From Streptomyces sp. (lineage in GTDB: Bacteria > Actinomycetota > Actinomycetes > Streptomycetales > Streptomycetaceae), in NCBI RefSeq assembly GCF_019510245.1, contig NZ_JAEKKT010000127.1, positions 124,001 to 188,000 on the forward strand: DNA of 64,000 bases, given 5' to 3'. A program made the position numbers and the translations under genes. Shown here piece by piece: positions 1 to 64,000 of this stretch. How positions within the stretch are numbered: position 1 is the first letter of the stretch; each line of letters starts with the position of its first letter. The notes under the pieces were generated by a model. The model was given only the letters and a program-made list of their open reading frames with translations. It was not told the DNA's origin and made no database searches.

Positions 1-1721
1 GAGCAGGTGCCCTCGCAGGTCGGCCAGCCGTAGTTGGCGCCCGGCTTGATCAGGTTCAGCTCGTCCTTGGAGCTGTTGCCGAACTCGGCCTCCCACAGGC
101 GCCCGTTGCGGTCGAAGGCGAGGCCCTGCGGGTTGCGGTGGCCGAGGCTGTAGACGTAGTTGCCGAAGGGGTTGCCGGGGGCCGGTTTCCCGTCGGTCGT
201 CATGCGCAGGATCTTGCCGTTGAGGGAGTTCTTGTCCTGGGCCAGGTCGGGTGTCTGGGCCTCCCCGGTGGAGACGTAGAGGTAGCCGTCGGGGCCGAAG
301 AGGAGCCGGCCGCCGTTGTGGTAGCGGTTCTTCTTGATGCCCTGGAGGAGGATCTTGTAGTCGCTGAGCTTGGTGCCGTCGTAGGTCATGCGCACGACCC
401 GGTTGCCCTCGTCCGCGGTGTGCATGAAGTAGACGTAGTGGTTGGTCTCCCACTTGGGGTCGACGGCGACGCCGAGCAGGCCGCCCTCGCCGTTGGTGGT
501 GACGGCGTTCGGGACGGTGCCGACCTGGGTCCTCGTGCCGTCCTTGGTGACCTTCCAGACCTTGAAGTCGTCCCGCTCGGTGACCAGGGCGGTCTTGCCG
601 TCGGGCATCCAGTAGGTGCCCCAGGGGATGGTCCAGCCGCTGGAGAGCGTCGCGATCGAGGAGGGGACGCCACCGTCGGTCGCGCACGCCTTCGTGGTGA
701 AGGTGACGGTGTTGCCGGGCTCGGAGACGTTGCCGGCCGCGTCCCGGGCGACGACGTTCAGGCTGTAGGGGCTGTTGCACGCGAGTCCGGTGAGCGTGGT
801 GGACGTGCCGCTGGTGACGGTGTCGTAGACGGTGGTGTCGCTGCGCACGTCGTAGGCGACGACCGCCCTGTCGTCGGTCGAGGCGCCCCACTTGAGGTCG
901 GCGCTGTTCGCGGTCACGTTGCTCGCGGACAGCGTGCCCGGCTTGCTCGGCGGGATGGTGTCGGAGCTGGGCTTGGTGGTGCAGTCGACGACCGGGCTGG
1001 CGGGCGAGGTGTTGCCGGCCGCGTCGCGGGCGATCACGGTGAGGTTGTAGTCGGTGTTGGGGGTGAGCCCGGTCAGCGCCTTGGAGGTCGAGCTCCCCGG
1101 CGCCTCGCTGATCTTGTTGCCGTGCTCGTAGATGTCGTACGCGCTCACGCCCACGTTGTCCGTGGCCGCGCCCCAGGCCAGGGTGAGCGCGTCCTCGCCG
1201 ATGTCCGAGCAGCTGGGCTGCCCGGGGCGGGACGGGGCCTGGGTGTCGGCGGCCGCGTCGAGGCTGACGCGGTCGAGGTTGGGGCCGCCGTTGGCCGTGG
1301 TGGCGGTGGCCCTGATCTTGTCGGTGCCCGCGCTCAGCGGGACGTTGACGGTCTTGGTGACCCAGGTGTTCCAGTCGGCGGTGGCCGGGAAGGACACCCC
1401 GGAGGCGACGACCGTGCCGTTGACGGAGATGTCCATCGGCCGGTCGGTGGAGGTCCCGTTGGCGTAGCGCAGGGTGAGGGCGGAGGTGCCGGCGGAGGCC
1501 GCGCTCACCGTGAACTCCACGTAGGAGCCGTTGACGTTGGTGTAGTCGACGAATCCGGTGCCGGTGTACCCGGTGTGGTTGGTGGCGACGGTGCCCTGGG
1601 AGATCGTCGCGTCCTCGGCCTGGTAGTCGGGGGCGGCCAGCGCGGTGCCCTGGCCGAGTCCGGCGAGCGGCAGCGCCAGGGCCGCCGCGACGCCGTACGG
1701 CAGAACTCTTCTGATGTTCAC
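1..1721 (-). CDS. Secreted PQQ-dependent sugar dehydrogenase with CBM and two FN3 domains (3' end cut by window)
   Basis: This gene is absent from the ORF track because its stop lies outside the window. About 573 codons are visible from a GTG start preceded by GAGGGGAACATCC. The product begins with a signal peptide ending near ALAAPDYQAED. Next come a CBM6/35-like beta-sandwich (about 30-155), two fibronectin III domains (about 160-252 and 254-344), and the start of a soluble-glucose-dehydrogenase-type quinoprotein propeller. The motifs YHNGGRLLFGPDGYLYVSTG and GHRNPQGLAFD fit this fold, which binds PQQ and calcium and oxidises sugars outside the cell. The start lies 11 nt after the GH27/GH18 stop, so it is the last visible gene of the pqq/pectin operon. 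The substrate is not readable. Fungal relatives (AA12) oxidise fucose and other pyranoses, which would suit the fucosidase-like neighbour; that is inference. Confidence 0.9.
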   Translation of the reverse strand, partial: MNIRRVLPYGVAAALALPLAGLGQGTALAAPDYQAEDATISQGTVATNHTGYTGTGFVDYTNVNGSYVEFTVSAASAGTSALTLRYANGTSTDRPMDISVNGTVVASGVSFPATADWNTWVTKTVNVPLSAGTDKIRATATTANGGPNLDRVSLDAAADTQAPSRPGQPSCSDIGEDALTLAWGAATDNVGVSAYDIYEHGNKISEAPGSSTSKALTGLTPNTDYNLTVIARDAAGNTSPASPVVDCTTKPSSDTIPPSKPGTLSASNVTANSADLKWGASTDDRAVVAYDVRSDTTVYDTVTSGTSTTLTGLACNSPYSLNVVARDAAGNVSEPGNTVTFTTKACATDGGVPSSIATLSSGWTIPWGTYWMPDGKTALVTERDDFKVWKVTKDGTRTQVGTVPNAVTTNGEGGLLGVAVDPKWETNHYVYFMHTADEGNRVVRMTYDGTKLSDYKILLQGIKKNRYHNGGRLLFGPDGYLYVSTGEAQTPDLAQDKNSLNGKILRMTTDGKPAPGNPFGNYVYSLGHRNPQGLAFDRNGRLWEAEFGNSSKDELNLIKPGANYGWPTCEGTC

Positions 1722-1732
1722 GGATGTTCCCC

Positions 1733-3982
1733 TCAGCCCGTGTACTGGGTGAAGACCTTGAGGTAGTCGTACGGCTGCTGCGTCACGCCGCTGCAGGCGT
1801 CGCCGTCGGTGCCCGAGCCGCAGGCCCGGTCGCGGTTGACGGCCCAGTAGGTGAGCCGCCCGATGTGGTGCTGCTGGGCGTAGGCGAGCATGGTCTTGAA
1901 GTCGGCCACCCTGACCCGCTCACCGGAGTCGTCGGTCTTGCCGTTCATCGACGACAGCCCGATGTGCGTGTAGGCGGTGGCGTCGCTGTAGCCGTACGCC
2001 GACTTCACCTGCGCTTTGAGGCCTTCCATGGCCTTGGTGGTGAGGCTGCCCATGTTCGTGGTGCCGCCGCCGAAGTCGAACGGCATGATGCACCAGACGT
2101 CGTTCGCCAGACCGGAGTTCGCGGCCCGCTTGATCATGTCGGTGCCGGTGGAGTCGGGGCCGCTGGAGGTGGTGCCGAAGGTGATGACGGTCTTCAGGCC
2201 CGGGTTGTTCGCCTTCACCGTCTTCAGCGCGTCGACGACCCGCTGCCGCACGGTCGCGTTGGACCACTCGGTGTTCTCGATGTCGATGTCGAGTGCCTTC
2301 AGCTTGTAGGCGTTGATCACCTTCTGGTACGCGCCGGCGAGCGCGGAGGCGCTGGAGCACTTCTCGCCGAGCTTGTTCCCGCTCCAGCCGCCGACGGAGA
2401 CGACGACGTCACCGCCCGCCGCTCTGATCGCGTTGATGGTGGACTGGTCGCTGCCCCCGGTCAGCGGGCGGGAGCCGTCCCACTTCGGGTTGCAGGTGCC
2501 GTCGGAGAGGATGAAGGCGAGCGTGAACCACTTGACGCCGGTCGCGGACATCACGGAGGTCGGGTTCTGGGGGCTGCCCCAGCCGAGGTACTCGTAGGGG
2601 GCCACGGCGAATCCCGGCGAAGCGGCCGCCGTCTTCAGGGAGTTGACGGGCTTGACCCGGATGAGCCTGGTCTCGCCCGGACGCAGGGTCGCGCTGTAGG
2701 AGTCGGCGATCACGCCCTTGTGGGATCCGGACCAGAGGTCGGTCACGTCGCCCCAGCCGCTGAAGCCGACCTGCGACCAGTTCACGCTCACCGTGGCGTT
2801 GCCCGAGGTACCGGTGTTGAACAGGGCCACGACGTACTGCCCGTCGCTCTCCTTCTTGCTCCAGACCTGCTTCACACCGCTGCTCACGATCCGCTTCGCG
2901 GCGACCCCGTCCTGGTCGACGCCGATCAGCCGGTCGTTGGTCAGCATCGCCTTGTCGACGGGGTCGAGCTGGGTGAGGTCGGTGCCCAGCAGCAGCGGGG
3001 CCGCCGCCATCGACCAGAGCGTGAAGTGCGAGCGGCGCTGGTCCGCCGTCAGGCCCACCTGGTCGCCGTTGCCGATCTCCAGCGAGTCCAGGTCGTTCCA
3101 GCCGCCGGGGCCGGCGTACTGCTGCCAGGAGGCGGCCGAGTCGAAGCGCTTGGAGACGTGGGACCAGTCGGTCAGCGGATAGCCGCTGCCGTTGCTCCCC
3201 GGCCCGCAGTAGCACTCGACGTCACCCTGGGTGCGCCAGCTGTTCGCCAGTTTCCGCCAGGTGGCGGCGTCGGCGATCGGCAGGTTGTTGGACAGGGCGA
3301 AGTTGATGGGCCGTCCGCTCGCCCGCAGCGCCTTGTCCCAGGCCTGGACGTCGGGGATGTCGGCGCTGCCCACCCCGTCGATCTTCAGGTAGTCGACACC
3401 CCAGGACGCGAACTGCTTGGCCCAGGAGTTGACGAAGTCCTGCGCGCCCGGCTTGGAGTAGTCGATGGCGTACATGTTCTTGCAGTTGTAGTTCTTCTCG
3501 GTCGTGGACGTGTCCGCGATGTCCTTCGCGTGGTACGAGGTGCCCTCGATCGGCGTGTTCTTGGTGACGGCGTTCTTCGCGATGCCGGGGGTGACGTAGA
3601 AGCCGAACTTCAGGCCCTTGGAGTGGACGTAGTCGGCCACCCCTTTGATGCCGTCCGGGAACTTGCCGGTGTCGACGGCCCAGCGGCCGTAGCCGTCCAC
3701 GGTGAAGCCGTTGGAGTCGCACTTCTGCCAGAAGTCGTCGAGGTTGACATAGACGAAGCCGTGGTCCTTCAGGCCGCTGGAGACCAGCGCGTCGGCCTGC
3801 GCCTTGATCTTCGCCTCGGTCGGCGTGCGGCGCACGAAGCTCCAGCTGGACCAGCCCATGGCGGGCCGTGCGGACTGGCCGTTGTCGGAGGCGGCCGCCG
3901 GGTGGGCGGTACCCACGAGCGGCACCGCCGCCGCGATGAGCAGGCCCGCCGCCGCGGCCGTGAGCGATCTGAACCGGATCAC
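1733..3982 (-). CDS. Secreted two-enzyme fusion: GH27 alpha-galactosidase + GH18 chitinase-like domain
   Basis: I start at GTG 3982, not the track's 4027, because it has GGGGGA before it, begins a signal peptide (IRFRSLTAAAAGLLIAAAVP), and forms a GTGA overlap with the upstream stop. Length is 749 aa. Residues about 30-440 are GH27: PAMGWSSWSF at the front, the nucleophile region DYLKIDG near 199, and the acid/base region GGWNDLDSLEIGN near 297. This part should release terminal alpha-galactose (or beta-arabinopyranose in some members). Residues about 447-749 form a GH18-type barrel (YEYLGWGSPQNP, VSVGGWSG) with the catalytic DxDxE pattern as LDIDIENTEW near 566. A GH18 module fused behind GH27 inside a pectin operon is unexpected. 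Its true substrate may not be chitin. Confidence 0.88.
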   Translation of the reverse strand: MIRFRSLTAAAAGLLIAAAVPLVGTAHPAAASDNGQSARPAMGWSSWSFVRRTPTEAKIKAQADALVSSGLKDHGFVYVNLDDFWQKCDSNGFTVDGYGRWAVDTGKFPDGIKGVADYVHSKGLKFGFYVTPGIAKNAVTKNTPIEGTSYHAKDIADTSTTEKNYNCKNMYAIDYSKPGAQDFVNSWAKQFASWGVDYLKIDGVGSADIPDVQAWDKALRASGRPINFALSNNLPIADAATWRKLANSWRTQGDVECYCGPGSNGSGYPLTDWSHVSKRFDSAASWQQYAGPGGWNDLDSLEIGNGDQVGLTADQRRSHFTLWSMAAAPLLLGTDLTQLDPVDKAMLTNDRLIGVDQDGVAAKRIVSSGVKQVWSKKESDGQYVVALFNTGTSGNATVSVNWSQVGFSGWGDVTDLWSGSHKGVIADSYSATLRPGETRLIRVKPVNSLKTAAASPGFAVAPYEYLGWGSPQNPTSVMSATGVKWFTLAFILSDGTCNPKWDGSRPLTGGSDQSTINAIRAAGGDVVVSVGGWSGNKLGEKCSSASALAGAYQKVINAYKLKALDIDIENTEWSNATVRQRVVDALKTVKANNPGLKTVITFGTTSSGPDSTGTDMIKRAANSGLANDVWCIMPFDFGGGTTNMGSLTTKAMEGLKAQVKSAYGYSDATAYTHIGLSSMNGKTDDSGERVRVADFKTMLAYAQQHHIGRLTYWAVNRDRACGSGTDGDACSGVTQQPYDYLKVFTQYTG

Positions 3983-6900
3983 GACTGTCCCCCGTTCTCG
4001 GGTGTGGCGTACGACGTGCCGATCCACGCCTCGTCGACCCGCAGTCGCTTGTAGCGGGTGGTGTCGCTGGAGGCCGCCCAGGTGGTGTCGACCTCGAGCC
4101 GGACGTAGCGGGCGTTGGCCGCGGTCAGGTCGATGCCCTGGATGCCCCGGCGACTGGGCAGCTGGCCGGTCTTGACCGCGCTCCCCCAGTTGGTGCCGTC
4201 GTTGCTGACGTACACCTTGTAGTCCTTGATCCGCGCGGACTGCTCGGTGTCCGAGCGGGCGTAGGCCACGGAGTCCTCGCGCTGGTTGAGCCCGATGTAC
4301 TGCACCTTCTTGGCCGAGCCGAGGTCGAAGGTGAGGTTCACGGGCAGCGTCTTGTTGTTGTCCCAGTAGGTGAGGTAGTCGCCGTCACCGGCCGCCGACG
4401 CGGCGTGCCCGCTCGCGGAGGCGCTCGCGCTGACCTTGACGCCGGTGAGGATGCCCTGGCGGCCGGCCGTCGTGACCTTGAAGACCGTGTCGTACGGGTC
4501 CCAGTTGCCGAGCCCGTTCAGGGTGAGCACGCCGCCGGACTGCGACCACGACACGGGCGCTCCCGTGCGGAGGTTGGTGACGGAGGCGATGCGGTAGCCG
4601 TTGTCCCGCACGCGCAGCGTGCTGGTGCTGGGCGGGGTCAGGACGTGGATGTACTGCCGGTTCGCGTCGTCCTTGGCGATGGTCGTCACGCCGTACGCGC
4701 CGTCGTTCCAGGCGCCGGGCTTGAGGCCGCCGTACATGTAGCCGCCGCCCTCGGTGCCGTGCAACGACTCCCAGATGGGGTCGAGGTAGGAGTCGGCGAA
4801 GTTGTTGAAGGCGGCCTGGTTCGATGGGAACTTCCCGTTGACCTGGGCGGTCTCGGCCATCAGGGCCTTCACCGAGGAGCCGACGTTGGTGACGAGGCGG
4901 CCGAGGGTCAGCATCTTGTCGACGGACGGGTCGGAGCCGTCGTACCACCAGGCGCCGGTCGAGGGCAGCTTGAAGTCGGCCTCGGTCAGGCGGGGCTGGG
5001 CGGTGTAGACGGCCTGGGGGTAGTCGTAGGACGGCGTCATGCCCGTCTTCTGCTCATTGCTGATCATGTCCATGATCGGCGTGTCTTCGTTGTTGTTGCT
5101 GAGCGTGTAGTTCGGGCGCTTGTCGTAGATCTGCTGGTAGAGGTTGTGGCTCTCCCAGTAGGAGTTGTCGTTGTCGATCCAGAAGCCCCCGAGGTCGGGA
5201 TAGCGGTCCATGACCTCGAAGAAGTTGTCGTAACTGAACTGGCCGAAGCCGTCGTTGGTGGTCAGGTCGACGTTCTTGCCCTTGTAGGCGGAGTACGCGG
5301 CGGAGTCGAGCCACTCGTGGCCGCCCTCGTCGTGCCACTGCGGGTCGTTGGTCATGTAGAGGATGACCTTCATGCCCTTGGCCTTGGCGGCGGTGATCAG
5401 CTCCCCGAGGAAGTCCCGCTTGGTGGAGCAGGAGCCGGGGATCTTGGAGGGCCAGGGGCGGGCGTAGCCCAGCCGGCTGTGGAAGGTGGCCAGGACCAGG
5501 TACTGGGTGTGCAGTTTCTGGGCCTCCTTCACCCAGTAGTCGGGGGTCCAGCCGCCGTTGGTGACGTCGTTCTCCCAGGCGGTGCAGCTGGTGTGGGCCG
5601 GTGCGGTGCGCAGGCCCCAGTGCAGGAACAGGCCGCCGACGGAGGCGCGGAGGAAGTCCTGGCGGGGGTTCTCCAGGTCGAGCGGCTTCACTGCCGCACT
5701 ACTGCCGCAGTCCTGGCCTCCCGAGACCCGCAGGGCGCCGCCGGAGGTGTTGTGGCTGTCCGTCAGGCAGCCGCCGGTGACGTCCTGGAAGCCCACGTCG
5801 AAGGGCGAGTTGCTGCCCTTCTGCGCGGTGAACCGGGTGAGCCGGATGCCGCTTGCCGCGTTGGCGACGAACGCGGGCCGGCCGTCGTTCGAGGCGAACT
5901 TGACCGAGCTGTCGGTGAACTGGACGTTGTCTGCGTTGTGCAGGTACCAGCCGTAGGCGGGCCGGGTGCCGATGCTCTTCGGGTTGTAGTCGGTCGAGTC
6001 GTTGCTCGGCACGCCCGTGGACATGGTGCCGTTGCCGCCGGGGACCGTGATGTTGACGTTGTTGAAGGTGACGCCGTTGATGCGGTGCCCGGACTCGCCC
6101 CACAGGGTCGGGCTGAAGGAGGGGCTGTTGCCGGTGGCGGTGATGTTGTCGTACGTGACATCACTGATCGATCCGACACCCGGGCTGTTGCCGCAGCGTT
6201 TGCGGGTGCCGATCTTCTCCATGATCGGCGAGTGCACGTTCGTCATCGTGATGTCGCGGTAGTGGACGTCGGAGATCTTCGAGCCGTCCATGGAGACCAT
6301 GCCGAGACCGGACTTGTCGGCGCCGTCGATGCGGATGTTCTCGAACTGGTAGTCCGAGAAGTCGCCGCAGGTCTCCGAGCCGAACATCAGGGCGTTGCAG
6401 CACTTGGCGCCGAGCAGCGAATCGCTCACCCGCACATGCCCGTTGGGCAGCTTGGCGCCGAGCGCGTAGTCGCTCTTGAAGACCAGGGCGTCGTCGTTGG
6501 CGTGGATGGTGGCGTTGGTGATCGTGGCGTTGGTGGTGGAGATGACGTTCCAGCCGTCGCGGTCGCTCGCGGTGTCGATCGTCAGGTGGTCGGAGGTCAC
6601 GTTGGTGCAGCCGTTGATGAGGGCCGCGAAGTGGCCGCCGCGGCGCAGCGTGAGGCCGTCGCCGAGCCGCAGGCCGTCGCACCGGGTCAGCGAGATGATC
6701 TTGTCGGCCTCACCGGTCTTCGGGTTGCCGGTGATCAGGTTGCCCGCGCCGTCGATGACGCCCTGTCCGACGAAGCCGATGTCGGTGAGCTTGTCGCCGT
6801 AGATCATCGCGTCGTGGAAGTGGCTGTGCCCGTAGTCCTGGTAGGAGTCGTACGGGTTGGACTCGGCCTTGTCGTAGGTGTCCGCGCTGGAGCCCTGGAG

Positions 6901-7221
6901 GGTGGCGCCCTTGTCGAGCTGGAGCGTCACATGGCTCTTCATGTGGAGGGTGTTCTTGGACTTGTAGGTGCCGGCGGTGAAGCGGACGGTGCCGCCGCCG
7001 GCCGCGTTCGCGGCCGTGATGGCCTTGTCGATGGCAGGGCTGTCGTTGGTGGAACCGTCACCCTTGGCGCCGTAGTCACGCACGTCGTAGACGGCGCCGG
7101 CACGCGGTGCGGCGGTCTGCGGGGCGGCGAGGGCCGCGGGGTGGGAGAGGCCGAGGACGACGGCGAGGACGAACAGGATGATTGCGGCGGCACTGCGCCG
7201 CTCGGCGGTGGGGGGTTTCAT
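3979..7221 (-). CDS. Secreted three-module glycosidase: GH28 polygalacturonase-like + GH29 fucosidase-like + CBM32
   Basis: The product is 1080 aa with an N-terminal signal peptide. Residues about 45-500 form a right-handed beta-helix of the pectate lyase/GH28 class: YDVRDYGAKGDGSTNDSPAI at the start, and an Asp pair in HANDDALVFKSD near 244. GH28 enzymes cut galacturonan or rhamnogalacturonan. Residues about 520-890 resemble GH29 alpha-L-fucosidases: GGLFLHWGL near 530 and GGFWIDNDN near 679 at the expected nucleophile position. Residues about 930-1065 are an F5/8-type C (CBM32) sugar-binding domain. The gene overlaps the next one by GTGA and follows the lyase-like gene by 12 nt. The GH28 canonical NTD is not obvious, so the exact linkage is uncertain. 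Fusing backbone and side-chain activities suggests attack on a fucosylated pectic domain (inference). Confidence 0.85.
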   Translation of the reverse strand: MKPPTAERRSAAAIILFVLAVVLGLSHPAALAAPQTAAPRAGAVYDVRDYGAKGDGSTNDSPAIDKAITAANAAGGGTVRFTAGTYKSKNTLHMKSHVTLQLDKGATLQGSSADTYDKAESNPYDSYQDYGHSHFHDAMIYGDKLTDIGFVGQGVIDGAGNLITGNPKTGEADKIISLTRCDGLRLGDGLTLRRGGHFAALINGCTNVTSDHLTIDTASDRDGWNVISTTNATITNATIHANDDALVFKSDYALGAKLPNGHVRVSDSLLGAKCCNALMFGSETCGDFSDYQFENIRIDGADKSGLGMVSMDGSKISDVHYRDITMTNVHSPIMEKIGTRKRCGNSPGVGSISDVTYDNITATGNSPSFSPTLWGESGHRINGVTFNNVNITVPGGNGTMSTGVPSNDSTDYNPKSIGTRPAYGWYLHNADNVQFTDSSVKFASNDGRPAFVANAASGIRLTRFTAQKGSNSPFDVGFQDVTGGCLTDSHNTSGGALRVSGGQDCGSSAAVKPLDLENPRQDFLRASVGGLFLHWGLRTAPAHTSCTAWENDVTNGGWTPDYWVKEAQKLHTQYLVLATFHSRLGYARPWPSKIPGSCSTKRDFLGELITAAKAKGMKVILYMTNDPQWHDEGGHEWLDSAAYSAYKGKNVDLTTNDGFGQFSYDNFFEVMDRYPDLGGFWIDNDNSYWESHNLYQQIYDKRPNYTLSNNNEDTPIMDMISNEQKTGMTPSYDYPQAVYTAQPRLTEADFKLPSTGAWWYDGSDPSVDKMLTLGRLVTNVGSSVKALMAETAQVNGKFPSNQAAFNNFADSYLDPIWESLHGTEGGGYMYGGLKPGAWNDGAYGVTTIAKDDANRQYIHVLTPPSTSTLRVRDNGYRIASVTNLRTGAPVSWSQSGGVLTLNGLGNWDPYDTVFKVTTAGRQGILTGVKVSASASASGHAASAAGDGDYLTYWDNNKTLPVNLTFDLGSAKKVQYIGLNQREDSVAYARSDTEQSARIKDYKVYVSNDGTNWGSAVKTGQLPSRRGIQGIDLTAANARYVRLEVDTTWAASSDTTRYKRLRVDEAWIGTSYATPENGGQS

Positions 7222-7233
7222 GGTGGCGGTTCC

Positions 7234-8022
7234 TCACACCTGTTGGTAGCCGCGGAGGTTGGTGAGCAGGAGATAGGTGTCCTGGAGCGAACCCGAGGTG
7301 TCGCCCAGGGAGCGGTAGATGCCCCACTTCGGACGCACCCGGTCGGCCAGGAAGGTGTCCACGCCCGTCTTCGAGACGTCGATCACGGTGGCGCCGCCGG
7401 ACTTGAGGATCCAGCGGACCGAACCCGCGGAGCCGTTGCCGACCTTGATCTGGAAGTCGACGTCGGTCCATGTGTCGTGCAGCGGGTCGAGGTCGGCACG
7501 GCCGACGATGATGCCGTCGGTGGCGAGGTTCAGCTCGATGGTCTGTTTGCCGTTCACCCGGCGCAGCGACTGCGTGACGATCGGCGAGGTGCCGGAGCCG
7601 GGCTGCTTCATCTGCATGATGTGGGTGAAGGTGGTGGTCGCCTTCAGCGAGCTCGGGATGTACATCGAGTACGTCACCCGCCAGGTCTGGCCCTGGTTCC
7701 ACTTGAGGTAGCTGCTGGAACTCGTGCGCAGGCCGGTGACCTCCTGGCGCTGGCGGTCGGTCGAGGTGTCGCGGTCGACCATGTGCATGTTGAAGCGCCA
7801 GTTGTTGCCGGTGGCGAAGATGTGCGGATGCCCGGCGGGGTGGGAGTCGGCGCGGTCGTCCTCGACGGTCTCGAACGCGCCCAGGCCGTCACTGCTCGCC
7901 GACGGCTGCCACTTCAGCTGCCAGGACGCCGCGTGTGCGGCGGTGGCCGGCAGACCGACGGCCGCTCCCGCGGCTCCGGCGAGCGCGGCTCCGAGAAGAG
8001 CCCTCCTCGATGTTGTGCTCAT
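7234..8022 (-). CDS. Secreted polysaccharide-lyase-like protein (heparin lyase I-type jelly roll), Tat signal
   Basis: The product is 262 aa. It opens with a twin-arginine signal (TTSRRALLGAALAGAAGAAVG). The mature part has alternating beta-strand character with WRFNMHMVDRD, KWNQGQTWRVTYSMYIP, FTHIMQMKQPG and RPKWGIYRSLGD. These recall the bacterial Polysacc_lyase/heparin lyase I-like jelly roll used by several glucuronan and alginate lyase families. Lyases of this type make unsaturated uronic-acid ends. That is exactly what the neighbouring GH105 enzyme removes, so the context supports a lyase acting on a uronate-containing polymer. The gene starts 5 nt after the GH105 stop. Family assignment is from motif memory only, and catalytic residues were not identified. 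Confidence 0.62.
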   Translation of the reverse strand: MSTTSRRALLGAALAGAAGAAVGLPATAAHAASWQLKWQPSASSDGLGAFETVEDDRADSHPAGHPHIFATGNNWRFNMHMVDRDTSTDRQRQEVTGLRTSSSSYLKWNQGQTWRVTYSMYIPSSLKATTTFTHIMQMKQPGSGTSPIVTQSLRRVNGKQTIELNLATDGIIVGRADLDPLHDTWTDVDFQIKVGNGSAGSVRWILKSGGATVIDVSKTGVDTFLADRVRPKWGIYRSLGDTSGSLQDTYLLLTNLRGYQQV

Positions 8023-8027
8023 GACAC

Positions 8028-9212
8028 TCAGTCACCTCGCAGTTGTTCGTTCATGATCAGGAAGGCGCCCAGACCGTGGAAGTCGTTGGTGGCCCGGTCA
8101 CGTGCGATGTAGTACGCGTAGTCGCCGACGTTGGTGCCGATGGAGATGTCGGCGAGGTTGGTGCGGCCGTCGGAGCCGACCGAGAGCTCTGCCAGCACAC
8201 CCTGGTAGCCGCGGTGCGCGACGGTGGCGTAGTGCGGGTCGAGGTAGCCCTGCTGGACGCCGCGGGAGAGGGCGTAGGTGAACATGCTGGAGCAGGAGGT
8301 CTCGGTCCAGTCGTCGGACCGGTTTCCCTTGTCCATCACCTGGAACCAGCGGCCGGTCGCCGGGTCCTGGTACTTCTCCAGACCGGCGGCCAGCTTGCGG
8401 AAGATGGCCAGGAGTTGGGGACGCCGGGCCTGGTTCGCCGGAATGGCGTCCAGGACATTGACGATCGCCATGGAGTACCAGCCGACGGCCCGGCACCAGT
8501 GCTCGGGGGCGAGGCCGGTCTGCGGATCGGCCCAACTGGCGGTCTTCGACTCGTCGTAGGCGTGCTTGAGCAGTCCGTTCGCGACCTGCAGATGACTGCC
8601 GTAGACGTACAGCTGCTTCGCCGCCTCGTCGTCGGTGTAGGCACTGTCGCCGAACTCCTTGCCGTACTCGACGAGGAACGGGTTCACCATGTAGACGCCG
8701 TCCGCCCAGAGTTGATGGGCGCGGCTGCTGGTGTCGGCGTGCCAGAAGCCGCCGTCGCTCGTGCGCGGGTAGGTGTTCAGACGGTCGCGGATCTTCTTGG
8801 CCGCCTTGCGATAGCGGTCCTGGCCCGTCTCGTGGTGCAGAATCACCAGGAGCCGGCCCGCCTGCATGCTGTCCAGGCTGTTAAAGGACTGGTCGATGGA
8901 GCCGTCGCTCTTCACGAACCGGTCGACGTAGTTCTTGATGTAGGTGAGGTAGCGGGGGTCGTGGGTGCGCCGGTAGGTGAGGTACTGGCCGTAGAGGTAG
9001 AGGCCGACCGGGTAGGACCAGCCGCCGATGGTGCTCGGGGTGTAGCGGGCCATGGTGGAGTCGACGACCGCGGTGGACCAGTCGGTGGCCGCGGCCGGCC
9101 TGGCCGGGGCGACGGCCGCGGCGAGGGCGGGCGGGGGGACGGCCGCAGGGAGCGCGACCAGGGGGGCGGTGGTGAGGGCGACGGCCGCGAGGGCGACTCG
9201 CAGGCGTTTCAT
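8028..9212 (-). CDS. Secreted GH105 unsaturated rhamnogalacturonyl hydrolase
   Basis: The product is 394 aa, typical for YteR/RhiN-type GH105 after a long Ala/Pro-rich secretion leader. The (alpha/alpha)6-barrel signatures are WSYPVGLYLYGQYL, LWADGVYMVNPFLVEYG (catalytic Asp region), WCRAVGWYSMAIV and HGLGAFLIMNEQL at the C-terminus. GH105 enzymes hydrate and release the 4,5-unsaturated uronic acid left by pectate or rhamnogalacturonan lyases. Its ATG overlaps the pqqE stop as ATGA, with GGAGG just upstream inside pqqE. Ribosomes finishing PqqE can therefore restart on this gene. Most characterised GH105 enzymes are cytosolic; the leader here predicts export. Confidence 0.9.
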   Translation of the reverse strand: MKRLRVALAAVALTTAPLVALPAAVPPPALAAAVAPARPAAATDWSTAVVDSTMARYTPSTIGGWSYPVGLYLYGQYLTYRRTHDPRYLTYIKNYVDRFVKSDGSIDQSFNSLDSMQAGRLLVILHHETGQDRYRKAAKKIRDRLNTYPRTSDGGFWHADTSSRAHQLWADGVYMVNPFLVEYGKEFGDSAYTDDEAAKQLYVYGSHLQVANGLLKHAYDESKTASWADPQTGLAPEHWCRAVGWYSMAIVNVLDAIPANQARRPQLLAIFRKLAAGLEKYQDPATGRWFQVMDKGNRSDDWTETSCSSMFTYALSRGVQQGYLDPHYATVAHRGYQGVLAELSVGSDGRTNLADISIGTNVGDYAYYIARDRATNDFHGLGAFLIMNEQLRGD

Positions 9213-10300
9213 GGTCCTCCTTCTGCAAGGGCTTCTCTGGGGGCGGCGGCCTCGGAGGTCCGGCGCCGGGGTACGAGGTGGTGGGCGGGGGCGTGGCGGC
9301 AGGCCGGGTCGGTGTTGCGGGCGTCTCCGGTGAGCGCGTACGCCTGGCAGCGGCAGCCGCCGAAGTCGGTGGTGCGCAGGGCGCAGCCACGGCAGGGCTC
9401 GCGCATCCAGGACTCGCCCCGGTAGGCGTTGAACGCCTTCGACTCCGCCCAGATCCAGGCCAGTTCACGGTCCCTGACATGGGGCGGGTCGAGGCCGGGC
9501 AGGGTGGCCGCGGCCGGGCAGGGCAGGACGGTGCCGTCGGGGGTGACGGTGAGCGAGATCCGGCCCCAGCCGCCCATGCAGGGTTTCGCCGTGCCGGTGA
9601 GGAGGTCGGGGGCGACCCAGACCAGCTCCGGTTCGTCCAGGCGCCGGCGCCAGCGCAGGACCGCCTCGCGGGCCCGCTCGACCTGGCCGGGCAGCGGCAG
9701 CAGCGCGGCGCGGTTGCGGGCCGCCCAGCCGTGGTACTGGGTGTTGGCCAGCTCGATCCGGTCCGCGCCCCAGGCCACACCGAGCGCGATCAGGTCCTCG
9801 ACGGCGTCCAGGTTGCCCCGGTGCAGGACGACGTTCAGGCCGAAGGGCAGGCCCGCCGCCCGGATCAGCCGGGCCGCGCGCTCCTTTGCCGCGAACGAGC
9901 GGGCGCCGGCGATGCGTTCGGCGGCGGTCGGCTCCGCGTGCTGCACGGACAGCTGCACACCGCGCAGCCCGGCGCCGACCAGCTCTGCCAGCCGCCGCTC
10001 GCTCAGCCCGAGTCCGCTGGTGACGAGCTGGGTGTGCAGGCCGGCGGTGTCGGCGGCGCCGACCAACTCGGTCAGATCACGTCTGAGCAGCGGCTCGCCA
10101 CCGGACAGGTGGGTCTGGACGACGCCCAGTTCACCAGCCTGCCGGAACACCTCGCTCCACTGCCCGGTCTCCAGCTCCGCTGACCGACCGATCAGTCGGA
10201 CAGGATTCGAGCAGTAGCCGCAGCGCAGCGGACAGGCGTGGGTGAGTTCGGCGAGCAGCGCCCAGGGCGGCGCCGGTCTGCCCGGCTCCGGGGTCGTCAT
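9209..10300 (-). CDS. pqqE: PqqE, radical-SAM PQQ peptide cross-linking enzyme
   Basis: The product is 363 aa, starting at ATG 10300. That ATG overlaps the pqqD stop (ATGA) and has GGAGGG 10 nt upstream; the ATG at 10309 is too close to the same Shine-Dalgarno. The radical SAM cluster motif is CPLRCGYCSNP near residue 20. C-terminal SPASM-type cysteines follow (KPCMGGWGR, LPCPAA, MREPCRGCALRTTDFGGCRC). PqqE joins the Glu and Tyr side chains of PqqA while PqqD presents the peptide, the first chemical step to pyrroloquinoline quinone. The track's 621-aa ORF adds an out-of-frame shadow in front and should not be used. Confidence 0.95.
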   Translation of the reverse strand: MTTPEPGRPAPPWALLAELTHACPLRCGYCSNPVRLIGRSAELETGQWSEVFRQAGELGVVQTHLSGGEPLLRRDLTELVGAADTAGLHTQLVTSGLGLSERRLAELVGAGLRGVQLSVQHAEPTAAERIAGARSFAAKERAARLIRAAGLPFGLNVVLHRGNLDAVEDLIALGVAWGADRIELANTQYHGWAARNRAALLPLPGQVERAREAVLRWRRRLDEPELVWVAPDLLTGTAKPCMGGWGRISLTVTPDGTVLPCPAAATLPGLDPPHVRDRELAWIWAESKAFNAYRGESWMREPCRGCALRTTDFGGCRCQAYALTGDARNTDPACRHAPAHHLVPRRRTSEAAAPREALAEGGP

Positions 10301-10551
10301 CGCAGCCATCCCTCCTTCCGTAACGCCGTCAGGAACTCCGGGACCTCGGCCGCGACCGGGGCGCCCGGGAACGCCTCGGCCAGTTCGGCGACGATCTCCG
10401 GGACCGCCCGGCTGCCGTCGCACAGCCGGAGCACCCCGCCCGCCCGGCCGTGCAGCACGACCACGCGCTCGGGCAGCAGCAACAGGTCCGTGCCACGGAC
10501 CCGGTCGTGGCGCAGTACGACCGCGCGGGCGAGGACGGGCCGCCAGGTCAT
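10297..10551 (-). CDS. pqqD: PqqD, peptide chaperone (RiPP recognition element)
   Basis: The product is 84 aa, the usual PqqD size. It shows the family pattern RPVLARAVVLRHDRVRG, then LLLLPERVVVLHGRAGGVLRLCDG, then a helical C-terminus with VPEFLTALRKEGWLR. PqqD is the founding RiPP recognition element; it binds PqqA and delivers it to PqqE. Its ATG overlaps the pqqC stop and its stop overlaps the pqqE start, both as ATGA. The three proteins should therefore be made in fixed ratio. The ORF track only shows it as the tail of a 250-aa shadow ORF. Confidence 0.93.
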   Translation of the reverse strand: MTWRPVLARAVVLRHDRVRGTDLLLLPERVVVLHGRAGGVLRLCDGSRAVPEIVAELAEAFPGAPVAAEVPEFLTALRKEGWLR

Positions 10552-11303
10552 GGCCCGCCGCCGTCCCGGGCGTCGCCCCAGCCACCGGTGTCCCCGCGGT
10601 CGACGGCGTCGAGCAGTGCCCACAGCACCTCGCACTTGTAGGCGAGCGCGGCCACGGCGCGCTGCTGCTCCTCGCGGGTGCGGGCCCAGGCCTGGACCAG
10701 CGCGAGGGCCTCCGCGCCGTCCCGGGCGCCCTGGTCGACGCGGGTGCGGAAGTAGCCGAGGCCGGCCGGGTCGATCCACGGGTAGTGGCGTTCGAAGGCG
10801 GTGATGCGGGTGCGCATGAGACCGGGCGCGGACAGTTCGGTGAGGGAGGCGGCGACCGCGTCCAGGGCGGGGCGCAGCCGGCAGAAGGTGACGTACCCCT
10901 CGACCGCGAAGCGCACCCCGGGCAGCACCCGGGAGCTGTCCCACAGTTGTTCGCGGGGGACCCCGGCGGCCTCGCCGAGGCGCAGCCAGCGCTCGATGCC
11001 GCCCTCGCCCTCGGCGTTGCCGTCGTGGTCGCGGATGCGCCGCAGCCATGGACGGCGCAGTGCCGGCCGGTCAAGTTTGGCGAGGATCAGGGCGTCCTTG
11101 ACGGGGATGTGGCGCTGGTAGTGGAAGCGGTTGGTGATCCAGCGGCGCAGTTCGGCCGGGGTCAACTCACCCCGGTGCATGCGCTGGTTGAAGGGGTGCC
11201 GGTCGTGGTAGCGGTCGGCGGTGACGGCGCGCAGCCGTTCGGTGAACTCCGGGACCGGCCAGGGGTCGGCGGCCGTCCCGGCGTGGACGGCGGTGACGGT
11301 CAT
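10548..11303 (-). CDS. pqqC: PqqC, pyrroloquinoline-quinone synthase
   Basis: The product is 251 aa, full length for PqqC. It has the all-helical TENA/THI-4-like fold with hallmark segments YHDRHPFNQRMHRGELT, WITNRFHYQRHIPVKDALI and ERHYPWIDPAGLGYFRTR. PqqC carries out the last step, ring closure and eight-electron oxidation of AHQQ to PQQ, without a metal or flavin. The gene starts 20 nt after the pqqA stop, where pqqB would be expected in most clusters, and its stop overlaps pqqD by 4 nt. Confidence 0.95.
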   Translation of the reverse strand: MTVTAVHAGTAADPWPVPEFTERLRAVTADRYHDRHPFNQRMHRGELTPAELRRWITNRFHYQRHIPVKDALILAKLDRPALRRPWLRRIRDHDGNAEGEGGIERWLRLGEAAGVPREQLWDSSRVLPGVRFAVEGYVTFCRLRPALDAVAASLTELSAPGLMRTRITAFERHYPWIDPAGLGYFRTRVDQGARDGAEALALVQAWARTREEQQRAVAALAYKCEVLWALLDAVDRGDTGGWGDARDGGGP

Positions 11304-11323
11304 GATGGCTCACCCAGGACGGA

Positions 11324-11464
11324 TCAGCGGTCGCCGAGGGCGTAGCCGGTCACTTCCAGGGCGGTCTCCACGACCTGGTAACCAGGGCTTCGCCAGACCT
11401 TTTCATCCGATGTCTGCGGGGCGGCGGGCTCCGACTGACGGTCCTCGGAGGTCGTCTCGTTCAT
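11324..11464 (-). CDS. pqqA: PqqA, PQQ precursor peptide
   Basis: This 46-codon ORF is too short for the track. The peptide begins MNETTSEDRQSEP and ends VETALEVTGYALGDR. It contains the diagnostic Glu-x-x-x-Tyr core (EVTGY) whose side chains become PQQ, preceded by WRSPGY as in other PqqA peptides. It is longer at the N-terminus than many 23-30 aa PqqA peptides, as is common in actinobacteria. It is the first gene of the nine-gene minus-strand unit. The Shine-Dalgarno is modest (AGGAAAGCAGG region), which is unusual for a substrate peptide needed in excess over its enzymes. Confidence 0.93.
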   Translation of the reverse strand: MNETTSEDRQSEPAAPQTSDEKVWRSPGYQVVETALEVTGYALGDR

Positions 11465-11799
11465 GGGGTGGATACCTGCTTTCCTGAGGTTGGGGGGATC
11501 TCAGAGTGCAGAGAGAGGGGTCTCCTCTCACAGGGATCGATCGGAAAACCCACAAGGATGTTCACATCCCTGTACCGGGTTCAGTGATAGGTCCGACGAT
11601 GCGCACCAGAGTCTCGGCAGAGACGGGCCGCGGTCAATGGTCCGGACCCATAACGTCGGATGCATTTCCGGCCAATCTCCACCCGCGGCGGCTGAGCCAC
11701 CGGCCAGTTCCGGCAGATTCCGCGGTCAGGAATGCGTCGGGCCCGGTGATCGTTGACGATGGGAGTACCACCTGTCGACAACCTAAGGATCGAGAGCTC
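11465..11799. promoter_or_regulatory. Divergent control region between pqqA operon and aldo/keto reductase
   Basis: This 335-bp non-coding stretch must hold both promoters. It contains an inverted repeat GAGAGG-GGTCT-CCTCTC at 11513-11529 and a perfect 10-bp palindrome GGTCCGGACC at 11639-11648. I could not pick clear -10/-35 pairs. The palindromes are candidate operators or untranslated-region hairpins only. No small ORF with a good ribosome site was seen. Confidence 0.5.
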
Positions 11800-12636
11800 G
11801 TGAGCAGCAAGGTCCCCCCGAAAATCCTCAACAACGGCGTCGAGATGCCCCAGCTGGGCTTCGGCGTGTGGCAGGTGCCGGACGACGAGGCCGAGCGGGC
11901 CGTCGCCACGGCGCTGGAGGCCGGGTACCGCAGCATCGACACAGCGGCGATCTACGGCAACGAAGAAGGCACCGGCAAGGCGATCGCCGCGTCCGGCGTG
12001 CCGCGCGAGGACATCTTCGTCACCACCAAGCTCTGGAACGCCGACCACGGGTACGACGCCACCCTGCGCGCCTTCGACGCGTCGCTGGCGAAGCTGGGCC
12101 TGGACTACCTGGACCTGTACCTCATCCACTGGCCGCTGCCGGGCCGGGGCAAGTACATCGACTCGTACAAGGCGTTCGAGAAGCTGCACGCCGACGGCCG
12201 CATCAAGGCGATCGGCGTCTCCAACTTCCTTCCGGAGCACCTGGAGCGGCTGATCGCGGAGACGTCGGTCATCCCGGCGGTCAACCAGATCGAACTGCAC
12301 CCGCATCTGCAGCAGCACGCGTCCCGGGAGTTCCACGAGGAGCAGGGCATCGCCACCGAGGCCTGGTCACCGCTCGGCCAGGGCAAGGGCCTCCTGGAGG
12401 TGCCGGCGATCGTCGCGATCGCGCAGAAGCACAACCGCACTCCGGCCCAGGTCGTGCTGCGCTGGCACGTCCAGCTCGGCAACGTCGTGATCCCGAAGTC
12501 CGTGACCCCGTCCCGGATCAGGGAGAACATCCAGGTCTTCGACTTCAGCCTGGACACCGAGGACCTCGCGGCGATCAGCGCGCTCAACGAGGACCGGCGC
12601 ATCGGCCCGGACCCGGCCACCTTCGACGTGGGCTGA
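11800..12636 (+). CDS. Aldo/keto reductase (2,5-diketo-D-gluconate reductase-like, AKR5 type)
   Basis: I start at GTG 11800 (AAGGA 10 nt upstream), giving 278 aa; the track ORF adds about 98 unlikely residues. The NADPH-dependent TIM-barrel tetrad is visible: Asp and Tyr in SIDTAAIYGNE, Lys in VTTKLWN, His in YLIHWPLPG. The cofactor-binding tail VIPKSVTPSRIRENI is present. The family reduces aldehydes and ketones including 2,5-diketogluconate. It is monocistronic, divergent from pqqA, and ends in a strong hairpin. Such reductases are common in Streptomyces, so a link to the quinoprotein pathway is only suggested by position. Confidence 0.85.
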   Translation: MSSKVPPKILNNGVEMPQLGFGVWQVPDDEAERAVATALEAGYRSIDTAAIYGNEEGTGKAIAASGVPREDIFVTTKLWNADHGYDATLRAFDASLAKLGLDYLDLYLIHWPLPGRGKYIDSYKAFEKLHADGRIKAIGVSNFLPEHLERLIAETSVIPAVNQIELHPHLQQHASREFHEEQGIATEAWSPLGQGKGLLEVPAIVAIAQKHNRTPAQVVLRWHVQLGNVVIPKSVTPSRIRENIQVFDFSLDTEDLAAISALNEDRRIGPDPATFDVG

Positions 12637-12656
12637 GCCCGAGCCCGGCCCGCGAG

Positions 12657-12690
12657 CGGCCGTTCCGCCGTCCACACGGCGGGGCGGCCG
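12657..12690 (+). terminator. Hairpin terminator after aldo/keto reductase
   Basis: CGGCCGTTCCGCCGT pairs with ACGGCGGGGCGGCCG across a CCAC loop. This is a 15-bp stem with only two G-T wobbles, starting 20 nt after the stop and followed by TTCGTGTTTCC. The reductase and the next gene are convergent, so it may work in both directions. Confidence 0.75.
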
Positions 12691-12721
12691 TTCGTGTTTC
12701 CCGACTCCCCCGCGGGGCCCG

Positions 12722-13333
12722 TCAGTCGGGGCGGACGTCCGCGTGCAGGACCTCGAACTCCTCCAGGCCGACCACGGTCACGCGCGCCTTGGCCGCGTCC
12801 GCGCGCCGGGCCTCGGCCTGGCCGGCGCGTGAGGCGGCCATCGACGCGCGGTCGACGAAGATCGAGCCGACCATGCCCCGGCCCCGCTGCCGGGCGACGA
12901 ACAAGGAGCACCGGGCGAAGCCGGGCAGCGCTTCCAGCCGGGGCACCGCCGAGGAGCGGAAGGTCTCGGCGAACAGGTCCGTGTCGGCGGGGTCGAACTC
13001 CACCCGGGTGGAGCGCATGCCACCGGCCGTTCTCGGCTGTTGCACGGCGTGGAAGACGGCGACCTCGTAGTTCTCGACGGCGACGGTGCCGGCGAACGGT
13101 TCCAGCATCGGCCTGCGCCGCTGGCGCATCACCTGGTCGCTGTTACGCCGGGCCGCCTCGGTGCCCCACCAGCTCACCGCGAGCAGTTTGCCCAGCTCCC
13201 GGTCGATGAAGACGCCCGCGCCCCGGTACTCGGGACGTTCTTCGAGCAGTTCGCGCCCTTCGCTGTTCAGTGCCCTGACGGCCGCTTCGAGCTTGGCCGG
13301 ATCGCCGGTGACGTACACCGTGCGTACGAACAT
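12722..13333 (-). CDS. Two-domain ferredoxin-like (ABM-type) protein
   Basis: I start at ATG 13333 with GAGGGG 3 nt upstream, giving 203 aa; the track ORF extends 35 residues too far. The sequence looks like two repeats of a dimeric alpha-beta barrel: FVRTVYVTGDPAKLEAAVRAL to about residue 95, then STRVEFDPADTDLFAETFRSSAVPRLEALPGFARCSLF to about 190. Each half ends in strands such as LGKLLAVSWWGTEAA and RGMVGSIFVDRASM. This resembles antibiotic-biosynthesis-monooxygenase-like proteins of unknown substrate. No cofactor motif or informative neighbour was seen. Confidence 0.6.
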   Translation of the reverse strand: MFVRTVYVTGDPAKLEAAVRALNSEGRELLEERPEYRGAGVFIDRELGKLLAVSWWGTEAARRNSDQVMRQRRRPMLEPFAGTVAVENYEVAVFHAVQQPRTAGGMRSTRVEFDPADTDLFAETFRSSAVPRLEALPGFARCSLFVARQRGRGMVGSIFVDRASMAASRAGQAEARRADAAKARVTVVGLEEFEVLHADVRPD

Positions 13334-13523
13334 GACCCCTCGCCTCCCAGGAGCCACGGGAGCCACCGCTCGACCTCCGCACGGCTCCTGCGCAAATATC
13401 CGGAATGTCCTGCCCCACCAGTGTTCCGCGGGGCTCATATCACCGCAATGCGCGAGAAATCACCGAGTGGACATCCAGGGGTTGACGCGGACATGCAGCC
13501 GGGTCCACCTTGTACGCGACCCG

Positions 13524-13542
13524 GTCAGGAAACTTTCCTAAC
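13524..13542. promoter_or_regulatory. CsnR-like (ROK repressor) operator in front of chitosanase
   Basis: GTCAGGAAACTTTCCTAAC is a 19-bp palindrome with one mismatch, centred on C and placed 16 nt before the proposed start. From memory it matches the operator type of the ROK-family repressor CsnR in front of Streptomyces chitosanase genes. A TTGACG at 13482-13487 could be a -35 box, but the best -10 (TTGTAC) is 22 nt away, so the promoter itself is unsure. Confidence 0.65.
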
Positions 13543-13558
13543 AGAAGGGCCCCCCACA

Positions 13559-14254
13559 CTGCGCATCCGAACACTGACCCTCGCCGCGGCCTCCGGGGCC
13601 GCACTGCTCGCCGCCGGAGTGCTGCCCGCGAGCGCGTCCGGCGCCGTCGCACCGAAGTCCGCCCAGGAGGGCTCGGTCAGCGCGGCCGACCTGCTCGCCA
13701 AGGTGAAGTCCTGTTCCCAGATCTCCAGCGGCAAGTACAAGACCGACGACGAGACGTCGGCCACGATTCCCGTCTGCGGCAAGAACGGCGCGGTCTTCTG
13801 GAAGGCCGACATGGACATCGACTGCGACGGGCAGCGCACGACCAACTGCAACGAGGACCGCGACCCCTGGTACCAGGACGACACCGCCTTCCACCAGTCC
13901 GACGGCAAGCCGCTGAAGGCCGAGTCGCTGCCGTACATCGTGGTCCCCAGCTCCAGCAGCATCTGGAACTACTCCAGTGCCGGCATCAAGGGCGGCGGCG
14001 TGGTCGCCGTGATCTACAACAACAAGGTCGAGTACGCGGTGGTCGGCGACACCGGCCCCACGAAGATCATCGGCGAGGCCTCGTACGCCACCGCCAAGGC
14101 GCTCGGCATCGACCCCGACCCGGCGACCGGCGGCGCGGACTCCGGCGTGACCTACATCCTGTTCAAGAACTCCAAGGTGTCCCCCATAGAGAGTCACAGC
14201 GCGGCGGTGACCCTCGGCGACTCGCTGGCCAAGCAGTTCCTGGCGAACAACTGA
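13559..14254 (+). CDS. Secreted GH75 chitosanase
   Basis: The catalytic domain (about residues 45-231) has GH75 features: VFWKADMDIDCDGQRTTNC with the conserved acidic residues, SLPYIVVP, GGGVVAVIYNNKVEYAVVGDTGP and GEASYATAKALGI. It hydrolyses chitosan to oligomers outside the cell. I propose a CTG start at 13559 (AGAAGGG 8 nt upstream), giving a signal peptide LRIRTLTLAAASGAALLAAGVLPASASG and 231 aa. The only nearby in-frame ATG (13493) lies upstream of the operator and has no good ribosome site. A start upstream of the operator would put translation through the repressor site. The gene ends in a strong hairpin. Confidence 0.88.
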   Translation: MRIRTLTLAAASGAALLAAGVLPASASGAVAPKSAQEGSVSAADLLAKVKSCSQISSGKYKTDDETSATIPVCGKNGAVFWKADMDIDCDGQRTTNCNEDRDPWYQDDTAFHQSDGKPLKAESLPYIVVPSSSSIWNYSSAGIKGGGVVAVIYNNKVEYAVVGDTGPTKIIGEASYATAKALGIDPDPATGGADSGVTYILFKNSKVSPIESHSAAVTLGDSLAKQFLANN

Positions 14255-14293
14255 CCGAGGCGCTTGCGCCGCGCCACAGCCCGGGGAGGGCGG

Positions 14294-14323
14294 ACGGCCC
14301 GGTACCGTGCGGTACCGGGCCGT
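14294..14323. terminator. Bidirectional hairpin between chitosanase and methyltransferase
   Basis: ACGGCCCGGTACC and GGTACCGGGCCGT form a perfect 13-bp stem with a GTGC loop. It sits between two convergent genes, 39 nt after the chitosanase stop and 5 nt beyond the methyltransferase stop on the other strand. Confidence 0.8.
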
Positions 14324-14328
14324 TCCGG

Positions 14329-15246
14329 TCAGACGGGCCGTACCGCCGTGTGCACCGTGCGGACAGCGAGGACGAACAGGTCGGACCTGCGGTGCAGGCT
14401 CGCCGGGTCGGCCGGGTCGAGGAGGCGGTCCAGGGTGGCGCGGTCCTCGGCGTGGAGTCCGTCGGTGAAGGTGTCGCGCAACCGGGAGAAGATCTCGACG
14501 GCGTAGGCGCGGGCCCGGTCCGAGGCGGGAGCGGGCAGGTCGAGCAGGAAGCTGCGGGTACGGGCGTACTTGAGGCCGGCGGCGGACAGCAGCGTCGGCC
14601 AGTCCTCGGTCTCGGCGACCGAGCCGGGCAGTTCGGCGCGCATCCGCGTGAACCACTCCTCCTGCAGCGCGTCCAGCTGCGCCTGGAGCCCGGGCCGGCC
14701 GATGCCGATGTCGCGGGGCAGGAAGCGGCTGGGCAGGCCCCCTTCGAGGACGGCCAGCGTGCCGCCGGGCGCCAGCCGCTCGGCGAAGGCGGTGAGCGCG
14801 GCCCGCTGGTCCCCGAGGTGGTGCAGGCTGTGCCCGGCCCACAGCAGGTCCGCCGGGTAGTCCAACTCTTCCAGCACCTCCGGGAGTTCACCGGCGAGCA
14901 CACCGAAGCGGTCACCCACGGCCAACCGCTCGGCGCGGGCCCGGGCCCGGTCGAGGAGCGGCTCGCTGCCGTCGACGGCCAGCACCCGCGCGCCCGGGAA
15001 CACCTCGGCGAACAGGCACGACACCACCCCCGGCCCACTGCCGACGTCGACGATCAGCCCCGGCTCGGTGACCTCCTTGCCGAGCCAGCTCAACGCGCTC
15101 TCGTACAGGGGCGCGAAGAGCTCCGCCTGCGACTCCAGGTGCCCGGCCATCTCGGCCCAGTCGAGGTCGGTGCCGGAGTGGGCGTGGTTGTGGTCGTGGG
15201 AGTGGGTGTGCTTACGGGTGTCCGCGTGGTGGTGGTCGTGCGCCAT
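14329..15246 (-). CDS. Class I SAM methyltransferase with His-rich N-terminal tail
   Basis: I start at ATG 15246 (AGAGG upstream), giving 305 aa; the track ORF runs 280 residues too far. The Rossmann methyltransferase core has motif I VDVGSGPGVVS near 68, VLAVDGSEPLLDRAR, and LWAGHSLHHLG, followed by FAERLAPGGTLAVLEG. The first 23 residues contain ten histidines (HDHHHADTRKHTHSHDHNHAH), like metal-binding tails of metallochaperones. The methyl acceptor is unknown. The gene is convergent with the chitosanase and divergent from the dioxygenase-like gene, whose likely start overlaps its own. Confidence 0.75.
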   Translation of the reverse strand: MAHDHHHADTRKHTHSHDHNHAHSGTDLDWAEMAGHLESQAELFAPLYESALSWLGKEVTEPGLIVDVGSGPGVVSCLFAEVFPGARVLAVDGSEPLLDRARARAERLAVGDRFGVLAGELPEVLEELDYPADLLWAGHSLHHLGDQRAALTAFAERLAPGGTLAVLEGGLPSRFLPRDIGIGRPGLQAQLDALQEEWFTRMRAELPGSVAETEDWPTLLSAAGLKYARTRSFLLDLPAPASDRARAYAVEIFSRLRDTFTDGLHAEDRATLDRLLDPADPASLHRRSDLFVLAVRTVHTAVRPV

Positions 15247-16062
15247 GGGATCAGCCTCTCGTCCGGATGCCGCCAGGGTGCGACGACGCACGGTTTCGTG
15301 AAGATCGAGGGCGCGTTCCCGCCGCGCGTCGCCGAGGACTGCGCCCGGCTGCTGTGGCGGGAGACGGGGTACGACCCGGAGGATCCGGGCAGCTGGAAGG
15401 ACCCCGTGGTGTGGGTGGGCGGCATGGCGCAGGGCCCGTTCGCGGCGGCCGCCAACTCCGTGGAACTGCACAGGGCGTTCGATCTGCTGGTCGGCGAGGG
15501 CCGCTGGGTCCCCCGGTACTCGCTGGGGAGCTTTCCGCTGCGGTTCCCGCACCCGCAGGAGCCGGACGACGCCGGGTGGCACATAGAGGGCAGCTACCTC
15601 CCGGACGGCGTCGAGACCCGCTGGTACTACACGAACCTGCGCTCCCGCGACCGCGCGCTGCTGATGCTCTTCCTCTTCTCCGAGGTGACCGAGCAGGACG
15701 CGCCCACCCGGATCCGGGTCGGCTCGCACCTCGACATCCCGGCGGTCCTGGAGCCGTACGGCGAGGACGGCGTCTCGATGCTGGAGATCGCCCCGCAGGT
15801 CGTCGAGGCCTCCGCGCACCGCCCCCTCGCGTACGCCACCGGCCGCCCGGGCGACGTCTACCTCTGCCACCCCTTCCTGGTGCACGCGGCCCAGCCCCAC
15901 CACGGCACCCGCCCCCGCTTCATGGCACAGCCGCCCTTGATGCCGGCCGTCCCCTACGAGCTGGAGCGGGCGGACGGCGACTACTCGGCGGTGGAGCACA
16001 CGATCCGCCGAAGCCTGAACCCCCGCGCCCCAAAGGGGCGCTGGGGGCACCCCCGGCCGTAG
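15238..16062 (+). CDS. Phytanoyl-CoA dioxygenase family protein
   Basis: This is a Fe(II)/2-oxoglutarate oxygenase of the PhyH superfamily. Metal and cosubstrate residues are visible in DAGWHIEGSYLP (HxE in place of HxD) and VHAAQPHHGTRPRFMAQPP (distal His and Arg). The family hydroxylates small molecules; the substrate here is unknown. Conserved homology begins at about THGFVKIEGAFPP. The GTG at 15298 looks too late, so GTG 15238 (274 aa) is my best guess. It has a weak ribosome site and overlaps the divergent methyltransferase start by 9 nt. The last 12 or so residues (APKGRWGHPRP) come from a dispersed repeat, suggesting repeat insertion changed the C-terminus. Confidence 0.72.
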   Translation: MRHGISLSSGCRQGATTHGFVKIEGAFPPRVAEDCARLLWRETGYDPEDPGSWKDPVVWVGGMAQGPFAAAANSVELHRAFDLLVGEGRWVPRYSLGSFPLRFPHPQEPDDAGWHIEGSYLPDGVETRWYYTNLRSRDRALLMLFLFSEVTEQDAPTRIRVGSHLDIPAVLEPYGEDGVSMLEIAPQVVEASAHRPLAYATGRPGDVYLCHPFLVHAAQPHHGTRPRFMAQPPLMPAVPYELERADGDYSAVEHTIRRSLNPRAPKGRWGHPRP

Positions 16063-16089
16063 GCTGGGGGAGGAACTGCGCGACCAGCC
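16025..16089 (+). repeat. Dispersed 3'-end hairpin repeat, copy A
   Basis: GCGCCCC-AAA-GGGGCGC hairpin followed by a CCCCCGGCCGTAGGCTGGGGG hairpin and the conserved GGAACTGCGCGACCAGCC. It lies in the convergent junction of the dioxygenase and GH6 genes and supplies the end of the dioxygenase reading frame. Confidence 0.8.
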
Positions 16090-16129
16090 ACACACGGCCC
16101 GCAGTCGGCGATCTCACCTCAGCCGGCCG

Positions 16130-17854
16130 TCACGACAACGGCGGGTACGCGTTCGCCATCAGCTGCTGGAACTGCGCCGAGAACCAGTGCCCCGACAGCG
16201 GAGCGTTCGGCAGGGCGCCGGACATGTTGTTGCCGTTGCGCGCGTTGCCCGTGTACGTCGGGTCGCACATCTGGTCGAAGCCCTTGCCCTCGTCGTTCGG
16301 GATGGCGCTGCTGGAGCCGTCGGACTCACCCGGCGGCTTCATCCAGACGTAGGCGTCGATCCCGGCGGCCGGGCCGGCCTGCGGGCGCTCGCCGAGGCCA
16401 GCTCCGGCCTGGTTGCACCAGTTGCCGACGTGGATCCGGCGGTCGTAGCGGCCGCCGTCGACGTACGTGTCCACGCTGGTCTTCGCGCCGGGGCCGGTCG
16501 GCCGCGCACTGCCGCCCCAGCCGTTGCGGGAGGTGTCGATCAGCATGCCGATGCCGGAGTTGAAGCCGACCGAGACCAGCTCGGTGCGGAAGGCCTGGGC
16601 GAAGGACAGCTCGTCGACGTAGCGGTTCCAGTCGACCCACTTCGACTGGCGGACGGAGGTGCCGTTCACCGTGTCGTCGACGGTGAAGTTGTTCTCCTTC
16701 AGGGCGCTGTAGTTGGCCGTGTTGGTGATGAAGCCCTGGACGTCGTCGACGGTCGCGCCCTCGGCGTTGGCGGCCTGGTAGAAGAGCTGGGCGGCGGGGG
16801 CGAAGTTGTCGTCCCAGCCGAGCCAGCCGTGGTGGCCGGCGTCGAGGTAGTTGTAGACGTTGGGGATCGCGCCGAGCTTCGCCAGGGCGTAGCCGACACC
16901 CTTCACGTAGTTGCCGTTGGCCAGCATGGTGTTGCAGTTGGCGGTGGCGGTGGCGCGGCTGCCGGTGTTGGTGACCAGGTTGGGCAGCGAGTCGATCTCG
17001 ATGGTGGTGACGATCCGCAGCGAGGCGTACTTGCTGTCGGAGAGGATCGCCGCGATCGGGTCGATGAACTGCGTCTTGTACTTGTCGATCTCCGTCGGGC
17101 CGAGCTCGCCGTTGGAGGCGAGGGCCGCGCAGTCGCGTCCGGGCAGGTCGTAGATGACCAGCTGGACGACTTCCTCGCCGCTGCCCTTCTGGGCGAGCGC
17201 CGCGTCGAGGTGGGCGCGCAGGCCCATGCTGGTGCCGGTGCCGTTGATCGCGGCGATGCGGTCGAGCCAGACGCCGGTGGGCTGGTTGGAGACGCGGGTG
17301 CCGCCGGGTTCGGCGGCGGCCTTCGCGGACCACTCCGGGTTCACGTACACCTTGGCGCCGGAGTACGGGTTGTCGACACGGGTCCCGGAGCCGCCGCCGT
17401 TGCCGCCTCCGCCGCCACCGCTTCCGGTGCCGTCGTCGACGTTGCAGGTCACGCCGTCGAGGGTGAAGGAGGTCGGAATGGCGTTCGTGCCGCTGTAGGT
17501 CCCGTTGAACCCGAAGCTGACGGAACCGCCCGTCGCCAGTGTGCCGTTGTAGGACTCGTTGCCGGCGGTGACGGCCGAGCCGCTCTGGGTGATCTTGGTG
17601 TTCCAGTAGCTGCTCACCTGCTGGTTTCCGGCGTACGACCACTTCACCGACCAACTCGACTTCGCCGCCGAGTTGTTGGTGACCGTGACGGCGGCGGTGA
17701 AGCCGGAGCCCCAGTCGTTCTGGATCTTGTAGTCGACGGTGCAGGGAATCGCGGAGATCGCCGCCTCCGCGGCCGGGGTCACGGCGACGGCCGGCCCGGA
17801 CACCCCGGCGACGAGCGCCAGGGCGGCGAAAACCGCTGTTCTGGTACGACTCAT
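16130..17854 (-). CDS. Secreted GH6 cellobiohydrolase with N-terminal CBM2
   Basis: The product is 574 aa: signal peptide, CBM2 (about 36-137, CTVDYKIQNDWGSGFTAAV to VTCNV), Gly/Ser linker (about 140-157), GH6 catalytic domain. GH6 signatures are VVQLVIYDLPGRDCAALAS (catalytic Asp near 240) and YLDAGHHGWLGW. Long loops such as NGWGGSARPTGPG and a length above that of endoglucanases point to the exo-acting, non-reducing-end type. It inverts and releases cellobiose from cellulose. It follows the GH5 gene by 67 nt on the same strand and probably shares its transcript. GAAGGA sits 9 nt before the ATG. Confidence 0.95.
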   Translation of the reverse strand: MSRTRTAVFAALALVAGVSGPAVAVTPAAEAAISAIPCTVDYKIQNDWGSGFTAAVTVTNNSAAKSSWSVKWSYAGNQQVSSYWNTKITQSGSAVTAGNESYNGTLATGGSVSFGFNGTYSGTNAIPTSFTLDGVTCNVDDGTGSGGGGGGNGGGSGTRVDNPYSGAKVYVNPEWSAKAAAEPGGTRVSNQPTGVWLDRIAAINGTGTSMGLRAHLDAALAQKGSGEEVVQLVIYDLPGRDCAALASNGELGPTEIDKYKTQFIDPIAAILSDSKYASLRIVTTIEIDSLPNLVTNTGSRATATANCNTMLANGNYVKGVGYALAKLGAIPNVYNYLDAGHHGWLGWDDNFAPAAQLFYQAANAEGATVDDVQGFITNTANYSALKENNFTVDDTVNGTSVRQSKWVDWNRYVDELSFAQAFRTELVSVGFNSGIGMLIDTSRNGWGGSARPTGPGAKTSVDTYVDGGRYDRRIHVGNWCNQAGAGLGERPQAGPAAGIDAYVWMKPPGESDGSSSAIPNDEGKGFDQMCDPTYTGNARNGNNMSGALPNAPLSGHWFSAQFQQLMANAYPPLS

Positions 17855-17869
17855 GAGTGCGGGATCCTT

Positions 17870-17920
17870 CTTCTTCGGTGGACGTGCTTCTTCGATGGAG
17901 GTGCTTCTTCGGTGGCGGTG
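17870..17920 (-). repeat. 17-bp tandem repeat between GH5 and GH6
   Basis: Three back-to-back units of CTTCTTCGGTGGACGTG (plus-strand view) with 1-3 changes each fill almost the whole 67-nt spacer. On the coding strand this gives repeated CACCGAAGAAGC in the GH6 leader just before its ribosome site. Its function is unknown; it could be a protein-binding array or slippage product. Confidence 0.7.
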
Positions 17921-17921
17921 G

Positions 17922-19409
17922 TCACGGGTTGATGGCCCGCAGGTGGTCGCGCAGTCCGACGCCGTACGCCGTGGGCGTACCGCTGTAGTCGGAGATCAGG
18001 GAGGGGCCGGCGGAGCAGTCCCAGGTGTTCCAGGTCCAGCCCAGGTAGGAGAGGCCGCGGTCGTCGAACCACTTCATGACCTGGTCGACGAACGCGTGCG
18101 AGCAGGTGTTCTCGCCGATCTCCCCGGCGACCAGCGGAACCTGGGCCGCGACCGGGGCGAGGGTGGAGTTCCAGCAGCTCTCACTGGCACAGGTGTTGAA
18201 GTTGTAGCCGTGGTAGGCGGCGACGAGATTGCCGGCCGGGTCGGTGGGCTTGTACGCCAGCCACTGGCTGAGGTCGTTGGAGTACGCGAGCCCGCCGATC
18301 ATGATGACGTTCCTGGCGCCGGCGCCCCGGATGCCGTCCACCAGGTCCTGCATCCCGGCCACCTCGTAGCCGATCCCGGGGCAGGTGCCGCCGTCCCGCC
18401 AGCACTGCCAGGCCTGGGAGACCGTCGAGGTCGCCCGGTCCGGGTAGGGCTCGTTGAACAGGTCGAACACGGCCGCCTGGTCGTCCTTGAAGGTGCCGGC
18501 CACCGAGGACCAGAAGGACGGGCTGTACTGCGCGTCCGGCATCGGCTTCTGGCAGGTGGCGTGCACGTCGGAGCAGCCGGCCGAGTTCCCGGTGTACTGC
18601 CCGTAGGACCAGTGGAGTTCGAGGATCGGCGTGAGGCCGTACGACTCGACCCGGGCCACCAGGTCCTTCACCGCGTCGATGTAGTTGGCGCCCGCGTACT
18701 CCGGTTTGACGTCGGACAGGCCCAGCCAGCACTCCTCGTTGAGCGGGATGCGGACGGCATTGGCCTTCCAGTCGGCGATCGCCTTGATCGCCGCGTCGTC
18801 CACCGGCCCGTCCCAGATGCCGTAGCCCTGCACGCACATGAACTCGCCGCCGGAGCGGTTCACGCCGAGGAGGCGGTGGGCCGTGCCGGCGGCGTCCACG
18901 AGCTTGGTCCCGGAGACGTGCAGGGCCGGGGCCGCCCCGCCGGTGGGCGGCTCGGTCGGCGTCGGCGTCGGAGTCGGCGTGGGTGTGGGCCCGGAATCGA
19001 CGTTGCAGGTCGTGCCGTTGAGCCTGAACGCCGTCGGTACCGCGTTGCTCCCCGACCAGGAGCCGAGGAACCCTGCGCTGACGCCGGCGCCGGTGGCGAG
19101 GGAGCCGTTCCAGCTCTCGTTGACGGCGGTGACCGTCGTACCGGACTGGGACCACTTGGCACTCCAGCCCTGGGTGACCTTCTGACCGTTCGCGAAATCG
19201 AAGCCGAGGCTCCAACTGCTCACGGCGGCCATGTTGTTGGTGATGGTCACGGAGCCCTGGAAACCGCTGTCCCACTGGCTGGTGACCGTGTACTCCACGG
19301 TGCAGGCCGGCGTCGCACCGGACGCCGACACCACCGGCACCAGTGCGGCGCCGACGAGCGCGACCGCACCGGTGACGGCTAAAAGAACTGAACGTGGGGG
19401 GTGTCGCAT
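17922..19409 (-). CDS. Secreted GH5 endoglucanase with N-terminal CBM2
   Basis: I start at ATG 19409 (AAGGAG 6 nt upstream), giving 495 aa; the track start is 59 codons too early. Order: signal peptide, CBM2 (about 34-132), a (PT)n linker (PTPTPTPTPTPTEPP), GH5 barrel (about 160-495). The acid/base Glu is in FDLFNEPYPD near 322 and the nucleophile Glu in LVAGEIGENTC near 430. It should cut internal beta-1,4-glucan bonds, complementing the exo-acting GH6 and GH48. A degenerate CebR box lies about 50 nt upstream of the start. Confidence 0.94.
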   Translation of the reverse strand: MRHPPRSVLLAVTGAVALVGAALVPVVSASGATPACTVEYTVTSQWDSGFQGSVTITNNMAAVSSWSLGFDFANGQKVTQGWSAKWSQSGTTVTAVNESWNGSLATGAGVSAGFLGSWSGSNAVPTAFRLNGTTCNVDSGPTPTPTPTPTPTEPPTGGAAPALHVSGTKLVDAAGTAHRLLGVNRSGGEFMCVQGYGIWDGPVDDAAIKAIADWKANAVRIPLNEECWLGLSDVKPEYAGANYIDAVKDLVARVESYGLTPILELHWSYGQYTGNSAGCSDVHATCQKPMPDAQYSPSFWSSVAGTFKDDQAAVFDLFNEPYPDRATSTVSQAWQCWRDGGTCPGIGYEVAGMQDLVDGIRGAGARNVIMIGGLAYSNDLSQWLAYKPTDPAGNLVAAYHGYNFNTCASESCWNSTLAPVAAQVPLVAGEIGENTCSHAFVDQVMKWFDDRGLSYLGWTWNTWDCSAGPSLISDYSGTPTAYGVGLRDHLRAINP

Positions 19410-19458
19410 GAGCGACTCCTTGCAGCTCGGGCGCGTCGTGACGGACGCGTCGACTGAA

Positions 19459-19472
19459 CGGAATCGCTCCCA
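19459..19472 (-). promoter_or_regulatory. Degenerate CebR box for GH5-GH6
   Basis: On the minus strand this reads TGGGAGCGATTCCG, matching 11 of 14 positions of the CebR operator TGGGAGCGCTCCCA. It is 50 nt before the GH5 start. CebR is the cello-oligosaccharide-responsive LacI-type repressor of Streptomyces cellulase genes. Confidence 0.7.
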
Positions 19473-19573
19473 CTGGTGCGAAGGAAGGTAGCGCCAAGTG
19501 CGGGCGAAGAACAGGGGAGTTGCCTGCCTTTTCCGCAATGGGATCGTCGAATCATTTCGACTCTTCAACGGCC

Positions 19574-19602
19574 TTGACCGCACCATGCCACGTCCCCACT
19601 AT
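19574..19602 (+). promoter_or_regulatory. Candidate GH48 promoter
   Basis: TTGACC at 19574-19579 and CACTAT at 19597-19602 are separated by 17 nt. The CebR box begins at the last base of the -10, so bound repressor would cover the transcription start. Confidence 0.6.
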
Positions 19603-19615
19603 GGGAGCGCTCCCA
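19602..19615. promoter_or_regulatory. Perfect CebR operator
   Basis: TGGGAGCGCTCCCA is an exact 14-bp match to the known CebR operator. It lies 54 nt before the GH48 ATG and just downstream of a plausible -10. Cellobiose or cellotriose release of CebR should induce GH48, and perhaps GH5/GH6 on the other side. Confidence 0.92.
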
Positions 19616-19669
19616 CTGGTTCAAGCCTTGACTTCTCCCCGAGCCGCAAGCGCAAGGAGGAACCAGCAC

Positions 19670-22606
19670 ATGCGACCCGGATATGCCATGCATCCCGAGC
19701 GGAGGCGCGGAGCCGTGCGACGGTTGTGGACGGCCGTCGTCGCGGCCCTCGCCCTGCCGCTGTCCATGCTCGCGACGGGCACGACTCCCGCCCAGGCGGC
19801 GACCGTCCAGTGCAGCGTGGACTACAAGACCAACGACTGGGGCACCGGCTTCACCGCCGACCTCACCCTCACCAACCGCGGTACGGACGCGATCGACGGC
19901 TGGACGCTGACCTACGCGTACACCGGCAACCAGAAGCTGGTCAGCGGCTGGAACGGCACCTGGTCCCAGTCCGGCACCTCGGTCACCGTGCAGAACGCGT
20001 CGTACAACGGCACGATCGCGGCCGGCGCGGCGGTGTCGACGGGCGCGCAGTTCTCGTACACGGGCGGCAACGCGGCCCCCACGGGCTTCGCCGTCAACGG
20101 CACGACCTGCGCCGGCGCACACCAGCCGCCCATCACCGTACTGACCAGCCCGAGCGCGGGCGCCGTCTACACCCAGGGCGACGCGATCCCGCTGGCGGCG
20201 ACCGCGGCGGCGGCCGACGGCGCGACGATCAGCAAGATGGAGTTCTACGACGACACCACGCTGCTGGGCACCGACACGTCGGCGCCGTACTCGCTCGCGG
20301 TCTCCAGTTTGGCCGTAGGCAGTCACTCCCTGGTGGCGAAGGCGTACGACAGTCTGGGCGCGTCCGCGTCCTCGGCACCGGTGGGCATCACGGTCGCCGC
20401 GGGTCCCGCGGTGGTGGCCTCGCCTACCCAGCTGGGCATCCAGCAGGGCGCGACGGGCCGGTTCGGGGTGAGCCTGTCGAAGCAGCCGACCGCCAACGTG
20501 ACGGTGTCCGTGGCCCGCACGGCCGGCAACACCGGCCTTTCGGTGAGCGCCGGATCGTCGCTCACCTTCACGCCGTCCAACTGGAGCACCGCGCAGAACG
20601 TGACGGTGGCCGCGGACTCCGCCGGCACCGGCACCGCCACCTTCACCGCGTCGGCGTCCGGCTACACCGGTGCCACGGTCACCGTGACCGAGCTGGCCGC
20701 GTCGAGCGCGTACGACGCGCGGTTCCTGGACCTCTACGGGAAGATCACCAACCCGGCGAACGGCTACTTCTCCCCCGAGGGCATCCCCTACCACTCGGTG
20801 GAGACGCTCATCGTCGAGGCCCCGGACCAGGGCCACGAGACCACCTCGGAGGCGTACAGCTATCTCCTGTGGCTGCAGGCCATGTACGGCAAGGTCACCG
20901 GCGACTGGTCCAAGTTCAACGGCGCGTGGGCCCTCATGGAGAAGTACATGATCCCCACCCACGCCGACCAGCCCACCAACTCCTTCTACAACGCTTCCAA
21001 ACCGGCCACCTACGCACCCGAGGAGGACACGCCGGACCAGTACCCGGCGAAGCTGGACACGTCGGTGTCGGTGGGATCGGATCCCATCGCGGCCGAACTG
21101 AAGTCCGCCTACGGGACGGACGACGTGTACGGCATGCACTGGCTGGAGGACGTCGACAACGTCTACGGCTACGGTGACACGCCGGGCGGCGGATGCGAGG
21201 CCGGTCCCACCGCGGACGGCCCGTCGTACATCAACACCTTCCAGCGCGGTCCGCAGGAGTCGGTGTGGGAGACGGTCCCGCAGCCGACCTGCGACGCCTT
21301 CAAGTACGGCGGAAAGAACGGGTACCTGGACCTGTTCACCGGCGACTCCTCCTACGCCAAGCAGTGGAAGTACACCGACGCCCCGGACGCCGACGCGCGT
21401 GCGGTGCAGGCCGCGTACTGGGCGGACGTGTGGGCCAAACAGCAGGGCAAGGGCAGCGACGTCTCGGCGACCGTCGGCAAGGCCGCCAAGATGGGCGACT
21501 ACCTGCGCTACGCCATGTACGACAAGTACTTCAAGAAGATCGGCAACTGCGTGGGCCCGACGACCTGCGCGGCCGGCACCGGCAAGGACGCCTCGGACTA
21601 CCTGCTCTCCTGGTACTACGCGTGGGGCGGGGCGACCGACACCAACGCGGGGTGGGCCTGGCGGATCGGCTCCAGCCACGTGCACGGCGGCTACCAGAAC
21701 CCGTTGGCCGCCTACGCGCTCAGCTCGTACGCCGACCTGAAGCCCAAGTCGGCCACGGGTGCGGCGGACTGGGGCACGTCACTGACCCGGCAGCTGGAGT
21801 TCTACCGCTGGCTGCAGTCGTCCGAGGGTGCCATCGCGGGCGGCGCGACCAACAGCTGGCAGGGGCGGTACGCGAGCCCGCCGTCCGGTACGTCGACCTT
21901 CTACGGCATGTACTACGACTGGGAGCCGGTCTACCACGACCCGCCGTCCAACCAGTGGTTCGGTTTCCAGGCCTGGTCGATGGAGCGGGTCGCCGAGTAC
22001 TACCAGCAGACCGGCAACGCCACGGCGAAGGCGATCCTCGACAAGTGGGTGGCGTGGGCGCTGTCCAAGACCACGATCAACCCGGACGGGACGTACCTGA
22101 TCCCGTCGACGCTCCAGTGGTCGGGGCAGCCCGACACCTGGAACGCGTCGAACCCCGGGTCGAACAGCGGCCTCCACGTCACGGTCTCCGACTACACCAA
22201 CGACGTGGGCGTCGCCGCCGCGTACGCGAAGACGCTGACGTACTACGCCGCCAAGTCCGGTGACGCCGCGGCCAAGTCGACGGCGAAGGCGCTGCTCGAC
22301 GGCATGTGGAACAACTACCAGGACAGCCTGGGGATCGCGGTGCCGGAGACGCGGGCCGACTACAACCGCTTCGACGACAGCGTGTACGTGCCGAGCGGGT
22401 GGAGCGGGAAGATGCCGAACGGGGACGCGATCAGTTCGTCGTCGACGTTCGCGTCGCTGCGGAGCTTCTACCAGAACGACCCCGCGTGGTCGAAGATCCA
22501 GAGCTATCTGGCGGGCGGGGCCGCGCCCGTGTTCACGTACCACCGGTTCTGGGCCCAGGCGGACATCGCCTTGGCCATGGGGTCGTACGCGGAGCTTCTC
22601 GAATAG
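19670..22606 (+). CDS. Secreted GH48 reducing-end cellobiohydrolase with CBM2 and two beta-domains
   Basis: I start at ATG 19670 (AAGGAGGA 8 nt upstream), giving 978 aa; the track start adds 50 residues. Domains: signal peptide, CBM2 (about 42-145, [15 protein letters not shown]), an Ig-like domain (about 150-245, [20 protein letters not shown]), a second beta-domain (about 248-345, [18 protein letters not shown]), then GH48 (about 350-978). GH48 features include [25 protein letters not shown] with the catalytic Glu, [18 protein letters not shown], and [16 protein letters not shown]48 works processively from reducing ends, pairing with GH6 from the other end. It is controlled by the perfect CebR box. 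Confidence 0.96.
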
Positions 22607-22659
22607 TCCCCGCCGGGCGCGACGAGGGTACGGCCGTGGTTCGGCTGCGGGTCCGTTTC

Positions 22660-22710
22660 GGCTGGTCGCGCAGTTCCTGCCCCAGCCTTCGGCCGGGGTG
22701 CCCTCAGGAA
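22660..22710 (-). repeat. Dispersed 3'-end hairpin repeat, copy B (inverted, partial)
   Basis: GGCTGGTCGCGCAGTTCC followed by TGCCCCAGCCTTCGGCCGGGGTG, the reverse complement of the module, starting 54 nt after the GH48 stop. The outer GCGCCCC hairpin is degraded here. It may act as the GH48 terminator. Confidence 0.72.
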
Positions 22711-22819
22711 CCGCCCGAAAGAGTTCCGCGTGCGCGGCCCCGTCACCTGACGGCGGGGCCGACCGGCCGGTCGATCCCCACCCGCACAGGGGGTCGCCCG
22801 GCATCTCCCACACCTGAGA

Positions 22820-22831
22820 GAAAGCGCTTGC
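22820..22831. promoter_or_regulatory. LacI-family-like operator before GH74
   Basis: GAAAGCGCTTGC is a near-palindrome around the AGCGCT core shared by LacI/GalR operators, 20 nt before the GTG. It differs from the CebR consensus in the outer arms, so another regulator or weak CebR binding is possible. Confidence 0.5.
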
Positions 22832-22850
22832 CCTCCTGGAAAGGAACCCC

Positions 22851-25538
22851 GTGCGAAGAACCCGCACCCTCACCGCTGTACTCGCCCTCGCGGCCGGTCT
22901 GCTCGCGGGCACCCCGCCCGCGCTCGCCGCGCATGAGACCGCGCAGGTCGCAGTCGCCGCCGACACCTACACCTGGAGCAACGCGCGGATCGACGGCGGC
23001 GGATTCGTCCCCGGCATCGTGTTCAACCGCTCCGAGAAGAACCTCGCCTACGCCCGTACCGACATCGGCGGTGCCTACCGCTGGCAGGAGTCGACGAAGA
23101 CCTGGACGCCGTTGCTGGACTCGGTCGGCTGGGACGAGTGGGGGCACACGGGTGTCGTCAGCCTGGCCTCCGACTCCGTCGACCCGGACAAGGTGTACGC
23201 GGCCGTCGGGACGTACACCAACAGCTGGGACCCGACGAACGGCGCGGTGCTGCGCTCCTCCGACCGGGGCGCGAGCTGGCAGAAGACCGACCTGCCGTTC
23301 AAGCTGGGCGGCAACATGCCGGGGCGGGGCATGGGCGAGCGGCTGGCGATCGACCCGCACAAGGACAGCGTGCTGTACCTGGGCGCGCCCAGCGGCAAGG
23401 GACTGTGGCGGTCGACGGACTCCGGGGTGACCTGGGCGCAGGTGACGAACTTCCCCGACGTCGGCGACTACGTGCAGGATCCGACCGACACCACCAGCTA
23501 CACCTCCGACAACCAGGGCATCGTGTGGGTCACCTTCGACGAGTCGACCGGTACGGCCGGTACGGCGACGAAGACGATCTACGTCGGGGTCGCCGACAAG
23601 GACAACGCGGTGTACCGCTCGACGGACGCGGGCGCGACCTGGACGAGGCTCGCCGGTCAGCCGACCGGGTACCTCGCCCACAAGGGCGTGCTGGACGCGA
23701 AGAACGGCTACCTCTACCTCGCCTACAGCGACAAAGGCGGTCCCTACGACGGCGGCAAGGGCCGGTTGTGGCGGTACGCGACGGCGACCGGTACCTGGAC
23801 GGACATCAGCCCGGTCGCGGAGGCCGACACCTCCTACGGCTTCTCCGGCCTGACGGTCGACCGCCAGCACCCCGGCACGGTGATGGCGACGGCGTACAGC
23901 TCGTGGTGGCCGGACACCCAGATCTTCCGCTCCACGGACAGCGGCGCGACCTGGTCCAGGGCCTGGGACTACACGTCGTACCCGAACCGCTCGAACCGGT
24001 ACACGATCGACGTCTCGTCCTCCCCCTGGCTGACCTTCGGCGCGAACCCGTCGCCGCCCGAACAGAGCCCGAAACTCGGGTGGATGACGGAGTCGCTGGA
24101 GATCGACCCGTTCGACTCGGACCGGATGATGTACGGCACGGGCGCGACACTGTTCGGCACCGAGGACCTGACGAAGTGGGACAGCGGCGGCCAGTTCACG
24201 GTCAGGCCCATGGTGCGGGGTCTGGAGGAGACCTCGGTCAACGACCTGGCCGCTCCCCCGTCCGGCGGCGCCCAGCTCTTCAGCGCGCTGGGTGACATCG
24301 GCGGCTTCCGTCACACGGACCTGACCAAGGTCCCGTCGATGATGTACACCTTCCCCACCTTCACGACCACGACCAGCCTGGACTTCGCCGAGTCGAACCC
24401 CGGCACCGTGGTCCGGGTGGGGAATCCGGACTCCGGGCCGCACATCGCCTTCTCCACGGACAACGGCGCCGACTGGTTCGGCGGGACGGACCCTTCGGGG
24501 GTGAGCGGTGGCGGCACGGTCGCCGCCGCCTCGGACGGGAGCCGGTTCGTGTGGAGTCCGGCGGGGACCGGCGTGCAGTACACGACCGGCTTCGGCTCGT
24601 CCTGGTCGGCGTCGAGCGGAATCCCGGCGGGCGCCGTCGTCGAGTCCGACCGAGCCGACCCGAAGACCTTCTACGGCTTCAAGTCCGGACGTTTCTACGT
24701 CAGTTCGGACGGCGGCGCGACCTTCACGGCCTCCGCCGCGACGGGTCTGCCGAGCGGTGACAGCGTACGCTTCAAGGCCCTGCCGGGGACGAAGGGCGAC
24801 GTGTGGCTGGCGGGCGGTGCGACGGACGGCGCATACGGGCTGTGGCACTCCACCGACGGCGGCGCCTCCTTCGCCAAGCTCACGAACGTCGAGCAGGCCG
24901 ACACGATCGGATTCGGGAAGGCCGCGACGGGAGCCTCGTACCAGACCCTCTACACGAGCGCGAGGATCGGCTCGGTGCGCGGCATCTTCCGCTCCACGGA
25001 CGAGGGCGCGAGCTGGACCCGTATCAACGACGACGCCCACCAGTGGGGTTGGACGGGCGCGGCCATCACGGGTGACCCGCGGGTGTACGGCCGGGTCTAC
25101 GTCTCGACCAACGGCCGGGGCGTGATCTACGGCGACACGTCCGACACCGGCGGAGGCGGCGGCGGGGGCGGGGGTGGGGGTGGGGGTGGTGGCGGAGGCA
25201 CCGATCCCACCCCCTCCGGCGCCTGCACGGTCGCCTACACCGTCACCAACCAGTGGCCGGGCGGCTTCCAGGCGGACGTCAAGCTCACCAACACGGGCTC
25301 CGCGGCATGGAACGGCTGGTCCCTCGGCTGGTCCTTCCCCGGCGGCCAGACCATCGGCCGGCTCTGGAACGCCGACTGGACCCAGTCCGGCGCGACCGTG
25401 ACGGCCAGGAACGTGAGCTGGAACGGCACGGTGGCGGCCGGCTCCTCGGTCTCCTTCGGCTTCACGGGCACCTGGTCCGGCACCAACGCCGGACCCACGA
25501 CCTTCGAACTGGGCGGCCGGACCTGCACCGTCGCCTGA
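22851..25538 (+). CDS. Secreted GH74 xyloglucanase with C-terminal CBM2
   Basis: The product is 895 aa, GTG start with GGAAAGGAA upstream. After the signal peptide comes a twin seven-bladed propeller (about 35-760) with repeated S-D-x-G-x-x-W (BNR-like) motifs such as RSTDAGATWTRLAG. A catalytic Asp is in ARTDIGGAYRW near 70; the second acid lies in the C-terminal propeller. A 17-Gly linker separates it from CBM2 (about 793-895, CTVAYTVTNQWPGGFQADV). GH74 cuts the xyloglucan backbone, loosening the hemicellulose sheath around cellulose. The Gly tract is encoded by a GGX run prone to slippage. A strong hairpin follows the stop. Confidence 0.95.
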   Translation: MRRTRTLTAVLALAAGLLAGTPPALAAHETAQVAVAADTYTWSNARIDGGGFVPGIVFNRSEKNLAYARTDIGGAYRWQESTKTWTPLLDSVGWDEWGHTGVVSLASDSVDPDKVYAAVGTYTNSWDPTNGAVLRSSDRGASWQKTDLPFKLGGNMPGRGMGERLAIDPHKDSVLYLGAPSGKGLWRSTDSGVTWAQVTNFPDVGDYVQDPTDTTSYTSDNQGIVWVTFDESTGTAGTATKTIYVGVADKDNAVYRSTDAGATWTRLAGQPTGYLAHKGVLDAKNGYLYLAYSDKGGPYDGGKGRLWRYATATGTWTDISPVAEADTSYGFSGLTVDRQHPGTVMATAYSSWWPDTQIFRSTDSGATWSRAWDYTSYPNRSNRYTIDVSSSPWLTFGANPSPPEQSPKLGWMTESLEIDPFDSDRMMYGTGATLFGTEDLTKWDSGGQFTVRPMVRGLEETSVNDLAAPPSGGAQLFSALGDIGGFRHTDLTKVPSMMYTFPTFTTTTSLDFAESNPGTVVRVGNPDSGPHIAFSTDNGADWFGGTDPSGVSGGGTVAAASDGSRFVWSPAGTGVQYTTGFGSSWSASSGIPAGAVVESDRADPKTFYGFKSGRFYVSSDGGATFTASAATGLPSGDSVRFKALPGTKGDVWLAGGATDGAYGLWHSTDGGASFAKLTNVEQADTIGFGKAATGASYQTLYTSARIGSVRGIFRSTDEGASWTRINDDAHQWGWTGAAITGDPRVYGRVYVSTNGRGVIYGDTSDTGGGGGGGGGGGGGGGGGTDPTPSGACTVAYTVTNQWPGGFQADVKLTNTGSAAWNGWSLGWSFPGGQTIGRLWNADWTQSGATVTARNVSWNGTVAAGSSVSFGFTGTWSGTNAGPTTFELGGRTCTVA

Positions 25539-25543
25539 CACAC

Positions 25544-25578
25544 CCGAGGGCGCGTGCGCACCGGGCACGCGCCCTCGG
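25544..25578 (+). terminator. Terminator after GH74
   Basis: CCGAGGGCGCGTGC and GCACGCGCCCTCGG form a perfect 14-bp stem with a 7-nt loop, starting 6 nt after the GH74 stop. The next gene is convergent, so it may serve both. Confidence 0.85.
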
Positions 25579-25642
25579 TGCCGTCCCGGCCTCGCCACGG
25601 CCGGTTGGTTGGTTGCGAAGCGACGGAACTGGACGACTGACG

Positions 25643-26422
25643 TCAGCGGGCCGCCGGTTTCCTGAACGCCCGTACCGCGAAGCGGGGGTCGGGGCGGCAG
25701 AGGTCCTGGTCGGGCAGGGCCGCCAGCCGAGCGGCGAACCCGTCGGCGCGGGGATCGTCCGGCGGGAGCATCGTGAACCAGCCGCGCCGCAGGTCGGCGA
25801 GGGTGGAACGGGGGCTGCGGCCCTGGCCGACGCCGGTGAAGGCGGCCTGTCCGGCGGGCAGCAGGCAGCTCGCCAGGGCGTACGCGGTCACGTCCGCGGC
25901 GGCGTCGGACGCCGGGCGGCGCGGGCGGGCGGCGAGGACGGCGTCGATGTCGCTGCCGACGTCGTGCGCCGCGGCCTTGTCGACGGTGGTGACGTACACC
26001 CCGCCGGGCCGCAGCACCCGCGCACACTCGGCGACGACCGCGCGGACCTCGGTGCCGTCCGCTATGAGGTGGAGCAGCCAGACGGTCGTGACGGCGTCGA
26101 ACACGGCGTCGGGGAAAGGGAGTCGGCGGCTGTCGGCGAGCAGGACCGAGCCCGGCAGCCGGGCCGCCGCCAGCCGCGTCATGCCGGGTGCGCGGTCCGC
26201 GCCGGTCACCCGGAGCGCGGGGCGGGCGGCGGCGAGCCTGCGGGTGACGAGGCCGGTGCCGCAGGCGAGGTCGAGGAGATGGGCGGGGCGGTCTTCGGCA
26301 CCGTCCAGGCTGCCGGTGCTGTCCGGGATCAGGGACAGGACGGCGTGGGCGGCCGCCTCGGCGCGGGCCTCGCCGCCATGGGTCGCGTCGTAGGTCCCGG
26401 CTTCCTTGTCGTAGTCGAGCAC
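25643..26422 (-). CDS. Class I SAM-dependent methyltransferase
   Basis: I start at GTG 26422, five nt after the upstream stop, giving 259 aa. It opens YDKEAGTYDATHGGEARA, like UbiE/Coq5-type methyltransferases. The SAM motif is LLDLACGTGLVTRRLA, followed by VTGADRAPGM, LPFPDAVFDAVTTVWLLH and CARVLRPGGVYVTTV. The substrate is unknown. It forms a two-gene unit with the pterin dehydratase. No obvious functional link between them is visible. Confidence 0.8.
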   Translation of the reverse strand: MLDYDKEAGTYDATHGGEARAEAAAHAVLSLIPDSTGSLDGAEDRPAHLLDLACGTGLVTRRLAAARPALRVTGADRAPGMTRLAAARLPGSVLLADSRRLPFPDAVFDAVTTVWLLHLIADGTEVRAVVAECARVLRPGGVYVTTVDKAAAHDVGSDIDAVLAARPRRPASDAAADVTAYALASCLLPAGQAAFTGVGQGRSPRSTLADLRRGWFTMLPPDDPRADGFAARLAALPDQDLCRPDPRFAVRAFRKPAAR

Positions 26423-26427
26423 ATGGC

Positions 26428-26733
26428 TCAGTGTGCGCCGTGGCCTGGGGCGATGTCCTCCACCCTGTGGGCGAGTTCGAAGTCGTTGGCGGTGACGGCG
26501 CCGCCCACGCTGTGGGTGTTCACGGTGAGGGTGACGGTGTTGTAGCCGAGGGTGAGGTCGGAGTGGTGGTCGAGTTCGTCCTGGATGCGGGCGATGTGCA
26601 CGACCAGGGCGGCGGCGGCGAAGTGCGAGTCGAGCCGGTAGACGCGGGCGAGCCGGTCGGTGGCCAGCGACCAGCCGGGCAGCTCGGCCAGCCGGTCCTC
26701 GATCTCCTTCTGCGACAGCGGTGCGACGGCCAT
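26428..26733 (-). CDS. 4a-hydroxytetrahydrobiopterin dehydratase (PCD/DCoH family)
   Basis: The product is 101 aa, the standard family length, from ATG 26733 with GGAAGGAAG upstream. The signature is IQDELDHHSDLTLGYNTVTL then THSVGGAVTANDFELAHRVE; the His-His pair and later His are catalytic in the family. It dehydrates 4a-hydroxy-tetrahydropterins made by aromatic amino acid hydroxylases, or plays related roles in pterin or molybdopterin metabolism. No hydroxylase is encoded nearby. Confidence 0.9.
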   Translation of the reverse strand: MAVAPLSQKEIEDRLAELPGWSLATDRLARVYRLDSHFAAAALVVHIARIQDELDHHSDLTLGYNTVTLTVNTHSVGGAVTANDFELAHRVEDIAPGHGAH

Positions 26734-26851
26734 GGTGCGGCTTCCTTCCCGGGTGCGGGCGAGTGGCGTACGTGCGGTCAGCCTGCCACGGCCGGGCCTT
26801 CCTGGCGGCCAGGCCGGTCGCGTGTCCGGGTCCTCGGCTACGGTCGTCGGC

Positions 26852-27682
26852 ATGACCCTCGTCGCCTTCGGCCCCGCCGCCTCCCGTACCGCCCCCGACG
26901 GCCAGGGCGTCGGCCCCCTGCTGCGCGCGTGGCGGGAGCGGCGGCGGATGAGCCAGCTTGAGCTGGCACTGCGTGCCGACTCCTCGGCCCGGCACATCAG
27001 CTTCGTCGAGACGGGCCGGTCGCGGCCGAGCGAGGAGATGGTGCTGCGCCTGGCCGAGCACCTGGACGTGCCGGTACGGGAGCGCAACGCGCTGCTGCTG
27101 GCGGCCGGTTACGCCCCGCACTACCCGGAGACCCCGCTGGACGACCCGGCGCTGGACGCGCTGCGCGACGGCATGGAGCGGCTGATCCAGGGCTACGAGC
27201 CGTATCCGGCGCTGGTCGTGGACGCCACGTACACGGTGGTCGCCGCCAACCGGGGCATCGCCATGCTCCTGGAGGGCGTCCCGGAGTCGCTGCTCGCGCC
27301 CGCCCCGAACGCGATGCGGCTGACCCTGCATCCGGAGGGGCTGGCGCCGCGCGTCCGCAACCTGCGTGAGTGGCGCAGCCATCTGCTGGCACAGATGGAA
27401 CGCCAGATCGCGCTGCATCGCTCCGATGCGCTGCGCGAGCTGTACGAGGAGGTCGCCGCCTATCCGGTGCCGGCCGGCACGGACGACGGTGAACCCGCCG
27501 ATCCCGTCGCGTACTTCGCGCTGCCGATGCGGATCGAGCACGCGGGCCGGGTGCTGTCGTTCGTGTCGTCGATCTCGACGTTCAACACCCCGATGGACGT
27601 GACGGTCGCCGAGCTGGCCATCGAGACGTTCCTGCCCGCGGACCCGGCGACCGCCAAGTACTTGAACTCGTTGGTAAGTTGA
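26852..27682 (+). CDS. XRE-family regulator with MmyB-like ligand-binding domain
   Basis: The product is 276 aa from ATG 26852. An XRE helix-turn-helix occupies about 20-80 (LLRAWRERRRMSQLELALRADSSARHISFVETGRSRPSEEMV). It is followed by the MmyB/MLTR domain (GYEPYPALVVDATYTVVAANRGIAMLLEGV, then LREWRSHLLAQMERQI). This domain has a PAS-like pocket that in crystal structures binds fatty acid. Regulators of this class usually control an adjacent divergent gene, here the pterin dehydratase/methyltransferase pair 118 nt away. The target is inferred. Confidence 0.85.
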   Translation: MTLVAFGPAASRTAPDGQGVGPLLRAWRERRRMSQLELALRADSSARHISFVETGRSRPSEEMVLRLAEHLDVPVRERNALLLAAGYAPHYPETPLDDPALDALRDGMERLIQGYEPYPALVVDATYTVVAANRGIAMLLEGVPESLLAPAPNAMRLTLHPEGLAPRVRNLREWRSHLLAQMERQIALHRSDALRELYEEVAAYPVPAGTDDGEPADPVAYFALPMRIEHAGRVLSFVSSISTFNTPMDVTVAELAIETFLPADPATAKYLNSLVS

Positions 27683-27768
27683 CGGAAGTTGTTACCTCGA
27701 CCAGGTGTGCGACGCGGCATCGCGTGACACACTGCTCCCCGTACTTGGGCACGTAGGGGAGGCGTGGC

Positions 27769-28632
27769 GTGAGTGAGCGGCGTGCTGCGCCCACAGTGGG
27801 GCAGGTCGTGCTCGGCAAGCGGCTGCAGGAGCTGCGCGAGGCGGCCGGTCTGGGCCGGGACGAGGCGGCACGGGTGCTGCGGGTGGCGCAGGCGACCGTG
27901 CGGCGGATGGAGATGGCCGAGGTCGCGCTGAAGATCCCGTACCTCCAGGTGCTGCTGGAGACGTACGGGGTGGCCGAGGAGGAGCAGGCCGCGTTCGTGC
28001 GGCTGGCCGAGGAGGCCAACCAGCCGGGCTGGTGGCAGCGGTTCCACGACGTGCTCCCGGACTGGTTCAGCCTGTACGTGAGCCTGGAGGGAGCCGCCCG
28101 GGTCATCCGCTCCTACGAGCCGCACTTCCTGCCCGGCCTGCTGCAGACCGAGGCGTACGCGCGGGCCGTGATGGAGGCCGGGACGATCGGCCACAGCGAT
28201 CCCGCGGCCGTCGAGCGGCACGTGGCGCTGCGCATGACCCGGCAGCGGCTGCTGGAGCAGCACGATCCGCCCCACCTGTGGGTGATCATGGACGAGACGG
28301 TGCTGCGGCGGCCGGTGAGCACCGACTGCGCGGTGATGCGCGAGCAGATCGACAAGCTTCTCGCCTACGGCGAACGGGACCGGATAACCCTCCAGATCGC
28401 CGAGTTCGCGAGCGGCCCGCACCCGGGGACGTACGCGCCGTTCACGCTGTTCCGGTTCGCCGAGCCCGAGCTGCCCGACATGGTCTTCACCGAGTACCTG
28501 ACCGGCGCCCTGTACCTGGACTCCCGCGACGAGGTCGGGGCGCACCGGGAGGTCCTGGACCACATGACGGCCCGCGCGGCCTCGGCACACCGGACCGAGG
28601 AACTGCTGCGCGAGTACCGCGACAAACTCTGA
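27769..28632 (+). CDS. XRE-DUF5753 regulator (Scr1/antitoxin-like family)
   Basis: The product is 287 aa, GTG start with GGGGAGG upstream. The N-terminal HTH (about 12-70) reads LGKRLQELREAAGLGRDEAARVLRVAQATVRRMEMAEV. The C-terminal DUF5753 region begins at YEPHFLPGLLQTEAYARAVM and ends RTEELLREYRDKL. Such proteins are very abundant in Streptomyces, often beside DUF397 partners. Here the next gene, 17 nt downstream, is instead a DUF574-type methyltransferase, giving a two-gene operon. Confidence 0.87.
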   Translation: MSERRAAPTVGQVVLGKRLQELREAAGLGRDEAARVLRVAQATVRRMEMAEVALKIPYLQVLLETYGVAEEEQAAFVRLAEEANQPGWWQRFHDVLPDWFSLYVSLEGAARVIRSYEPHFLPGLLQTEAYARAVMEAGTIGHSDPAAVERHVALRMTRQRLLEQHDPPHLWVIMDETVLRRPVSTDCAVMREQIDKLLAYGERDRITLQIAEFASGPHPGTYAPFTLFRFAEPELPDMVFTEYLTGALYLDSRDEVGAHREVLDHMTARAASAHRTEELLREYRDKL

Positions 28633-28649
28633 TCCGAGGAGCACAGACC

Positions 28650-29465
28650 GTGACCGCACCCGAGCCCGCCCCGACCTCGATCGACACGAGCCGGCCGCAT
28701 CCGGCGCGGGTGTACGACTGGTGGCTGGGCGGCAAGGACAACTACCCGGTGGACGAGGAGCTGGCCCGGCGGATCCTCGCCGTGGACGGCACCGTGCTGC
28801 GCGGGGCGCGTGCCAACCGCCGGTTCATGCAGCGGGCGGTGCGCACCGTCGCCGAGTCCGGCACCCGGCAGTTCCTGGACATCGGCACGGGCATCCCGAC
28901 CGAGCCGAACCTGCACCAGGTGGCGCAGGGGGTGGCCGCGGAGTCGAAGGTGGTGTACGCGGACAACGACCCGATCGTGCTGCGCCACGCGGAGGCGCTG
29001 CTGCGGGGCACGGACGAGGGCAGCACCGCGTACGTGCACGCCGACGTCCGTGACGTCGACACCCTGCTGGCCCGTGCCGCCGAGACCCTGGACTTCAAGG
29101 AGCCCGTCGCGCTGTCGCTGGTGGCGCTGACCCACTACCTCGACGACGACCCGGACGGCGACGACGTCTACGGCCTGCTGCGCAGGTACGTCGAGGCGCT
29201 CGCGCCGGGCAGCCACCTGATCCTCTCCCAGGTCACCCCCGACCTCAGCCCGCAGGCGATCGAGCAGGCGGCCGCGAACTTCCGGCGCAGCGGGACGCCG
29301 TTCCACCCGCGTGCGCTGCCCGCGTTCTCCCGCTTCTTCGAGGGCCTGGAGCTGCTCGGCCCGGGAGTGATCCCGGTCTCCGGCTGGCGTCCGGAGCCGC
29401 AGGACGTGGCCGTCCAGGCGGAGGGCATCGTGCCGGTGTACGGCGGTGTCGCCCGCAAGGTCTGA
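28650..29465 (+). CDS. DUF574/SAM-dependent methyltransferase family protein
   Basis: I start at GTG 28650 (GAGGAG 9 nt upstream), giving 271 aa. It has the actinobacterial S-adenosyl methyltransferase family signature: HPARVYDWWLGGKDNYPVDEE at the N-terminus, FLDIGTGIPTEPNLHQVAQ as the SAM motif, and VVYADNDPIVLRHAEALL. The family is widespread in Streptomyces with unknown methyl acceptors. It is co-transcribed with the XRE-DUF5753 regulator, a pairing that suggests a small regulatory module. Confidence 0.88.
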   Translation: MTAPEPAPTSIDTSRPHPARVYDWWLGGKDNYPVDEELARRILAVDGTVLRGARANRRFMQRAVRTVAESGTRQFLDIGTGIPTEPNLHQVAQGVAAESKVVYADNDPIVLRHAEALLRGTDEGSTAYVHADVRDVDTLLARAAETLDFKEPVALSLVALTHYLDDDPDGDDVYGLLRRYVEALAPGSHLILSQVTPDLSPQAIEQAAANFRRSGTPFHPRALPAFSRFFEGLELLGPGVIPVSGWRPEPQDVAVQAEGIVPVYGGVARKV

Positions 29466-29543
29466 CCCGTCCGGGTGCCCTGAACAGGTGCGTTCCAGCG
29501 CCCGCCCCTAGCGTCGAAGCAAAGGGTGAGCGAGGGAGCGGAC

Positions 29544-32500
29544 GTGACCGACACGCGGACACCACCGAAGGAGCCGGGCGCGGCGCTGCTGAGCGCCGCC
29601 AGGTTCTTCCGGCCCGGTACGCCCGCGCCGGATCTGCACAGCGTGGCCCTGACCGGCGGCCGGGAGGCGGACGCCTTCTACCGGAACCGGTGGAGCCACG
29701 ACAAGGTGGTGCGCTCCACGCACGGGGTGAACTGCACCGGCTCGTGCCGCTGGAAGGTGTTCGTCAAGGACGGGATCATCACCTGGGAGACCCAGGAGAC
29801 GGACTACCCGTCGGTCGGCCCCGACCGCCCCGAGTACGAGCCCCGCGGCTGCCCGCGCAGTGCCGCGTTCTCCTGGTACACGTACTCGCCGACCCGCGTC
29901 CGCCACCCGTACGTCCGGGGCGTGCTCCTGGAGATGTACCGGGAGGCGAAGCGGCGGCTCGCGGACCCGGTGCTGGCCTGGGCGGACCTCCAGAACGACC
30001 CCGAGTGCCGCCGCCGTTACCAGCGGGCGCGCGGCAAGGGCGGGCTGGTGCGGGCGAGTTGGGACGAAGCGCTGGAGATCGTCGCCGCCGCGCAGGTGCA
30101 CACGATCAAGGCGTACGGCCCGGACCGCATCGCCGGATTCTCCCCCGTCCCCGCGATGTCGATGGTGTCGCACGCGGCCGGGGCCCGCTACCACTCCCTG
30201 ATCGGCGCCCCGATGCTGTCGTCCTACGACTGGTACGCCGGCCTGCAGGTGGCCTCGCCGCAGGTCTTCGGCGACCGGACGGACGTGCCGGAGTCCGGTG
30301 ACTGGTGGGACGCGGCCTACCTGATGATGTGGGGCTCGAACGTCCCGGTGACCCGCACCCCGGACGCGCACTGGATGGCGGAGGCCCGCTACCGCGGCCA
30401 GAAGGTCGTGGTGGTCTCCCCCGACTACGCGGACAACGCCAAGTTCGCCGACGAGTGGCTGCACCCGCACCCCGGCACCGACGGCGCGCTGGCCCTCGCG
30501 ATGGGCCACGTGATCCTCAAGGAGTTCTTCGTCGACCGCGAGACCCCGTTCTTCGCGGACTACGTACGGAAGTTCACCGACCTGCCGTTCCTGGTGACGC
30601 TCACCGAGCGGGACGGCGCGTACGTGCCGGACAAGTTCCTGCGCGCCACCGACCTCGGCCAGGAGGGCGACGGCGCCGAGTGGAAGACGGTCGTCCTGGA
30701 CGCCGCCTCCGGGCGCGCGGTCGTCCCGAACGGCTCCCTCGGCTTCCGCTGGACGGACTCGGGCAAGGGCCGCTGGAACCTGGAACTGGGTGACATCGAA
30801 CCGCAGTTGACCCTGTACGGCAGTGCGGTCGCGGCCGGGGTGGAGGTGCTGCTCCCCCGCTTCGACACGGACGGCGGCGACCACGGCGAGGGGCGCGGGG
30901 ACGTGCTGCGACGGGCGGTGCCGGCGACCCGGCTGGGCGGTGCGGACGGGCCCCTCGTGACCACCGTCTACGACCTCCTGCTCGCCCAGTACGGGGTGTG
31001 GCGCCACGGTCTGCCCGGCTCCTGGCCCACCCACTACGAGGACGCGGACGCCCCGGGCACCCCCGCCTGGCAGGAGCGGCACACCTCGGTTCCGGCCGCC
31101 AAGTGCGTCAAGATCGCCCGGGAGTTCGCGCGGACCGCCGAACGCTCCAAGGGCCGCTGCATGATCGTGACGGGCGCCGGGACCAACCACTGGTTCCACT
31201 CCGAGACCATCTACCGCGCGTTCCTGGCCCTGCTCCAGCTCACCGGCTGCCAGGGCCGCAACGGCGGCGGCTGGGCGCACTACGTCGGTCAGGACAAGTG
31301 CCGCCCGGTCACCGGCTGGGCCTGCCTGGCCTCCGCCAACGACTGGTCCCGGCCGCCGCGCCAGATGATCGGCACGGCCTACTGGTTCCTCAACACCGAC
31401 CAGTGGCGCTACGACCGGTTCGGCGCCGACGTCCTGGCCTCGCCGCTCGGTGCGGGCAGGTTCGCCGGGATGACCGGCGCCGACTGCCTGGCGCTGTCGG
31501 CCCGCTCGGGCTGGATGCCGTCGTACCCGACCTTCGACCGTAATCCGCTCGCACTCGGCGAGGTGTCAGGCGATCCCGTGGCCGAGGCGGTGACCGAACT
31601 CAGGGCGGGGACCCTGAAGTTCGCGTGCGAGGACCCGGACGCCCCGGAGAACTGGCCGCGCGTCCTGACCCTGTGGCGGGCAAACCTTTTCGGTTCGTCG
31701 GCGAAGGGCGCCGAGTACTTCACCAAGCACCTCCTCGGCACGCACTCCTCCCTGCGCGCCGAGGAGGCACCCCCGGGCCGGCGCCCCCGGGACGTGACCT
31801 GGCGGGACGAGGCGCCGGAGGGCAAGCTCGACCTCCTGCTCTCCCTGGACTTCCGGCAGACCTCCTCCACCCTGCTGTCGGACGTCGTCCTGCCGGCCGC
31901 CACCTGGTACGAGAAGCACGACCTGTCGTCGACCGACATGCATCCCTTCGTGCACGCCTTCACCCCGGCCGTGGACCCGCCCTGGCAGGCGCGCACCGAT
32001 TTCGACACCTTCAAGGCGCTCGCGGAGCGGCTGAGCGAGCTGGCCGTGCGTCATCTCGGGGTGCGCAGGGACCTGGTGGCGGCGCCGCTGCAGCACGACA
32101 CCCCGGGTGAGACCGCGCAGCCCGGCGGGGTGGTGCGGGACTGGAAGCGCGGGGAGTGCGAGCCGGTGCCCGGACGCACCATGCCGAACCTGGTGGTGGT
32201 CGAGCGGGACTACCCGGCGGTCGGCGCCAGGTTCTCGGCGCTCGGCCCACTGGTGGAGCAACTCGGTCTGCCGGCGAAGGGAATCGCCCTCGATCCCGCT
32301 CAAGAGGTGGCCCGGCTTCGGCAGTTGAACGGTACCGGACATCAGGACCGGCCCGCTCTCGACACGGCGGTGAAGGCGGCCAATGCCGTCCTCGCGCTCT
32401 CCGGCACCACCAACGGCCGTCTCGCCACCCAGGGTTTCCGCACCCTGGAGCAGCGCACCGGGCAGCGGATGGCCCAGCTGGCCGCCGAGCACGAGGGCAG

Positions 32501-33227
32501 GCGGGTCACGTACGCCGACACGCAGGCCGCGCCGGTGCCGGTGATCACCTCGCCGGAGTGGTCGGGCGGCGAGTCCGGCGGCCGAAGGTACACGGCGTTC
32601 ACCCTCAACACCGAGCACCTCAAGCCCTGGCACACGCTCACCGGCCGCCAGCACTTCTTCCTCGACCACGACTGGATGCACGAGCTCGGCGAGGCGCTGC
32701 CCGTCTACCGGCCGCCGCTGGACATGAACCGGCTGTTCGGCGAACCGCGCCTCGGCCCGGACGGGCAGCAGGAGGTGACGGTCCGCTGTCTGACCCCGCA
32801 CGACAAGTGGTCGATCCACTCCCAGTACCAGGACGACCTGTTCATGCTCGCGCTCTCCCGGGGCGGCCAGAACATCTGGATGTCCCCGCAGGACGCGGAC
32901 GCGATCGGGGTCGGGGACAACGACTGGGTGGAGGCGGTCAACCGGGACGACGTGGTGGTGGCGCGGGCGGTCGTCTCGCACCGGATGCCGGCCGGCACGA
33001 TCTCCATGCACCATGCCCAGGAGCGCACGGTGGCCGTCCCGAGGACGGAGACCACCGGCATGCGCGGCGGCATCCACAACTCGCTCACCCCGCTCCTCCT
33101 CAAGCCCTCGCACCTGATCGGGGGTTACGCCCAGCTGTCCTGGGCCTTCAACTACCTGGGCCCGACGGGCAACCAGCGCGACGAGGTGACGGTGATCCGG
33201 CGCCGCGCCCAGGAGGTCGAGTACTGA
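29544..33227 (+). CDS. narG: Respiratory nitrate reductase alpha subunit
   Basis: I choose GTG 29544 (GAGGGAG 6 nt upstream) over the track's 29526, giving 1227 aa, normal for NarG. HGVNCTGSCRWKVFV near 60 holds the His/Cys ligands of the FS0 cluster. SSYDWYAGLQVASPQVFGDR near 228 carries the Asp ligand of molybdenum. The GTNHWFHSE and AKCVKIAREFARTAERSKG stretches are typical. It reduces nitrate to nitrite with bis-MGD on the cytoplasmic face. It heads narGHJI with 1- to 4-nt overlaps between all genes. No FNR-like or Rex-like site was found in the short upstream gap. Confidence 0.97.
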   Translation: MTDTRTPPKEPGAALLSAARFFRPGTPAPDLHSVALTGGREADAFYRNRWSHDKVVRSTHGVNCTGSCRWKVFVKDGIITWETQETDYPSVGPDRPEYEPRGCPRSAAFSWYTYSPTRVRHPYVRGVLLEMYREAKRRLADPVLAWADLQNDPECRRRYQRARGKGGLVRASWDEALEIVAAAQVHTIKAYGPDRIAGFSPVPAMSMVSHAAGARYHSLIGAPMLSSYDWYAGLQVASPQVFGDRTDVPESGDWWDAAYLMMWGSNVPVTRTPDAHWMAEARYRGQKVVVVSPDYADNAKFADEWLHPHPGTDGALALAMGHVILKEFFVDRETPFFADYVRKFTDLPFLVTLTERDGAYVPDKFLRATDLGQEGDGAEWKTVVLDAASGRAVVPNGSLGFRWTDSGKGRWNLELGDIEPQLTLYGSAVAAGVEVLLPRFDTDGGDHGEGRGDVLRRAVPATRLGGADGPLVTTVYDLLLAQYGVWRHGLPGSWPTHYEDADAPGTPAWQERHTSVPAAKCVKIAREFARTAERSKGRCMIVTGAGTNHWFHSETIYRAFLALLQLTGCQGRNGGGWAHYVGQDKCRPVTGWACLASANDWSRPPRQMIGTAYWFLNTDQWRYDRFGADVLASPLGAGRFAGMTGADCLALSARSGWMPSYPTFDRNPLALGEVSGDPVAEAVTELRAGTLKFACEDPDAPENWPRVLTLWRANLFGSSAKGAEYFTKHLLGTHSSLRAEEAPPGRRPRDVTWRDEAPEGKLDLLLSLDFRQTSSTLLSDVVLPAATWYEKHDLSSTDMHPFVHAFTPAVDPPWQARTDFDTFKALAERLSELAVRHLGVRRDLVAAPLQHDTPGETAQPGGVVRDWKRGECEPVPGRTMPNLVVVERDYPAVGARFSALGPLVEQLGLPAKGIALDPAQEVARLRQLNGTGHQDRPALDTAVKAANAVLALSGTTNGRLATQGFRTLEQRTGQRMAQLAAEHEGRRVTYADTQAAPVPVITSPEWSGGESGGRRYTAFTLNTEHLKPWHTLTGRQHFFLDHDWMHELGEALPVYRPPLDMNRLFGEPRLGPDGQQEVTVRCLTPHDKWSIHSQYQDDLFMLALSRGGQNIWMSPQDADAIGVGDNDWVEAVNRDDVVVARAVVSHRMPAGTISMHHAQERTVAVPRTETTGMRGGIHNSLTPLLLKPSHLIGGYAQLSWAFNYLGPTGNQRDEVTVIRRRAQEVEY

Positions 33228-34831
33228 TGCGTCCGATGGCCCAGATCGCGATGGTCATGAACCTCGACAAGTGCATCGGCTGCCACACCTGTTCGGTCAC
33301 CTGCAAGCAGGCCTGGACCAACCGGCGGGGCATGGAGTACGTCTGGTTCAACAACGTCGAGACCCGTCCGGGGCAGGGCTACCCGCGCCGCTACGAGGAC
33401 CAGGAGCGGTGGCGCGGCGGCTGGGAACTGAACCGGCGCGGCGCGCTGAAGCTCAGAGCCGGCGGCCGGCTGCACAAGCTCGCCGGAATCTTCGCCAACC
33501 CGCGGCTCCCGGAGATCAAGGACTACTACGAGCCCTGGACGTACGAGTGCCGCAACCTCACCGACGCGCCGCTCGGTGACGACTACCCGGTGGCCCGCCC
33601 GGTCTCCCTGCTCGACGGCAAGCCCATGAAGATCGGGTGGTCCTCGAACTGGGGCGACAACCTGGCCGGCGCCCCCGCCCACGGCGACCTGGACCCGATG
33701 GTCGAGCGCGCCCGCAGGCAGGCGTCGGACAAGGTGCGGTTCGAGTTCGAGCAGACCTTCATGTTCTACCTCCCCCGCATCTGCGAGCACTGCCTCAACC
33801 CGTCCTGCGTGGCCTCCTGTCCCTCCGGCGCGATGTACAAGGGGACCGAGGACGGCATCGTGCTGGTCGATCAGGACCGGTGCCGGGGCTGGCGGATGTG
33901 CGTGACCGGCTGCCCGTACAAGAAGGTCTACTTCAACCACGCCACCGGCAAGGCCGAGAAGTGCACGCTGTGCCATCCGCGGATCGAGGCCGGCCTGCCG
34001 ACGGTCTGCTCGGAGACCTGCGTGGGCCGGCTGCGCTACCTCGGGGTGGTCCTCTACGACGCGGACAAGGTGACGGCGGCGGCCGCGACCAAGGACGAGA
34101 AGGCGTTGTACGAGGCCCAGTTGGGCGTCTTCCTCGACCCGGAGGACCCGGCCGTGCGGCTGGCCTGCGCGGCGGCGGGCATCCCCGACGACTGGACGGA
34201 GGCGGCCCGTCGCTCCCCGGTCCACGCGCTGGTCAGCAGGTACCGGGTGGCGCTGCCCCTGCACCCGGAGTACCGCACGCTGCCCATGGTCTGGTACATC
34301 CCGCCGCTGTCCCCGGTCGTGGACGCGCTCTCCGAGACCGGCCACGACGGCGAGGACGCCGACAACCTGTTCGCCGCGATCGACACCCTGCGCATCCCGC
34401 TCGCCTACCTGGCCGAGCTGTTCAGCGCGGGCGACCCCGCCCCGGTCCGCGCCTGCCTGGAGAAGCTCGCGGCGATGCGCTCCCACATGCGGGAGCTCAA
34501 CCTGGGCGAGGAGCCGGACCCGGCGATCGCCGCCGCGGTCGGGATGCGGCCGGAGGAGATCGAGGCGATGTACCGGCTGCTGGCGGTCGCCACGTACGAG
34601 GACCGGTACGTGATCCCGACGGCGGCCGTCGGCGACGCCCGCCGCCTGGAGGAGTCGGTGCTGCCCGACGGGTGCAGCCTCGACTTCGACGGCGGCCCCG
34701 GCATGGGCGGCGACGGCCCGTTCGGCCAGGACTCGGGACGCAAACTGCTCCCTCTGGTGTCGGTGGAGAACTTCCACATCCTGCGCAGACGGCAGGCCGC
34801 CGACACTCCCGACGAGGCGAAGGAGGACTGA
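33227..34831 (+). CDS. narH: Respiratory nitrate reductase beta subunit
   Basis: The product is 534 aa. The start overlaps the narG stop as TGATG. Four cluster-binding cysteine groups are visible: CIGCHTCSVTCK near 15, CEHCLNPSCVASCPSG, CRGWRMCVTGCPYKK (Trp replaces one Cys, giving the 3Fe-4S cluster), and CTLCHPRIEAGLPTVCSETCVG. It passes electrons from NarI haem to NarG. The C-terminal region from about 260 is the NarH-specific extension. Length and motifs are intact. Confidence 0.97.
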   Translation: MRPMAQIAMVMNLDKCIGCHTCSVTCKQAWTNRRGMEYVWFNNVETRPGQGYPRRYEDQERWRGGWELNRRGALKLRAGGRLHKLAGIFANPRLPEIKDYYEPWTYECRNLTDAPLGDDYPVARPVSLLDGKPMKIGWSSNWGDNLAGAPAHGDLDPMVERARRQASDKVRFEFEQTFMFYLPRICEHCLNPSCVASCPSGAMYKGTEDGIVLVDQDRCRGWRMCVTGCPYKKVYFNHATGKAEKCTLCHPRIEAGLPTVCSETCVGRLRYLGVVLYDADKVTAAAATKDEKALYEAQLGVFLDPEDPAVRLACAAAGIPDDWTEAARRSPVHALVSRYRVALPLHPEYRTLPMVWYIPPLSPVVDALSETGHDGEDADNLFAAIDTLRIPLAYLAELFSAGDPAPVRACLEKLAAMRSHMRELNLGEEPDPAIAAAVGMRPEEIEAMYRLLAVATYEDRYVIPTAAVGDARRLEESVLPDGCSLDFDGGPGMGGDGPFGQDSGRKLLPLVSVENFHILRRRQAADTPDEAKED

Positions 34832-35325
34832 TGCCCTCGGACGCGGTGTTCTACCAGGCGGCGGCGCTCTGTCTCACCTACCCGGACGACGACTTCGTCG
34901 CCCGGCTGCCGCTGCTGCGCGAAGCCGCCCCGCAGCTGCGGGAGTTCACCGACCATGCCACGGTGACCCCACCGCAGGAGCTGGCCGCGCACTACGTGCA
35001 GGTCTTCGACTTCAAGAACCGGCACAGCCTCTACCTCAGCTGGTGGCGCGACGGCGACACCCGCCGCCGGGGCATGTCCCTGGTCCGGTTCCAGGACGTC
35101 TACAAGGCGTACGGCATGGAGTTCACCGGTGAGGAGCTGCCCGACTTCCTCCCCGCCGTCCTGGAGTTCACGGCCCGCACCGGCAACACCGACCTGCTCA
35201 CCGAGCACCGCGACTGCCTGGCCCAACTCCGCTGTCGGCTCACCGACTTCGGTACGCCCTACGCATGCGTCCTGGAAGCGGTCTGCGCCGCCCTGCCGAC
35301 CGCACCCAGCGGAGCCCGCCCATGA
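34831..35325 (+). CDS. narJ: Nitrate reductase molybdenum cofactor assembly chaperone
   Basis: The product is 164 aa, a little shorter than proteobacterial NarJ. It starts in a TGATG overlap with narH. Family features are FYQAAALCLTYPDDDFVARL at the N-terminus, HYVQVFDFKNRHSLYLSWWRDGDTRRRG, and YKAYGMEFTGEELPDFLPAVLEF. NarJ binds apo-NarG and assists molybdenum cofactor and FS0 insertion before the complex joins NarI. Confidence 0.93.
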   Translation: MPSDAVFYQAAALCLTYPDDDFVARLPLLREAAPQLREFTDHATVTPPQELAAHYVQVFDFKNRHSLYLSWWRDGDTRRRGMSLVRFQDVYKAYGMEFTGEELPDFLPAVLEFTARTGNTDLLTEHRDCLAQLRCRLTDFGTPYACVLEAVCAALPTAPSGARP

Positions 35326-36008
35326 CCGCCCTCCTGTGGGGCGCCCTGCCCTACGTCGCCCTCGCCTTCCTGGTCGCCGGCCTCGTCTGGCGCTACCGCT
35401 ACGACAAGTACGGCTGGACCAGCCGCTCCTCCCAGGTCTACGAGTCGAGGCTGCTGGACATCGCCTCCCCCGTCTTCCACTACGGCATCCTGTTCGTCCT
35501 GGCCGGCCATGTCGTCGGCCTGTTCGTCCCGGCGTCCTGGACGCGGTCGCTGGGCGTCGGCGAACACACCTACCACCTGTTCTCCCTCTACGGCGGTGCG
35601 CTCGCCGGCGTCCTCGCGGTCGCCGGCCTGACCCTCCTCCTCTCCCGCCGCCGCACCCGGGCACCCGTCTTCCGCGCCACGACGGCGAACGACAAGGTCA
35701 TGTACCTCTTCCTGGTCGCCGCGATCGTGCTGGGCATGACGGCGAAGCTGAGCCACGCCTCCGGCGACGGCTACGACTACCGCGCCACGGTCGCCCCCTG
35801 GGCGCGCAGCCTCTTCATCCTCCGGCCGCAGACGGCGCCGATGGCGGACGTCCCGGTCCTCTACCAGGTCCACGCGGTCATCGGCATGGTCCTCATCGCC
35901 CTGGTCCCCTACACCCGCCTGGTCCACATGTTCAGCGCCCCGCTCCAGTACCTGTTCCGCCCTTACGTGGTGTACCGGTCGAGAGACCCCAGGCAGCTGC
36001 AGAACTAG
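35322..36008 (+). CDS. narI: Respiratory nitrate reductase gamma subunit (cytochrome b)
   Basis: The product is 228 aa from ATG 35322, overlapping the narJ stop (ATGA). Five membrane helices are apparent, for example ALPYVALAFLVAGLVW, VFHYGILFVLAGHVVGLFV, LYGGALAGVLAVAGLTLLL, VMYLFLVAAIVLGMTA and VHAVIGMVLIALVPYTRLVHM. His residues in the second (FHYG...AGH) and fifth (VHAV...LVHMFS) helices are the haem b ligands. It oxidises quinol and anchors NarGH. With this gene the operon is complete; no narK transporter is adjacent. Confidence 0.95.
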   Translation: MTALLWGALPYVALAFLVAGLVWRYRYDKYGWTSRSSQVYESRLLDIASPVFHYGILFVLAGHVVGLFVPASWTRSLGVGEHTYHLFSLYGGALAGVLAVAGLTLLLSRRRTRAPVFRATTANDKVMYLFLVAAIVLGMTAKLSHASGDGYDYRATVAPWARSLFILRPQTAPMADVPVLYQVHAVIGMVLIALVPYTRLVHMFSAPLQYLFRPYVVYRSRDPRQLQN

Positions 36009-36062
36009 GGTTTCTCTCCGCCGCGACGGCGTTCGGCCACGACGGCGGGGCCCGGCGGTGCC

Positions 36063-37916
<1,854 letters not shown>

Positions 37917-37953
37917 GTCCGTCCCCTTTCCGCCCGGGCGCTGCCCCGACTCC

Positions 37954-37983
37954 AGCACAAAACTTGAGCGAGCTGTTGTCAAT
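37954..37983 (-). promoter_or_regulatory. dnaK promoter with degenerate HAIR (HspR) element
   Basis: On the minus strand TTGACA and TGTGCT are 17 nt apart. ATTGACA-N7-GCTCAAG covers the -35 and spacer. The HspR site consensus is CTTGAGT-N7-ACTCAAG. The right arm matches 6 of 7 and the left 4 of 7, with exact N7 spacing, so weak HspR control is plausible. Confidence 0.6.
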
Positions 37984-38004
37984 GCCGGGTACCCCGTGAA
38001 CGAC

Positions 38005-38041
38005 GATGCCGCGCCCCCCTCGGACGGGGTGGCGCGGCATC
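38005..38041 (-). terminator. Terminator after osmC
   Basis: GATGCCGCGCC and GGCGCGGCATC form an 11-bp perfect outer stem with an inner CCCC/GGGG pairing. It lies 17 nt beyond the osmC stop and upstream of the dnaK promoter on the same strand. Confidence 0.82.
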
Positions 38042-38057
38042 GCGGCGGGTACGGCGC

Positions 38058-38483
38058 TCAGGCGAGCTTCGCGTCCAGGGTGATGGTGGTGCCGGCCAGG
38101 GCCTGGCTGACCGGGCAGTTCTTCTTCGCGTCCTCGGCGGCGGCGACGAAGCCGTCCGCGTCCAGGCCGGGGACGGTGCCCTCGACGGTCAGGTGGATGC
38201 CGGTGATGCCGGTGCCCGGCTGGAAGGTGACGTCGGCGTTGGTGACCAGCCTGGTGGGCGGCGTGCCGGCACCGGTCAGGGCGTGCGACAGCGCCATGGA
38301 GAAGCAGCTGGAGTGGGCGGCCGCGATCAGCTCCTCGGGGCTGGTCCTGCCGTTCGCCTCCTGCGAGCGCGAGGCCCACGTGACGGGCTGCTCGCCGATA
38401 CCGGAGGAGTCGAAGGTGATGACACCGTTGCCCTCGGTCAGGCTGCCTTCCCAGACGGTGTGTGCGGTGCGCGTGGTAGCCAC
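38058..38483 (-). CDS. osmC: OsmC-type thiol peroxidase
   Basis: The product is 141 aa from GTG 38483 (AAAGGA upstream), typical of the OsmC family. The two catalytic cysteines lie in AAAHSSCFSMALS near residue 58 and KNCPVSQAL near 122, with the supporting Glu in TSPEELIAAAH. It reduces organic hydroperoxides and peroxide in the cytoplasm under osmotic or oxidative stress. NCPVS and the single-domain length favour OsmC over Ohr. Confidence 0.92.
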   Translation of the reverse strand: MATTRTAHTVWEGSLTEGNGVITFDSSGIGEQPVTWASRSQEANGRTSPEELIAAAHSSCFSMALSHALTGAGTPPTRLVTNADVTFQPGTGITGIHLTVEGTVPGLDADGFVAAAEDAKKNCPVSQALAGTTITLDAKLA

Positions 38484-38550
38484 GGTTGTTCCTTTCGGCG
38501 ATGAAGGCGAATGAACCGGTTCGCTCGCCCCCATCCGATCACATCCGGGC

Positions 38551-40350
38551 TCAGCGCACCCGGAAGACCGGCCCACGGGGAGTGAACGGCAGGCGACGTC
38601 CGTCCGGGACCAGATAGGCGTGCTCGCGGCGGACCCGCAGGACGTCGCACCAGCCGTCGGTGATCACGAGGACCGGCGCGGTGGGCGGGAAGTCGTCCGC
38701 GCGCTGGAGCAGGTCGATGCCGGGCTGCAGGACCGTACCGCCGCGGCCGTGCACCCGGACCCGGCCGGCGATCTCGGTGGTCGGGAGGTAGCCGGCGTCG
38801 TGGGCCGCGGCGTCGCAGAAGACGACGCGTGCGGCCGGTACGTCACGGGCCTCGGCATAGGAGGCGATCGCGCCGAGCGCCTTGCCGAGCAGGGTGCGGT
38901 CCATGGATCCGGAGGTGTCGAGGACCACGCCGAAAGTGCAGCGGGCGACCTCCTCGGGCGGGAAGTACCGGCCGGCCCGCGGGATGTCCGGGGTGGACGA
39001 CTGCCGGCGCGAGGGGCGGGCGTACGACCGTACGGCCTCCGGGCGCGGCACGAACTCGTCGAACCAGCGGGCGAGCCGGGCGTCCCACGGCAGCGGCGGA
39101 TGGCTGAGCGCGCGGATCTCCTCGACCAGCCCGCCGGGCAGCAGGCCCCGGTCCTGCGTCTGGTGCAGGTCGAGCCCCTGGCACAGGCCCCGGCGGTAGA
39201 ACTCGTCGAGGTCCACGTACGCACCGGGCGGCCCGAGCGGCGCGCCCAGCACGTCACCGCGCCCCTTGCCGCGCAGCGTGGCCAGCCGCCGCATCCTCCT
39301 CAGGTCGACGGCGATCCGGTCGTACACCTCCTCGGCCGAGAGCCCCTGCAACCCGGCGTCGTGCAGCAGTCCTTCGGGCATGGTGCCGACGCGCATCTCG
39401 ACCAGCCAGCCGTTGATGACGTAGTCGCAGGCGATGTTGAAGAGGTAGGGGTCGCGGGTCCCGAGGCGGTCGCCGTGGCGCAGGGCGGCGTGCAGCATCT
39501 CGTGGGCGAGGACGAACCGCCACTCCTCGTCGTCCATCGTCCGCAGCGGGTTGACGTAGATCTCGCCGGCCTCGGGGTTGACCGCGGCGACGGCGATGTC
39601 GTGGGCGCGGGCCAGCTCGGCGTCGGCGACCAGCTTGATGCCGGCCGCGATGCCGCCGAGCAGCGGGTAGGAGGAGACGAACCAGCTCAGCGCCTGTTCC
39701 CAGGGGCGCAGCGGGGTCGGCGGCCCGGACATGGAGGCGCGGCGGCCGCCGGCCAGGTCCATCGCCCGGGACATGGTGCGGGTCAGCGCGTGCGCGAACC
39801 CCACCTGCCAGTCGGGGACCTGACCGGCCCACTTGCTCCAGGAGAGGAGGAGCTGGTCGGGCTCACCGCCGTTCGTCCCGCCGCGCTCGTACGCGGCCGG
39901 GACGGAGCCGGTCCGGCGCCAGCCGGCGGCGAGCCGCTCCTCGTCGCCCTCCGGGTAGGAGGCGGGCAGGTGGTCGGGGGCCGCACCGATCGGGAAGGTC
40001 TCCAGGAAGCGGTTGACGACGGTGCAGCGGGCGGCGAGGTCGTAGCGGTCCGGCTGGGTGCGCGGGCCGGTGGCGGCGGGGAGGTGGCCGAAGCCCAGAT
40101 GGATGGTGCAGTGCGCCAACGCCCAGGCCCACTCGGCGGGTTCGGCACGCCGGGTGGCGTGCGCGTGCAGGACCCCGTCGGAGTCCGCGCGCACCAGGCC
40201 CTCCCGGGGGGCGAGTTCGCACTTCTCGTGTCGGCAGATCGTGAACTCCACCGCCCGCAGGGCGGGATTGGCGCGCAGCAGCTCGACACCGGCCGCGAAG
40301 TTCTCGGCGGCCGGGTCCTGCTTCTTGCGCGCGGCCGCGGCTCGGCTCAC
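38551..40350 (-). CDS. VWA-containing putative metallopeptidase (DUF2201 type)
   Basis: The product is 599 aa, GTG start overlapping the moxR stop (GTGA). A zinc-protease-like motif, VLAHEMLHAALRHGDR, lies near 280 in the N-terminal putative metallopeptidase domain. The C-terminal VWA-like domain has a MIDAS pattern DTSGSMDRTLLG near 480 and ITDGWCD. Proteins of this type pair with MoxR AAA ATPases as chaperone-like modules that remodel or activate partner proteins. The client is unknown. A phosphatase-fusion gene lies upstream on the same strand but is separated by a repeat. Confidence 0.85.
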   Translation of the reverse strand: MSRAAAARKKQDPAAENFAAGVELLRANPALRAVEFTICRHEKCELAPREGLVRADSDGVLHAHATRRAEPAEWAWALAHCTIHLGFGHLPAATGPRTQPDRYDLAARCTVVNRFLETFPIGAAPDHLPASYPEGDEERLAAGWRRTGSVPAAYERGGTNGGEPDQLLLSWSKWAGQVPDWQVGFAHALTRTMSRAMDLAGGRRASMSGPPTPLRPWEQALSWFVSSYPLLGGIAAGIKLVADAELARAHDIAVAAVNPEAGEIYVNPLRTMDDEEWRFVLAHEMLHAALRHGDRLGTRDPYLFNIACDYVINGWLVEMRVGTMPEGLLHDAGLQGLSAEEVYDRIAVDLRRMRRLATLRGKGRGDVLGAPLGPPGAYVDLDEFYRRGLCQGLDLHQTQDRGLLPGGLVEEIRALSHPPLPWDARLARWFDEFVPRPEAVRSYARPSRRQSSTPDIPRAGRYFPPEEVARCTFGVVLDTSGSMDRTLLGKALGAIASYAEARDVPAARVVFCDAAAHDAGYLPTTEIAGRVRVHGRGGTVLQPGIDLLQRADDFPPTAPVLVITDGWCDVLRVRREHAYLVPDGRRLPFTPRGPVFRVR

Positions 40351-41408
40351 CGCCGGGCCTCCACCAGCCGGGGCATGTCACGGGCCGCCTCGATCAGGAA
40401 CCAGGCGGGCAGCACCGGGTTGCCGTCCGCGTCGGAGGCGATGACGGTCTGGGCGACCTCGACGGAGATCTCGGCCAGCTGCACGAGCAGCGACTTGGCC
40501 CGGTAGGCGGTCTGCCGGCCGTTCGCCGACATGTGCTCCCTGTCGGCGGGCAGTTCCTTGACCAGCCGTCCCCGGAACGACTCGGCGAGGTAGTACAGCA
40601 GGTCGCGGTCCTCGATCCGGGGCGGCCACCCCGCGTCCCCCTTCAGGATCGCCTCGATCCCGAACCGGCTGCGCACGATCTTGACGTATCCGCAGAAGGC
40701 GGTGGCGTGCGCCGGGGTCAGCATGCCGTGCGCCAGGACCTTCAGCGTCTCCTCGTCCAGCCCGGGTCCGAAGGAGTGCAGGGCGTCGGAGAGCATGTGC
40801 CAGGAGCGCGGGGTGGAGAACGGCTCCTCGGTCTTCGGCGGCTTGGACCACAGGTGGTCGGGGCGGTCGGTGAGGTGGTCGAGGATCCACGGATGGATGC
40901 CGCCCGCCGCGGCCCAGGCGAGCCAGTCGTGCGCGGAGGCCTCCAGGTGGACGTGGGCCAGCCGGTTGACGAGCGCGGAGGCGATGGGCCGGGCGAGGGC
41001 GTTGTCGGTGGCCCGGTTGCCGGCGCCGATGACGATCGAGCCCTTGGGCAGCTCGTAGTTCCCGATCCGCCGGTCGAGGATCAGCGAGTAGAACGCCTTC
41101 TGCACATCAGGGGTGGCCGCGTTCAGTTCGTCGAGGAACAGGCAGTAGGGCTCGTCCCGCGCGATCGCCTCCGGCGGGCAGAAGACGGACCGCCCGTCCC
41201 GGATCTGCGGAACCCCGATCAGGTCCTCGGGCGCGAGCTGCGTACCCAGCAGGCTCACACACTCCAGCCCGAGCGATTCGGCGAACTCCCGCACCAGGGA
41301 GGACTTCCCGATGCCGGGGGCGCCCCAGATGAAGACGGGCCGGACGGTGGCGAGACCGAGGAGGAGTTCGGGGATACGGGAGGGCGTGACGGTCACGGCT
41401 GCCTGCAA
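40347..41408 (-). CDS. MoxR-family AAA+ ATPase
   Basis: The product is 353 aa starting at TTG 41408, supported by AAGGAG 7 nt upstream. Walker A is GAPGIGKSS near 30 and Walker B is CLFLDELN near 91; the sensor region VIGAGNRATDNALARPI follows. MoxR ATPases act with VWA proteins, and the next gene (4-nt overlap) is exactly that partner. The C-terminal lid contains SANGRQTAYRAKSLLVQLAE. It is a two-gene operon of unknown client. Confidence 0.9.
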   Translation of the reverse strand: MQAAVTVTPSRIPELLLGLATVRPVFIWGAPGIGKSSLVREFAESLGLECVSLLGTQLAPEDLIGVPQIRDGRSVFCPPEAIARDEPYCLFLDELNAATPDVQKAFYSLILDRRIGNYELPKGSIVIGAGNRATDNALARPIASALVNRLAHVHLEASAHDWLAWAAAGGIHPWILDHLTDRPDHLWSKPPKTEEPFSTPRSWHMLSDALHSFGPGLDEETLKVLAHGMLTPAHATAFCGYVKIVRSRFGIEAILKGDAGWPPRIEDRDLLYYLAESFRGRLVKELPADREHMSANGRQTAYRAKSLLVQLAEISVEVAQTVIASDADGNPVLPAWFLIEAARDMPRLVEARR

Positions 41409-41506
41409 GAGGCTGCTCCTTGGGGGTGTTCGAGAGGTGTGGGACTCGAACAGTGTGAGCCGGGGACATGACGAACGCAGCCGATTTATCTGGAGGCCGG
41501 CGAGAG

Positions 41507-41580
41507 CGCCCCGTCAGGGGCGCCGGGGGTACCCCCGGCCGAAGGCTGGGGGCGGAACTGCGCGACCAGCCCCCACCGGC
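41507..41580 (+). repeat. Dispersed 3'-end hairpin repeat, copy C
   Basis: GCGCCCC-GTCA-GGGGCGC hairpin, then GGGGGTACCCCCGGCCGAAGG and GGAACTGCGCGACCAGCC. It sits 17 nt beyond the stop of the minus-strand holin-like/phosphodiesterase gene and before moxR. Confidence 0.82.
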
Positions 41581-41596
41581 CCGCGCGGTGAACGAA

Positions 41597-43654
41597 CTAC
41601 GCGGCTCTCTCGCCTTCCTCCAGCGGCACTTGCGGCCCGTCCGCCTCCATGAGCCACCGCCGCAACACCCCGTGCACCGCCTCGGCCCCCACGAGCTCCT
41701 GCCCCTCCCCCACCGGTTCGGACACACAGACCGGCGACAGCAGGAACGGCCGCCCCTGCGCGCCCCCCAGCCCCCCGTGCGACCCGATCTGCTCCTCGAA
41801 CGCCAGCACCTCCCCGCTCTCCGGGTCGTACCACGAGTTGACCATGATGTCGGCGGTGTGCGGAAAGGAGTGCGTGCGCCGTACGGCATCCGCGGCCCCC
41901 GGCCCGAAGACGCCGAGCGGTCCGGCGGAGCCGTCCAGCCGGTTGAGGGGTATCTCCGCGCCGTAGGCGCCGAGCACCACCCCACCGTGCTCCGCGCTGC
42001 GCACCAGCAGGAACCCGACGCCGGGATGGTTGGCGAGCGTCGGCAGCAGCGCGGGATGGCGCGCGTCGATCTCCTCCTTGGTCATCCGGTGCGGTACGTC
42101 CGGGAAGGAGACCAGGCCCAGGTTGCCGGAGGCGAGCACGACCGGCTCCGAGCGGCGGGTGGGCCGGTGCTTCTCGCCGCTCTCCTCGACCGGCCTGCGC
42201 AGCGCCGCACGGACCGCGGCCCGCGCCTCCGTGCCGCTGTGGGTGCGCTCGGCCCTGCGCGGCACGTGCAGTCCGCAGCCGGCCCGGACCAGGTCGCCGA
42301 GGCTGAGGCCGTAGCGGGTGTGGAAGGTCTCGCCGGGGCTCTGGCCGTGGTCGGAGAGGACGACGATCCGGTACTCCCGGGGGGCGTGCTCAGCGGCCTT
42401 CTCGATCAGGGCGAGGGCGCGGTCCAGGCGTTGCAGGACCTTCTCGGTGTCCCGGCTGTGCGGGCCGGAGTGGTGGGCGACCTCGTCGTAGGCGACCAGG
42501 TCGGCGTAGACGGCGCTGCGGCCGACGAGCAGGTCTCCCATGACCGCGGCGACGACGACGTCCCGTTCCACGACGGTCGCGAAGGCGCGGACGAAGGGGT
42601 AGAGGCCGCCGCGCCCGACGCGCGGGCGCTGCCTGCGGAGGCGGGCCGCGGTGGACTGGCCGATCTCGCGGGCGACCTCGGCGAAGAAGGAGAGCGCGGT
42701 GCGGACGGCGTTGGCCGGGTCGGCGAAGTACGCGAAGTAACCGGCGCGGGAGCGGTTCTCCCGGCCGCGGCGGCGGGTGGCTATGGACAGGACGAGGGCC
42801 TGTTCGTCGGCGCCGCCGCTGAAGAGGTTGCCGCGGCTGGCGCCGTCCAGGGTGAGCAGTCCCCCGTCGGCGGTGCGCTCGATCGCCCGGCGCTGGAGTT
42901 CGGCGGCGCTGGTCGGCCGGTTGCAGACCATCACCTCCCGGTGCTCCTTCTCGTACCAGCGGAAGGCGGGGACGTCGAAGTTGGAGCCGTGCAGGATGCC
43001 GAGCTGGCTGGCGCCGGTCTGGCTGGACCAGTCGGTGCGCCAGGGGGTGAGCCGGTGGGTGGGCTCCCCGTGCACCCTTCCCAGCCAGCCGGCCACCGTC
43101 GGCATCAGGCCCTTGGCGACGGCGGCGGTGAGCACGTCGTGGCCGACTCCGTCGAGTTGGAGGAAGACGGTGCCGGGGGTGGCCGGGCAGGGCGGCTGGG
43201 ATCTGCGGCGGCGGATGGCGAGGCGGGAGAGCCGGTGGCCGTAGGCGTCGTCGTCGCGGACGGCGAGGGCACCGCCGGTGGCGGAGGCGACGGCGGACAT
43301 CACGGCGGCCACGATCACGGCGGTCTCCGGCGCGGCCTCGCTCTGCCCGGAGGGGTTGATGCGCAGGGCGACGAGGAGGAGCGAGCCGTTGAGGAAGAAG
43401 ACCAGCAGGCCGAGGACGAGGGCGGGCACGAGCAGCAGCAGCCGTACGAGGAGCGGCCAGACGACGGCGGAGAGCACACCGAAGGCGCCGGCGCCGAGGG
43501 CGGCGGTCATGGCGATCCGGGTGGCGCTGTCACCGTCGGGCGACTGGAGCTGGAAGTCCGGCAGGAGGCCGGCGAGGACCAGCATGGTGACGGTGGACAC
43601 CGCCCAGACCGTGACGCTCCGTCCGACCTGACTGACGACCCGCCGCCACCGCAC
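41597..43654 (-). CDS. Phage-holin-like membrane region fused to alkaline-phosphatase-superfamily phosphodiesterase
   Basis: The product is 685 aa, GTG start. Residues 1-130 hold about four hydrophobic helices (VGRSVTVWAVSTVTMLVLAG, LLVRLLLLVPALVLGLLVFF, TAVIVAAVMSAVASATGGAL), resembling the phage holin 4 superfamily. Residues about 160-640 form a type I phosphodiesterase/alkaline phosphatase fold: VFLQLDGVGHDVLTAAV near 165 (metal Asp), YDEVAHHSGPHSRDTEKVL, and VLSDHGQSPGETFHTRYG. It is probably a membrane-anchored enzyme acting on phosphodiesters outside or at the membrane. This fusion recurs in Streptomyces with unknown substrate. Confidence 0.82.
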   Translation of the reverse strand: MRWRRVVSQVGRSVTVWAVSTVTMLVLAGLLPDFQLQSPDGDSATRIAMTAALGAGAFGVLSAVVWPLLVRLLLLVPALVLGLLVFFLNGSLLLVALRINPSGQSEAAPETAVIVAAVMSAVASATGGALAVRDDDAYGHRLSRLAIRRRRSQPPCPATPGTVFLQLDGVGHDVLTAAVAKGLMPTVAGWLGRVHGEPTHRLTPWRTDWSSQTGASQLGILHGSNFDVPAFRWYEKEHREVMVCNRPTSAAELQRRAIERTADGGLLTLDGASRGNLFSGGADEQALVLSIATRRRGRENRSRAGYFAYFADPANAVRTALSFFAEVAREIGQSTAARLRRQRPRVGRGGLYPFVRAFATVVERDVVVAAVMGDLLVGRSAVYADLVAYDEVAHHSGPHSRDTEKVLQRLDRALALIEKAAEHAPREYRIVVLSDHGQSPGETFHTRYGLSLGDLVRAGCGLHVPRRAERTHSGTEARAAVRAALRRPVEESGEKHRPTRRSEPVVLASGNLGLVSFPDVPHRMTKEEIDARHPALLPTLANHPGVGFLLVRSAEHGGVVLGAYGAEIPLNRLDGSAGPLGVFGPGAADAVRRTHSFPHTADIMVNSWYDPESGEVLAFEEQIGSHGGLGGAQGRPFLLSPVCVSEPVGEGQELVGAEAVHGVLRRWLMEADGPQVPLEEGERAA

Positions 43655-43811
43655 GCCCCACCGACCTCACGTCCACGACCCCGCCGGCTGCGGGTCCACC
43701 GGCGTCAACACTTTCACATGGAGGGGCACCGGATGCGTGCGACGTCGATTGCCGAGGGCGGCACCGCCGGATCCCCGCCGTCGCCGCGGGGTGCGCCCGG
43801 CGGGGGGCGCG

Positions 43812-43898
43812 GGCTGTGTCGCCGTACGGCCGCCGCCGCCGCGTGAGCGCGGCCGCGGCTGTGTCGCCGTACGGCCGCCGCCGCGTGAGCGCGGCCGG
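43812..43898. repeat. Tandem duplication of a 42-45 bp unit
   Basis: Two head-to-tail copies of GGCTGTGTCGCCGTACGGCC...GTGAGCGCGGCCG differ by one CGC insertion. Each contains the palindrome GCCGTACGGC. It lies in the 354-bp gap 43655-44008, where I see no supported gene on either strand. Confidence 0.75.
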
Positions 43899-43926
43899 CC
43901 ACGACGGCGCCGCAGACGATCCACGG

Positions 43927-44010
43927 CACATCGCGGCACCACCAGCGGAGCCCTCCACATCGCGGCACCACCCGCGGAGCCCTCCTGCGGAGACCACCCG
44001 CGGGGCGCCT
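43927..44010. repeat. 29-bp tandem repeat, two full and one partial copy
   Basis: CACATCGCGGCACCACC(A/C)GCGGAGCCCTC occurs twice, followed by a degenerate third unit (CTGCGGAGACCACCCGCGGGG). It runs up to the stop codon of the small minus-strand gene at 44009. Confidence 0.72.
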
Positions 44011-44440
44011 AGCGTCCGTCGTAGCCCGCCGTCGGCATCGACAGCCTGCGGTGGACCCGGGCCTTCATCTGGGCGTCGTAGTACGGCTCGGCCCGGCCCA
44101 CCGTCTCCACCCGGACCCCGCGTCTCGCGCACTCCGCCATGAAGTCCTCGACCGACGACAGCGCGCTCTCCAGGACCCGTCTGCTCGGGGCGACGAAGAC
44201 GTCGAGGCCGGGCCGGACGCCGGTCCACAGGGCGCTGTGGTCGGGGCGCAGGCCGCGGACCAGGAGCTCGCGGGCGATGACGTAGCCGTGCTCGACGGCC
44301 CAGCGTGCGCACATCGCGTGCTGGCTGCGGGAGTCGACCAGGAAGGGGTCGATCTCCAGTTCCTCCAGCGGTGTCAGACTCGCGATCGCGGTCACCCGCA
44401 CCGGCACGAGCCCGCCGGAGGCACCCCGCACCTGTCCCAT
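44009..44440 (-). CDS. Conserved small protein with resolvase-like segment, function unknown
   Basis: The product is 143 aa, ATG with GGGGGA upstream. I do not recognise a full domain. The stretch VDSRSQHAMCARWAVEHGYVIARELLVRGLRPD resembles the Q-x-x-x-C-x-x-W-A-x-x-x-G-Y-x-V segment of serine resolvases. It lacks the catalytic Ser and the DNA-binding domain, so it is not a working recombinase. It may be a domesticated fragment. It is divergent from the MBL hydrolase gene. Confidence 0.55.
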   Translation of the reverse strand: MGQVRGASGGLVPVRVTAIASLTPLEELEIDPFLVDSRSQHAMCARWAVEHGYVIARELLVRGLRPDHSALWTGVRPGLDVFVAPSRRVLESALSSVEDFMAECARRGVRVETVGRAEPYYDAQMKARVHRRLSMPTAGYDGR

Positions 44441-44523
44441 GGCGTCCCCCTCACCTCCGGGTTTCGCCGCCGACCCTACTCCTGCACGTAGGCTTCGGGG
44501 AGTCGCGCGAAGGAGGCAAAGAG

Positions 44524-45297
44524 GTGCCGGTGGAGATCACCTGGTGGGGTCACGCCACCTGCACGATCGAGGATTCGGGCACACGCCTGCTCACCGATCC
44601 TCTGTTCGCGCGCCGGCTCGCCCACCTCCGGCGCCGCCGGGGCGCCCCGCCGCCGCCCGAGGCCCGCCGCGCGGACCTCGTGCTCGTCTCCCACCTGCAC
44701 GCGGACCATCTGCACGCCCCCTCGCTCGCCGGGCTCGCCCCGGGCACGCGCCTGCTTGTGCCCCGGGGCGCACCACGGGCGGTCCCCGCGCTCCGCCGCC
44801 TCCGTCGGCTGCGGATCACCGAGGTGGAGGTCGGCGACGAGATACCGGTCGGTCCCCTCGTCGTACGGGCCGTGCCCGCGCGGCACGACGGCCGCCGGCT
44901 GCCGGTCGGACCGCACCGCTCCCCCGCCCTCGGATACGTCGTCGAGGGCGCGGCGCGCACGTACTTCGCCGGGGACACCGGGCTGTTCGACGGGATGGCC
45001 GAGGCGGTCGGTCCGGTGGACGTGGCCCTGCTGCCGGTCGGCGGATGGGGGCCGTACCTCGGGGAGGGCCACCTGGACGCCGGGCGGGCGGCGCGGGCGC
45101 TGGCGCTGCTGGGACCGCGCAGCGCGGTGCCGGTGCACTACGGGACGTACTGGCCGATCGGCATGGACGGGGTACGCCCGCACGAGTTCCATGCGCCCGG
45201 CGACGAGTTCGTGCGCCTCGCGGCCGAGTACGCGCCGCAGGTGGCGGTGCACAGGCTCGGCCACGGGGAGAGCGTGCGGCTGGAGGTCGCGCGGTGA
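44524..45297 (+). CDS. UlaG-like MBL-fold metal-dependent hydrolase
   Basis: I start at GTG 44524 (GGAGG 8 nt upstream), giving 257 aa. The metallo-beta-lactamase motif is SHLHADHLHAPS near 52, with TWWGHATCTIEDSGTRLLTDP at the start and TYFAGDTGLFDGM carrying the bridging Asp. The final His lies in VPVHYGTYWPIG. This is the UlaG/YycJ-like branch rather than PqqB. Its stop overlaps the DedA start (GTGA), so the two are made together. A lipid- or phosphate-ester substrate is possible given the membrane partner. Confidence 0.85.
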   Translation: MPVEITWWGHATCTIEDSGTRLLTDPLFARRLAHLRRRRGAPPPPEARRADLVLVSHLHADHLHAPSLAGLAPGTRLLVPRGAPRAVPALRRLRRLRITEVEVGDEIPVGPLVVRAVPARHDGRRLPVGPHRSPALGYVVEGAARTYFAGDTGLFDGMAEAVGPVDVALLPVGGWGPYLGEGHLDAGRAARALALLGPRSAVPVHYGTYWPIGMDGVRPHEFHAPGDEFVRLAAEYAPQVAVHRLGHGESVRLEVAR

Positions 45298-45941
45298 GAC
45301 TGCTGGTGGTCGTGGCGGCCGCCGCCGGCTCCACCGCGGCGACCTCGTCGACGTCGACCGAGTCCGCGCAGCAGGCGATCGGGTATCCGACGCTGTTCCT
45401 GCTGGTGCTGATCGGGGCGTTGGTGCCGGTGATACCGACGGGGGCGCTGGTGAGCTCGGCGGCGGTGGTGGCGTTTCACCAGACGGCGCCGTTCGCGCTG
45501 GCGCTGGTGTTCGTGACGGCGTCGCTGGCGGCCTTCCTGGGGGATGCGGCGCTGTACTGGCTGGGACGGCGGGGGCTGCGGTCGAAGAACGGGTCGCGGT
45601 GGCTGGAGGCGATCCGGGCGCGGGCGCCGGAGGAGCGGCTGGCACAGGCGCAGGAGAAGCTGGCCGAGCACGGGGTCGCCGTGCTGGTGCTGTCCCGGCT
45701 GGTGCCGGCCGGCCGGATACCCGTCATGCTGGCGTGTCTGCTGGCGGAGTGGCCGCTGCGGCGGTTCGCGCGGGGGAACGTGGCGGCGTGCCTGGCGTGG
45801 GCGGTGACGTATCAGGTGATCGGGATCCTGGGTGGGTCGTTGTTCCCGGAGCCGTGGGAAGGGGTGGCGGCGGCGGTGGGGCTGACGGTGGCCATCGGTG
45901 TGGCGCCGAGTGTGTGGCGGCGGGTCCGGTCTGCCGGGTGA
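45294..45941 (+). CDS. DedA-family membrane protein
   Basis: The product is 215 aa from GTG 45294. The VTT/SNARE-associated domain shows FLLVLIGALVPVIPTGALVSSAAVVAF, ASLAAFLGDAALYWLGRRG, and the conserved VLVLSRLVPAGRIPVMLACLL with the reentrant Arg/Pro pattern. C-terminal helices follow (NVAACLAWAVTYQVIGILGG). DedA proteins are linked to lipid scrambling or undecaprenyl-phosphate recycling. It is translationally coupled to the MBL hydrolase. Confidence 0.88.
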   Translation: MRLLVVVAAAAGSTAATSSTSTESAQQAIGYPTLFLLVLIGALVPVIPTGALVSSAAVVAFHQTAPFALALVFVTASLAAFLGDAALYWLGRRGLRSKNGSRWLEAIRARAPEERLAQAQEKLAEHGVAVLVLSRLVPAGRIPVMLACLLAEWPLRRFARGNVAACLAWAVTYQVIGILGGSLFPEPWEGVAAAVGLTVAIGVAPSVWRRVRSAG

Positions 45942-45973
45942 CGGTGCGTCGCGGGGCGCGGGTGCGTCGTGGT

Positions 45974-46008
45974 GGCTCGCGCGGTGTCCCGCGCCCCTGC
46001 CGGGGCGC
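45974..46008 (-). repeat. Dispersed 3'-end hairpin repeat, copy E (partial)
   Basis: GGCTCGCGCGGTGTCCCGCGCCCCTGCCGGGGCGC keeps the GCGCCCC-TGCC-GGGGCGC hairpin and a diverged half of the CTCGCGCAGTTCC tail. It occupies the convergent junction of the DedA and MBL genes, ending 1 nt before the MBL stop codon. Confidence 0.68.
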
Positions 46009-46009
46009 T

Positions 46010-47272
46010 CTAAGCGACGGCGCTGCCGATTGAGGTCCGCTCCAGAACCCTCGATCCCCCGACCGGCAGATCCCACAGGTCCTCTCGCCCCAACCCCGCC
46101 TTCTCCCAAGCCGCCCGTACCCGCGTCAGCGGTTCCAGCACCGGCTCCGCGGAGAGGATGAAGGTGCCCCAGTGCATCGGGGCCATCCGCCGGGCCCCCA
46201 GGTCCTCCGTCGCCCGGACCGCCTCCTCGGGGTCCAGGTGGACGTCGCTGAGCCACCAGCGGGGGTTGTAGGCGCCGATGGGCATCAGGGCAAGGTCGAT
46301 GCCGGGGTAGCGGCGGCCGATGCGGGAGAACCAGTGGCCGTAGCCCGTGTCGCCGGCGAAGTACACGCGGCCGCCGTCGGAGGCGGTGAGAACCCAGCCG
46401 CCCCAGAGGCTGTGGCAGGTGTCGGTGAGGGTGCGCTTGGACCAGTGGTGGGCGGGAACGAAGTCGAAGCGGACCCCGGACAGTTCGGCCGCCTCCCACC
46501 AGTCCAGCTCGGTGACGGTGGTGAAGCGGCGGCGCCGGAACCAGCGGCCGAGCCCGGCCGGCACGAACACCGGGGTGTCGCGCGGGAGGCGGCGCAGGGT
46601 GGGGGCGTCCAGGTGGTCGTAGTGGTTGTGGCTGATGACGACCGCGTCGACGTGCGGCAGGGTCTCCCAGGGGACGCCGACCGGCGTGACGCGGGCGGGG
46701 GTGCCGAGGATGCGGCGGGACCAGACCGGGTCGGTGAGGACGGTCAGGCCACCGATGCGGACGACCCAACTGGCGTGTCCCGCCCAGGTGACGGCGACAG
46801 TGCCGGCGTCGGTGCGGGGCAGCGGGCCGGGTGCATAGGGCAGCCGGCCGACGTCGGCGAGGCCCTCGCGGCCGGGGCGCACGGAGCCCTCGCGGGCGAA
46901 CCGGGCCATGGCCTTGAGGCCGGGCAGCGGGGCGGTCAGGCGGTCGTGGAAGGTCCGCGGCCAGACCCGGAGTTCGCCCAGCGGTCGGGGGTCGGCCAGT
47001 GGCGGGAACGGCGGCGCGTACGGAGCCGGGGCCCTGCCGGGACCGGCTTCTGCGGGGGCCGTGGCAGGTGTGGTGAGGGCGGTCGTCGTCGGAGCGGTCG
47101 AGGGTGGAGCAGTCGTGGTCGGAGCGGTCGTCGTCGGAACGCTCACTGTCGGAGCAGGCGTAGTCGGAGCAGGCGTCGTCGGAACGGTCGCCGTCGGAAC
47201 GGTCGTCGTGGTGGCAGTCGTCGTGGTGGCAGTCGTCGTCGCGGGCCCTGACTCATGCGTCTGCTGCGTCAT
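46010..47272 (-). CDS. MBL-fold hydrolase (NAPE-PLD-like) with Thr/Pro-rich N-terminus
   Basis: I start at ATG 47272, overlapping the upstream stop (ATGA), giving 420 aa. Residues about 10-75 are an extraordinary low-complexity run of TTT, TTA and TAPTT repeats. The catalytic domain begins near 130 (VTWAGHASWVVRIGGLTVLTDPVWS). It has HxHxDH as ISHNHYDHLDAPTL, then YFAGDTGYGHWF and APMHWGTFILS. NAPE-PLD-like enzymes cut phospholipid or related phosphodiesters. There is no signal peptide, so the Thr tail would be cytosolic unless exported otherwise. Confidence 0.85.
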   Translation of the reverse strand: MTQQTHESGPATTTATTTTATTTTVPTATVPTTPAPTTPAPTVSVPTTTAPTTTAPPSTAPTTTALTTPATAPAEAGPGRAPAPYAPPFPPLADPRPLGELRVWPRTFHDRLTAPLPGLKAMARFAREGSVRPGREGLADVGRLPYAPGPLPRTDAGTVAVTWAGHASWVVRIGGLTVLTDPVWSRRILGTPARVTPVGVPWETLPHVDAVVISHNHYDHLDAPTLRRLPRDTPVFVPAGLGRWFRRRRFTTVTELDWWEAAELSGVRFDFVPAHHWSKRTLTDTCHSLWGGWVLTASDGGRVYFAGDTGYGHWFSRIGRRYPGIDLALMPIGAYNPRWWLSDVHLDPEEAVRATEDLGARRMAPMHWGTFILSAEPVLEPLTRVRAAWEKAGLGREDLWDLPVGGSRVLERTSIGSAVA

Positions 47273-48675
47273 CGAGGAGGCTCCCATCGCTGAGCGTCGT
47301 CGCGGAGATCGTCGAGTACCGACTCCAGGGACATCAACGCGCGTTGCACGTGTGGCAGTTCCAACGGTGCGGGTGACGTGAGGCATTCCAGGCGTTCCGC
47401 GTCGGTGCCGCCCAGCAGCGGGCCGGTGGCGAGCCGGACGCGCAGCGCGCCGAGGTCGTCGCCGAAGCGGTGGCCGCCGGGTGCCGGCATGCCGAGCCGG
47501 GCGGTGAGGAAGTCCTCCAACTCCTGTGCGTCGCCGACCCCGTGGCCGACGAGCGCGGCGCGCAGCGGTTCCAGGTCGGCATACAGGTGGCGGCCGGCCT
47601 GCGGGGGACGGGCCAGCGCGCCGCCGGCGAGGACCGCGGCGTGTGCGGCGGCGGCGACACGCGCGTGCAGCCGTACGACGGCCTCCCGGCGCGCGCTGAC
47701 CGGCTCGGGCTCCTCGAGCGCGTACCGCGCGGCGACCGCGACCGGTGCGGCGAGGCGGGCGCCCACCGCCGTGAGGATGTCGAGCACGCGCGCGTGCAGG
47801 GCCCTGCCGCCGACGCTCTCCGGGAACCGGGCGACGGCTGCCGGCCAGCCGGCCGGCAGCAGGGCACCGGCCAGGTCGGTGACGACGGTGACCTGGTCCG
47901 GGAGCATCTCGGCGGGGCTGAGCAGCACCGTCGCGTCCGGGGCGTGCAGGGTGTCGCGCCAGGTCTCGTCGCTGACCAGGTGCAGTCCCGCGCCGGTCGC
48001 GGCCTCGACGGTCTCGTGCAGCAGTTCGGGAGGGGCGACGGTGGCGGTGGGGTCGTCGGCGACGGAGAGCACGAGCAGCCGGGGGTCGCCGCCCTCGTCC
48101 CGGACCCGGCGCACGGTCTCCAGCAGCGCGTACGGGTCGGGGGCACCGCCGGACTCGGCCGGGGTGGCCACGTGGAAGACGGGCCGGCCGAGGAGCCGGG
48201 CGTACGGCGCCCACCAGGCGGCGCAGGGACGCGGCACCAGGACGTCGCCGCCGAGGGCCGCGGTGAGCGCCAGCAGCAGGGCGGGGGCGCCGGGTCCGGC
48301 GGTCACGCGGCCGGGCGGGGCGGGCAGCCCACGGCGTTCCCAGTAGCCGCAGGCCGCGTCCAGCAGCGCCGGTCCGCCGCCGACGGGCTCCTCCGCACCC
48401 AGGTTCGCGGCGGCGGCCAGGACGGAGGCGAGCTCGGGCAGGACGGGCAGCCCGTCGTCGGGCAGGGGCGGGCCGTAGCGGACGGGACCGTGGCCTTCGG
48501 GTGACGCCGGCCCGCTCTCCTCCGTGGAACTGCCGTTCGCCGGTCCGTGGGCCCCGGGATCCGTCCGCCGCATGTCCGCCTCCGCGCAGTCCGTGGTGCC
48601 GTGTGCTGTCCGGTCCGGGTCGTGCGTACGGTGCCGGAGTGGCCGCTCCGGAGTACCCGGCCGGGGACCGGTCAT
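47269..48675 (-). CDS. Aminotransferase class I/II-fold protein lacking lysine, probably no PLP chemistry
   Basis: I start at ATG 48675, in an ATGA overlap with the upstream stop, giving 468 aa. The fold resembles fold-type I aminotransferases: PGRVTAGPGAPALLLALTAALGGDVLVPRPCAAWWAPYARLLG, LLVLSVADDPTATVAPPELL, and AGLHLVSDETWRDTLHAP near 240. Where the catalytic Lys should sit (SLSK...GWRLG) it has TDLAGALLPAGWPAAVARFP. The whole protein contains no lysine, so the internal PLP aldimine cannot form. It may be a binding or regulatory relic. It is coupled to the RGD-rich protein before and the MBL protein after. Confidence 0.75.
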   Translation of the reverse strand: MTGPRPGTPERPLRHRTHDPDRTAHGTTDCAEADMRRTDPGAHGPANGSSTEESGPASPEGHGPVRYGPPLPDDGLPVLPELASVLAAAANLGAEEPVGGGPALLDAACGYWERRGLPAPPGRVTAGPGAPALLLALTAALGGDVLVPRPCAAWWAPYARLLGRPVFHVATPAESGGAPDPYALLETVRRVRDEGGDPRLLVLSVADDPTATVAPPELLHETVEAATGAGLHLVSDETWRDTLHAPDATVLLSPAEMLPDQVTVVTDLAGALLPAGWPAAVARFPESVGGRALHARVLDILTAVGARLAAPVAVAARYALEEPEPVSARREAVVRLHARVAAAAHAAVLAGGALARPPQAGRHLYADLEPLRAALVGHGVGDAQELEDFLTARLGMPAPGGHRFGDDLGALRVRLATGPLLGGTDAERLECLTSPAPLELPHVQRALMSLESVLDDLRDDAQRWEPPR

Positions 48676-49931
48676 CCGTCCGCGCCGGGCCTCCCGCCCC
48701 ACAGCCGACGGGGCCACCCGCCCCACAGCCGGTACGCGGCACCGCAGCAGGCAGCCGCGATCAGCATCCCGCCCGCGACCAGCGCCGGCACGGACGTGCT
48801 GTAGACGCCCCCGTCCCCGGCCGCCACCCCGTGCTGCAAGCCCGCCGCGGCACAGGACCCGTCACCGCCCCGGTCCCCGCCGCACTCCTGCCCGCCACCG
48901 CACGACTGCTGTCCTCCGGAGCAGGGCCGCTCACCGTTCCCGTGCGGAGCGTCGCCGTTGTCCCCCCGGGGATCCGCGGCGCCTACGTCACCGCGCGAGG
49001 CCGCATCACCGTCACCACGATCGCCGTGGGAGGCCGTGCCGTCGTCCCCGCGAGAAGCCGTGCCGTCATTCCCACGGACGCCGGTGCCCTCGTCGCCACG
49101 AACGCCGGTGCCCTCGTCGCCACGGACGCCGGCGCCCTCGTCACCGCGGACGCCGGCGCCCTCGTCAGCGCGGGCGGACATGCCGTCGTCCCCGCGCAGG
49201 GCCGTTCCGCCGTCCCCACCGGTGACCGTCCCGCCGTCCCCCCGGGGCACCGTGCCACCGCCGGCCTCCGGCACGGCCCCGCCACCGGCCTCCGGCGGAG
49301 CCCCACCACCGAGGTAGGGCACGGCCTCGCCACCGACCTCCGGTACAGCCCCGCCACCGACCTCCGGCGGAGCCCCACCTCCGACCTCCGGCACGACTCC
49401 GCCGCCGACCCCCGGCACAGCCCCACCGCCGCCCTGGAGGACAGTGCCGCCCTCCCCCTCCGCAGCCGCGCCGCCGTCGTCCCGCGTGACGGCCAGCCGC
49501 GCGCTCCAGGGCCGTCCCTGCTGTCCGCTCGCCGCCGGGCAGGTCCCGTCGACGGTCCGGGTACCGTCCCGTCCGGTGCCCGCCGCTTCCCCGGGCACGT
49601 CACCCGCCGCCGCGTCACCCTCCGTATAGCTCACCGGCCGGTCGCCGGAGACGACCTGGGCGGTGCCCCGGTAGAGCAGGCCGCTGCCCTGCTCGACCCT
49701 GGCCAGCCGTACGGTGCGCCCGGCGAACACCGACGACGTGGCGCCGATGGTCGCAGGCGCCTGTCCCGCAGGCTTCGCGCAGGTCACCGAGACGGTGACG
49801 ACGGCACCGGGCCGGGCGTTGCCGGGGCTGATCTCGGCGGCGGGGTCGGCGGCCGCGGCGGCCGTGCCGGTGACGCCGAACGCGGCACCCGCCAGGACCG
49901 TGACGGACAGGGTGCGAACGGTGCGGCGCAT
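48672..49931 (-). CDS. Secreted, membrane-anchored Gly-rich repeat protein with many RGD motifs
   Basis: I start at ATG 49931 (GGAG 8 nt upstream), giving 419 aa. It has a signal peptide (to about 28), then a small beta-domain (ISPGNARPGAVVTVSVTCAKPAG to about 140). A repeat region of GGGAVPEVGGGAPPE units (about 155-215) follows, then RGDEGTGV units (about 215-310). After a Cys/Gly stretch comes a C-terminal membrane helix (STSVPALVAGGMLIAAACCGAAYRLW). I count nine RGD tripeptides. The layout suggests a cell-surface stalk protein. The repeats are encoded by DNA tandem repeats and could vary in number between strains. Confidence 0.72.
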   Translation of the reverse strand: MRRTVRTLSVTVLAGAAFGVTGTAAAAADPAAEISPGNARPGAVVTVSVTCAKPAGQAPATIGATSSVFAGRTVRLARVEQGSGLLYRGTAQVVSGDRPVSYTEGDAAAGDVPGEAAGTGRDGTRTVDGTCPAASGQQGRPWSARLAVTRDDGGAAAEGEGGTVLQGGGGAVPGVGGGVVPEVGGGAPPEVGGGAVPEVGGEAVPYLGGGAPPEAGGGAVPEAGGGTVPRGDGGTVTGGDGGTALRGDDGMSARADEGAGVRGDEGAGVRGDEGTGVRGDEGTGVRGNDGTASRGDDGTASHGDRGDGDAASRGDVGAADPRGDNGDAPHGNGERPCSGGQQSCGGGQECGGDRGGDGSCAAAGLQHGVAAGDGGVYSTSVPALVAGGMLIAAACCGAAYRLWGGWPRRLWGGRPGADG

Positions 49932-50107
49932 GGCAGGAGCTCCTTGCACGGACGACTCGGAGGCACGGGGTCCGTACCCCCGCAGCCATCACAGCCCGGC
50001 CCACGTCGGGCCGCGCGCGGCCGGACCCCATTCGCGGGACACGCGCCCTCTTTCGGGTGACGTCGCGGCCCGGTTCCGGCGGGTCGGGAACGCCCGGGCG
50101 GATCCCC

Positions 50108-50132
50108 GTGTCGGTCACCTCTCCCCGGGTAC
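50108..50132 (+). promoter_or_regulatory. Sigma-B-type stress promoter for DUF2795/PfpI genes
   Basis: GTGT-N15-GGGTAC exactly fits the Streptomyces sigma-B consensus GNNT-N14-16-GGGTAY, ending 35 nt before the ATG of the downstream gene. The rest of the 236-bp divergent gap shows nothing else clear. Confidence 0.72.
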
Positions 50133-50167
50133 GCGGTCCGCACCCCTGATGTACCTGGAGGGAGAAC

Positions 50168-50548
50168 ATGCAGCGAGGCAGTGACCGGCTGAACGTGCAC
50201 CGGGACGACGAGATGAAGCACGAGCTCCAGGGCCTGCTCAGGTCCGGGCACCCGACGCGTACCGAGGACTGGAACGACCCCGAACCGCCGGCCGAGGACG
50301 ATCCGGAGGTGTACCGCGGTGCGGTGGTACCGGGGACGAGTGAGCGGGCGGCGCCGGAGAGCGTGCGCCTCGAGCTGTCCCGGTCCCTGACCCGGCACGA
50401 CTTCCCGGCGGCCCCGCGGGAGCTGGCCGGCGTGCTGCGGCGCAAGAACGCCCCCGACGTCCTCGTCGAGCGGGTTTCCCGGCTGCCGCGTTCGGCACGC
50501 TACGGCAACCTGCTGGCGCTGGCCGAGGCGGTGGCCGGCGGGGAGTGA
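50168..50548 (+). CDS. DUF2795 domain protein
   Basis: The product is 126 aa, ATG with GGAGGGAG upstream. The C-terminal half (about 65-126) matches DUF2795: LSRSLTRHDFPAAPRELAGVLRRKNAPDVLVERVSRLP. The N-terminal half is acidic, proline-rich and probably disordered (TRTEDWNDPEPPAEDDPEV). Function is unknown, but this family is often in stress regulons of actinobacteria, and a sigma-B-type promoter precedes it here. Confidence 0.78.
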   Translation: MQRGSDRLNVHRDDEMKHELQGLLRSGHPTRTEDWNDPEPPAEDDPEVYRGAVVPGTSERAAPESVRLELSRSLTRHDFPAAPRELAGVLRRKNAPDVLVERVSRLPRSARYGNLLALAEAVAGGE

Positions 50549-50628
50549 ACCGGAGCACAGAGAACGAACGAAGCCGCGCGCCGGCGGGCCGCCCGTCCGC
50601 CGGCGTGCCACGGAAGGGATGGAGCATC

Positions 50629-51177
50629 ATGCGTATCGCGTTTCTGGTCGCGCCCGAGGGCGTCGAGCAGGTGGAGCTGACCGAGCCGTGGAAGGCGGTC
50701 TCCGACGCCGGGCACGAGCCGGTGCTGGTGTCGACGAAGCCGGGGAAGATCCAGGCCTTCGACCACCTGGACAAGGCCGAGACGTTTCCGGTGGACGAGG
50801 TGGCCGGCGAGACGTCGGCGGGCTCGTTCGGAGGGCTCGTGCTGCCGGGCGGGGTGGCCAACCCGGACTTCCTGCGGATGGACGAGAAGGCCGTCGCGTT
50901 CGTGAGGGACTTCTTCGACGGCGGCCGGCCGGTCGCGGCGATCTGCCACGCCCCCTGGACCCTGGTCGAGGCGGATGTCGTGCGCGGCCGGACGCTGACG
51001 TCCTGGCCGAGCCTGCGGACCGACATCCGCAACGCCGGGGGCACCTGGGTCGACGAGCAGGTCAAGGTCTGCGACGGCGGCCCGAACACGCTGGTCACCA
51101 GCCGCAAGCCGGACGATCTCAAGGCGTTCTGCGAGGCCTTCGTCGACGTGTTCGCCCAGTCCGCGACGGCCGGCTGA
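50629..51177 (+). CDS. DJ-1/PfpI-family protein
   Basis: The product is 182 aa from ATG 50629 (GGAG 6 nt upstream). The nucleophile elbow is AAICHAPWTLVEA, with Cys near 104 followed by His as in PfpI/YhbO. The supporting Glu is in the N-terminal VEQVELTEPWK segment. The family includes stress-protective deglycase-like, glyoxalase-like and protease-like proteins; the exact activity is disputed. It lies 80 nt after the DUF2795 gene and is likely on the same sigma-B transcript. Confidence 0.88.
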   Translation: MRIAFLVAPEGVEQVELTEPWKAVSDAGHEPVLVSTKPGKIQAFDHLDKAETFPVDEVAGETSAGSFGGLVLPGGVANPDFLRMDEKAVAFVRDFFDGGRPVAAICHAPWTLVEADVVRGRTLTSWPSLRTDIRNAGGTWVDEQVKVCDGGPNTLVTSRKPDDLKAFCEAFVDVFAQSATAG

Positions 51178-51224
51178 GACCGGTATCGCCCGGCCGGGCC
51201 CCGCGCCGCCGACCGGCGGCGGCG

Positions 51225-51482
51225 TCAGCCGGCGGCGGCGCCCGGCGTCGCCGTCTCGGCGCAGTTCCGCTCGCGGGCGCCCTCGCGGGTCCGGCCGGCC
51301 GCGACGAGACGGCGCGGGTTGCGCCGCAGGTACTCGCCCTCCAGCTGGGCCATGCGCTCGTTGTGGGCCCGCAGCGCGTCGTTCGAGCCGTACAGCAGGG
51401 TGTCGTGGCGCGTCCGGTGGATGGTCTCGAGTTCCTTCATGAGCTGCTGGTCGTCCAGCCGGCTGGGGTCGACTCCGGTCAT
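51225..51482 (-). CDS. Small DUF6158-type protein
   Basis: The product is 85 aa from ATG 51482; the track shows it only as the tail of a long shadow ORF. It reads VDPSRLDDQQLMKELETIHRTRHDTLLYGSNDALRAHNERMAQLEGEYLRRNP, a soluble helical protein conserved in Streptomyces. Function is unknown. The ribosome site is weak (GGGG). It is convergent with the PfpI gene. Confidence 0.72.
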   Translation of the reverse strand: MTGVDPSRLDDQQLMKELETIHRTRHDTLLYGSNDALRAHNERMAQLEGEYLRRNPRRLVAAGRTREGARERNCAETATPGAAAG

Positions 51483-51577
51483 GGTGGTACCCCGCTCGTC
51501 GTGTGGGTCCCGGCGGTCCGGATTCCTGCCTCCACTGTACGAACATCCGGGCGTGCGGGCCTGTCTGGGGCGCCGCC

Positions 51578-53197
51578 CTACCGCACCCGCTCCACCCGGC
51601 GCTCGTCCCACACCGGCTCCGTGGTCTCGCGGACCCGGCCGTCGCTGCCGAAGACCAGGTAGCGGTCGAAGGAGCGCGCGAACCAGCGGTCGTGGGTGAC
51701 GGCGAGCACCGTGCCGTCGAAGGCCTCCAGACCCTCCTGGAGGGCCTCGGCGGATTCCAGGTCGAGGTTGTCGGTCGGCTCGTCGAGCAGGAGCGCCGTC
51801 ACCCCCTGGAGTTCCAGCAGCAGGATCTGGAACCGGGCCTGCTGGCCGCCCGACAGCCGCTCGAAGGTCTGCTCGGACTGCTGGGTGAGTTCGTAGCGGC
51901 GCAGCCTGGACATCGCCGCACCGCGGTCCTGGGAGTGTTCCGTCCACAGGATGTCCAGGAGGGTCCGGCCCTCCAGCTCGGGGTGGGCGTGGGTCTGCGC
52001 GAAGTGTCCGGGGACCACCCGCGCGCCCAGCTTCCACTGCCCCTCGTGGGCCACCTCCTCGCCGGCCAGCAGCCGCAGGAAGTGCGACTTGCCGGAGCCG
52101 TTGGAGCCGAGGACGGCGACCCGTTCGCCGTAGAAGACCTCCAGGTCGAACGGTTTCATCAGGCCGGTGAGTTCGAGCTGTGCGCAGGTGACGGCCCGTA
52201 CGCCGGTACGGCCGCCCTTGATGCGCATCCTGATGTCCTGCTCGCGCGGCGGCTCGGGCGGCGGGCCGGCCTCCTCGAACTTGCGCAGCCGGGTCTGGGC
52301 GGCCGCGTACCGGGACGCCATCTCGTGGGAGACGGCGGCCGCCTGACGCAGCGTCAGCACCAGCTTCTTCAGCTGGGCATGCTTCTCGTCCCAGCGGCGG
52401 CGCAGTTCCTCGAAGCGGGCGAAGCGCTCTCGGCGGGCCTGGTGGTAGGTGGCGAAGCCGCCGCCGTGCACCCAGGCGTCGGCGCCGGTCGGCGAGGGCT
52501 CCACGGAGACGATCTTCTCGGCGGCGCGGGCGAGGAGTTCGCGGTCGTGCGAGACGAACAGGACCGTCTTGCGGGTCTCGCTCAGCTGCTGCTCCAGCCA
52601 GCGCTTGCCGGGCACGTCCAGGTAGTTGTCCGGCTCGTCGAGGAGCAGCACCTCGTCGGTGCCCCGGAACAGCGCCTCCAGCACCAGCCGCTTCTGCTCG
52701 CCGCCGGAGAGGGTGCGCACCTGCCGCCACTGGGCCTTCTCGTACGGCACGCCGAGGGCGGCCGTGGTGCACATGTCCCAGAGGGTCTCGTGCTCGTAGC
52801 CGCGCACCTCGGCCCAGTCGGCGAGGGCCTGCGCGTACGTCAGCTGGGCCGCCTCGTCGTCGACGGTCATGATGGCGTGCTCGGCCTTGTCGACGGCCTG
52901 CGCGGCCGTGCGGATGCCGGGCGGGGCGACGGAGACGAGGAGGTCGCGTACCGTCGTCTCGTCCCGTACGGAACCGACGAACTGGCGCATCACGCCGAGA
53001 CCGCCGCCCACGGCCACGGTGCCGCCGTGCGGCTTCAGCTCGCCGGAGATCAGCCGCAGCAGGGTGGTCTTGCCGGCACCGTTGGGCCCGACGAGGGCGA
53101 CGGCGGCGCCCTCTCCCACCCGGAACGAGACATCGCCGAGCAGGGCCCTCCCGTCGGGGAGGTAGTACTCGAGGTGCGCGGCTTCCAGATGTCCCAT
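51578..53197 (-). CDS. ABC-F family ATPase
   Basis: The product is 539 aa with two ATP-binding domains and no membrane segment. Walker A motifs are GPNGAGKTT (near 37) and GSNGSGKSH (near 340). Signature motifs are LSGGEQKR and LSGGQQAR; Walker B motifs are LLLDEPDN and LLLDEPTD. The linker (about 235-310) is the P-site tRNA-interaction motif region. ABC-F proteins act on ribosomes, some giving resistance to macrolides, lincosamides or pleuromutilins, others being translation factors. No biosynthetic genes flank it, so resistance cannot be inferred. Confidence 0.92.
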   Translation of the reverse strand: MGHLEAAHLEYYLPDGRALLGDVSFRVGEGAAVALVGPNGAGKTTLLRLISGELKPHGGTVAVGGGLGVMRQFVGSVRDETTVRDLLVSVAPPGIRTAAQAVDKAEHAIMTVDDEAAQLTYAQALADWAEVRGYEHETLWDMCTTAALGVPYEKAQWRQVRTLSGGEQKRLVLEALFRGTDEVLLLDEPDNYLDVPGKRWLEQQLSETRKTVLFVSHDRELLARAAEKIVSVEPSPTGADAWVHGGGFATYHQARRERFARFEELRRRWDEKHAQLKKLVLTLRQAAAVSHEMASRYAAAQTRLRKFEEAGPPPEPPREQDIRMRIKGGRTGVRAVTCAQLELTGLMKPFDLEVFYGERVAVLGSNGSGKSHFLRLLAGEEVAHEGQWKLGARVVPGHFAQTHAHPELEGRTLLDILWTEHSQDRGAAMSRLRRYELTQQSEQTFERLSGGQQARFQILLLELQGVTALLLDEPTDNLDLESAEALQEGLEAFDGTVLAVTHDRWFARSFDRYLVFGSDGRVRETTEPVWDERRVERVR

Positions 53198-53277
53198 GGT
53201 CAGGGATTCTGCGGGGCGTGCCCGCGATGGGGCAAACCGTTATCGGGCCGCCGTCCTCGGCCGCGGGTACGTCGTGG

Positions 53278-53400
53278 TTGCTCGCGCAGTTCCCCGCGCC
53301 CCTGACGGGGCGCTGCAGCGAGGGGCGCCACAGACGCGCCCCAAAGGGGCGCTGGGCCCCCCGGCCGAAGGCTGGGGGAGGAACTGCGCGACCAGCCCCC
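53278..53400. repeat. Dispersed 3'-end hairpin repeat, copy D (two inverted halves)
   Basis: A reverse half (CTCGCGCAGTTCCCCGCGCCCCTGACGGGGCGC) faces a forward half (GCGCCCCAAAGGGGCGC...GGAACTGCGCGACCAGCC). The pair can form one large cruciform. It begins 32 nt beyond the stop of the histidine phosphatase gene on the minus strand and fills most of the 234-bp gap before the ABC-F gene. Confidence 0.82.
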
Positions 53401-53431
53401 ACCGGGCCCGCGCCCGAAATCCCTCGGCCCC

Positions 53432-54079
53432 CTACTGCAACGGCTCACCCGCCGGCCCGCTCGCCCCCGTCGGCTCCACGACCGCGCCCTCCCAGGACAG
53501 TGCCTTCCAGCCGTCGGCCGGGGAGCCCTCCAGGATCACCACGCCCGTGTTGTCGAGGGGGCGGGAGGCGGCGTAGGGGACGTCGACGTTGTCGGCGCGG
53601 GCCGCCGTCCACAGGCGGATCACGGCGCCGTGGCTGACCATGGCGACCGTCCCGGCACCGCTCGCGGCGGCCTCGGCGACCACCGCGTCGTAGCGGCCGA
53701 GGACCTCGTCCCCGGTCTCCCCGCCGGGCATGCGCGGCGCGGTGTCCCCGGCCGCCCACCCGAACACGGTCCGCATGTACTGCTCGCCGCGCTCGGAGTG
53801 GCCGGGCAGCATCTCCAGGTCGCCGGCGAAGACCTCGCGGATGCCGTCGCGGACGACGGGGTCGAGACCGCGGGCGGCGGCCAGCGGGGCGGCGGTGAGC
53901 TGGGTGCGGATGAGGGTGGAGACGTAGAGGGCCTCGATGTCCTCGTCGGCGAGGGCCGCCGGGAGGGCGGCCGCCTGCTGCTCGCCGAGGGCGGTCAGAC
54001 CGGGACCCGGTGCCGCGGTGTCGAGCAGGAAGTCGACGTTGGTCGGGGTCTGCCCGTGACGTATGAGGAGCAGGCGCAT
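53432..54079 (-). CDS. Histidine phosphatase family protein
   Basis: The product is 215 aa. The phosphoglycerate-mutase-like RHG motif is at the very start (RLLLIRHGQTPTNVD), and the second catalytic His is in VAMVSHGAVIRLW. The proton donor is probably within YVSTLIRTQLTAAPLA/REVFAGDLEM. It removes phosphate from small molecules or proteins in the cytoplasm; the substrate cannot be told. It is divergent from the PAP2/lipid kinase gene 79 nt away. Confidence 0.9.
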   Translation of the reverse strand: MRLLLIRHGQTPTNVDFLLDTAAPGPGLTALGEQQAAALPAALADEDIEALYVSTLIRTQLTAAPLAAARGLDPVVRDGIREVFAGDLEMLPGHSERGEQYMRTVFGWAAGDTAPRMPGGETGDEVLGRYDAVVAEAAASGAGTVAMVSHGAVIRLWTAARADNVDVPYAASRPLDNTGVVILEGSPADGWKALSWEGAVVEPTGASGPAGEPLQ

Positions 54080-54158
54080 CCAGGGGTCCTCTCACTCGGC
54101 TCACTCGTCCGCAGCGCGGGCCGGCAGGAAAGTGCCACTTCAGGGTAACCGCACTCGC

Positions 54159-55646
54159 ATGAGCCCAGATGTCGACCTCACCGTCCCGAAGCCCGGCCGG
54201 CACGCGCTGCGCGACCGGCTGCTCGCCCTCGACAGCCGGCTGTTCGAGTTCGCCGCCGAGCGGAACTGGCCGTTCGCCGAGCCGGTGCTGCCCCGGCTGA
54301 GCCGGAGCGCCAACCACGGGGTGCTGTGGTTCGCGACGGCCGCCGCGGTGGCCGCGACCCGCACGCCCCGGGCCCGCCGGGCCGCCGCCCGCGGCCTGGC
54401 CTCGCTCACCCTGGCCTCCCTGGCCATCAACACCCTCGGCAAGCGCTCGGTGCGCCGCCCGCGCCCGCTCCTGGACCCGGTGCCCGCGGTACGGCACCTG
54501 AAGCGGCAGCCGATCACCACCTCGTTCCCCTCCGGGCACGCCGCGTCGGCGGCCGCCTTCGCGACCGGGGTCGCCCTGGAGTCCCCGGGGTGGGGCGCGG
54601 TGGTGGCGCCGGTGGCGTTCTCCGTCGCGATGTCCCGGGTGTACACGGGCGTGCACTTCCCGAGCGACGTGCTCGCGGGCGCGGTGCTGGGGGCAGGCGC
54701 CGCGTTCGCCGTACGGGCACTGGTGCCGACCCGGGCGCAGACCGGCCCGCCGCCCCGGCCGCGTGCCGAGGCCCCGGCGCTGGCCGACGGGGACGGTCTG
54801 GTGGTGGTGGCCAACCGGGCCTCCGGCAGCGCCGACCGGATGCGGGTGCTGCACCGCGAGCTCCCGGAGGCGGAGCTGGTGGAGTGCGAACCGGACGAGG
54901 TGAAGGCCGAGTTGGCGAAGGCCGCACAGCGGGCGCGGGCGCTCGGGGTGTGCGGCGGCGACGGCACCGTGAACGCGGCGGCCCAGGTCGCCCTGCGCCA
55001 CGGGCTGCCGCTCGCGGTGCTGCCCGGCGGCACCCTGAACCACTTCGCCCACGACCTGAGCGTGGAGGACGGCCGGAGCATCGGCCGGGCCGTGCGCGAG
55101 GGTGAGGCGGTCCGGGTGGACGTGGGCCGCTTCACCTCGGGCGACCTGGAGGGCGTCTTCCTGAACACGCTGAGCCTGGGCGTCTACCCGGAGCTGGTCC
55201 GGGAGCGGGAACGCTGGTCGCACCGCATCGGCGCCTGGCCCGCCGAGGTGCTGGCCGTGCTGCGCGTGCTGCGCACGGACCGGCATCCGCTCCAGGTCGA
55301 ACTGCGCGGCGAGACGCACCCGTTGTGGCTGCTGTTCGTCGGCAACTGTGTCTACCACCGGCTGGCCCTGACCCCAGGCCGCCGTACCGACCTGGCGGAC
55401 GGGCAGCTCGACGTACGCGTGGTGCACGGCGGCCGGCATCCCGCGCTCCGCCTGCTCTCCGCCGCCCTCGCGGGCCCGCTCACCCGCTCCCCCGCCCATG
55501 CCGAGGCGCGGGTGCGCCGGCTGCGCCTGAAGGGCATCGCGGCCGGCACACCGCTCGCGTACGACGGTGAAGTCACCGATGTCGCGGGCGAGATGACGGT
55601 GGAGAAGCTGCCGCAAGCGCTGACCGTGTACCGGCCGCTGCCCTGA
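54159..55646 (+). CDS. PAP2 phosphatase fused to diacylglycerol-kinase-like domain
   Basis: I start at ATG 54159 (495 aa); the ribosome site is weak. Residues about 20-205 are a membrane PAP2 phosphatase with KRSVRRPRP, TTSFPSGHAASAAAF and SRVYTGVHFPSDVLAG. Residues about 215-495 are a DAGK/sphingosine-kinase-like domain: LVVVANRASGSADRM, ALGVCGGDGTVNAAAQVA and LPGGTLNHFAHDL. The fusion joins dephosphorylation and phosphorylation of lipids in one chain, as in known actinobacterial bifunctional proteins. Lipid recycling at the membrane is likely. Confidence 0.92.
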   Translation: MSPDVDLTVPKPGRHALRDRLLALDSRLFEFAAERNWPFAEPVLPRLSRSANHGVLWFATAAAVAATRTPRARRAAARGLASLTLASLAINTLGKRSVRRPRPLLDPVPAVRHLKRQPITTSFPSGHAASAAAFATGVALESPGWGAVVAPVAFSVAMSRVYTGVHFPSDVLAGAVLGAGAAFAVRALVPTRAQTGPPPRPRAEAPALADGDGLVVVANRASGSADRMRVLHRELPEAELVECEPDEVKAELAKAAQRARALGVCGGDGTVNAAAQVALRHGLPLAVLPGGTLNHFAHDLSVEDGRSIGRAVREGEAVRVDVGRFTSGDLEGVFLNTLSLGVYPELVRERERWSHRIGAWPAEVLAVLRVLRTDRHPLQVELRGETHPLWLLFVGNCVYHRLALTPGRRTDLADGQLDVRVVHGGRHPALRLLSAALAGPLTRSPAHAEARVRRLRLKGIAAGTPLAYDGEVTDVAGEMTVEKLPQALTVYRPLP

Positions 55647-55738
55647 CGTCCACCGTCGCACATGACGACCCGTCAGTCCACATGACAAAACACGGGTCTC
55701 ATTATTCGGCATGCGCGCGTAGCGTTGCGGACACCGCG

Positions 55739-55762
55739 GGACGGGGCCGTCCGGCCCCGTCC
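55739..55762 (+). terminator. Hairpin between PAP2-kinase and methyltransferase genes
   Basis: GGACGGGGCCG and CGGCCCCGTCC make an 11-bp perfect stem with a 2-nt loop, 93 nt after one stop and 28 nt before the next ATG. It may be a terminator or a leader hairpin. Confidence 0.5.
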
Positions 55763-55789
55763 GCCGGTGTGACGCGAAGGGGTCGAGCC

Positions 55790-56605
55790 ATGTCGAAGCC
55801 GCGGGAGACCGCTGTCTACACGCACGGGCACCACGAGTCGGTGCTGCGTTCCCACACCTCCAGGACCGCCGCCAACTCGGCCGCCTACCTGCTGGGTTCG
55901 CTCAAGCCCCACATGCGGATCCTGGACATCGGCTGCGGTCCGGGCACCATCACCGCCGACCTGGCCGCGCTGGTACCCGACGGCCGTGTCACCGGCGTCG
56001 ACCACGCCCCCGGCATCCTGGAGCAGGCCCGCGCGACCGCCGCCGGACGCGGGCTGACGAACGTGGACTTCGCGGTCGCCGACGTGCACGCGCTGGACTA
56101 CCCCGACGACACCTTCTGCGTGGTCCACGCCCACCAGGTGCTGCAGCACGTGGGCGATCCGGTGCAGGCGCTGCGCGAGATGCGGCGGGTCACCAAGCCC
56201 GGCGGCTTCGTCGCCGTGCGCGACGCGGACTACGCGGCGATGACCTGGTACCCGGCGGTGCCCGGCCTGGACGGCTGGCTGGAGCTGTACCGGCGGGTCG
56301 CCCGGGCCAACGGCGGCGAGCCCGACGCCGGGCGGCGGCTGAGGTCCTGGGCGCTGGCGGCGGGGCTCACCGACATCACGGCCACCTCGGGCACCTGGAC
56401 ATACAGCACGGCCGAGGAGCGGGCCTGGTGGGGCGGGCTGTGGGCGGACCGCACGGTCGCCTCCTCGTACGCCGAGCGGGCCACCGAGGGCGGACACGCG
56501 ACCCCGGAGCAGCTGGCGGGAATCGCGGCGGCCTGGCGGGAGTGGGCGGGGCAGGAGGACGGCTGGTTCGCCGTACTGCACGGAGAAATTCTGTGCCGTA
56601 AGTGA
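55790..56605 (+). CDS. Class I SAM methyltransferase (UbiE-like)
   Basis: I start at ATG 55790 (GAAGGGG upstream), giving 271 aa. The SAM motif is ILDIGCGPGTITADLAAL near 45, then VTGVDHAPGILEQAR, FCVVHAHQVLQHVGDP, and MRRVTKPGGFVAVRDADYAAM. The family methylates small molecules; the acceptor is unknown. It stands alone between a lipid enzyme and a tiny membrane protein, 48 nt upstream of the latter. Confidence 0.85.
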   Translation: MSKPRETAVYTHGHHESVLRSHTSRTAANSAAYLLGSLKPHMRILDIGCGPGTITADLAALVPDGRVTGVDHAPGILEQARATAAGRGLTNVDFAVADVHALDYPDDTFCVVHAHQVLQHVGDPVQALREMRRVTKPGGFVAVRDADYAAMTWYPAVPGLDGWLELYRRVARANGGEPDAGRRLRSWALAAGLTDITATSGTWTYSTAEERAWWGGLWADRTVASSYAERATEGGHATPEQLAGIAAAWREWAGQEDGWFAVLHGEILCRK

Positions 56606-56653
56606 GCCTGATCCGCGGATTTCGGGAAACCCGCTTTGCAGGAGGTTCACACT

Positions 56654-56824
56654 ATGGTTCCCATCCTGCTGGTACTGCTTCTGGTCCTGATTCTCTTCGG
56701 TGCCGGATTCGCGGTGAAAATACTCTGGTGGATCGCGCTCGCCGTACTTGTGATATGGCTTCTCGGATTCCTGGTCCGGGGCACGACCGGCGCCGGTGGC
56801 AGGGGTCGCTGGTACAGGTGGTGA
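56654..56824 (+). CDS. Tiny hydrophobic membrane protein
   Basis: The product is 56 aa from ATG 56654 with AGGAGG 9 nt upstream; the track starts 6 codons early. Two membrane helices (VPILLVLLLVLILFGAGFAVKI and WWIALAVLVIWLLGFLV) precede a basic Gly/Arg tail. It belongs to the small hydrophobic or lmo0937-like proteins found in stress-responsive loci of many bacteria. The function is unknown. The base composition of the helices is less GC-rich than its neighbours. Confidence 0.8.
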   Translation: MVPILLVLLLVLILFGAGFAVKILWWIALAVLVIWLLGFLVRGTTGAGGRGRWYRW

Positions 56825-56842
56825 CGCCACCCACCGGTGGCG
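56825..56842. terminator. Short hairpin in convergent junction before gvpK
   Basis: CGCCACC and GGTGGCG (7 bp, CACC loop) lie between the convergent stops of the small membrane protein and gvpK. It is a weak candidate bidirectional terminator. Confidence 0.5.
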
Positions 56843-56845
56843 GAG

Positions 56846-57130
56846 TCAGTCGCGCGGCAGCAGCGGTCCCAGCGGCCCGAGGTCCAGGTTCAGGTCCTCG
56901 GGCCGCAGTCCGTAGCGGTCCCGGAGTTCGGCCATCCGGTCCTCCAGCAGCATCAGGGTGAGCCCGATGCGCTCCTCCTGCTGCTCGGTGAGGTCCCCGG
57001 TGTCGAAGCGGCGCAGCGCCTGCCGTTCCATCAGCTGGCGCAGCAGTTCCACGACGGTCAGCACGAGTTTCACCAGGTCGCGCTCCACCGTGTCCGGTTC
57101 GAGGTCCAGCCGGTTGCGGTGCTCGCTCAC
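56846..57130 (-). CDS. gvpK: Gas vesicle protein GvpK
   Basis: The product is 94 aa, GTG start overlapping the gvpS stop (GTGA). GvpK features are LDLEPDTVERDLVKLVLTVVELLRQLMERQALRRFD and LTEQQEERIGLTLMLLEDRMAEL, ending with YGLRPEDLNLDLGPLG. GvpK is essential for vesicle growth in model clusters, and the protein is helical and cytoplasmic. It is the last gene of the operon. Confidence 0.94.
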   Translation of the reverse strand: MSEHRNRLDLEPDTVERDLVKLVLTVVELLRQLMERQALRRFDTGDLTEQQEERIGLTLMLLEDRMAELRDRYGLRPEDLNLDLGPLGPLLPRD

Positions 57131-57315
57131 GTCGGCTCCCCCCAGGGTGCGGGCACTTGTGCGTTGACCGAGCTGATCAGCGCGTTGAGGTCGATGCGGA
57201 CGAGGTCGACGTCCGCGATGCGCAGGGTGATGTCGCCCGTGATGACCACACCACCGGCCAGCAGCCGGTCGAGCAGGTCGACGAGGGCGACCTCACGGCG
57301 TTCGACGACGGTCAC
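57127..57315 (-). CDS. gvpS: GvpA-like gas vesicle protein GvpS
   Basis: The product is 62 aa from GTG 57315, overlapping both neighbours by 4 nt; the track hides it in a 154-aa shadow. It is GvpA-family: VALVDLLDRLLAGGVVITGDITLRIADVDLVRIDLNALISSV, with helix-strand-strand-helix spacing. In Streptomyces this extra GvpA paralog is called GvpS and may act at the cone tip or in nucleation. Confidence 0.88.
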   Translation of the reverse strand: MTVVERREVALVDLLDRLLAGGVVITGDITLRIADVDLVRIDLNALISSVNAQVPAPWGEPT

Positions 57316-58088
57316 CGCGGCTCCCCCGCTTCCGCCGGCTCGGTGAAGGAGTAGGCCGCCCAGGGTCCCGTGAGTTCCACCCGCATTTCCGGTGCCTCGT
57401 CCTTCGTACGGTCGACCAGTTCCACGAATTCCTCCGAATCCGCACGGGACACCAGATAGGCCGCATTGAGCAGGTTCTGCCCGGGCACCCCGGAAAGGGC
57501 CGCGTTCTGCGGAGGGTGCAGCCGGGAATCCTCGGCGCGCTGGGAAAGCCGCTCGTGCAGAGTGTGCGCGAATTTTTCGGCGGCCCGCCATTTCTCCTCG
57601 TGCGCCCGTGTGCTCATCCGCCGCTGCCGCAGGTAGTCACGCCCGCTGGCCGGCCTGCCGACGGGTGCGGGCGCCTGCTCGGGCGGGTCGGCGTACAGCT
57701 TCACACCCCACTCGACCCGCCCTTCCAGCCGGTCGAGGATGTGCAGGAAGTCGGCCTCGCGTTCCTCCATCATGGTCCGCACGCCGCTGTCGTCCCGGAA
57801 GACCGTGGCGAGGCGGAGCGGCAGCGGCGTGGTGACCGTGGTGAGCGCGTCGATCACGCCCTGGTGGGCACGGGCGGTCGCGGCCAGCCAGTCCAGGTCC
57901 TCCAGATGGTCCCGCAGCGGCCCCTCGGCGAAGTCGCCCTCCGGGACCGTACTGACGACGGCGACCAGCCCGTGGTGCCTGAGCAGCCCCGGCGGAGCGC
58001 CGGCCACGCCGGTGAGCTGGGCCTGCAGGGCCGCCGCGAACGGACGGCAGACGGCGTACACGTACCGGAGTCCGCCCTGTGCGGTCAT
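57312..58088 (-). CDS. gvpL: Gas vesicle protein GvpL (GvpL/F family)
   Basis: The product is 258 aa from ATG 58088. GvpL/F signatures are LRYVYAVCRPFAAALQAQL, HHGLVAVVSTVPEGDF, HQGVIDALTTVTTPLPLRLATVF, and LNAAYLVSRADSEEFVELVD. The final beta-strand GPWAAYSFTEP is typical of the two-domain fold. It probably binds GvpA and assists assembly. It is the second GvpL/F paralog beside gvpF. Confidence 0.92.
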   Translation of the reverse strand: MTAQGGLRYVYAVCRPFAAALQAQLTGVAGAPPGLLRHHGLVAVVSTVPEGDFAEGPLRDHLEDLDWLAATARAHQGVIDALTTVTTPLPLRLATVFRDDSGVRTMMEEREADFLHILDRLEGRVEWGVKLYADPPEQAPAPVGRPASGRDYLRQRRMSTRAHEEKWRAAEKFAHTLHERLSQRAEDSRLHPPQNAALSGVPGQNLLNAAYLVSRADSEEFVELVDRTKDEAPEMRVELTGPWAAYSFTEPAEAGEPR

Positions 58089-58438
58089 CCGTCCTCCTCC
58101 TGGTGCTCGCGGCGCTGTCCGCGGCCGGCCTCCAGTGCCTCCAGGGCGGCCAGCCGCTCCCGCAGCTCGTGGTTCTCGCGGGTGAGCTGGTCCCTCCGGG
58201 CCCGGGTGGACAGCTCGGGGTCGTGCTCCCACCAGTCGATGCCCATCTCCTTCGCCCGGTCGACGGAGGCGACGACCAGGCGGAGTTTGATGGTGAGCAG
58301 TTCGATGTCGAGCAGGTTGATCCTGATGTCACCAGCGATGACGATGCCCTTGTCCAGGACGCGCTCCAGGATGTCGGCGAGGTTGGCGCCCCCGCCGTCC
58401 CGTCCGTAGGGCTCGGGCAGCCGGCCGGCCATCGTCAT
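58085..58438 (-). CDS. gvpJ: GvpA-like gas vesicle protein GvpJ
   Basis: The product is 117 aa. The GvpA-like core is LADILERVLDKGIVIAGDIRINLLDIELLTIKLRLVVASVDRAKEMGIDWWEHDP, the WW near 70 being a GvpJ mark. A charged coiled-coil tail follows (TRENHELRERLAALEALE). GvpJ is a minor structural or nucleating protein. Both ends overlap neighbours by 4 nt. Confidence 0.9.
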   Translation of the reverse strand: MTMAGRLPEPYGRDGGGANLADILERVLDKGIVIAGDIRINLLDIELLTIKLRLVVASVDRAKEMGIDWWEHDPELSTRARRDQLTRENHELRERLAALEALEAGRGQRREHQEEDG

Positions 58439-59598
58439 CGACGGCTCCGGGAACCGGCGTACTCTTCCTCGTCCTCCGGCTCTTCCTCGTCCTCGGTCTC
58501 CTCCGAGGCCTCGTACTCGCCCTCGGGCTCCTCCTCACCCTCGGTCTCGTACTCCTCATCCTCCCCCTGCTCGGCGTCCTCCGCCTCGTCGTAGGGCTCC
58601 TCGTCCTCGTACGACTCCTCGTACGACTCGTCCTCCGGCGCCTCGTCCCCGGACTCCGCCTCGTCCCGGGCCTCTGCCTCGTCCCGGTCCTCTGCCTCGT
58701 TCTGGTCCTCTGCCTCGTTCTGGTCCTCTGCCTCGTTCTGGTCCTCTGCCTCGTTCTCCTCCTCCTCGGCCACCGCGTCCTCGTGGCTCTGGACGACCTC
58801 GCCGTCGCGGATCTCGCCGCGCCACCCGTCGTCCACCTCTCCCTTGATGCTGATGTGGCGGGCGTAGTGCTTGAGGTCCAGACGGGCCCGGCGGCCCGAG
58901 GCGCGCCAGACGTTGGCGGTCTTCTCGAAGAAACCGCTCGGGTAGTACTCGATCACCAGCAGTACGCGGGTGAGGTTGTCGTCGAGCCGGTGGAAGGTGA
59001 CGACGCCCTTGTGGCTGCCCTTGGCGCCCTGCGACGACCACTGGATGCGGTAGTCCGGGATCTGCTCGACGGTCTTGCCCTTCCAGCTCCGGCTGGACCA
59101 CCAGATCTTGCCCTGCCAGTCCGACGAGGTGTCGTCGGCCCGGCTGGCGCTCTTCACGCCCTTGGCGAAGGTGCTGAAGTCCTGGAAACGGGTCCACTGG
59201 TCGTAGGCGGTGCGCACCGGGACGCCGACGTCGACCGACTCGATGATGACGGTCGGCTTCTGGCCGCTGCCCTTGCCCTTGCCTTTGCCCTTGCCGCCCC
59301 CCAGGTTCTTCACCTTGTCCATGACGGTGTCCTTGGCGTGGGTCAGCCCGAGTTCCAGGGCGGAGCGCACCGGCCCCTTGCCCTCGGCGACCTTGCGGCC
59401 GGCGTCGAGGGCGAGCTTGCCGAAGCCGGGGCTGTTTCCCTCGGCGATGTCGTTGAGCTTGCCGGTGGCCTCGCCGAGCTTGCGTCCGGCGCCCGTCAGC
59501 AGGCGTTCCGCCTGGGCGGCGAGGTACTCCTGCACCTCCGCCTTCAGGCGGTCGGCGGCCTCGGAGTGGGCCGCTTCCGTGAACGGTCCGCTGGTCAT
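58435..59598 (-). CDS. gvpZ: GvpZ: SRPBCC-domain protein with acidic repeat tail
   Basis: The product is 387 aa. Residues about 1-105 are helical and end in a KGKGKGKGSG linker. Residues about 112-260 form an SRPBCC/polyketide-cyclase-like domain (VIIESVDVGVPVRTAYDQWTRFQDFSTF and SHKGVVTFHRLDDNLTRVLL). Residues about 265-387 are almost all Glu/Asp with NEAEDQ repeats. The gene is the Z position of the known Streptomyces order OAFGYZJLSK. Its role is unknown; the acidic tail could bind the basic tail of GvpY (inference). Confidence 0.88.
   Translation of the reverse strand: MTSGPFTEAAHSEAADRLKAEVQEYLAAQAERLLTGAGRKLGEATGKLNDIAEGNSPGFGKLALDAGRKVAEGKGPVRSALELGLTHAKDTVMDKVKNLGGGKGKGKGKGSGQKPTVIIESVDVGVPVRTAYDQWTRFQDFSTFAKGVKSASRADDTSSDWQGKIWWSSRSWKGKTVEQIPDYRIQWSSQGAKGSHKGVVTFHRLDDNLTRVLLVIEYYPSGFFEKTANVWRASGRRARLDLKHYARHISIKGEVDDGWRGEIRDGEVVQSHEDAVAEEEENEAEDQNEAEDQNEAEDQNEAEDRDEAEARDEAESGDEAPEDESYEESYEDEEPYDEAEDAEQGEDEEYETEGEEEPEGEYEASEETEDEEEPEDEEEYAGSRSRR
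58676..58756 (-). repeat. 18-bp tandem repeat within gvpZ
   Basis: Three perfect and flanking imperfect copies of TCGTTCTGGTCCTCTGCC encode QNEAED repeats in the acidic tail. Copy number could vary by slippage. Confidence 0.82.
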
Positions 59599-60227
59599 CG
59601 CTCACCGCCTCCCTTCGGCCGGGCCCGGCCGGCCGTCTTCTTCGCGTCCGCCCGGCCCTGCGCGGCCTTCTTCGCCGGCGCCTTCTTGGCGGGCGGCTTG
59701 GCCGACGCCTTCTTCGCCGGTGGCTTCTCGGCCGCCTTCTTCGAGGGGGCCTTGCGGGCCGGCGCCTTCCGGTCGGACCGCTCCTCGCGGTCGTCCCCGG
59801 CCCTGCCGCTCCCGCCCCTCTCCTCCTGCTCCTCGTCCTGCTCCTCGTCCTCCTCCGGTTCCTCGTCGTCCCGGCCGCCGCCGAGACCGAGGTCGCCGGT
59901 GTCGGGCACGGCATCGGCCAGCTGGTCGCGCACCTCCGCGGTACGGCCGTGCAGCCGGTCGGCGAGGGCGCCGAGCTGCCGTTCGACCATGGCGCCGGAG
60001 GCGGCCTTGCCGACCCCGCGCAGATCCTGGCGCAGCTGGTCGCCGATCTCCTTGAACTGCGGATTGTCGCGCAGTTGCTGGTTGGCCAGGTCGAGGACCG
60101 CCTTCGGGGTCAGGTTCAGCCGCTTGCCGGCCACCACCGACCCCACCGCGACGGCCAGTTTCAGCTTCTTGGTCCGGCCCAGCAGGTATCCGGCCCCGAT
60201 CGCGAGGCCCAGTCCCATGCGGTTCAT
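59595..60227 (-). CDS. gvpY: GvpY with Lys/Ala/Pro-rich tail
   Basis: The product is 210 aa. Residues 1-35 carry a hydrophobic stretch (MGLGLAIGAGYLLG, AVAVGSVVAGK). Residues about 40-110 are amphipathic helices (AVLDLANQQLRDNPQFKEIGDQLRQDL). An acidic run (EEPEEDEEQDEEQEE) follows. The tail is histone-H1-like (RKAPSKKAAEKPPAKKASAKPP). It is the Y gene of the Streptomyces gvp order, adjacent to gvpZ with a 4-nt overlap. Function is unknown. Confidence 0.86.
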   Translation of the reverse strand: MNRMGLGLAIGAGYLLGRTKKLKLAVAVGSVVAGKRLNLTPKAVLDLANQQLRDNPQFKEIGDQLRQDLRGVGKAASGAMVERQLGALADRLHGRTAEVRDQLADAVPDTGDLGLGGGRDDEEPEEDEEQDEEQEERGGSGRAGDDREERSDRKAPARKAPSKKAAEKPPAKKASAKPPAKKAPAKKAAQGRADAKKTAGRARPKGGGER

Positions 60228-60487
60228 GTATGCATCCCATTGCCGTGCCCCGCGTCTTTGCGCAGGGCGATCTCCAGCCGGTCGAGAAGTTCGTCCTCGG
60301 CTCGGTCGAACTCCTCCTCGTCGATCTCGCCGGCTTCCAGACGCTCTTCCAGCCGGGCCAGTTCGGCCCGGACCGTGGCGGGGTCGTAGTAGATCCGCTC
60401 CGCCTCCTGCACCACCTGCTCGATGACCCAGGCGCTGCCGCGCACGGGCGCGAAGGGCAGTAGCAGCAGCTCCTTGATCAGTCCCAT
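60224..60487 (-). CDS. gvpG: Gas vesicle protein GvpG
   Basis: The product is 87 aa, ATG with AAGGAG 9 nt upstream. GvpG pattern: MGLIKELLLLPFAPVRGSAWVIEQVVQEAERIYYDPATVRAELARLEERLEAGEIDEEEFDRAEDELL. It is a small helical accessory protein thought to work with GvpF in assembly. It lies 43 nt after gvpF, the largest gap inside the operon apart from gvpO-gvpA. Confidence 0.94.
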   Translation of the reverse strand: MGLIKELLLLPFAPVRGSAWVIEQVVQEAERIYYDPATVRAELARLEERLEAGEIDEEEFDRAEDELLDRLEIALRKDAGHGNGMHT

Positions 60488-60530
60488 GGGTGCCTGCTCC
60501 TTCTTGCTTGCTGCTTCTCGGCCGCGCCGG

Positions 60531-61295
60531 CTACTTCGAGGCCGCGCCGGCCGTGCTGCCCGCCGGTTCGGCGGGCCCCGGTTCGACGAAGCTGTACGGC
60601 GGGAGCGGTCCGTTGACGCTCAGGTCGAGATGCGGATGGCTCTTGCGCAGCCGCTCGACGCCGGCGAGGAAGGTCTCGGCGGAGTGCCGGTCCAGGAGGA
60701 AGGACAGGTTGACGAGCCAGCCGGTGGATTCGGGGCCCACGCTGACGGCGGCCGCCTCGGGTTCCAGCGCCTGCCGCACGTCGGCCGCGTCCTCGGCCTC
60801 CCGGGCCTTGACAGCGCCCGCCACCATCTCGCCGAGCCGCAGCCGGCTCTCGTAGCTTCCGCCGCCCGCCTTCCGGTTGGCCTCGGTCAGGGCGCGCAGC
60901 TCGGGGTTCTCGGACATCACCCGGTGCAGCACGGCATCTTCGACGTGACTGGCCTTGATGTTGTACTCGACCTTGCCGTCGAGGGTGCGCAGCCGCTCCA
61001 GGTAGTGGTCGACGCGTTCGGTGAGGACGCCGGTGACGGTGTCGTCGTCCGGGGCGACGCTGCCGAACCGCATGGGCAGCACGCAGCCGCCGCCGCCTGC
61101 CTCCGCCAGCACGTTCTGGTGCGCGAGCAGATCGCGGCGCTTGGGCCGGAGGCCCTCGGGGGCGTCACTGACGATGGCGGCCAGTTCACCCGCCGTGAGC
61201 ACGCGCACCTGGCGCGGCGGGTCCCCCACCCCGTCCATGCCGTCGGGCAGAGCGGGGTGCGCGGCGGCCGTGATGCCGTAGACGTACGTACTCAC
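60531..61295 (-). CDS. gvpF: Gas vesicle protein GvpF (GvpL/F family)
   Basis: The product is 254 aa, GTG start overlapping the gvpA stop. It begins STYVYGITAAAHPALPDGMDGVG, with ELAAIVSDAPEGLRPKRRDLLAHQNVLAEA and CVLPMRFGSVAPDDDTV, then VEYNIKASHVEDAVL and LVNLSFLLDRHSAETFLAGVERL. GvpF is the best-known GvpA-binding assembly factor. It is more conserved than the paralog gvpL here. Confidence 0.94.
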   Translation of the reverse strand: MSTYVYGITAAAHPALPDGMDGVGDPPRQVRVLTAGELAAIVSDAPEGLRPKRRDLLAHQNVLAEAGGGGCVLPMRFGSVAPDDDTVTGVLTERVDHYLERLRTLDGKVEYNIKASHVEDAVLHRVMSENPELRALTEANRKAGGGSYESRLRLGEMVAGAVKAREAEDAADVRQALEPEAAAVSVGPESTGWLVNLSFLLDRHSAETFLAGVERLRKSHPHLDLSVNGPLPPYSFVEPGPAEPAGSTAGAASK

Positions 61296-61732
61296 TCCTC
61301 TTCCTCCCTCTCCTTGCGACGGGCCGGGGCGGTCTTGCGGGCGCGCGGCCGGGACTCGGCCTCACCCGAGCCCGAGTGCTCCTCACGGGCCTGCTTGAAG
61401 GCATCCGAGATCGTCTCGGCGGCACCGGAGAGCGCGCCCTTCGACTTGCCGCGGGCTCCGGACTCGGTGACCTCGCCGACGATCTCGGGCAGGCCGGGGC
61501 TCTTGCGCGGCCCCGCCTCCAGGTCGAGCCGGTTGCAGGCCTCCGCGAAGCGGAGATAGGTGTCGACGCTGGCGACGACGACCCGTATGTCGATCTTCAG
61601 GATCTCGATGCCGACCAGGGAGACCCGCACGAACGCATCGATGACGAGCCCCCTGTCGAGGACGAGTTCGAGCACGTCGTAAAGGCCGCTGCTGCCGCCT
61701 CCGCCGGTCTGCTGTGCCGGTACAACGGTCAT
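61292..61732 (-). CDS. gvpA: Gas vesicle major shell protein GvpA with long C-terminal extension
   Basis: The product is 146 aa, about twice canonical GvpA. The core (about 15-70) is LYDVLELVLDRGLVIDAFVRVSLVGIEILKIDIRVVVASVDTYLRFAEACNRLD, which packs into ribbed cylinders. A charged extension (about 75-146, with ARKTAPARRKEREEEE at the end) has no counterpart in floating bacteria. Such extensions occur in Streptomyces GvpA and may stop normal vesicle formation or bind partners. Confidence 0.92.
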   Translation of the reverse strand: MTVVPAQQTGGGGSSGLYDVLELVLDRGLVIDAFVRVSLVGIEILKIDIRVVVASVDTYLRFAEACNRLDLEAGPRKSPGLPEIVGEVTESGARGKSKGALSGAAETISDAFKQAREEHSGSGEAESRPRARKTAPARRKEREEEE

Positions 61733-61787
61733 GCCTGTCCAACCTCCTCCTTGTCGTGGGACCTGTCCGCGGGAACGGGCGGGCGGC

Positions 61788-62144
61788 CTACCGGCCGCCG
61801 GGCCGGTGTGCGTCGGCGCGTCCGCGTTCGTAGCGGCTCACGCGCCGGTAGCCGGTGAGCTGTCCCTGTGGGTCGAGTTCGACCTGGTAGCTCGCCATCA
61901 GGCTCATCGTGTCGGGCACCCTGGGCAGTTCCAGGACTTCGACCTCCAGTTCCCAGCCGTCCTCGGTCTGTTCGAAGGACGACACGGACTCGGCGGCCAT
62001 ACCGGTGAGCTCCGCAAGCTGGGCGCGCGCCTGGCGCAGTACCTCCATGGGGCTCGGCCGGTCGGGCGCCGTGTCGGGTCCGTCGTCACGTTTGCGCTCT
62101 TTACGTGAATCCTGCGTCTGAGACGTGTCGTTTGTGTTCGTCAT
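61788..62144 (-). CDS. gvpO: Gas vesicle protein GvpO
   Basis: I start at ATG 62144 rather than the track's 62150 because AGGAGG leaves proper 5-nt spacing only for the ATG (118 aa). The N-terminal 35 residues are polar and disordered. The GvpO core reads PMEVLRQARAQLAELTGMAAESVSSFEQTEDGWELEVEVLELPRVPDTMSLMASYQVELD. It is the first gene, so the operon promoter lies in 62145-62216, where I found no clear sigma-B or sigma-70 boxes. Confidence 0.92.
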   Translation of the reverse strand: MTNTNDTSQTQDSRKERKRDDGPDTAPDRPSPMEVLRQARAQLAELTGMAAESVSSFEQTEDGWELEVEVLELPRVPDTMSLMASYQVELDPQGQLTGYRRVSRYERGRADAHRPGGR

Positions 62145-62216
62145 GGCCACCTCCTAGTCCGAGTGGCCGGAGGTCTCGGGGTCAAACCTTCACAACCGAT
62201 CGTTGACGCGGTGCGG

Positions 62217-63164
62217 TCAGCCGGATGCGTCGCGCAACGCGTCGAGCCGCCGCCGGGCCGGCCCGAGCGCCCGGCCCCGGGCGGGGATGTCCGCCCAGGG
62301 CGCGGTCCGGGCCTGGTCGACGGCGTCGGCGACGGTCCAGCGCCGGGCGTCCAGGGCGGGGTCGGCGAGCTGGTCCCAGGTGATCGGCACGGCGACGGGG
62401 GCGCCGGGCCTGGCCCGCACGGTGTAGGGGGCCACGGCTGTCTGGGCGTAGGCGTTGCGCCCCGTGTCGAGGAAGAGCCGGTCGCCGCGGTCGTCCTTGC
62501 GGACGGCGGTGGTGAGCCGGTCGGGGTGCTCGGCGGCGAGCAGGTCGGCCAGGTCCCGGGCGAAGGCGCGGACCTCCTCGACGTCGTGGCGGCCGTTCAG
62601 CGGTACGACGAGATGCAGGCCCCGGGAGCCGGTGGTCATGGGCGCCGCCGGCAGCCCGAGCCGGTCGAGCAGGGCACCGGCCCAGCCGGCGGCCTCCCGC
62701 ACCGGGGCGAAGTCCGTGCCGGGCGGATCCAGGTCGAGGACCAGCCGGTCGGGACGCTCGGGCGCGGTGGTGCGGGAGAGCCAGCGGTGCAGGGTGAGGC
62801 AGGCCTGGTCGGCGAGGTACACGAGGGTGGCGGTGTCGCGGCAGACCACGTGGGTCACGGTCCCGTGCTCCTTGGCGACCTCGGCCCGCTCGATCCAGTC
62901 CGGGTAGTGGTCCGGGGTGTTCTTCTGCATGAACCGGGGACCGTCCAGGCCGTCGGGGTACCGCTCCAGCATCAGCGGACGCCCGCGCAGATGCGGCAGC
63001 AGGTACGGCGCGACGGACCTGTAGTAGTCGACGAGGTCGGCCTTGGTGTACTCCTTCGCGGCGCCGTCGCCGCCCCCGTCGCCGGGGAAGAGCACTTTGT
63101 CGGGCCGGTGCGTCCGCACCGTCCGGCGGCCCGCCCGTACCGGCCGCACCTCGTCCGGGGTCAT
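62217..63164 (-). CDS. Stand-alone LigD-type polymerase domain protein (NHEJ)
   Basis: The product is 315 aa. It is the archaeo-eukaryotic primase-like domain of LigD: DKVLFPGDGGG, DLVDYYRSVAPYLLPHLRGRPLMLERYPDG, YLADQACLTLHRW, the metal-binding DLDPPGTDF, and TGSRGLHLVVPL. It adds or fills nucleotides at double-strand breaks during Ku-dependent end joining. No ligase or nuclease domain is attached and no Ku gene is nearby. The ATG overlaps the transketolase stop (ATGA). Confidence 0.92.
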   Translation of the reverse strand: MTPDEVRPVRAGRRTVRTHRPDKVLFPGDGGGDGAAKEYTKADLVDYYRSVAPYLLPHLRGRPLMLERYPDGLDGPRFMQKNTPDHYPDWIERAEVAKEHGTVTHVVCRDTATLVYLADQACLTLHRWLSRTTAPERPDRLVLDLDPPGTDFAPVREAAGWAGALLDRLGLPAAPMTTGSRGLHLVVPLNGRHDVEEVRAFARDLADLLAAEHPDRLTTAVRKDDRGDRLFLDTGRNAYAQTAVAPYTVRARPGAPVAVPITWDQLADPALDARRWTVADAVDQARTAPWADIPARGRALGPARRRLDALRDASG

Positions 63165-64000
63165 CGCACGACCGCCTCCTCGACCAGCAGCCGGCCGGCC
63201 GCCGCGATGGCGTCGGCGTCGATGCCGGCGGCGTGCAGCTGCTGGTCGGGGGCGGCCGAACCCGGCATCGTACGGACGGCGAGCCGCACCAGCCGCGGCA
63301 CCGGCCTGCCGTCGCCGAACGCCTCCGCGACCGCGTCGCCGAGTCCGCCCTCCTCGTGGTGGTCCTCGACGGTGAGCAGGCAGCCGGTCTCCTCGGCGGC
63401 GGTGCGCAGCGTCTGCCGGTCGACGGGCTTCACGGAGTAGAGGTCGACGACCCGGATCCGGATGCCGTCCTCGGCGAGCGCGTCGGCGGCCTTCAGCGCC
63501 TCGTGCAGGGTGACCCCGGCGGCGACCACGGTCAGCCGGTCCTCCTCGGAGGAGCGCAGCACCTTGCTGCCGCCGACCGGGAACTCCTCGTCCGGGCCGT
63601 AGATCACCGGGCTCGCCCCGCGCGAGGTGCGCAGGTAGCGGATGCCGTCGAGTCCGGCCATGGTGGCGACGAGCCTGGCGGTCTGGTTGGCGTCGCAGGG
63701 GTAGAGCACGGTCGAGCCGTAGAGTGAGCGGAACATCGCCAGGTCCTCCAGGCCCATCTGGGAGGGCCCGTCCTGCCCGATGGCGACGCCCGCGTGCGAG
63801 CCGACGAGGTTGATTCCGCTGCCGCTGACGGAGGCCATGCGCACGAAGTCGTGGGCGCGGCTGAGGAAGGCGGCGAAGGTGGAGGCGTACGGCACCCAGC
63901 CGCGGGCGGCCATGCCGACGGCGCCGGCGACGAGTTGCTGTTCGGCGATGTAGAACTCGAAGTAGCGGTCGGGGTGTTCCTTGCCGAAGAGCTCGGTGCG
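63161..64000 (-). CDS. tkt: Transketolase (5' part outside window)
   Basis: About 280 C-terminal codons are visible; the frame stays open to the right edge (EHPDRYFEFYIAEQQLVAGAVGMAARGW), earlier than the track's internal ATG at 63913. This is the pyrimidine-binding and C-terminal domains: FAAFLSRAHDFVRMASVSGSGINLVGSHAGVAIGQDGPSQMGLEDLAMFR, then YLRTSRGASPVIY and VRVVDLYSVKPVD. With thiamine diphosphate it moves two-carbon units in the pentose phosphate pathway. It looks like the shorter, mammal-like class. It precedes and overlaps the LigD-type gene. Confidence 0.93.
   Translation of the reverse strand, partial: RTELFGKEHPDRYFEFYIAEQQLVAGAVGMAARGWVPYASTFAAFLSRAHDFVRMASVSGSGINLVGSHAGVAIGQDGPSQMGLEDLAMFRSLYGSTVLYPCDANQTARLVATMAGLDGIRYLRTSRGASPVIYGPDEEFPVGGSKVLRSSEEDRLTVVAAGVTLHEALKAADALAEDGIRIRVVDLYSVKPVDRQTLRTAAEETGCLLTVEDHHEEGGLGDAVAEAFGDGRPVPRLVRLAVRTMPGSAAPDQQLHAAGIDADAIAAAGRLLVEEAVVR

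Follow-up and report, generated by a model that had tools for sequence, protein, structure and literature searches.

A pqqACDE module heading an operon-like cluster of extracellular carbohydrate-active enzymes and a quinoprotein in Streptomyces, and its repeated loss

The window analysed here is a stretch of 64,000 nucleotides from Streptomyces sp. (contig NZ_JAEKKT010000127.1, positions 124,001 to 188,000). Nine genes at one end of it run from position 11464 past base 1 in the order pqqA-C-D-E, GH105, lyase-like, GH28-GH29-CBM32, GH27-GH18 and GSDH. Model scores are given with the curated cut-off where there is one.

11800..12636, plus strand: aldo/keto reductase-like gene, divergent and outside the operon, conserved as a flank and named by reading the sequence
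11632..11648, minus strand: promoter/operator-like element of the GGTCCGGACC-A-TTGACC type (GGTCCGGACCATTGACC), conserved in ~35 upstream regions
11324..11464, minus strand: pqqA, precursor peptide with an EVTGY core (from its reading frame and motif, with orthologues in related loci)
10548..11303, minus strand: pqqC (TIGR02111, 268 bits, cut-off 240)
10297..10551, minus strand: pqqD (TIGR03859, 69.8, cut-off 46)
9209..10300, minus strand: pqqE, radical SAM/SPASM (TIGR02109, 465, cut-off 381)
8028..9212, minus strand: GH105, YteR-like unsaturated rhamnogalacturonyl hydrolase with a signal-peptide-like N terminus (PF07470, 311 bits; B. subtilis YteR, E = 1e-78)
7234..8022, minus strand: jelly-roll lyase-like protein, predicted to be secreted (PF14099, a weak 33.0 against a cut-off of 29.9)
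3979..7221, minus strand: GH28-GH29-CBM32 fusion, predicted to be secreted (Pfam: GH28 72, GH29 43.7, F5/8 (CBM32) 57)
1733..3982, minus strand: GH27-GH18-like fusion, predicted to be secreted (GH27 as Melibiase_2, 136 bits; GH18 by a match to exochitinase 9buf)
1..1721, minus strand: GSDH quinoprotein, CBM35-fn3-fn3-GSDH (PF07995, 216 bits; nearest solved relative 3das, E = 2e-91)

The successive intergenic gaps are +20, -4, -4, -4, +5, +12, -4 and +11, which reproduces the nine same-strand genes, spaced at -4 to 20 nt, described in the initial annotation, and the ATGA that it reported as shared by the pqqE stop and the GH105 start is visible in the sequence; the GH27-GH18 start overlaps the GH28-GH29-CBM32 stop by 4 nt. 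Its list of nine genes also stood, except that the GH18 domain is backed by PDB similarity and not by Pfam, while the CBM35 and two fn3 domains of GSDH and the absence of pqqB from the operon are additions to it. The GSDH gene extends past the window edge (full protein of 676 aa, L003 15691-17721), leaving ~103 C-terminal residues outside, and the gene that follows is convergent, which places the end of the operon shortly past that edge. PqqA matched no model and was recognised by its core E-V-T-G-Y; those relatives' PqqA peptides that were checked retain ETALEVT(A/G)Y or a near variant. Signal-peptide-like starts were read on the five CAZyme and GSDH proteins. No electron-acceptor gene was found within the operon. 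A scan for terminators gave sites on the opposite strand only, with scores not far above shuffle level, and a sigma-70 scan of the locus returned no promoter, the conserved promoter-like element departing from the consensus used. Gene order and spacing support one operon-like unit that is presumably co-transcribed.

The GGTCCGGACC palindrome lies directly upstream of the -35-like TTGACC, with a -10-like GACTCT ~18 nt on. The GGTCCGGACCATTGACC element or a near variant was found upstream of pqqA, or of GH105 where the pqq genes are gone, in ~35 loci both with and without pqq genes, and (A/G)ACTCT follows it after 17–18 nt across these loci. The operon copy is the only exact one in its own genome, which holds one other copy at ≤1 mismatch. 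A GH18 chitinase gene of this genome (L229 8498-9739; G000:C401) carries the 17-nt element with one mismatch ~96 nt upstream. Short repeats are present in Streptomyces chitinase promoters, and the binding site of DasR is A(G/C)TGGTCTAGACCA(G/C)T (PMC6097792); the GGTC and GACC arms of this dre site match the operon palindrome and the inner bases differ.

At least 15 further genomes of the genus show the same gene order, some genes being missing or fused, as do two named species, S. fuscichromogenes and S. alanosinicus. Sampling in depth covered this one genus: among 394 genomes, 88 had PqqC above the model cut-off, and the surroundings of 102 pqq clusters were compared with the window proteins. 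Clusters whose PqqC was ≥60% identical formed the window clade (clade B), with 77 of the 102; the other 25 belonged to other clades. GSDH lay within 14 kb of 55/77 clade-B clusters, or 57/77 when L061 and L062, where it falls just past the limit, are included. At least one of GH105, lyase, GH28, GH29, GH27 and GH18 was near 36/77, and either GSDH or a gene of this pectinase set was near 67/77. Outside clade B the corresponding counts were 0/25 for GSDH and 1/25 for the pectinase set (a weak GH27). Fisher P values were 7e-12 for GSDH and 7e-5 for the pectinase set, both made optimistic by the relatedness of the genomes. These counts, together with the recurrence of the order in relatives, bear out the earlier claim that the adjacency is not due to chance.

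The enzymes themselves are arranged variably. GH28, GH29, CBM32, GH27 and GH18 form one protein of ~1,800 aa in three loci (L053, L055 and L070) and are separate proteins in L061, L062 and L078, several of them with a CBM35 like that of the quinoprotein. A GH8 enzyme is found between GH18 and GSDH in two loci (L062 2895-4538; L216 16802-18076), once with a CBM35, hinting at a chitosan- or xylan-like target. In Catelliglobosispora koreensis, which belongs to another family, a pqq cluster that is of a different clade and ends in pqqB (L144 539-16237) is flanked by GH28-CBM35, a lyase, GH27-CBM35, CBM35-GH18 and CBM35-GSDH; this may be an independent link or the result of an exchange of the pqq part. 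A further pqq cluster in the window's own genome (L027, G000:C111, 4780-9797) is of another clade, includes pqqB and adjoins the gene for a PF01011 quinoprotein dehydrogenase, and this cluster seems to be paired with a client of its own; its contig is short and, the genome having 7% contamination, may not belong to the strain. Plasmids yielded no close PqqE relative, all matches being below 60% identity. In the open-licence literature we found neither the pqqB split nor the loss series described, nor any operon for polysaccharide degradation that includes PQQ biosynthesis, which agrees with the initial annotation, to which no described operon combining these genes was known; the individual parts are already known, and it is their combination that is without a description found.

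The families and signal-peptide-like starts of the encoded proteins agree with the proposal that extracellular CAZymes for a uronate polymer accompany a secreted GSDH. GH105 matched its family model and has as its nearest solved relative YteR, whose substrate is the unsaturated galacturonyl-rhamnose end. The GH28 part matched an NCBIfam BT4146-like rhamnogalacturonidase model below its cut-off, and the GH29 part matched PF01120 (43.7 over 25.2); the structural model of the latter was of low confidence (pLDDT 53), and all 50 of its fold matches listed were to fucosidases. The lyase-like protein had no PDB sequence match at E 0.1, and a fold search with its predicted structure returned PL7, PL20 and heparinase I at TM ~0.5, so that its assignment as a lyase is weak. 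The GH18 part matched exochitinase 9buf over aa 462-747 (E = 2e-48).

CBM35 modules of the uronate-binding group bind glucuronate and lyase-made unsaturated galacturonate. Over 123 aligned columns, the quinoprotein's CBM35 and Chi-CBM35 (2vzp) of an exo-beta-D-glucosaminidase have 64% identity, and Trp, Asn, His and Arg, the residue types of the uronate group, are common to both. Since Chi-CBM35 belongs to the uronate-binding group (PMC9843283), the module of the quinoprotein is a putative uronate binder. We infer that the target polymer bears fucose and galactose and contains uronate, as rhamnogalacturonan does. There are pointers to chitin or fungal walls besides pectin (the GH18 part, the GH8 of relatives and the chitinase with the common promoter element), and the target could instead be fungal or chitin-containing material, with the operon as a branch of the chitin regulon. 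The resemblance of the GH18 part to an exochitinase, the near-identical element ~96 nt upstream of a chitinase gene in the same genome, the GH8 in L062 and L216, and a CBM35 nearest to that of an exo-beta-D-glucosaminidase would all fit such a target, but a YteR-like GH105, a rhamnogalacturonidase-like GH28 and a lyase-like gene would not, and the palindrome differs from the published dre core (PMC6097792). We regard a chitin target as unlikely and retain a uronate-containing polymer as the preferred reading.

GSDH scored 128 against a cut-off of 434.6 with the PQQ subfamily model TIGR03606, a comparison made with the copy cut by the window edge. The catalytic His, Arg and Asn and the RxR positions were invariant in 40/40 sequences, and the use of PQQ is predicted from family membership. 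The initial annotation had suggested that the quinoprotein could feed electrons to LPMOs; this is unsupported, the operon having no AA10 gene and the same genome having two elsewhere.

The pqqB gene is absent from the operon. Its own genome has one copy in the other-clade cluster (C111) and one orphan copy (G000:C406:99345). Among the 394 genomes, 18 had a pqqB-less cluster of the window clade, and an orphan pqqB was found in 16/18 (Fisher P = 4e-16, from the best five candidates per genome, a value that kinship makes optimistic); one further genome of the 18 (G217) had pqqB in a second cluster. In the tree, the eight orphan pqqB genes examined group together as one clade (SH-aLRT 98) within the pqqB genes of A-C-D-E-B clusters, adjoining Nocardia and Pseudonocardiales and apart from those of this operon type. 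Because two related operons that also have the aldo/keto reductase-like gene upstream (L089 and L216) retain their own pqqB, and the orphans are of other ancestry, we conclude that the operon lost its pqqB; the orphan gene, with its separate ancestry, probably takes its place in trans. A search for an operator common to the operon and the orphan pqqB found none; the orphan is without the palindrome and sits behind another gene. This gene, just upstream, encodes 370 aa with a membrane-like start, as read from the sequence, and no Pfam family (L030 8295-9407), and is a possible operon partner of pqqB. Broken pqqB copies were seen in five genomes that have no pqqC (G007, G196, G342, G393 and G177), which is what decay of pqqB after loss of the other genes would produce.

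With GH29 as a tracer, 38 close homologues (≥79%) were found in the 394 genomes; pqqC was present in the same operon in 18 and intact pqqC was missing in 20. Where their flanks are present, these 20 loci likewise adjoin the aldo/keto reductase-like gene and an acyl-CoA synthetase-like gene, and the former was found in nearly all loci with and without pqq. In one locus pqqA contains a stop codon and pqqC, D and E are gone (L240); another has cysteine in place of the pqqA core tyrosine, plus a scrap of pqqE (L246); in five the sole pqq remnant is a pqqA scrap around ACATCGGATGAAA (L247, L252, L254, L255 and L258); and one keeps D and E alongside a truncated pqqC (L250). GH105 follows directly after the promoter element in L241, L244, L245, L248 and L251. 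Such scraps in several pqq-deficient loci indicate loss. On a midpoint-rooted tree from GH105, GH29 and GSDH, loci with pqq lie at the base and the pqq label changes nine times (8–10 over bootstraps), with at least five changes forced by well-supported branches, so that the pqq part was lost about nine times. The initial annotation had considered that the two halves might rarely co-occur, and on this the result is divided: they stand together in 18/38 loci and apart in 20/38, several of the latter with pqq scraps. Its description of the unit as self-contained does not hold, with pqqB encoded elsewhere and the pqq part absent or decayed at the same site in those 20 loci.

That the pqq part is missing at one site in 20/38 loci might suggest a neutral neighbourhood, in which two adjacent units came together by chance and were inherited together. 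We disfavour this reading and consider it very improbable, given the 4-nt overlaps, the common conserved promoter element and the finding of GSDH beside pqq again in loci with other arrangements and in a second family. The linked reading is therefore kept, with cofactor supply as a dispensable module.

A full GSDH domain was retained in 17/20 loci without intact pqqC, and 13 of these 17 genomes had neither PqqC nor PqqE above cut-off. The dN/dS of GSDH was 0.09–0.19 in pairs without pqq, vs 0.07–0.18 in pairs with pqq, which is purifying selection; pqqC and pqqE of intact operons are constrained too (0.1–0.33). One explanation of these retained genes is that GSDH is a sugar-binding or sugar-oxidising propeller working without PQQ, and that the pqq genes served another client and were lost as passengers. 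The 17 kept domains and the 13 genomes speak for it, but GSDH accompanies 57/77 clade-B clusters and 0/25 others, its catalytic and PQQ-region residues are invariant, and the other pqq cluster of the same genome seems to be paired with a different quinoprotein; we hold this explanation to be quite unlikely. With GSDH taken as PQQ-dependent, repeated loss of pqq with GSDH kept means that home-made PQQ is useful but replaceable, and suggests that PQQ from outside replaces it. A bolder view, which we put forward tentatively and at somewhat less than even odds, is that PQQ is a shared good among pectin-degrading Streptomyces: producers would keep pqqACDE at the head of the CAZyme operon and rely on a pqqB that is unlinked and of separate ancestry, and sister species that repeatedly deleted pqqACDE would keep the secreted quinoprotein and live on the PQQ of their neighbours.

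Overall, we propose that one mRNA encodes the uronate-polymer enzymes, a CBM35-held aldose dehydrogenase and most of the PQQ pathway, with PqqB supplied in trans and a dispensable cofactor module; we give this model as a whole a probability of about 0.6. The secreted enzymes would open up a uronate polymer decorated with fucose and galactose, such as rhamnogalacturonan, and the CBM35 would park the secreted six-bladed dehydrogenase on uronate or lyase-cut chain ends, near the products. There it may oxidise C1 of an aldose set free by the secreted enzymes, much as fungal AA12 oxidises L-fucose, and pass the electrons to an acceptor. The pqqACDE products would charge it with PQQ, completed in trans by the PqqB encoded elsewhere, and lineages without pqqACDE would presumably load the retained dehydrogenase with PQQ from their surroundings. 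Such an arrangement would tie a redox cofactor pathway to one extracellular polysaccharide system in Gram-positive soil bacteria, give a secreted quinoprotein a concrete physiological setting, and divide a cofactor pathway, with one part in an operon and the other in an unlinked gene of different origin. The natural series of some nine cofactor-pathway losses with the client enzyme kept makes PQQ exchange among soil bacteria directly testable.

Compared to Bacteroidetes-type PULs, the operon has no SusC/SusD pair or transporter of its own among its genes. It contains the same kind of GH105 and GH28 as YteR-type rhamnogalacturonan loci, plus a lyase-like gene, and differs from them in adding GH27, GH18, GH29, a quinoprotein and cofactor genes and in being without a transporter. 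A GGTC..GACC palindrome is common to it and to the Streptomyces chitinase promoter repeats and DasR dre, but here it stands beside a -35-like hexamer and has inner bases CG, cf. TA in dre (PMC6097792), and its operator role is putative. The fungal AA12 PQQ pyranose dehydrogenases CcPDH and TrAA12 are related to bacterial soluble GDH and oxidise L-fucose, and CcPDH carries a CBM and drives LPMOs (PMC5960967, PMC6881810); the enzyme described here is bacterial, is closest among solved structures to 3das, and has CBM35 and fn3 domains in place of the heme b domain and CBM1 of AA12. As in pqqABCDE operons, including those beside a client quinoprotein, PqqC, PqqD and PqqE are above curated cut-offs, PqqA is recognised by its motif and a candidate client is nearby, whereas here pqqB lies outside the operon, its function probably supplied by the orphan gene, and extracellular CAZymes lie within it.

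Follow-up and report, generated by a model that had tools for sequence, protein, structure and literature searches.

The question raised by this locus is what a chitinase-type GH18 domain, joined to a GH27 domain, does within a run of genes that has the appearance of a pectin operon. The fusion gene lies at positions 1733–3982 on the minus strand of the window, the 64,000-nt stretch of Streptomyces DNA that was analyzed, and encodes 749 aa comprising a signal peptide, GH27, a linker and GH18. Its reading frame is unbroken from a GTG start at 3982 to a stop codon at 1733–1735, and the GTG shares nucleotides with the stop codon of the gene upstream (‘GTGA’, 3982–3979), so that the two genes are probably co-translated.

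The GH27-GH18 fusion recurs within one genus

The original prediction had described a GH27-GH18 fusion with intact catalytic acids, and both points were borne out: the open reading frame is in place with matches to GH27 by Pfam and to GH18 by phmmer and Foldseek, and D202 and D254 of GH27 as well as D565-x-D567-x-E569 of GH18 are all present. We built an AlphaFold2 model of the fusion from 28 related sequences (overall pLDDT 78). Residues 1–31 (3890–3982, minus strand) look by eye like a signal peptide, with a helix at residues 3–18 of the model, and residues 447–457 (NSLKTAAASPG; 2612–2644, minus strand) form a linker of ~11 aa between GH27 and GH18. The product is most likely a putative secreted bifunctional glycosidase, as judged from its sequence.

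Among 296 congeners, 13 encode GH27 and GH18 in a single open reading frame; sampling 395 genomes across the class brought one more fusion, in the same genus. A scan of named genomes yielded 26 fusions, every one of them in Streptomyces (including S. griseorubiginosus, S. canus, S. pseudovenezuelae, S. coacervatus and S. turgidiscabies). In these samples, which were drawn rather than exhaustive, we detected no GH27-GH18 fusion outside Streptomyces; Actinacidiphila, Actinomadura, Nonomuraea and others either encode the parts separately or lack GH18 in the locus. All 26 fusions from named genomes keep the GH27 residues D82, D83, D202, S231, N232 and D254 and the GH18 residues D565, D567, E569, D636, F637 and W713, and dN/dS relative to the window is 0.13–0.30 for GH27 and 0.12–0.31 for GH18 (median 0.18 for each half). 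Both halves are under purifying selection, and this, together with the recurrence of the fusion among congeners and named genomes, led us to reject misassembly or chance. Specifically, an assembly or annotation artefact that joined two genes might be suspected from a source assembly of 556 contigs with 7% contamination, but the same in-frame junction occurs in single-contig genomes and in the 26 named genomes, which leaves this explanation a negligible probability; that the fusion is real is virtually certain. Both domain families are known, and in the open literature searched we found no report of a natural protein that pairs them.

The GH27 half probably belongs to an Abp-like subgroup

The GH27 half (residues 32–446; 2645–3889, minus strand) consists of a catalytic barrel and a C-terminal beta-sandwich, as identified by PF16499, PF17801 and Foldseek, with Pfam matches over residues ~50–443 to Melibiase_2 (1.9e-39) and Melibiase_C (3.3e-15). 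Alignment to the rice enzyme 1uas and to Abp (4nx0) places the nucleophile at D202 within YLKIDG (3377–3379, minus strand), and the acid/base aligns at D254 within RTQGDVECYC (3221–3223, minus strand). The fold, the catalytic Asp pair and the GGWNDxD region are common to the rice (1uas) and tobacco (6f4c) alpha-galactosidases, but the fusion lacks their CEW motif: at the site that recognizes the 2-OH in the rice enzyme it carries S231-N232-N233 (3284–3292, minus strand), with ALSNNL replacing SLCEW in the alignment. The name alpha-galactosidase is thus a family guess that does not specify the sugar, and as used in the original prediction it was too strong, given also that the nearest structure is Abp (4nx0/4nxk, TM ~0.76), a beta-L-arabinopyranosidase from Geobacillus. 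Abp and BH1870 (3cc1) share with the fusion both catalytic Asp residues and an NTPIxGT...DIADT insertion. Abp differs in having no fusion partner and in carrying an Ile, which blocks C6, in place of the second Asp of a DD pair that the fusion retains in full (D82-D83), whereas the fusion has an additional VECYC segment after the acid/base. The GH27 half is most likely an exo-glycosidase of the Abp/BH1870-like subgroup, which would take off a terminal galactose or related sugar, with two aspartates acting in a retaining mechanism.

The GH18 half retains chitinase-type active-site motifs

Residues 458–749 (1736–2611, minus strand) form a GH18 chitinase-type barrel according to phmmer, AlphaFold2 and Foldseek. 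The window protein has no match to Pfam GH18 (PF00704), and its relatives score 17–21 bits against a cut-off of 29.6; this miss reflects a criterion of the library, not a biological one, and we assign the domain to GH18 because it has the (beta/alpha)8 fold and the DxDxE motif and because its sequence matches solved GH18 domains significantly. By phmmer, residues ~461–749 match the GH18 domain of S. venezuelae chitinase 1 (9buf, 1.9e-49) and active domain 2 of Pyrococcus furiosus ChiA (2dsk, 2e-25). A structural check set beforehand was whether this part folds as a GH18 barrel, and the model, with block pLDDT mostly 85–97 here, is a (beta/alpha)8 barrel that superposes on 9buf with a TM of 0.94 (1.5 Å, 35% identity) and on 2dsk with a TM of 0.85.

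The alignment places the catalytic motif D565-I-D567-I-E569 at 2276–2290 and D636-F637 of MPFDFG at 2072–2077 (both minus strand), and the barrel, DxDxE, the second-motif Asp (D636) and the barrel-end Trp (W713) are common to the fusion, 9buf and 2dsk. The fusion departs from both in being joined to GH27 and in carrying Phe after the second-motif Asp, where 9buf and 2dsk have Tyr. Since the aligned Streptomyces relatives likewise have Phe, F637 is not peculiar to the fusion GH18; another Tyr might hold the acetamido group in its place. Nothing specific pointed to an active site altered toward a new linkage, as MPFDFG and DIDIE also occur in free Streptomyces relatives. Conversion of the GH18 half into a non-catalytic carbohydrate-binding module would agree with the subthreshold Pfam score and with Phe at the usual Tyr position, but the invariance of DxDxE, D636 and W713 in 26 of 26 fusions, the dN/dS of 0.18 and the same Phe in free relatives make it very unlikely. 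The fusion GH18 is probably a chitinase, judging from its sequence features, and its substrate would be chitin or a partly deacetylated form of it, cleaved by the retaining, substrate-assisted mechanism of family GH18.

In the tree, the GH18 domains of these loci group in one clade (support 88/78) that does not include the free Streptomyces chitinases, and a one-off insertion of GH18 into a pectin operon was rejected on this ground. The residues that best separate the two groups are E464 and N627; E464 (2591–2593 of the window, minus strand), in the first barrel strand of the model, is present in 23 of 23 locus GH18s including the fusion and is Leu in 19 of 19 free Streptomyces relatives. E464 might contact glucosamine.

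The surrounding operon

The run of minus-strand genes starts with a PqqC-like gene (10548–11303), followed by PqqD-like (10297–10560) and PqqE-like radical SAM/SPASM (9209–10244) genes, all identified by profile match and the latter two with approximate starts. These three genes (9209–11303) head the operon, and a PQQ sugar dehydrogenase closes it (GSDH, AA12-like, with CBM6/35-fn3-fn3 by Pfam; 1–1721); its gene continues past the window end and encodes 676 aa in the contig. The window contains no pqqB, and two pqqB-like genes are found elsewhere in the genome (C111, C406). Between these lie a GH105/GH88 gene (8028–9212), whose closest solved relative is B. subtilis YteR (1.2e-78), a PF14099 polysaccharide lyase (7234–8022) and, immediately upstream of the fusion, a 1080 aa GH28 - GH29-like - CBM32 triple fusion (3979–7221; Pfam). 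The best NCBIfam match of the triple fusion is to BT4146-type rhamnogalacturonidase, below the cut-off, and some relatives (G254, G177, G222) lack the GH28 domain. The lyase occurs in 59 of 296 congeners (E 1e-40 or better) and has no sequence or profile relative among solved structures; a PDB sequence search showed no relation to the PL20 glucuronan lyase of T. reesei. Its poor, low-confidence model (pLDDT 57) suggests a jelly-roll, nearest to jelly-roll uronate lyases for alginate and glucuronan, with T. reesei 2zzj at rank 19 (E 1.7e-4).

The label ‘pectin operon’ therefore stands as far as GH28 and GH105, both present in the run, and no further: by Pfam the run contains no pectate, pectin or RG lyase of known family, and its sole lyase is the PF14099 protein with its alginate/glucuronan-like model. 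The proposal that the GH18 acts on a different linkage because of a pectin setting was not supported, given active-site motifs identical to those of free Streptomyces GH18 chitinases and the existence of small loci in which the locus-type GH18 has other company. One contains only the lyase and a CBM35-GH18 (G103), another the lyase, GH18, a CBM35-GH8 and the dehydrogenase (G075), and a third pqqB/pqqC, GH18 and the dehydrogenase (G281); GH28 and GH105 are absent from all three. In several genomes the lyase adjoins the dehydrogenase without GH18 (e.g. G265, G207, G213), and in eight relatives the locus is otherwise intact but has no GH18, which indicates that GH18 is dispensable there.

Probable stepwise joining of separate genes

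Across relatives, the enzymes of the locus occur in five states. In state A (G212, G236, G063 and others) they are separate genes, most with their own CBM35: GH28-CBM35, GH29-CBM32-CBM35, GH27-CBM35, CBM35-GH18 and CBM35-GH8, the last of which, in loci with separated genes, is flanked by GH18 and the dehydrogenase (L047:8959-11031, L051:10684-12330, L066:5326-6966). In state B, GH28-GH29-CBM32 are fused, GH27 stands alone, and GH18 is alone (G128, without CBM35) or absent; in state C, GH28-GH29-CBM32-GH27 form one open reading frame and GH18 is absent. State D is the window type, with GH27-GH18, and in state E all five modules, GH28-GH29-CBM32-GH27-GH18, are in one open reading frame of ~1800 aa, as in L045:2592-8090 (G040), L056:3927-10160 (G101) and the named strains L147, L148, L153, L154 and L161.

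The fusion most likely arose within Streptomyces by the joining of two neighboring genes of one locus. In G128, the unfused GH18 continues after its signal peptide as ...LASPGMAVAPYEYLGWG, and the ASPG of the fusion linker corresponds to this mature N-terminus; fused linkers end in approximately AAASPG(M), followed by AVAPYEYLGWG. Because the unfused intermediate starts with ASPG after its signal peptide, the joining step was most likely a deletion that ran from the GH27 stop codon through the spacer and the signal peptide of GH18 and left the mature start of GH18 as the linker. The GH27 tree is compatible with one or several origins of the fusion, and the five-module type appears in more than one place in it.

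Other arrangements were seen in passing. In G286 (L050), a GH18 fragment of 63% identity lies behind GH27-CBM35 (6520–6642 of the reverse-complemented locus) and is likely a remnant decaying after loss of GH18. In Nonomuraea solani (L195), GH29-CBM32-CBM35-GH27-CBM35 make up one open reading frame, a separate fusion in another genus; a Nonomuraea locus also has an additional GH95 with CBM35.

Target polymer of the locus

Judging from sequence families, the surrounding genes would fit digestion of a fungal cell wall at least as well as that of plant pectin. The genes concerned are the chitinase-type GH18, the GH8 of relatives, the putative jelly-roll lyase (with its poor model), the GH29-like domain and, in Nonomuraea, GH95, as well as GH27 and the PQQ dehydrogenase with its PQQ genes. 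The nearest solved relatives of the GH8 are a GH8 glucanase (2.6e-100) and a chitosanase (8e-68). By analogy the set is reminiscent of the composition of Mucorales walls, which combine chitin/chitosan with a fucose-galactose-glucuronic acid polymer. These walls contain chitin/chitosan with a glycuronan of Fuc:Man:Gal:GlcA 5:1:1:6 (PMC6433966), and the R. oryzae wall has been reported to hold 20% Fuc, 3–23% GlcA and 12% Gal (PMC11437000). By analogy, a chitin/chitosan wall of the Mucoromycota type is the target we tentatively favor, at a little short of even chances. We infer substrates, joint action and the benefit of fusion from family and context: the lyase, together with GH105, would break open the chain of uronic acids, fucose and galactose would be stripped off by the GH29-like part and GH27, GH18 would cut the chitin mixed with the uronic acid polymer, and the PQQ dehydrogenase, next to the PQQ genes, would oxidize a released sugar.

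Two precedents parallel parts of this scheme. The fungal AA12 enzyme CcPDH, which oxidizes L-fucose, is like the GSDH neighbor a PQQ sugar dehydrogenase that carries a carbohydrate-binding module (PMC5960967), although the GSDH is bacterial, carries CBM6/35 and two fn3 domains, and has no visible cytochrome domain. A man-made chimera of a Trichoderma glucuronan lyase and a chitinase, aimed at the Mucorales wall (PMC7601620), follows a similar principle, a chitinase coupled to an enzyme that attacks the second polymer of this wall; the fusion described here differs in being natural, in having GH27 as the partner of GH18 and in leaving the lyase as a separate gene.

Several observations count against a fungal wall. 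In NMR work on Mucorales walls published in 2024, GlcA was not detected (PMC11437000). The dispensability of GH18 in the eight relatives described above weighs on this side too, as do the poor model of the lyase and its lack of sequence relatives among solved structures, and the Phe at position 637 of the GH18, where 9buf and 2dsk carry Tyr. GH28 is a galacturonide family with a rhamnogalacturonidase as the best family match here, and GH105 is closest to YteR, an enzyme of rhamnogalacturonan I breakdown; these sequence affinities would suggest a plant target. No GH8 was found in the whole genome of the window, which counts against chitosan breakdown by GH8 in this strain. The unsaturated sugar that lyases leave at the chain end is identical for GlcA and GalA chains, and GH105 would thus suit both targets.

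The principal alternative is a plant rhamnogalacturonan operon, in which GH28 and GH105 would break into RG-I, GH27 would take galactose or beta-L-arabinopyranose off the side chains, and plant glycoproteins or a different linkage would be the substrate of GH18. The affinities of GH28 and GH105 just described speak for it, as does the structural proximity of the GH27 half to a beta-L-arabinopyranosidase; set against these are the chitinase motifs that GH18 shares with free Streptomyces enzymes, the small loci that pair GH18 with the lyase, GH8 or PQQ/dehydrogenase genes in the absence of GH28 and GH105, the absence from the run of a pectin-type lyase of known family, and several fusion-bearing loci without GH28. 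We regard this alternative as rather unlikely. Somewhat more doubtful still is a mixed scavenging locus whose parts act on different polymers, the fusion merely saving export signals and binding modules with no joint substrate. The eight otherwise intact loci without GH18 would be explained in this way, as would the free fusion of neighbors (GH28-GH29-CBM32 and GH28-GH29-CBM32-GH27) and the disappearance of CBM35s as modules fuse, but the GH18 clade is tied to the locus, and the lyase-GH18 and PQQ-GH18-dehydrogenase pairings recur.

Returning to the fungal-wall reading, we propose that fusion would keep the activities at one spot and replace the CBM35 that each separate enzyme has in relatives. 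The explanation as a whole, combining gene joining, a chitinase-type GH18, a GH27 exo-glycosidase, a fungal-wall operon and a benefit of fusion, stands in our estimation at even odds. A further, bolder version, in which a locus dedicated to Mucoromycota-type walls had its separate CBM35-bearing enzymes for chitin, fucose, galactose and polyuronide fused stepwise into a natural five-module polypeptide, with the window at a two-plus-three stage, is possible at somewhat less than even odds.

Within one genus the locus passes through graded states, from separate genes up to a polypeptide of five modules, so that what fusing enzymes costs and what it gains could be measured at each stage. Should the fungal-wall reading be true, the locus would name enzymes for the poorly known wall polyuronides of Mucorales, and the presence of a chitinase among ‘pectin’ genes would be explained.
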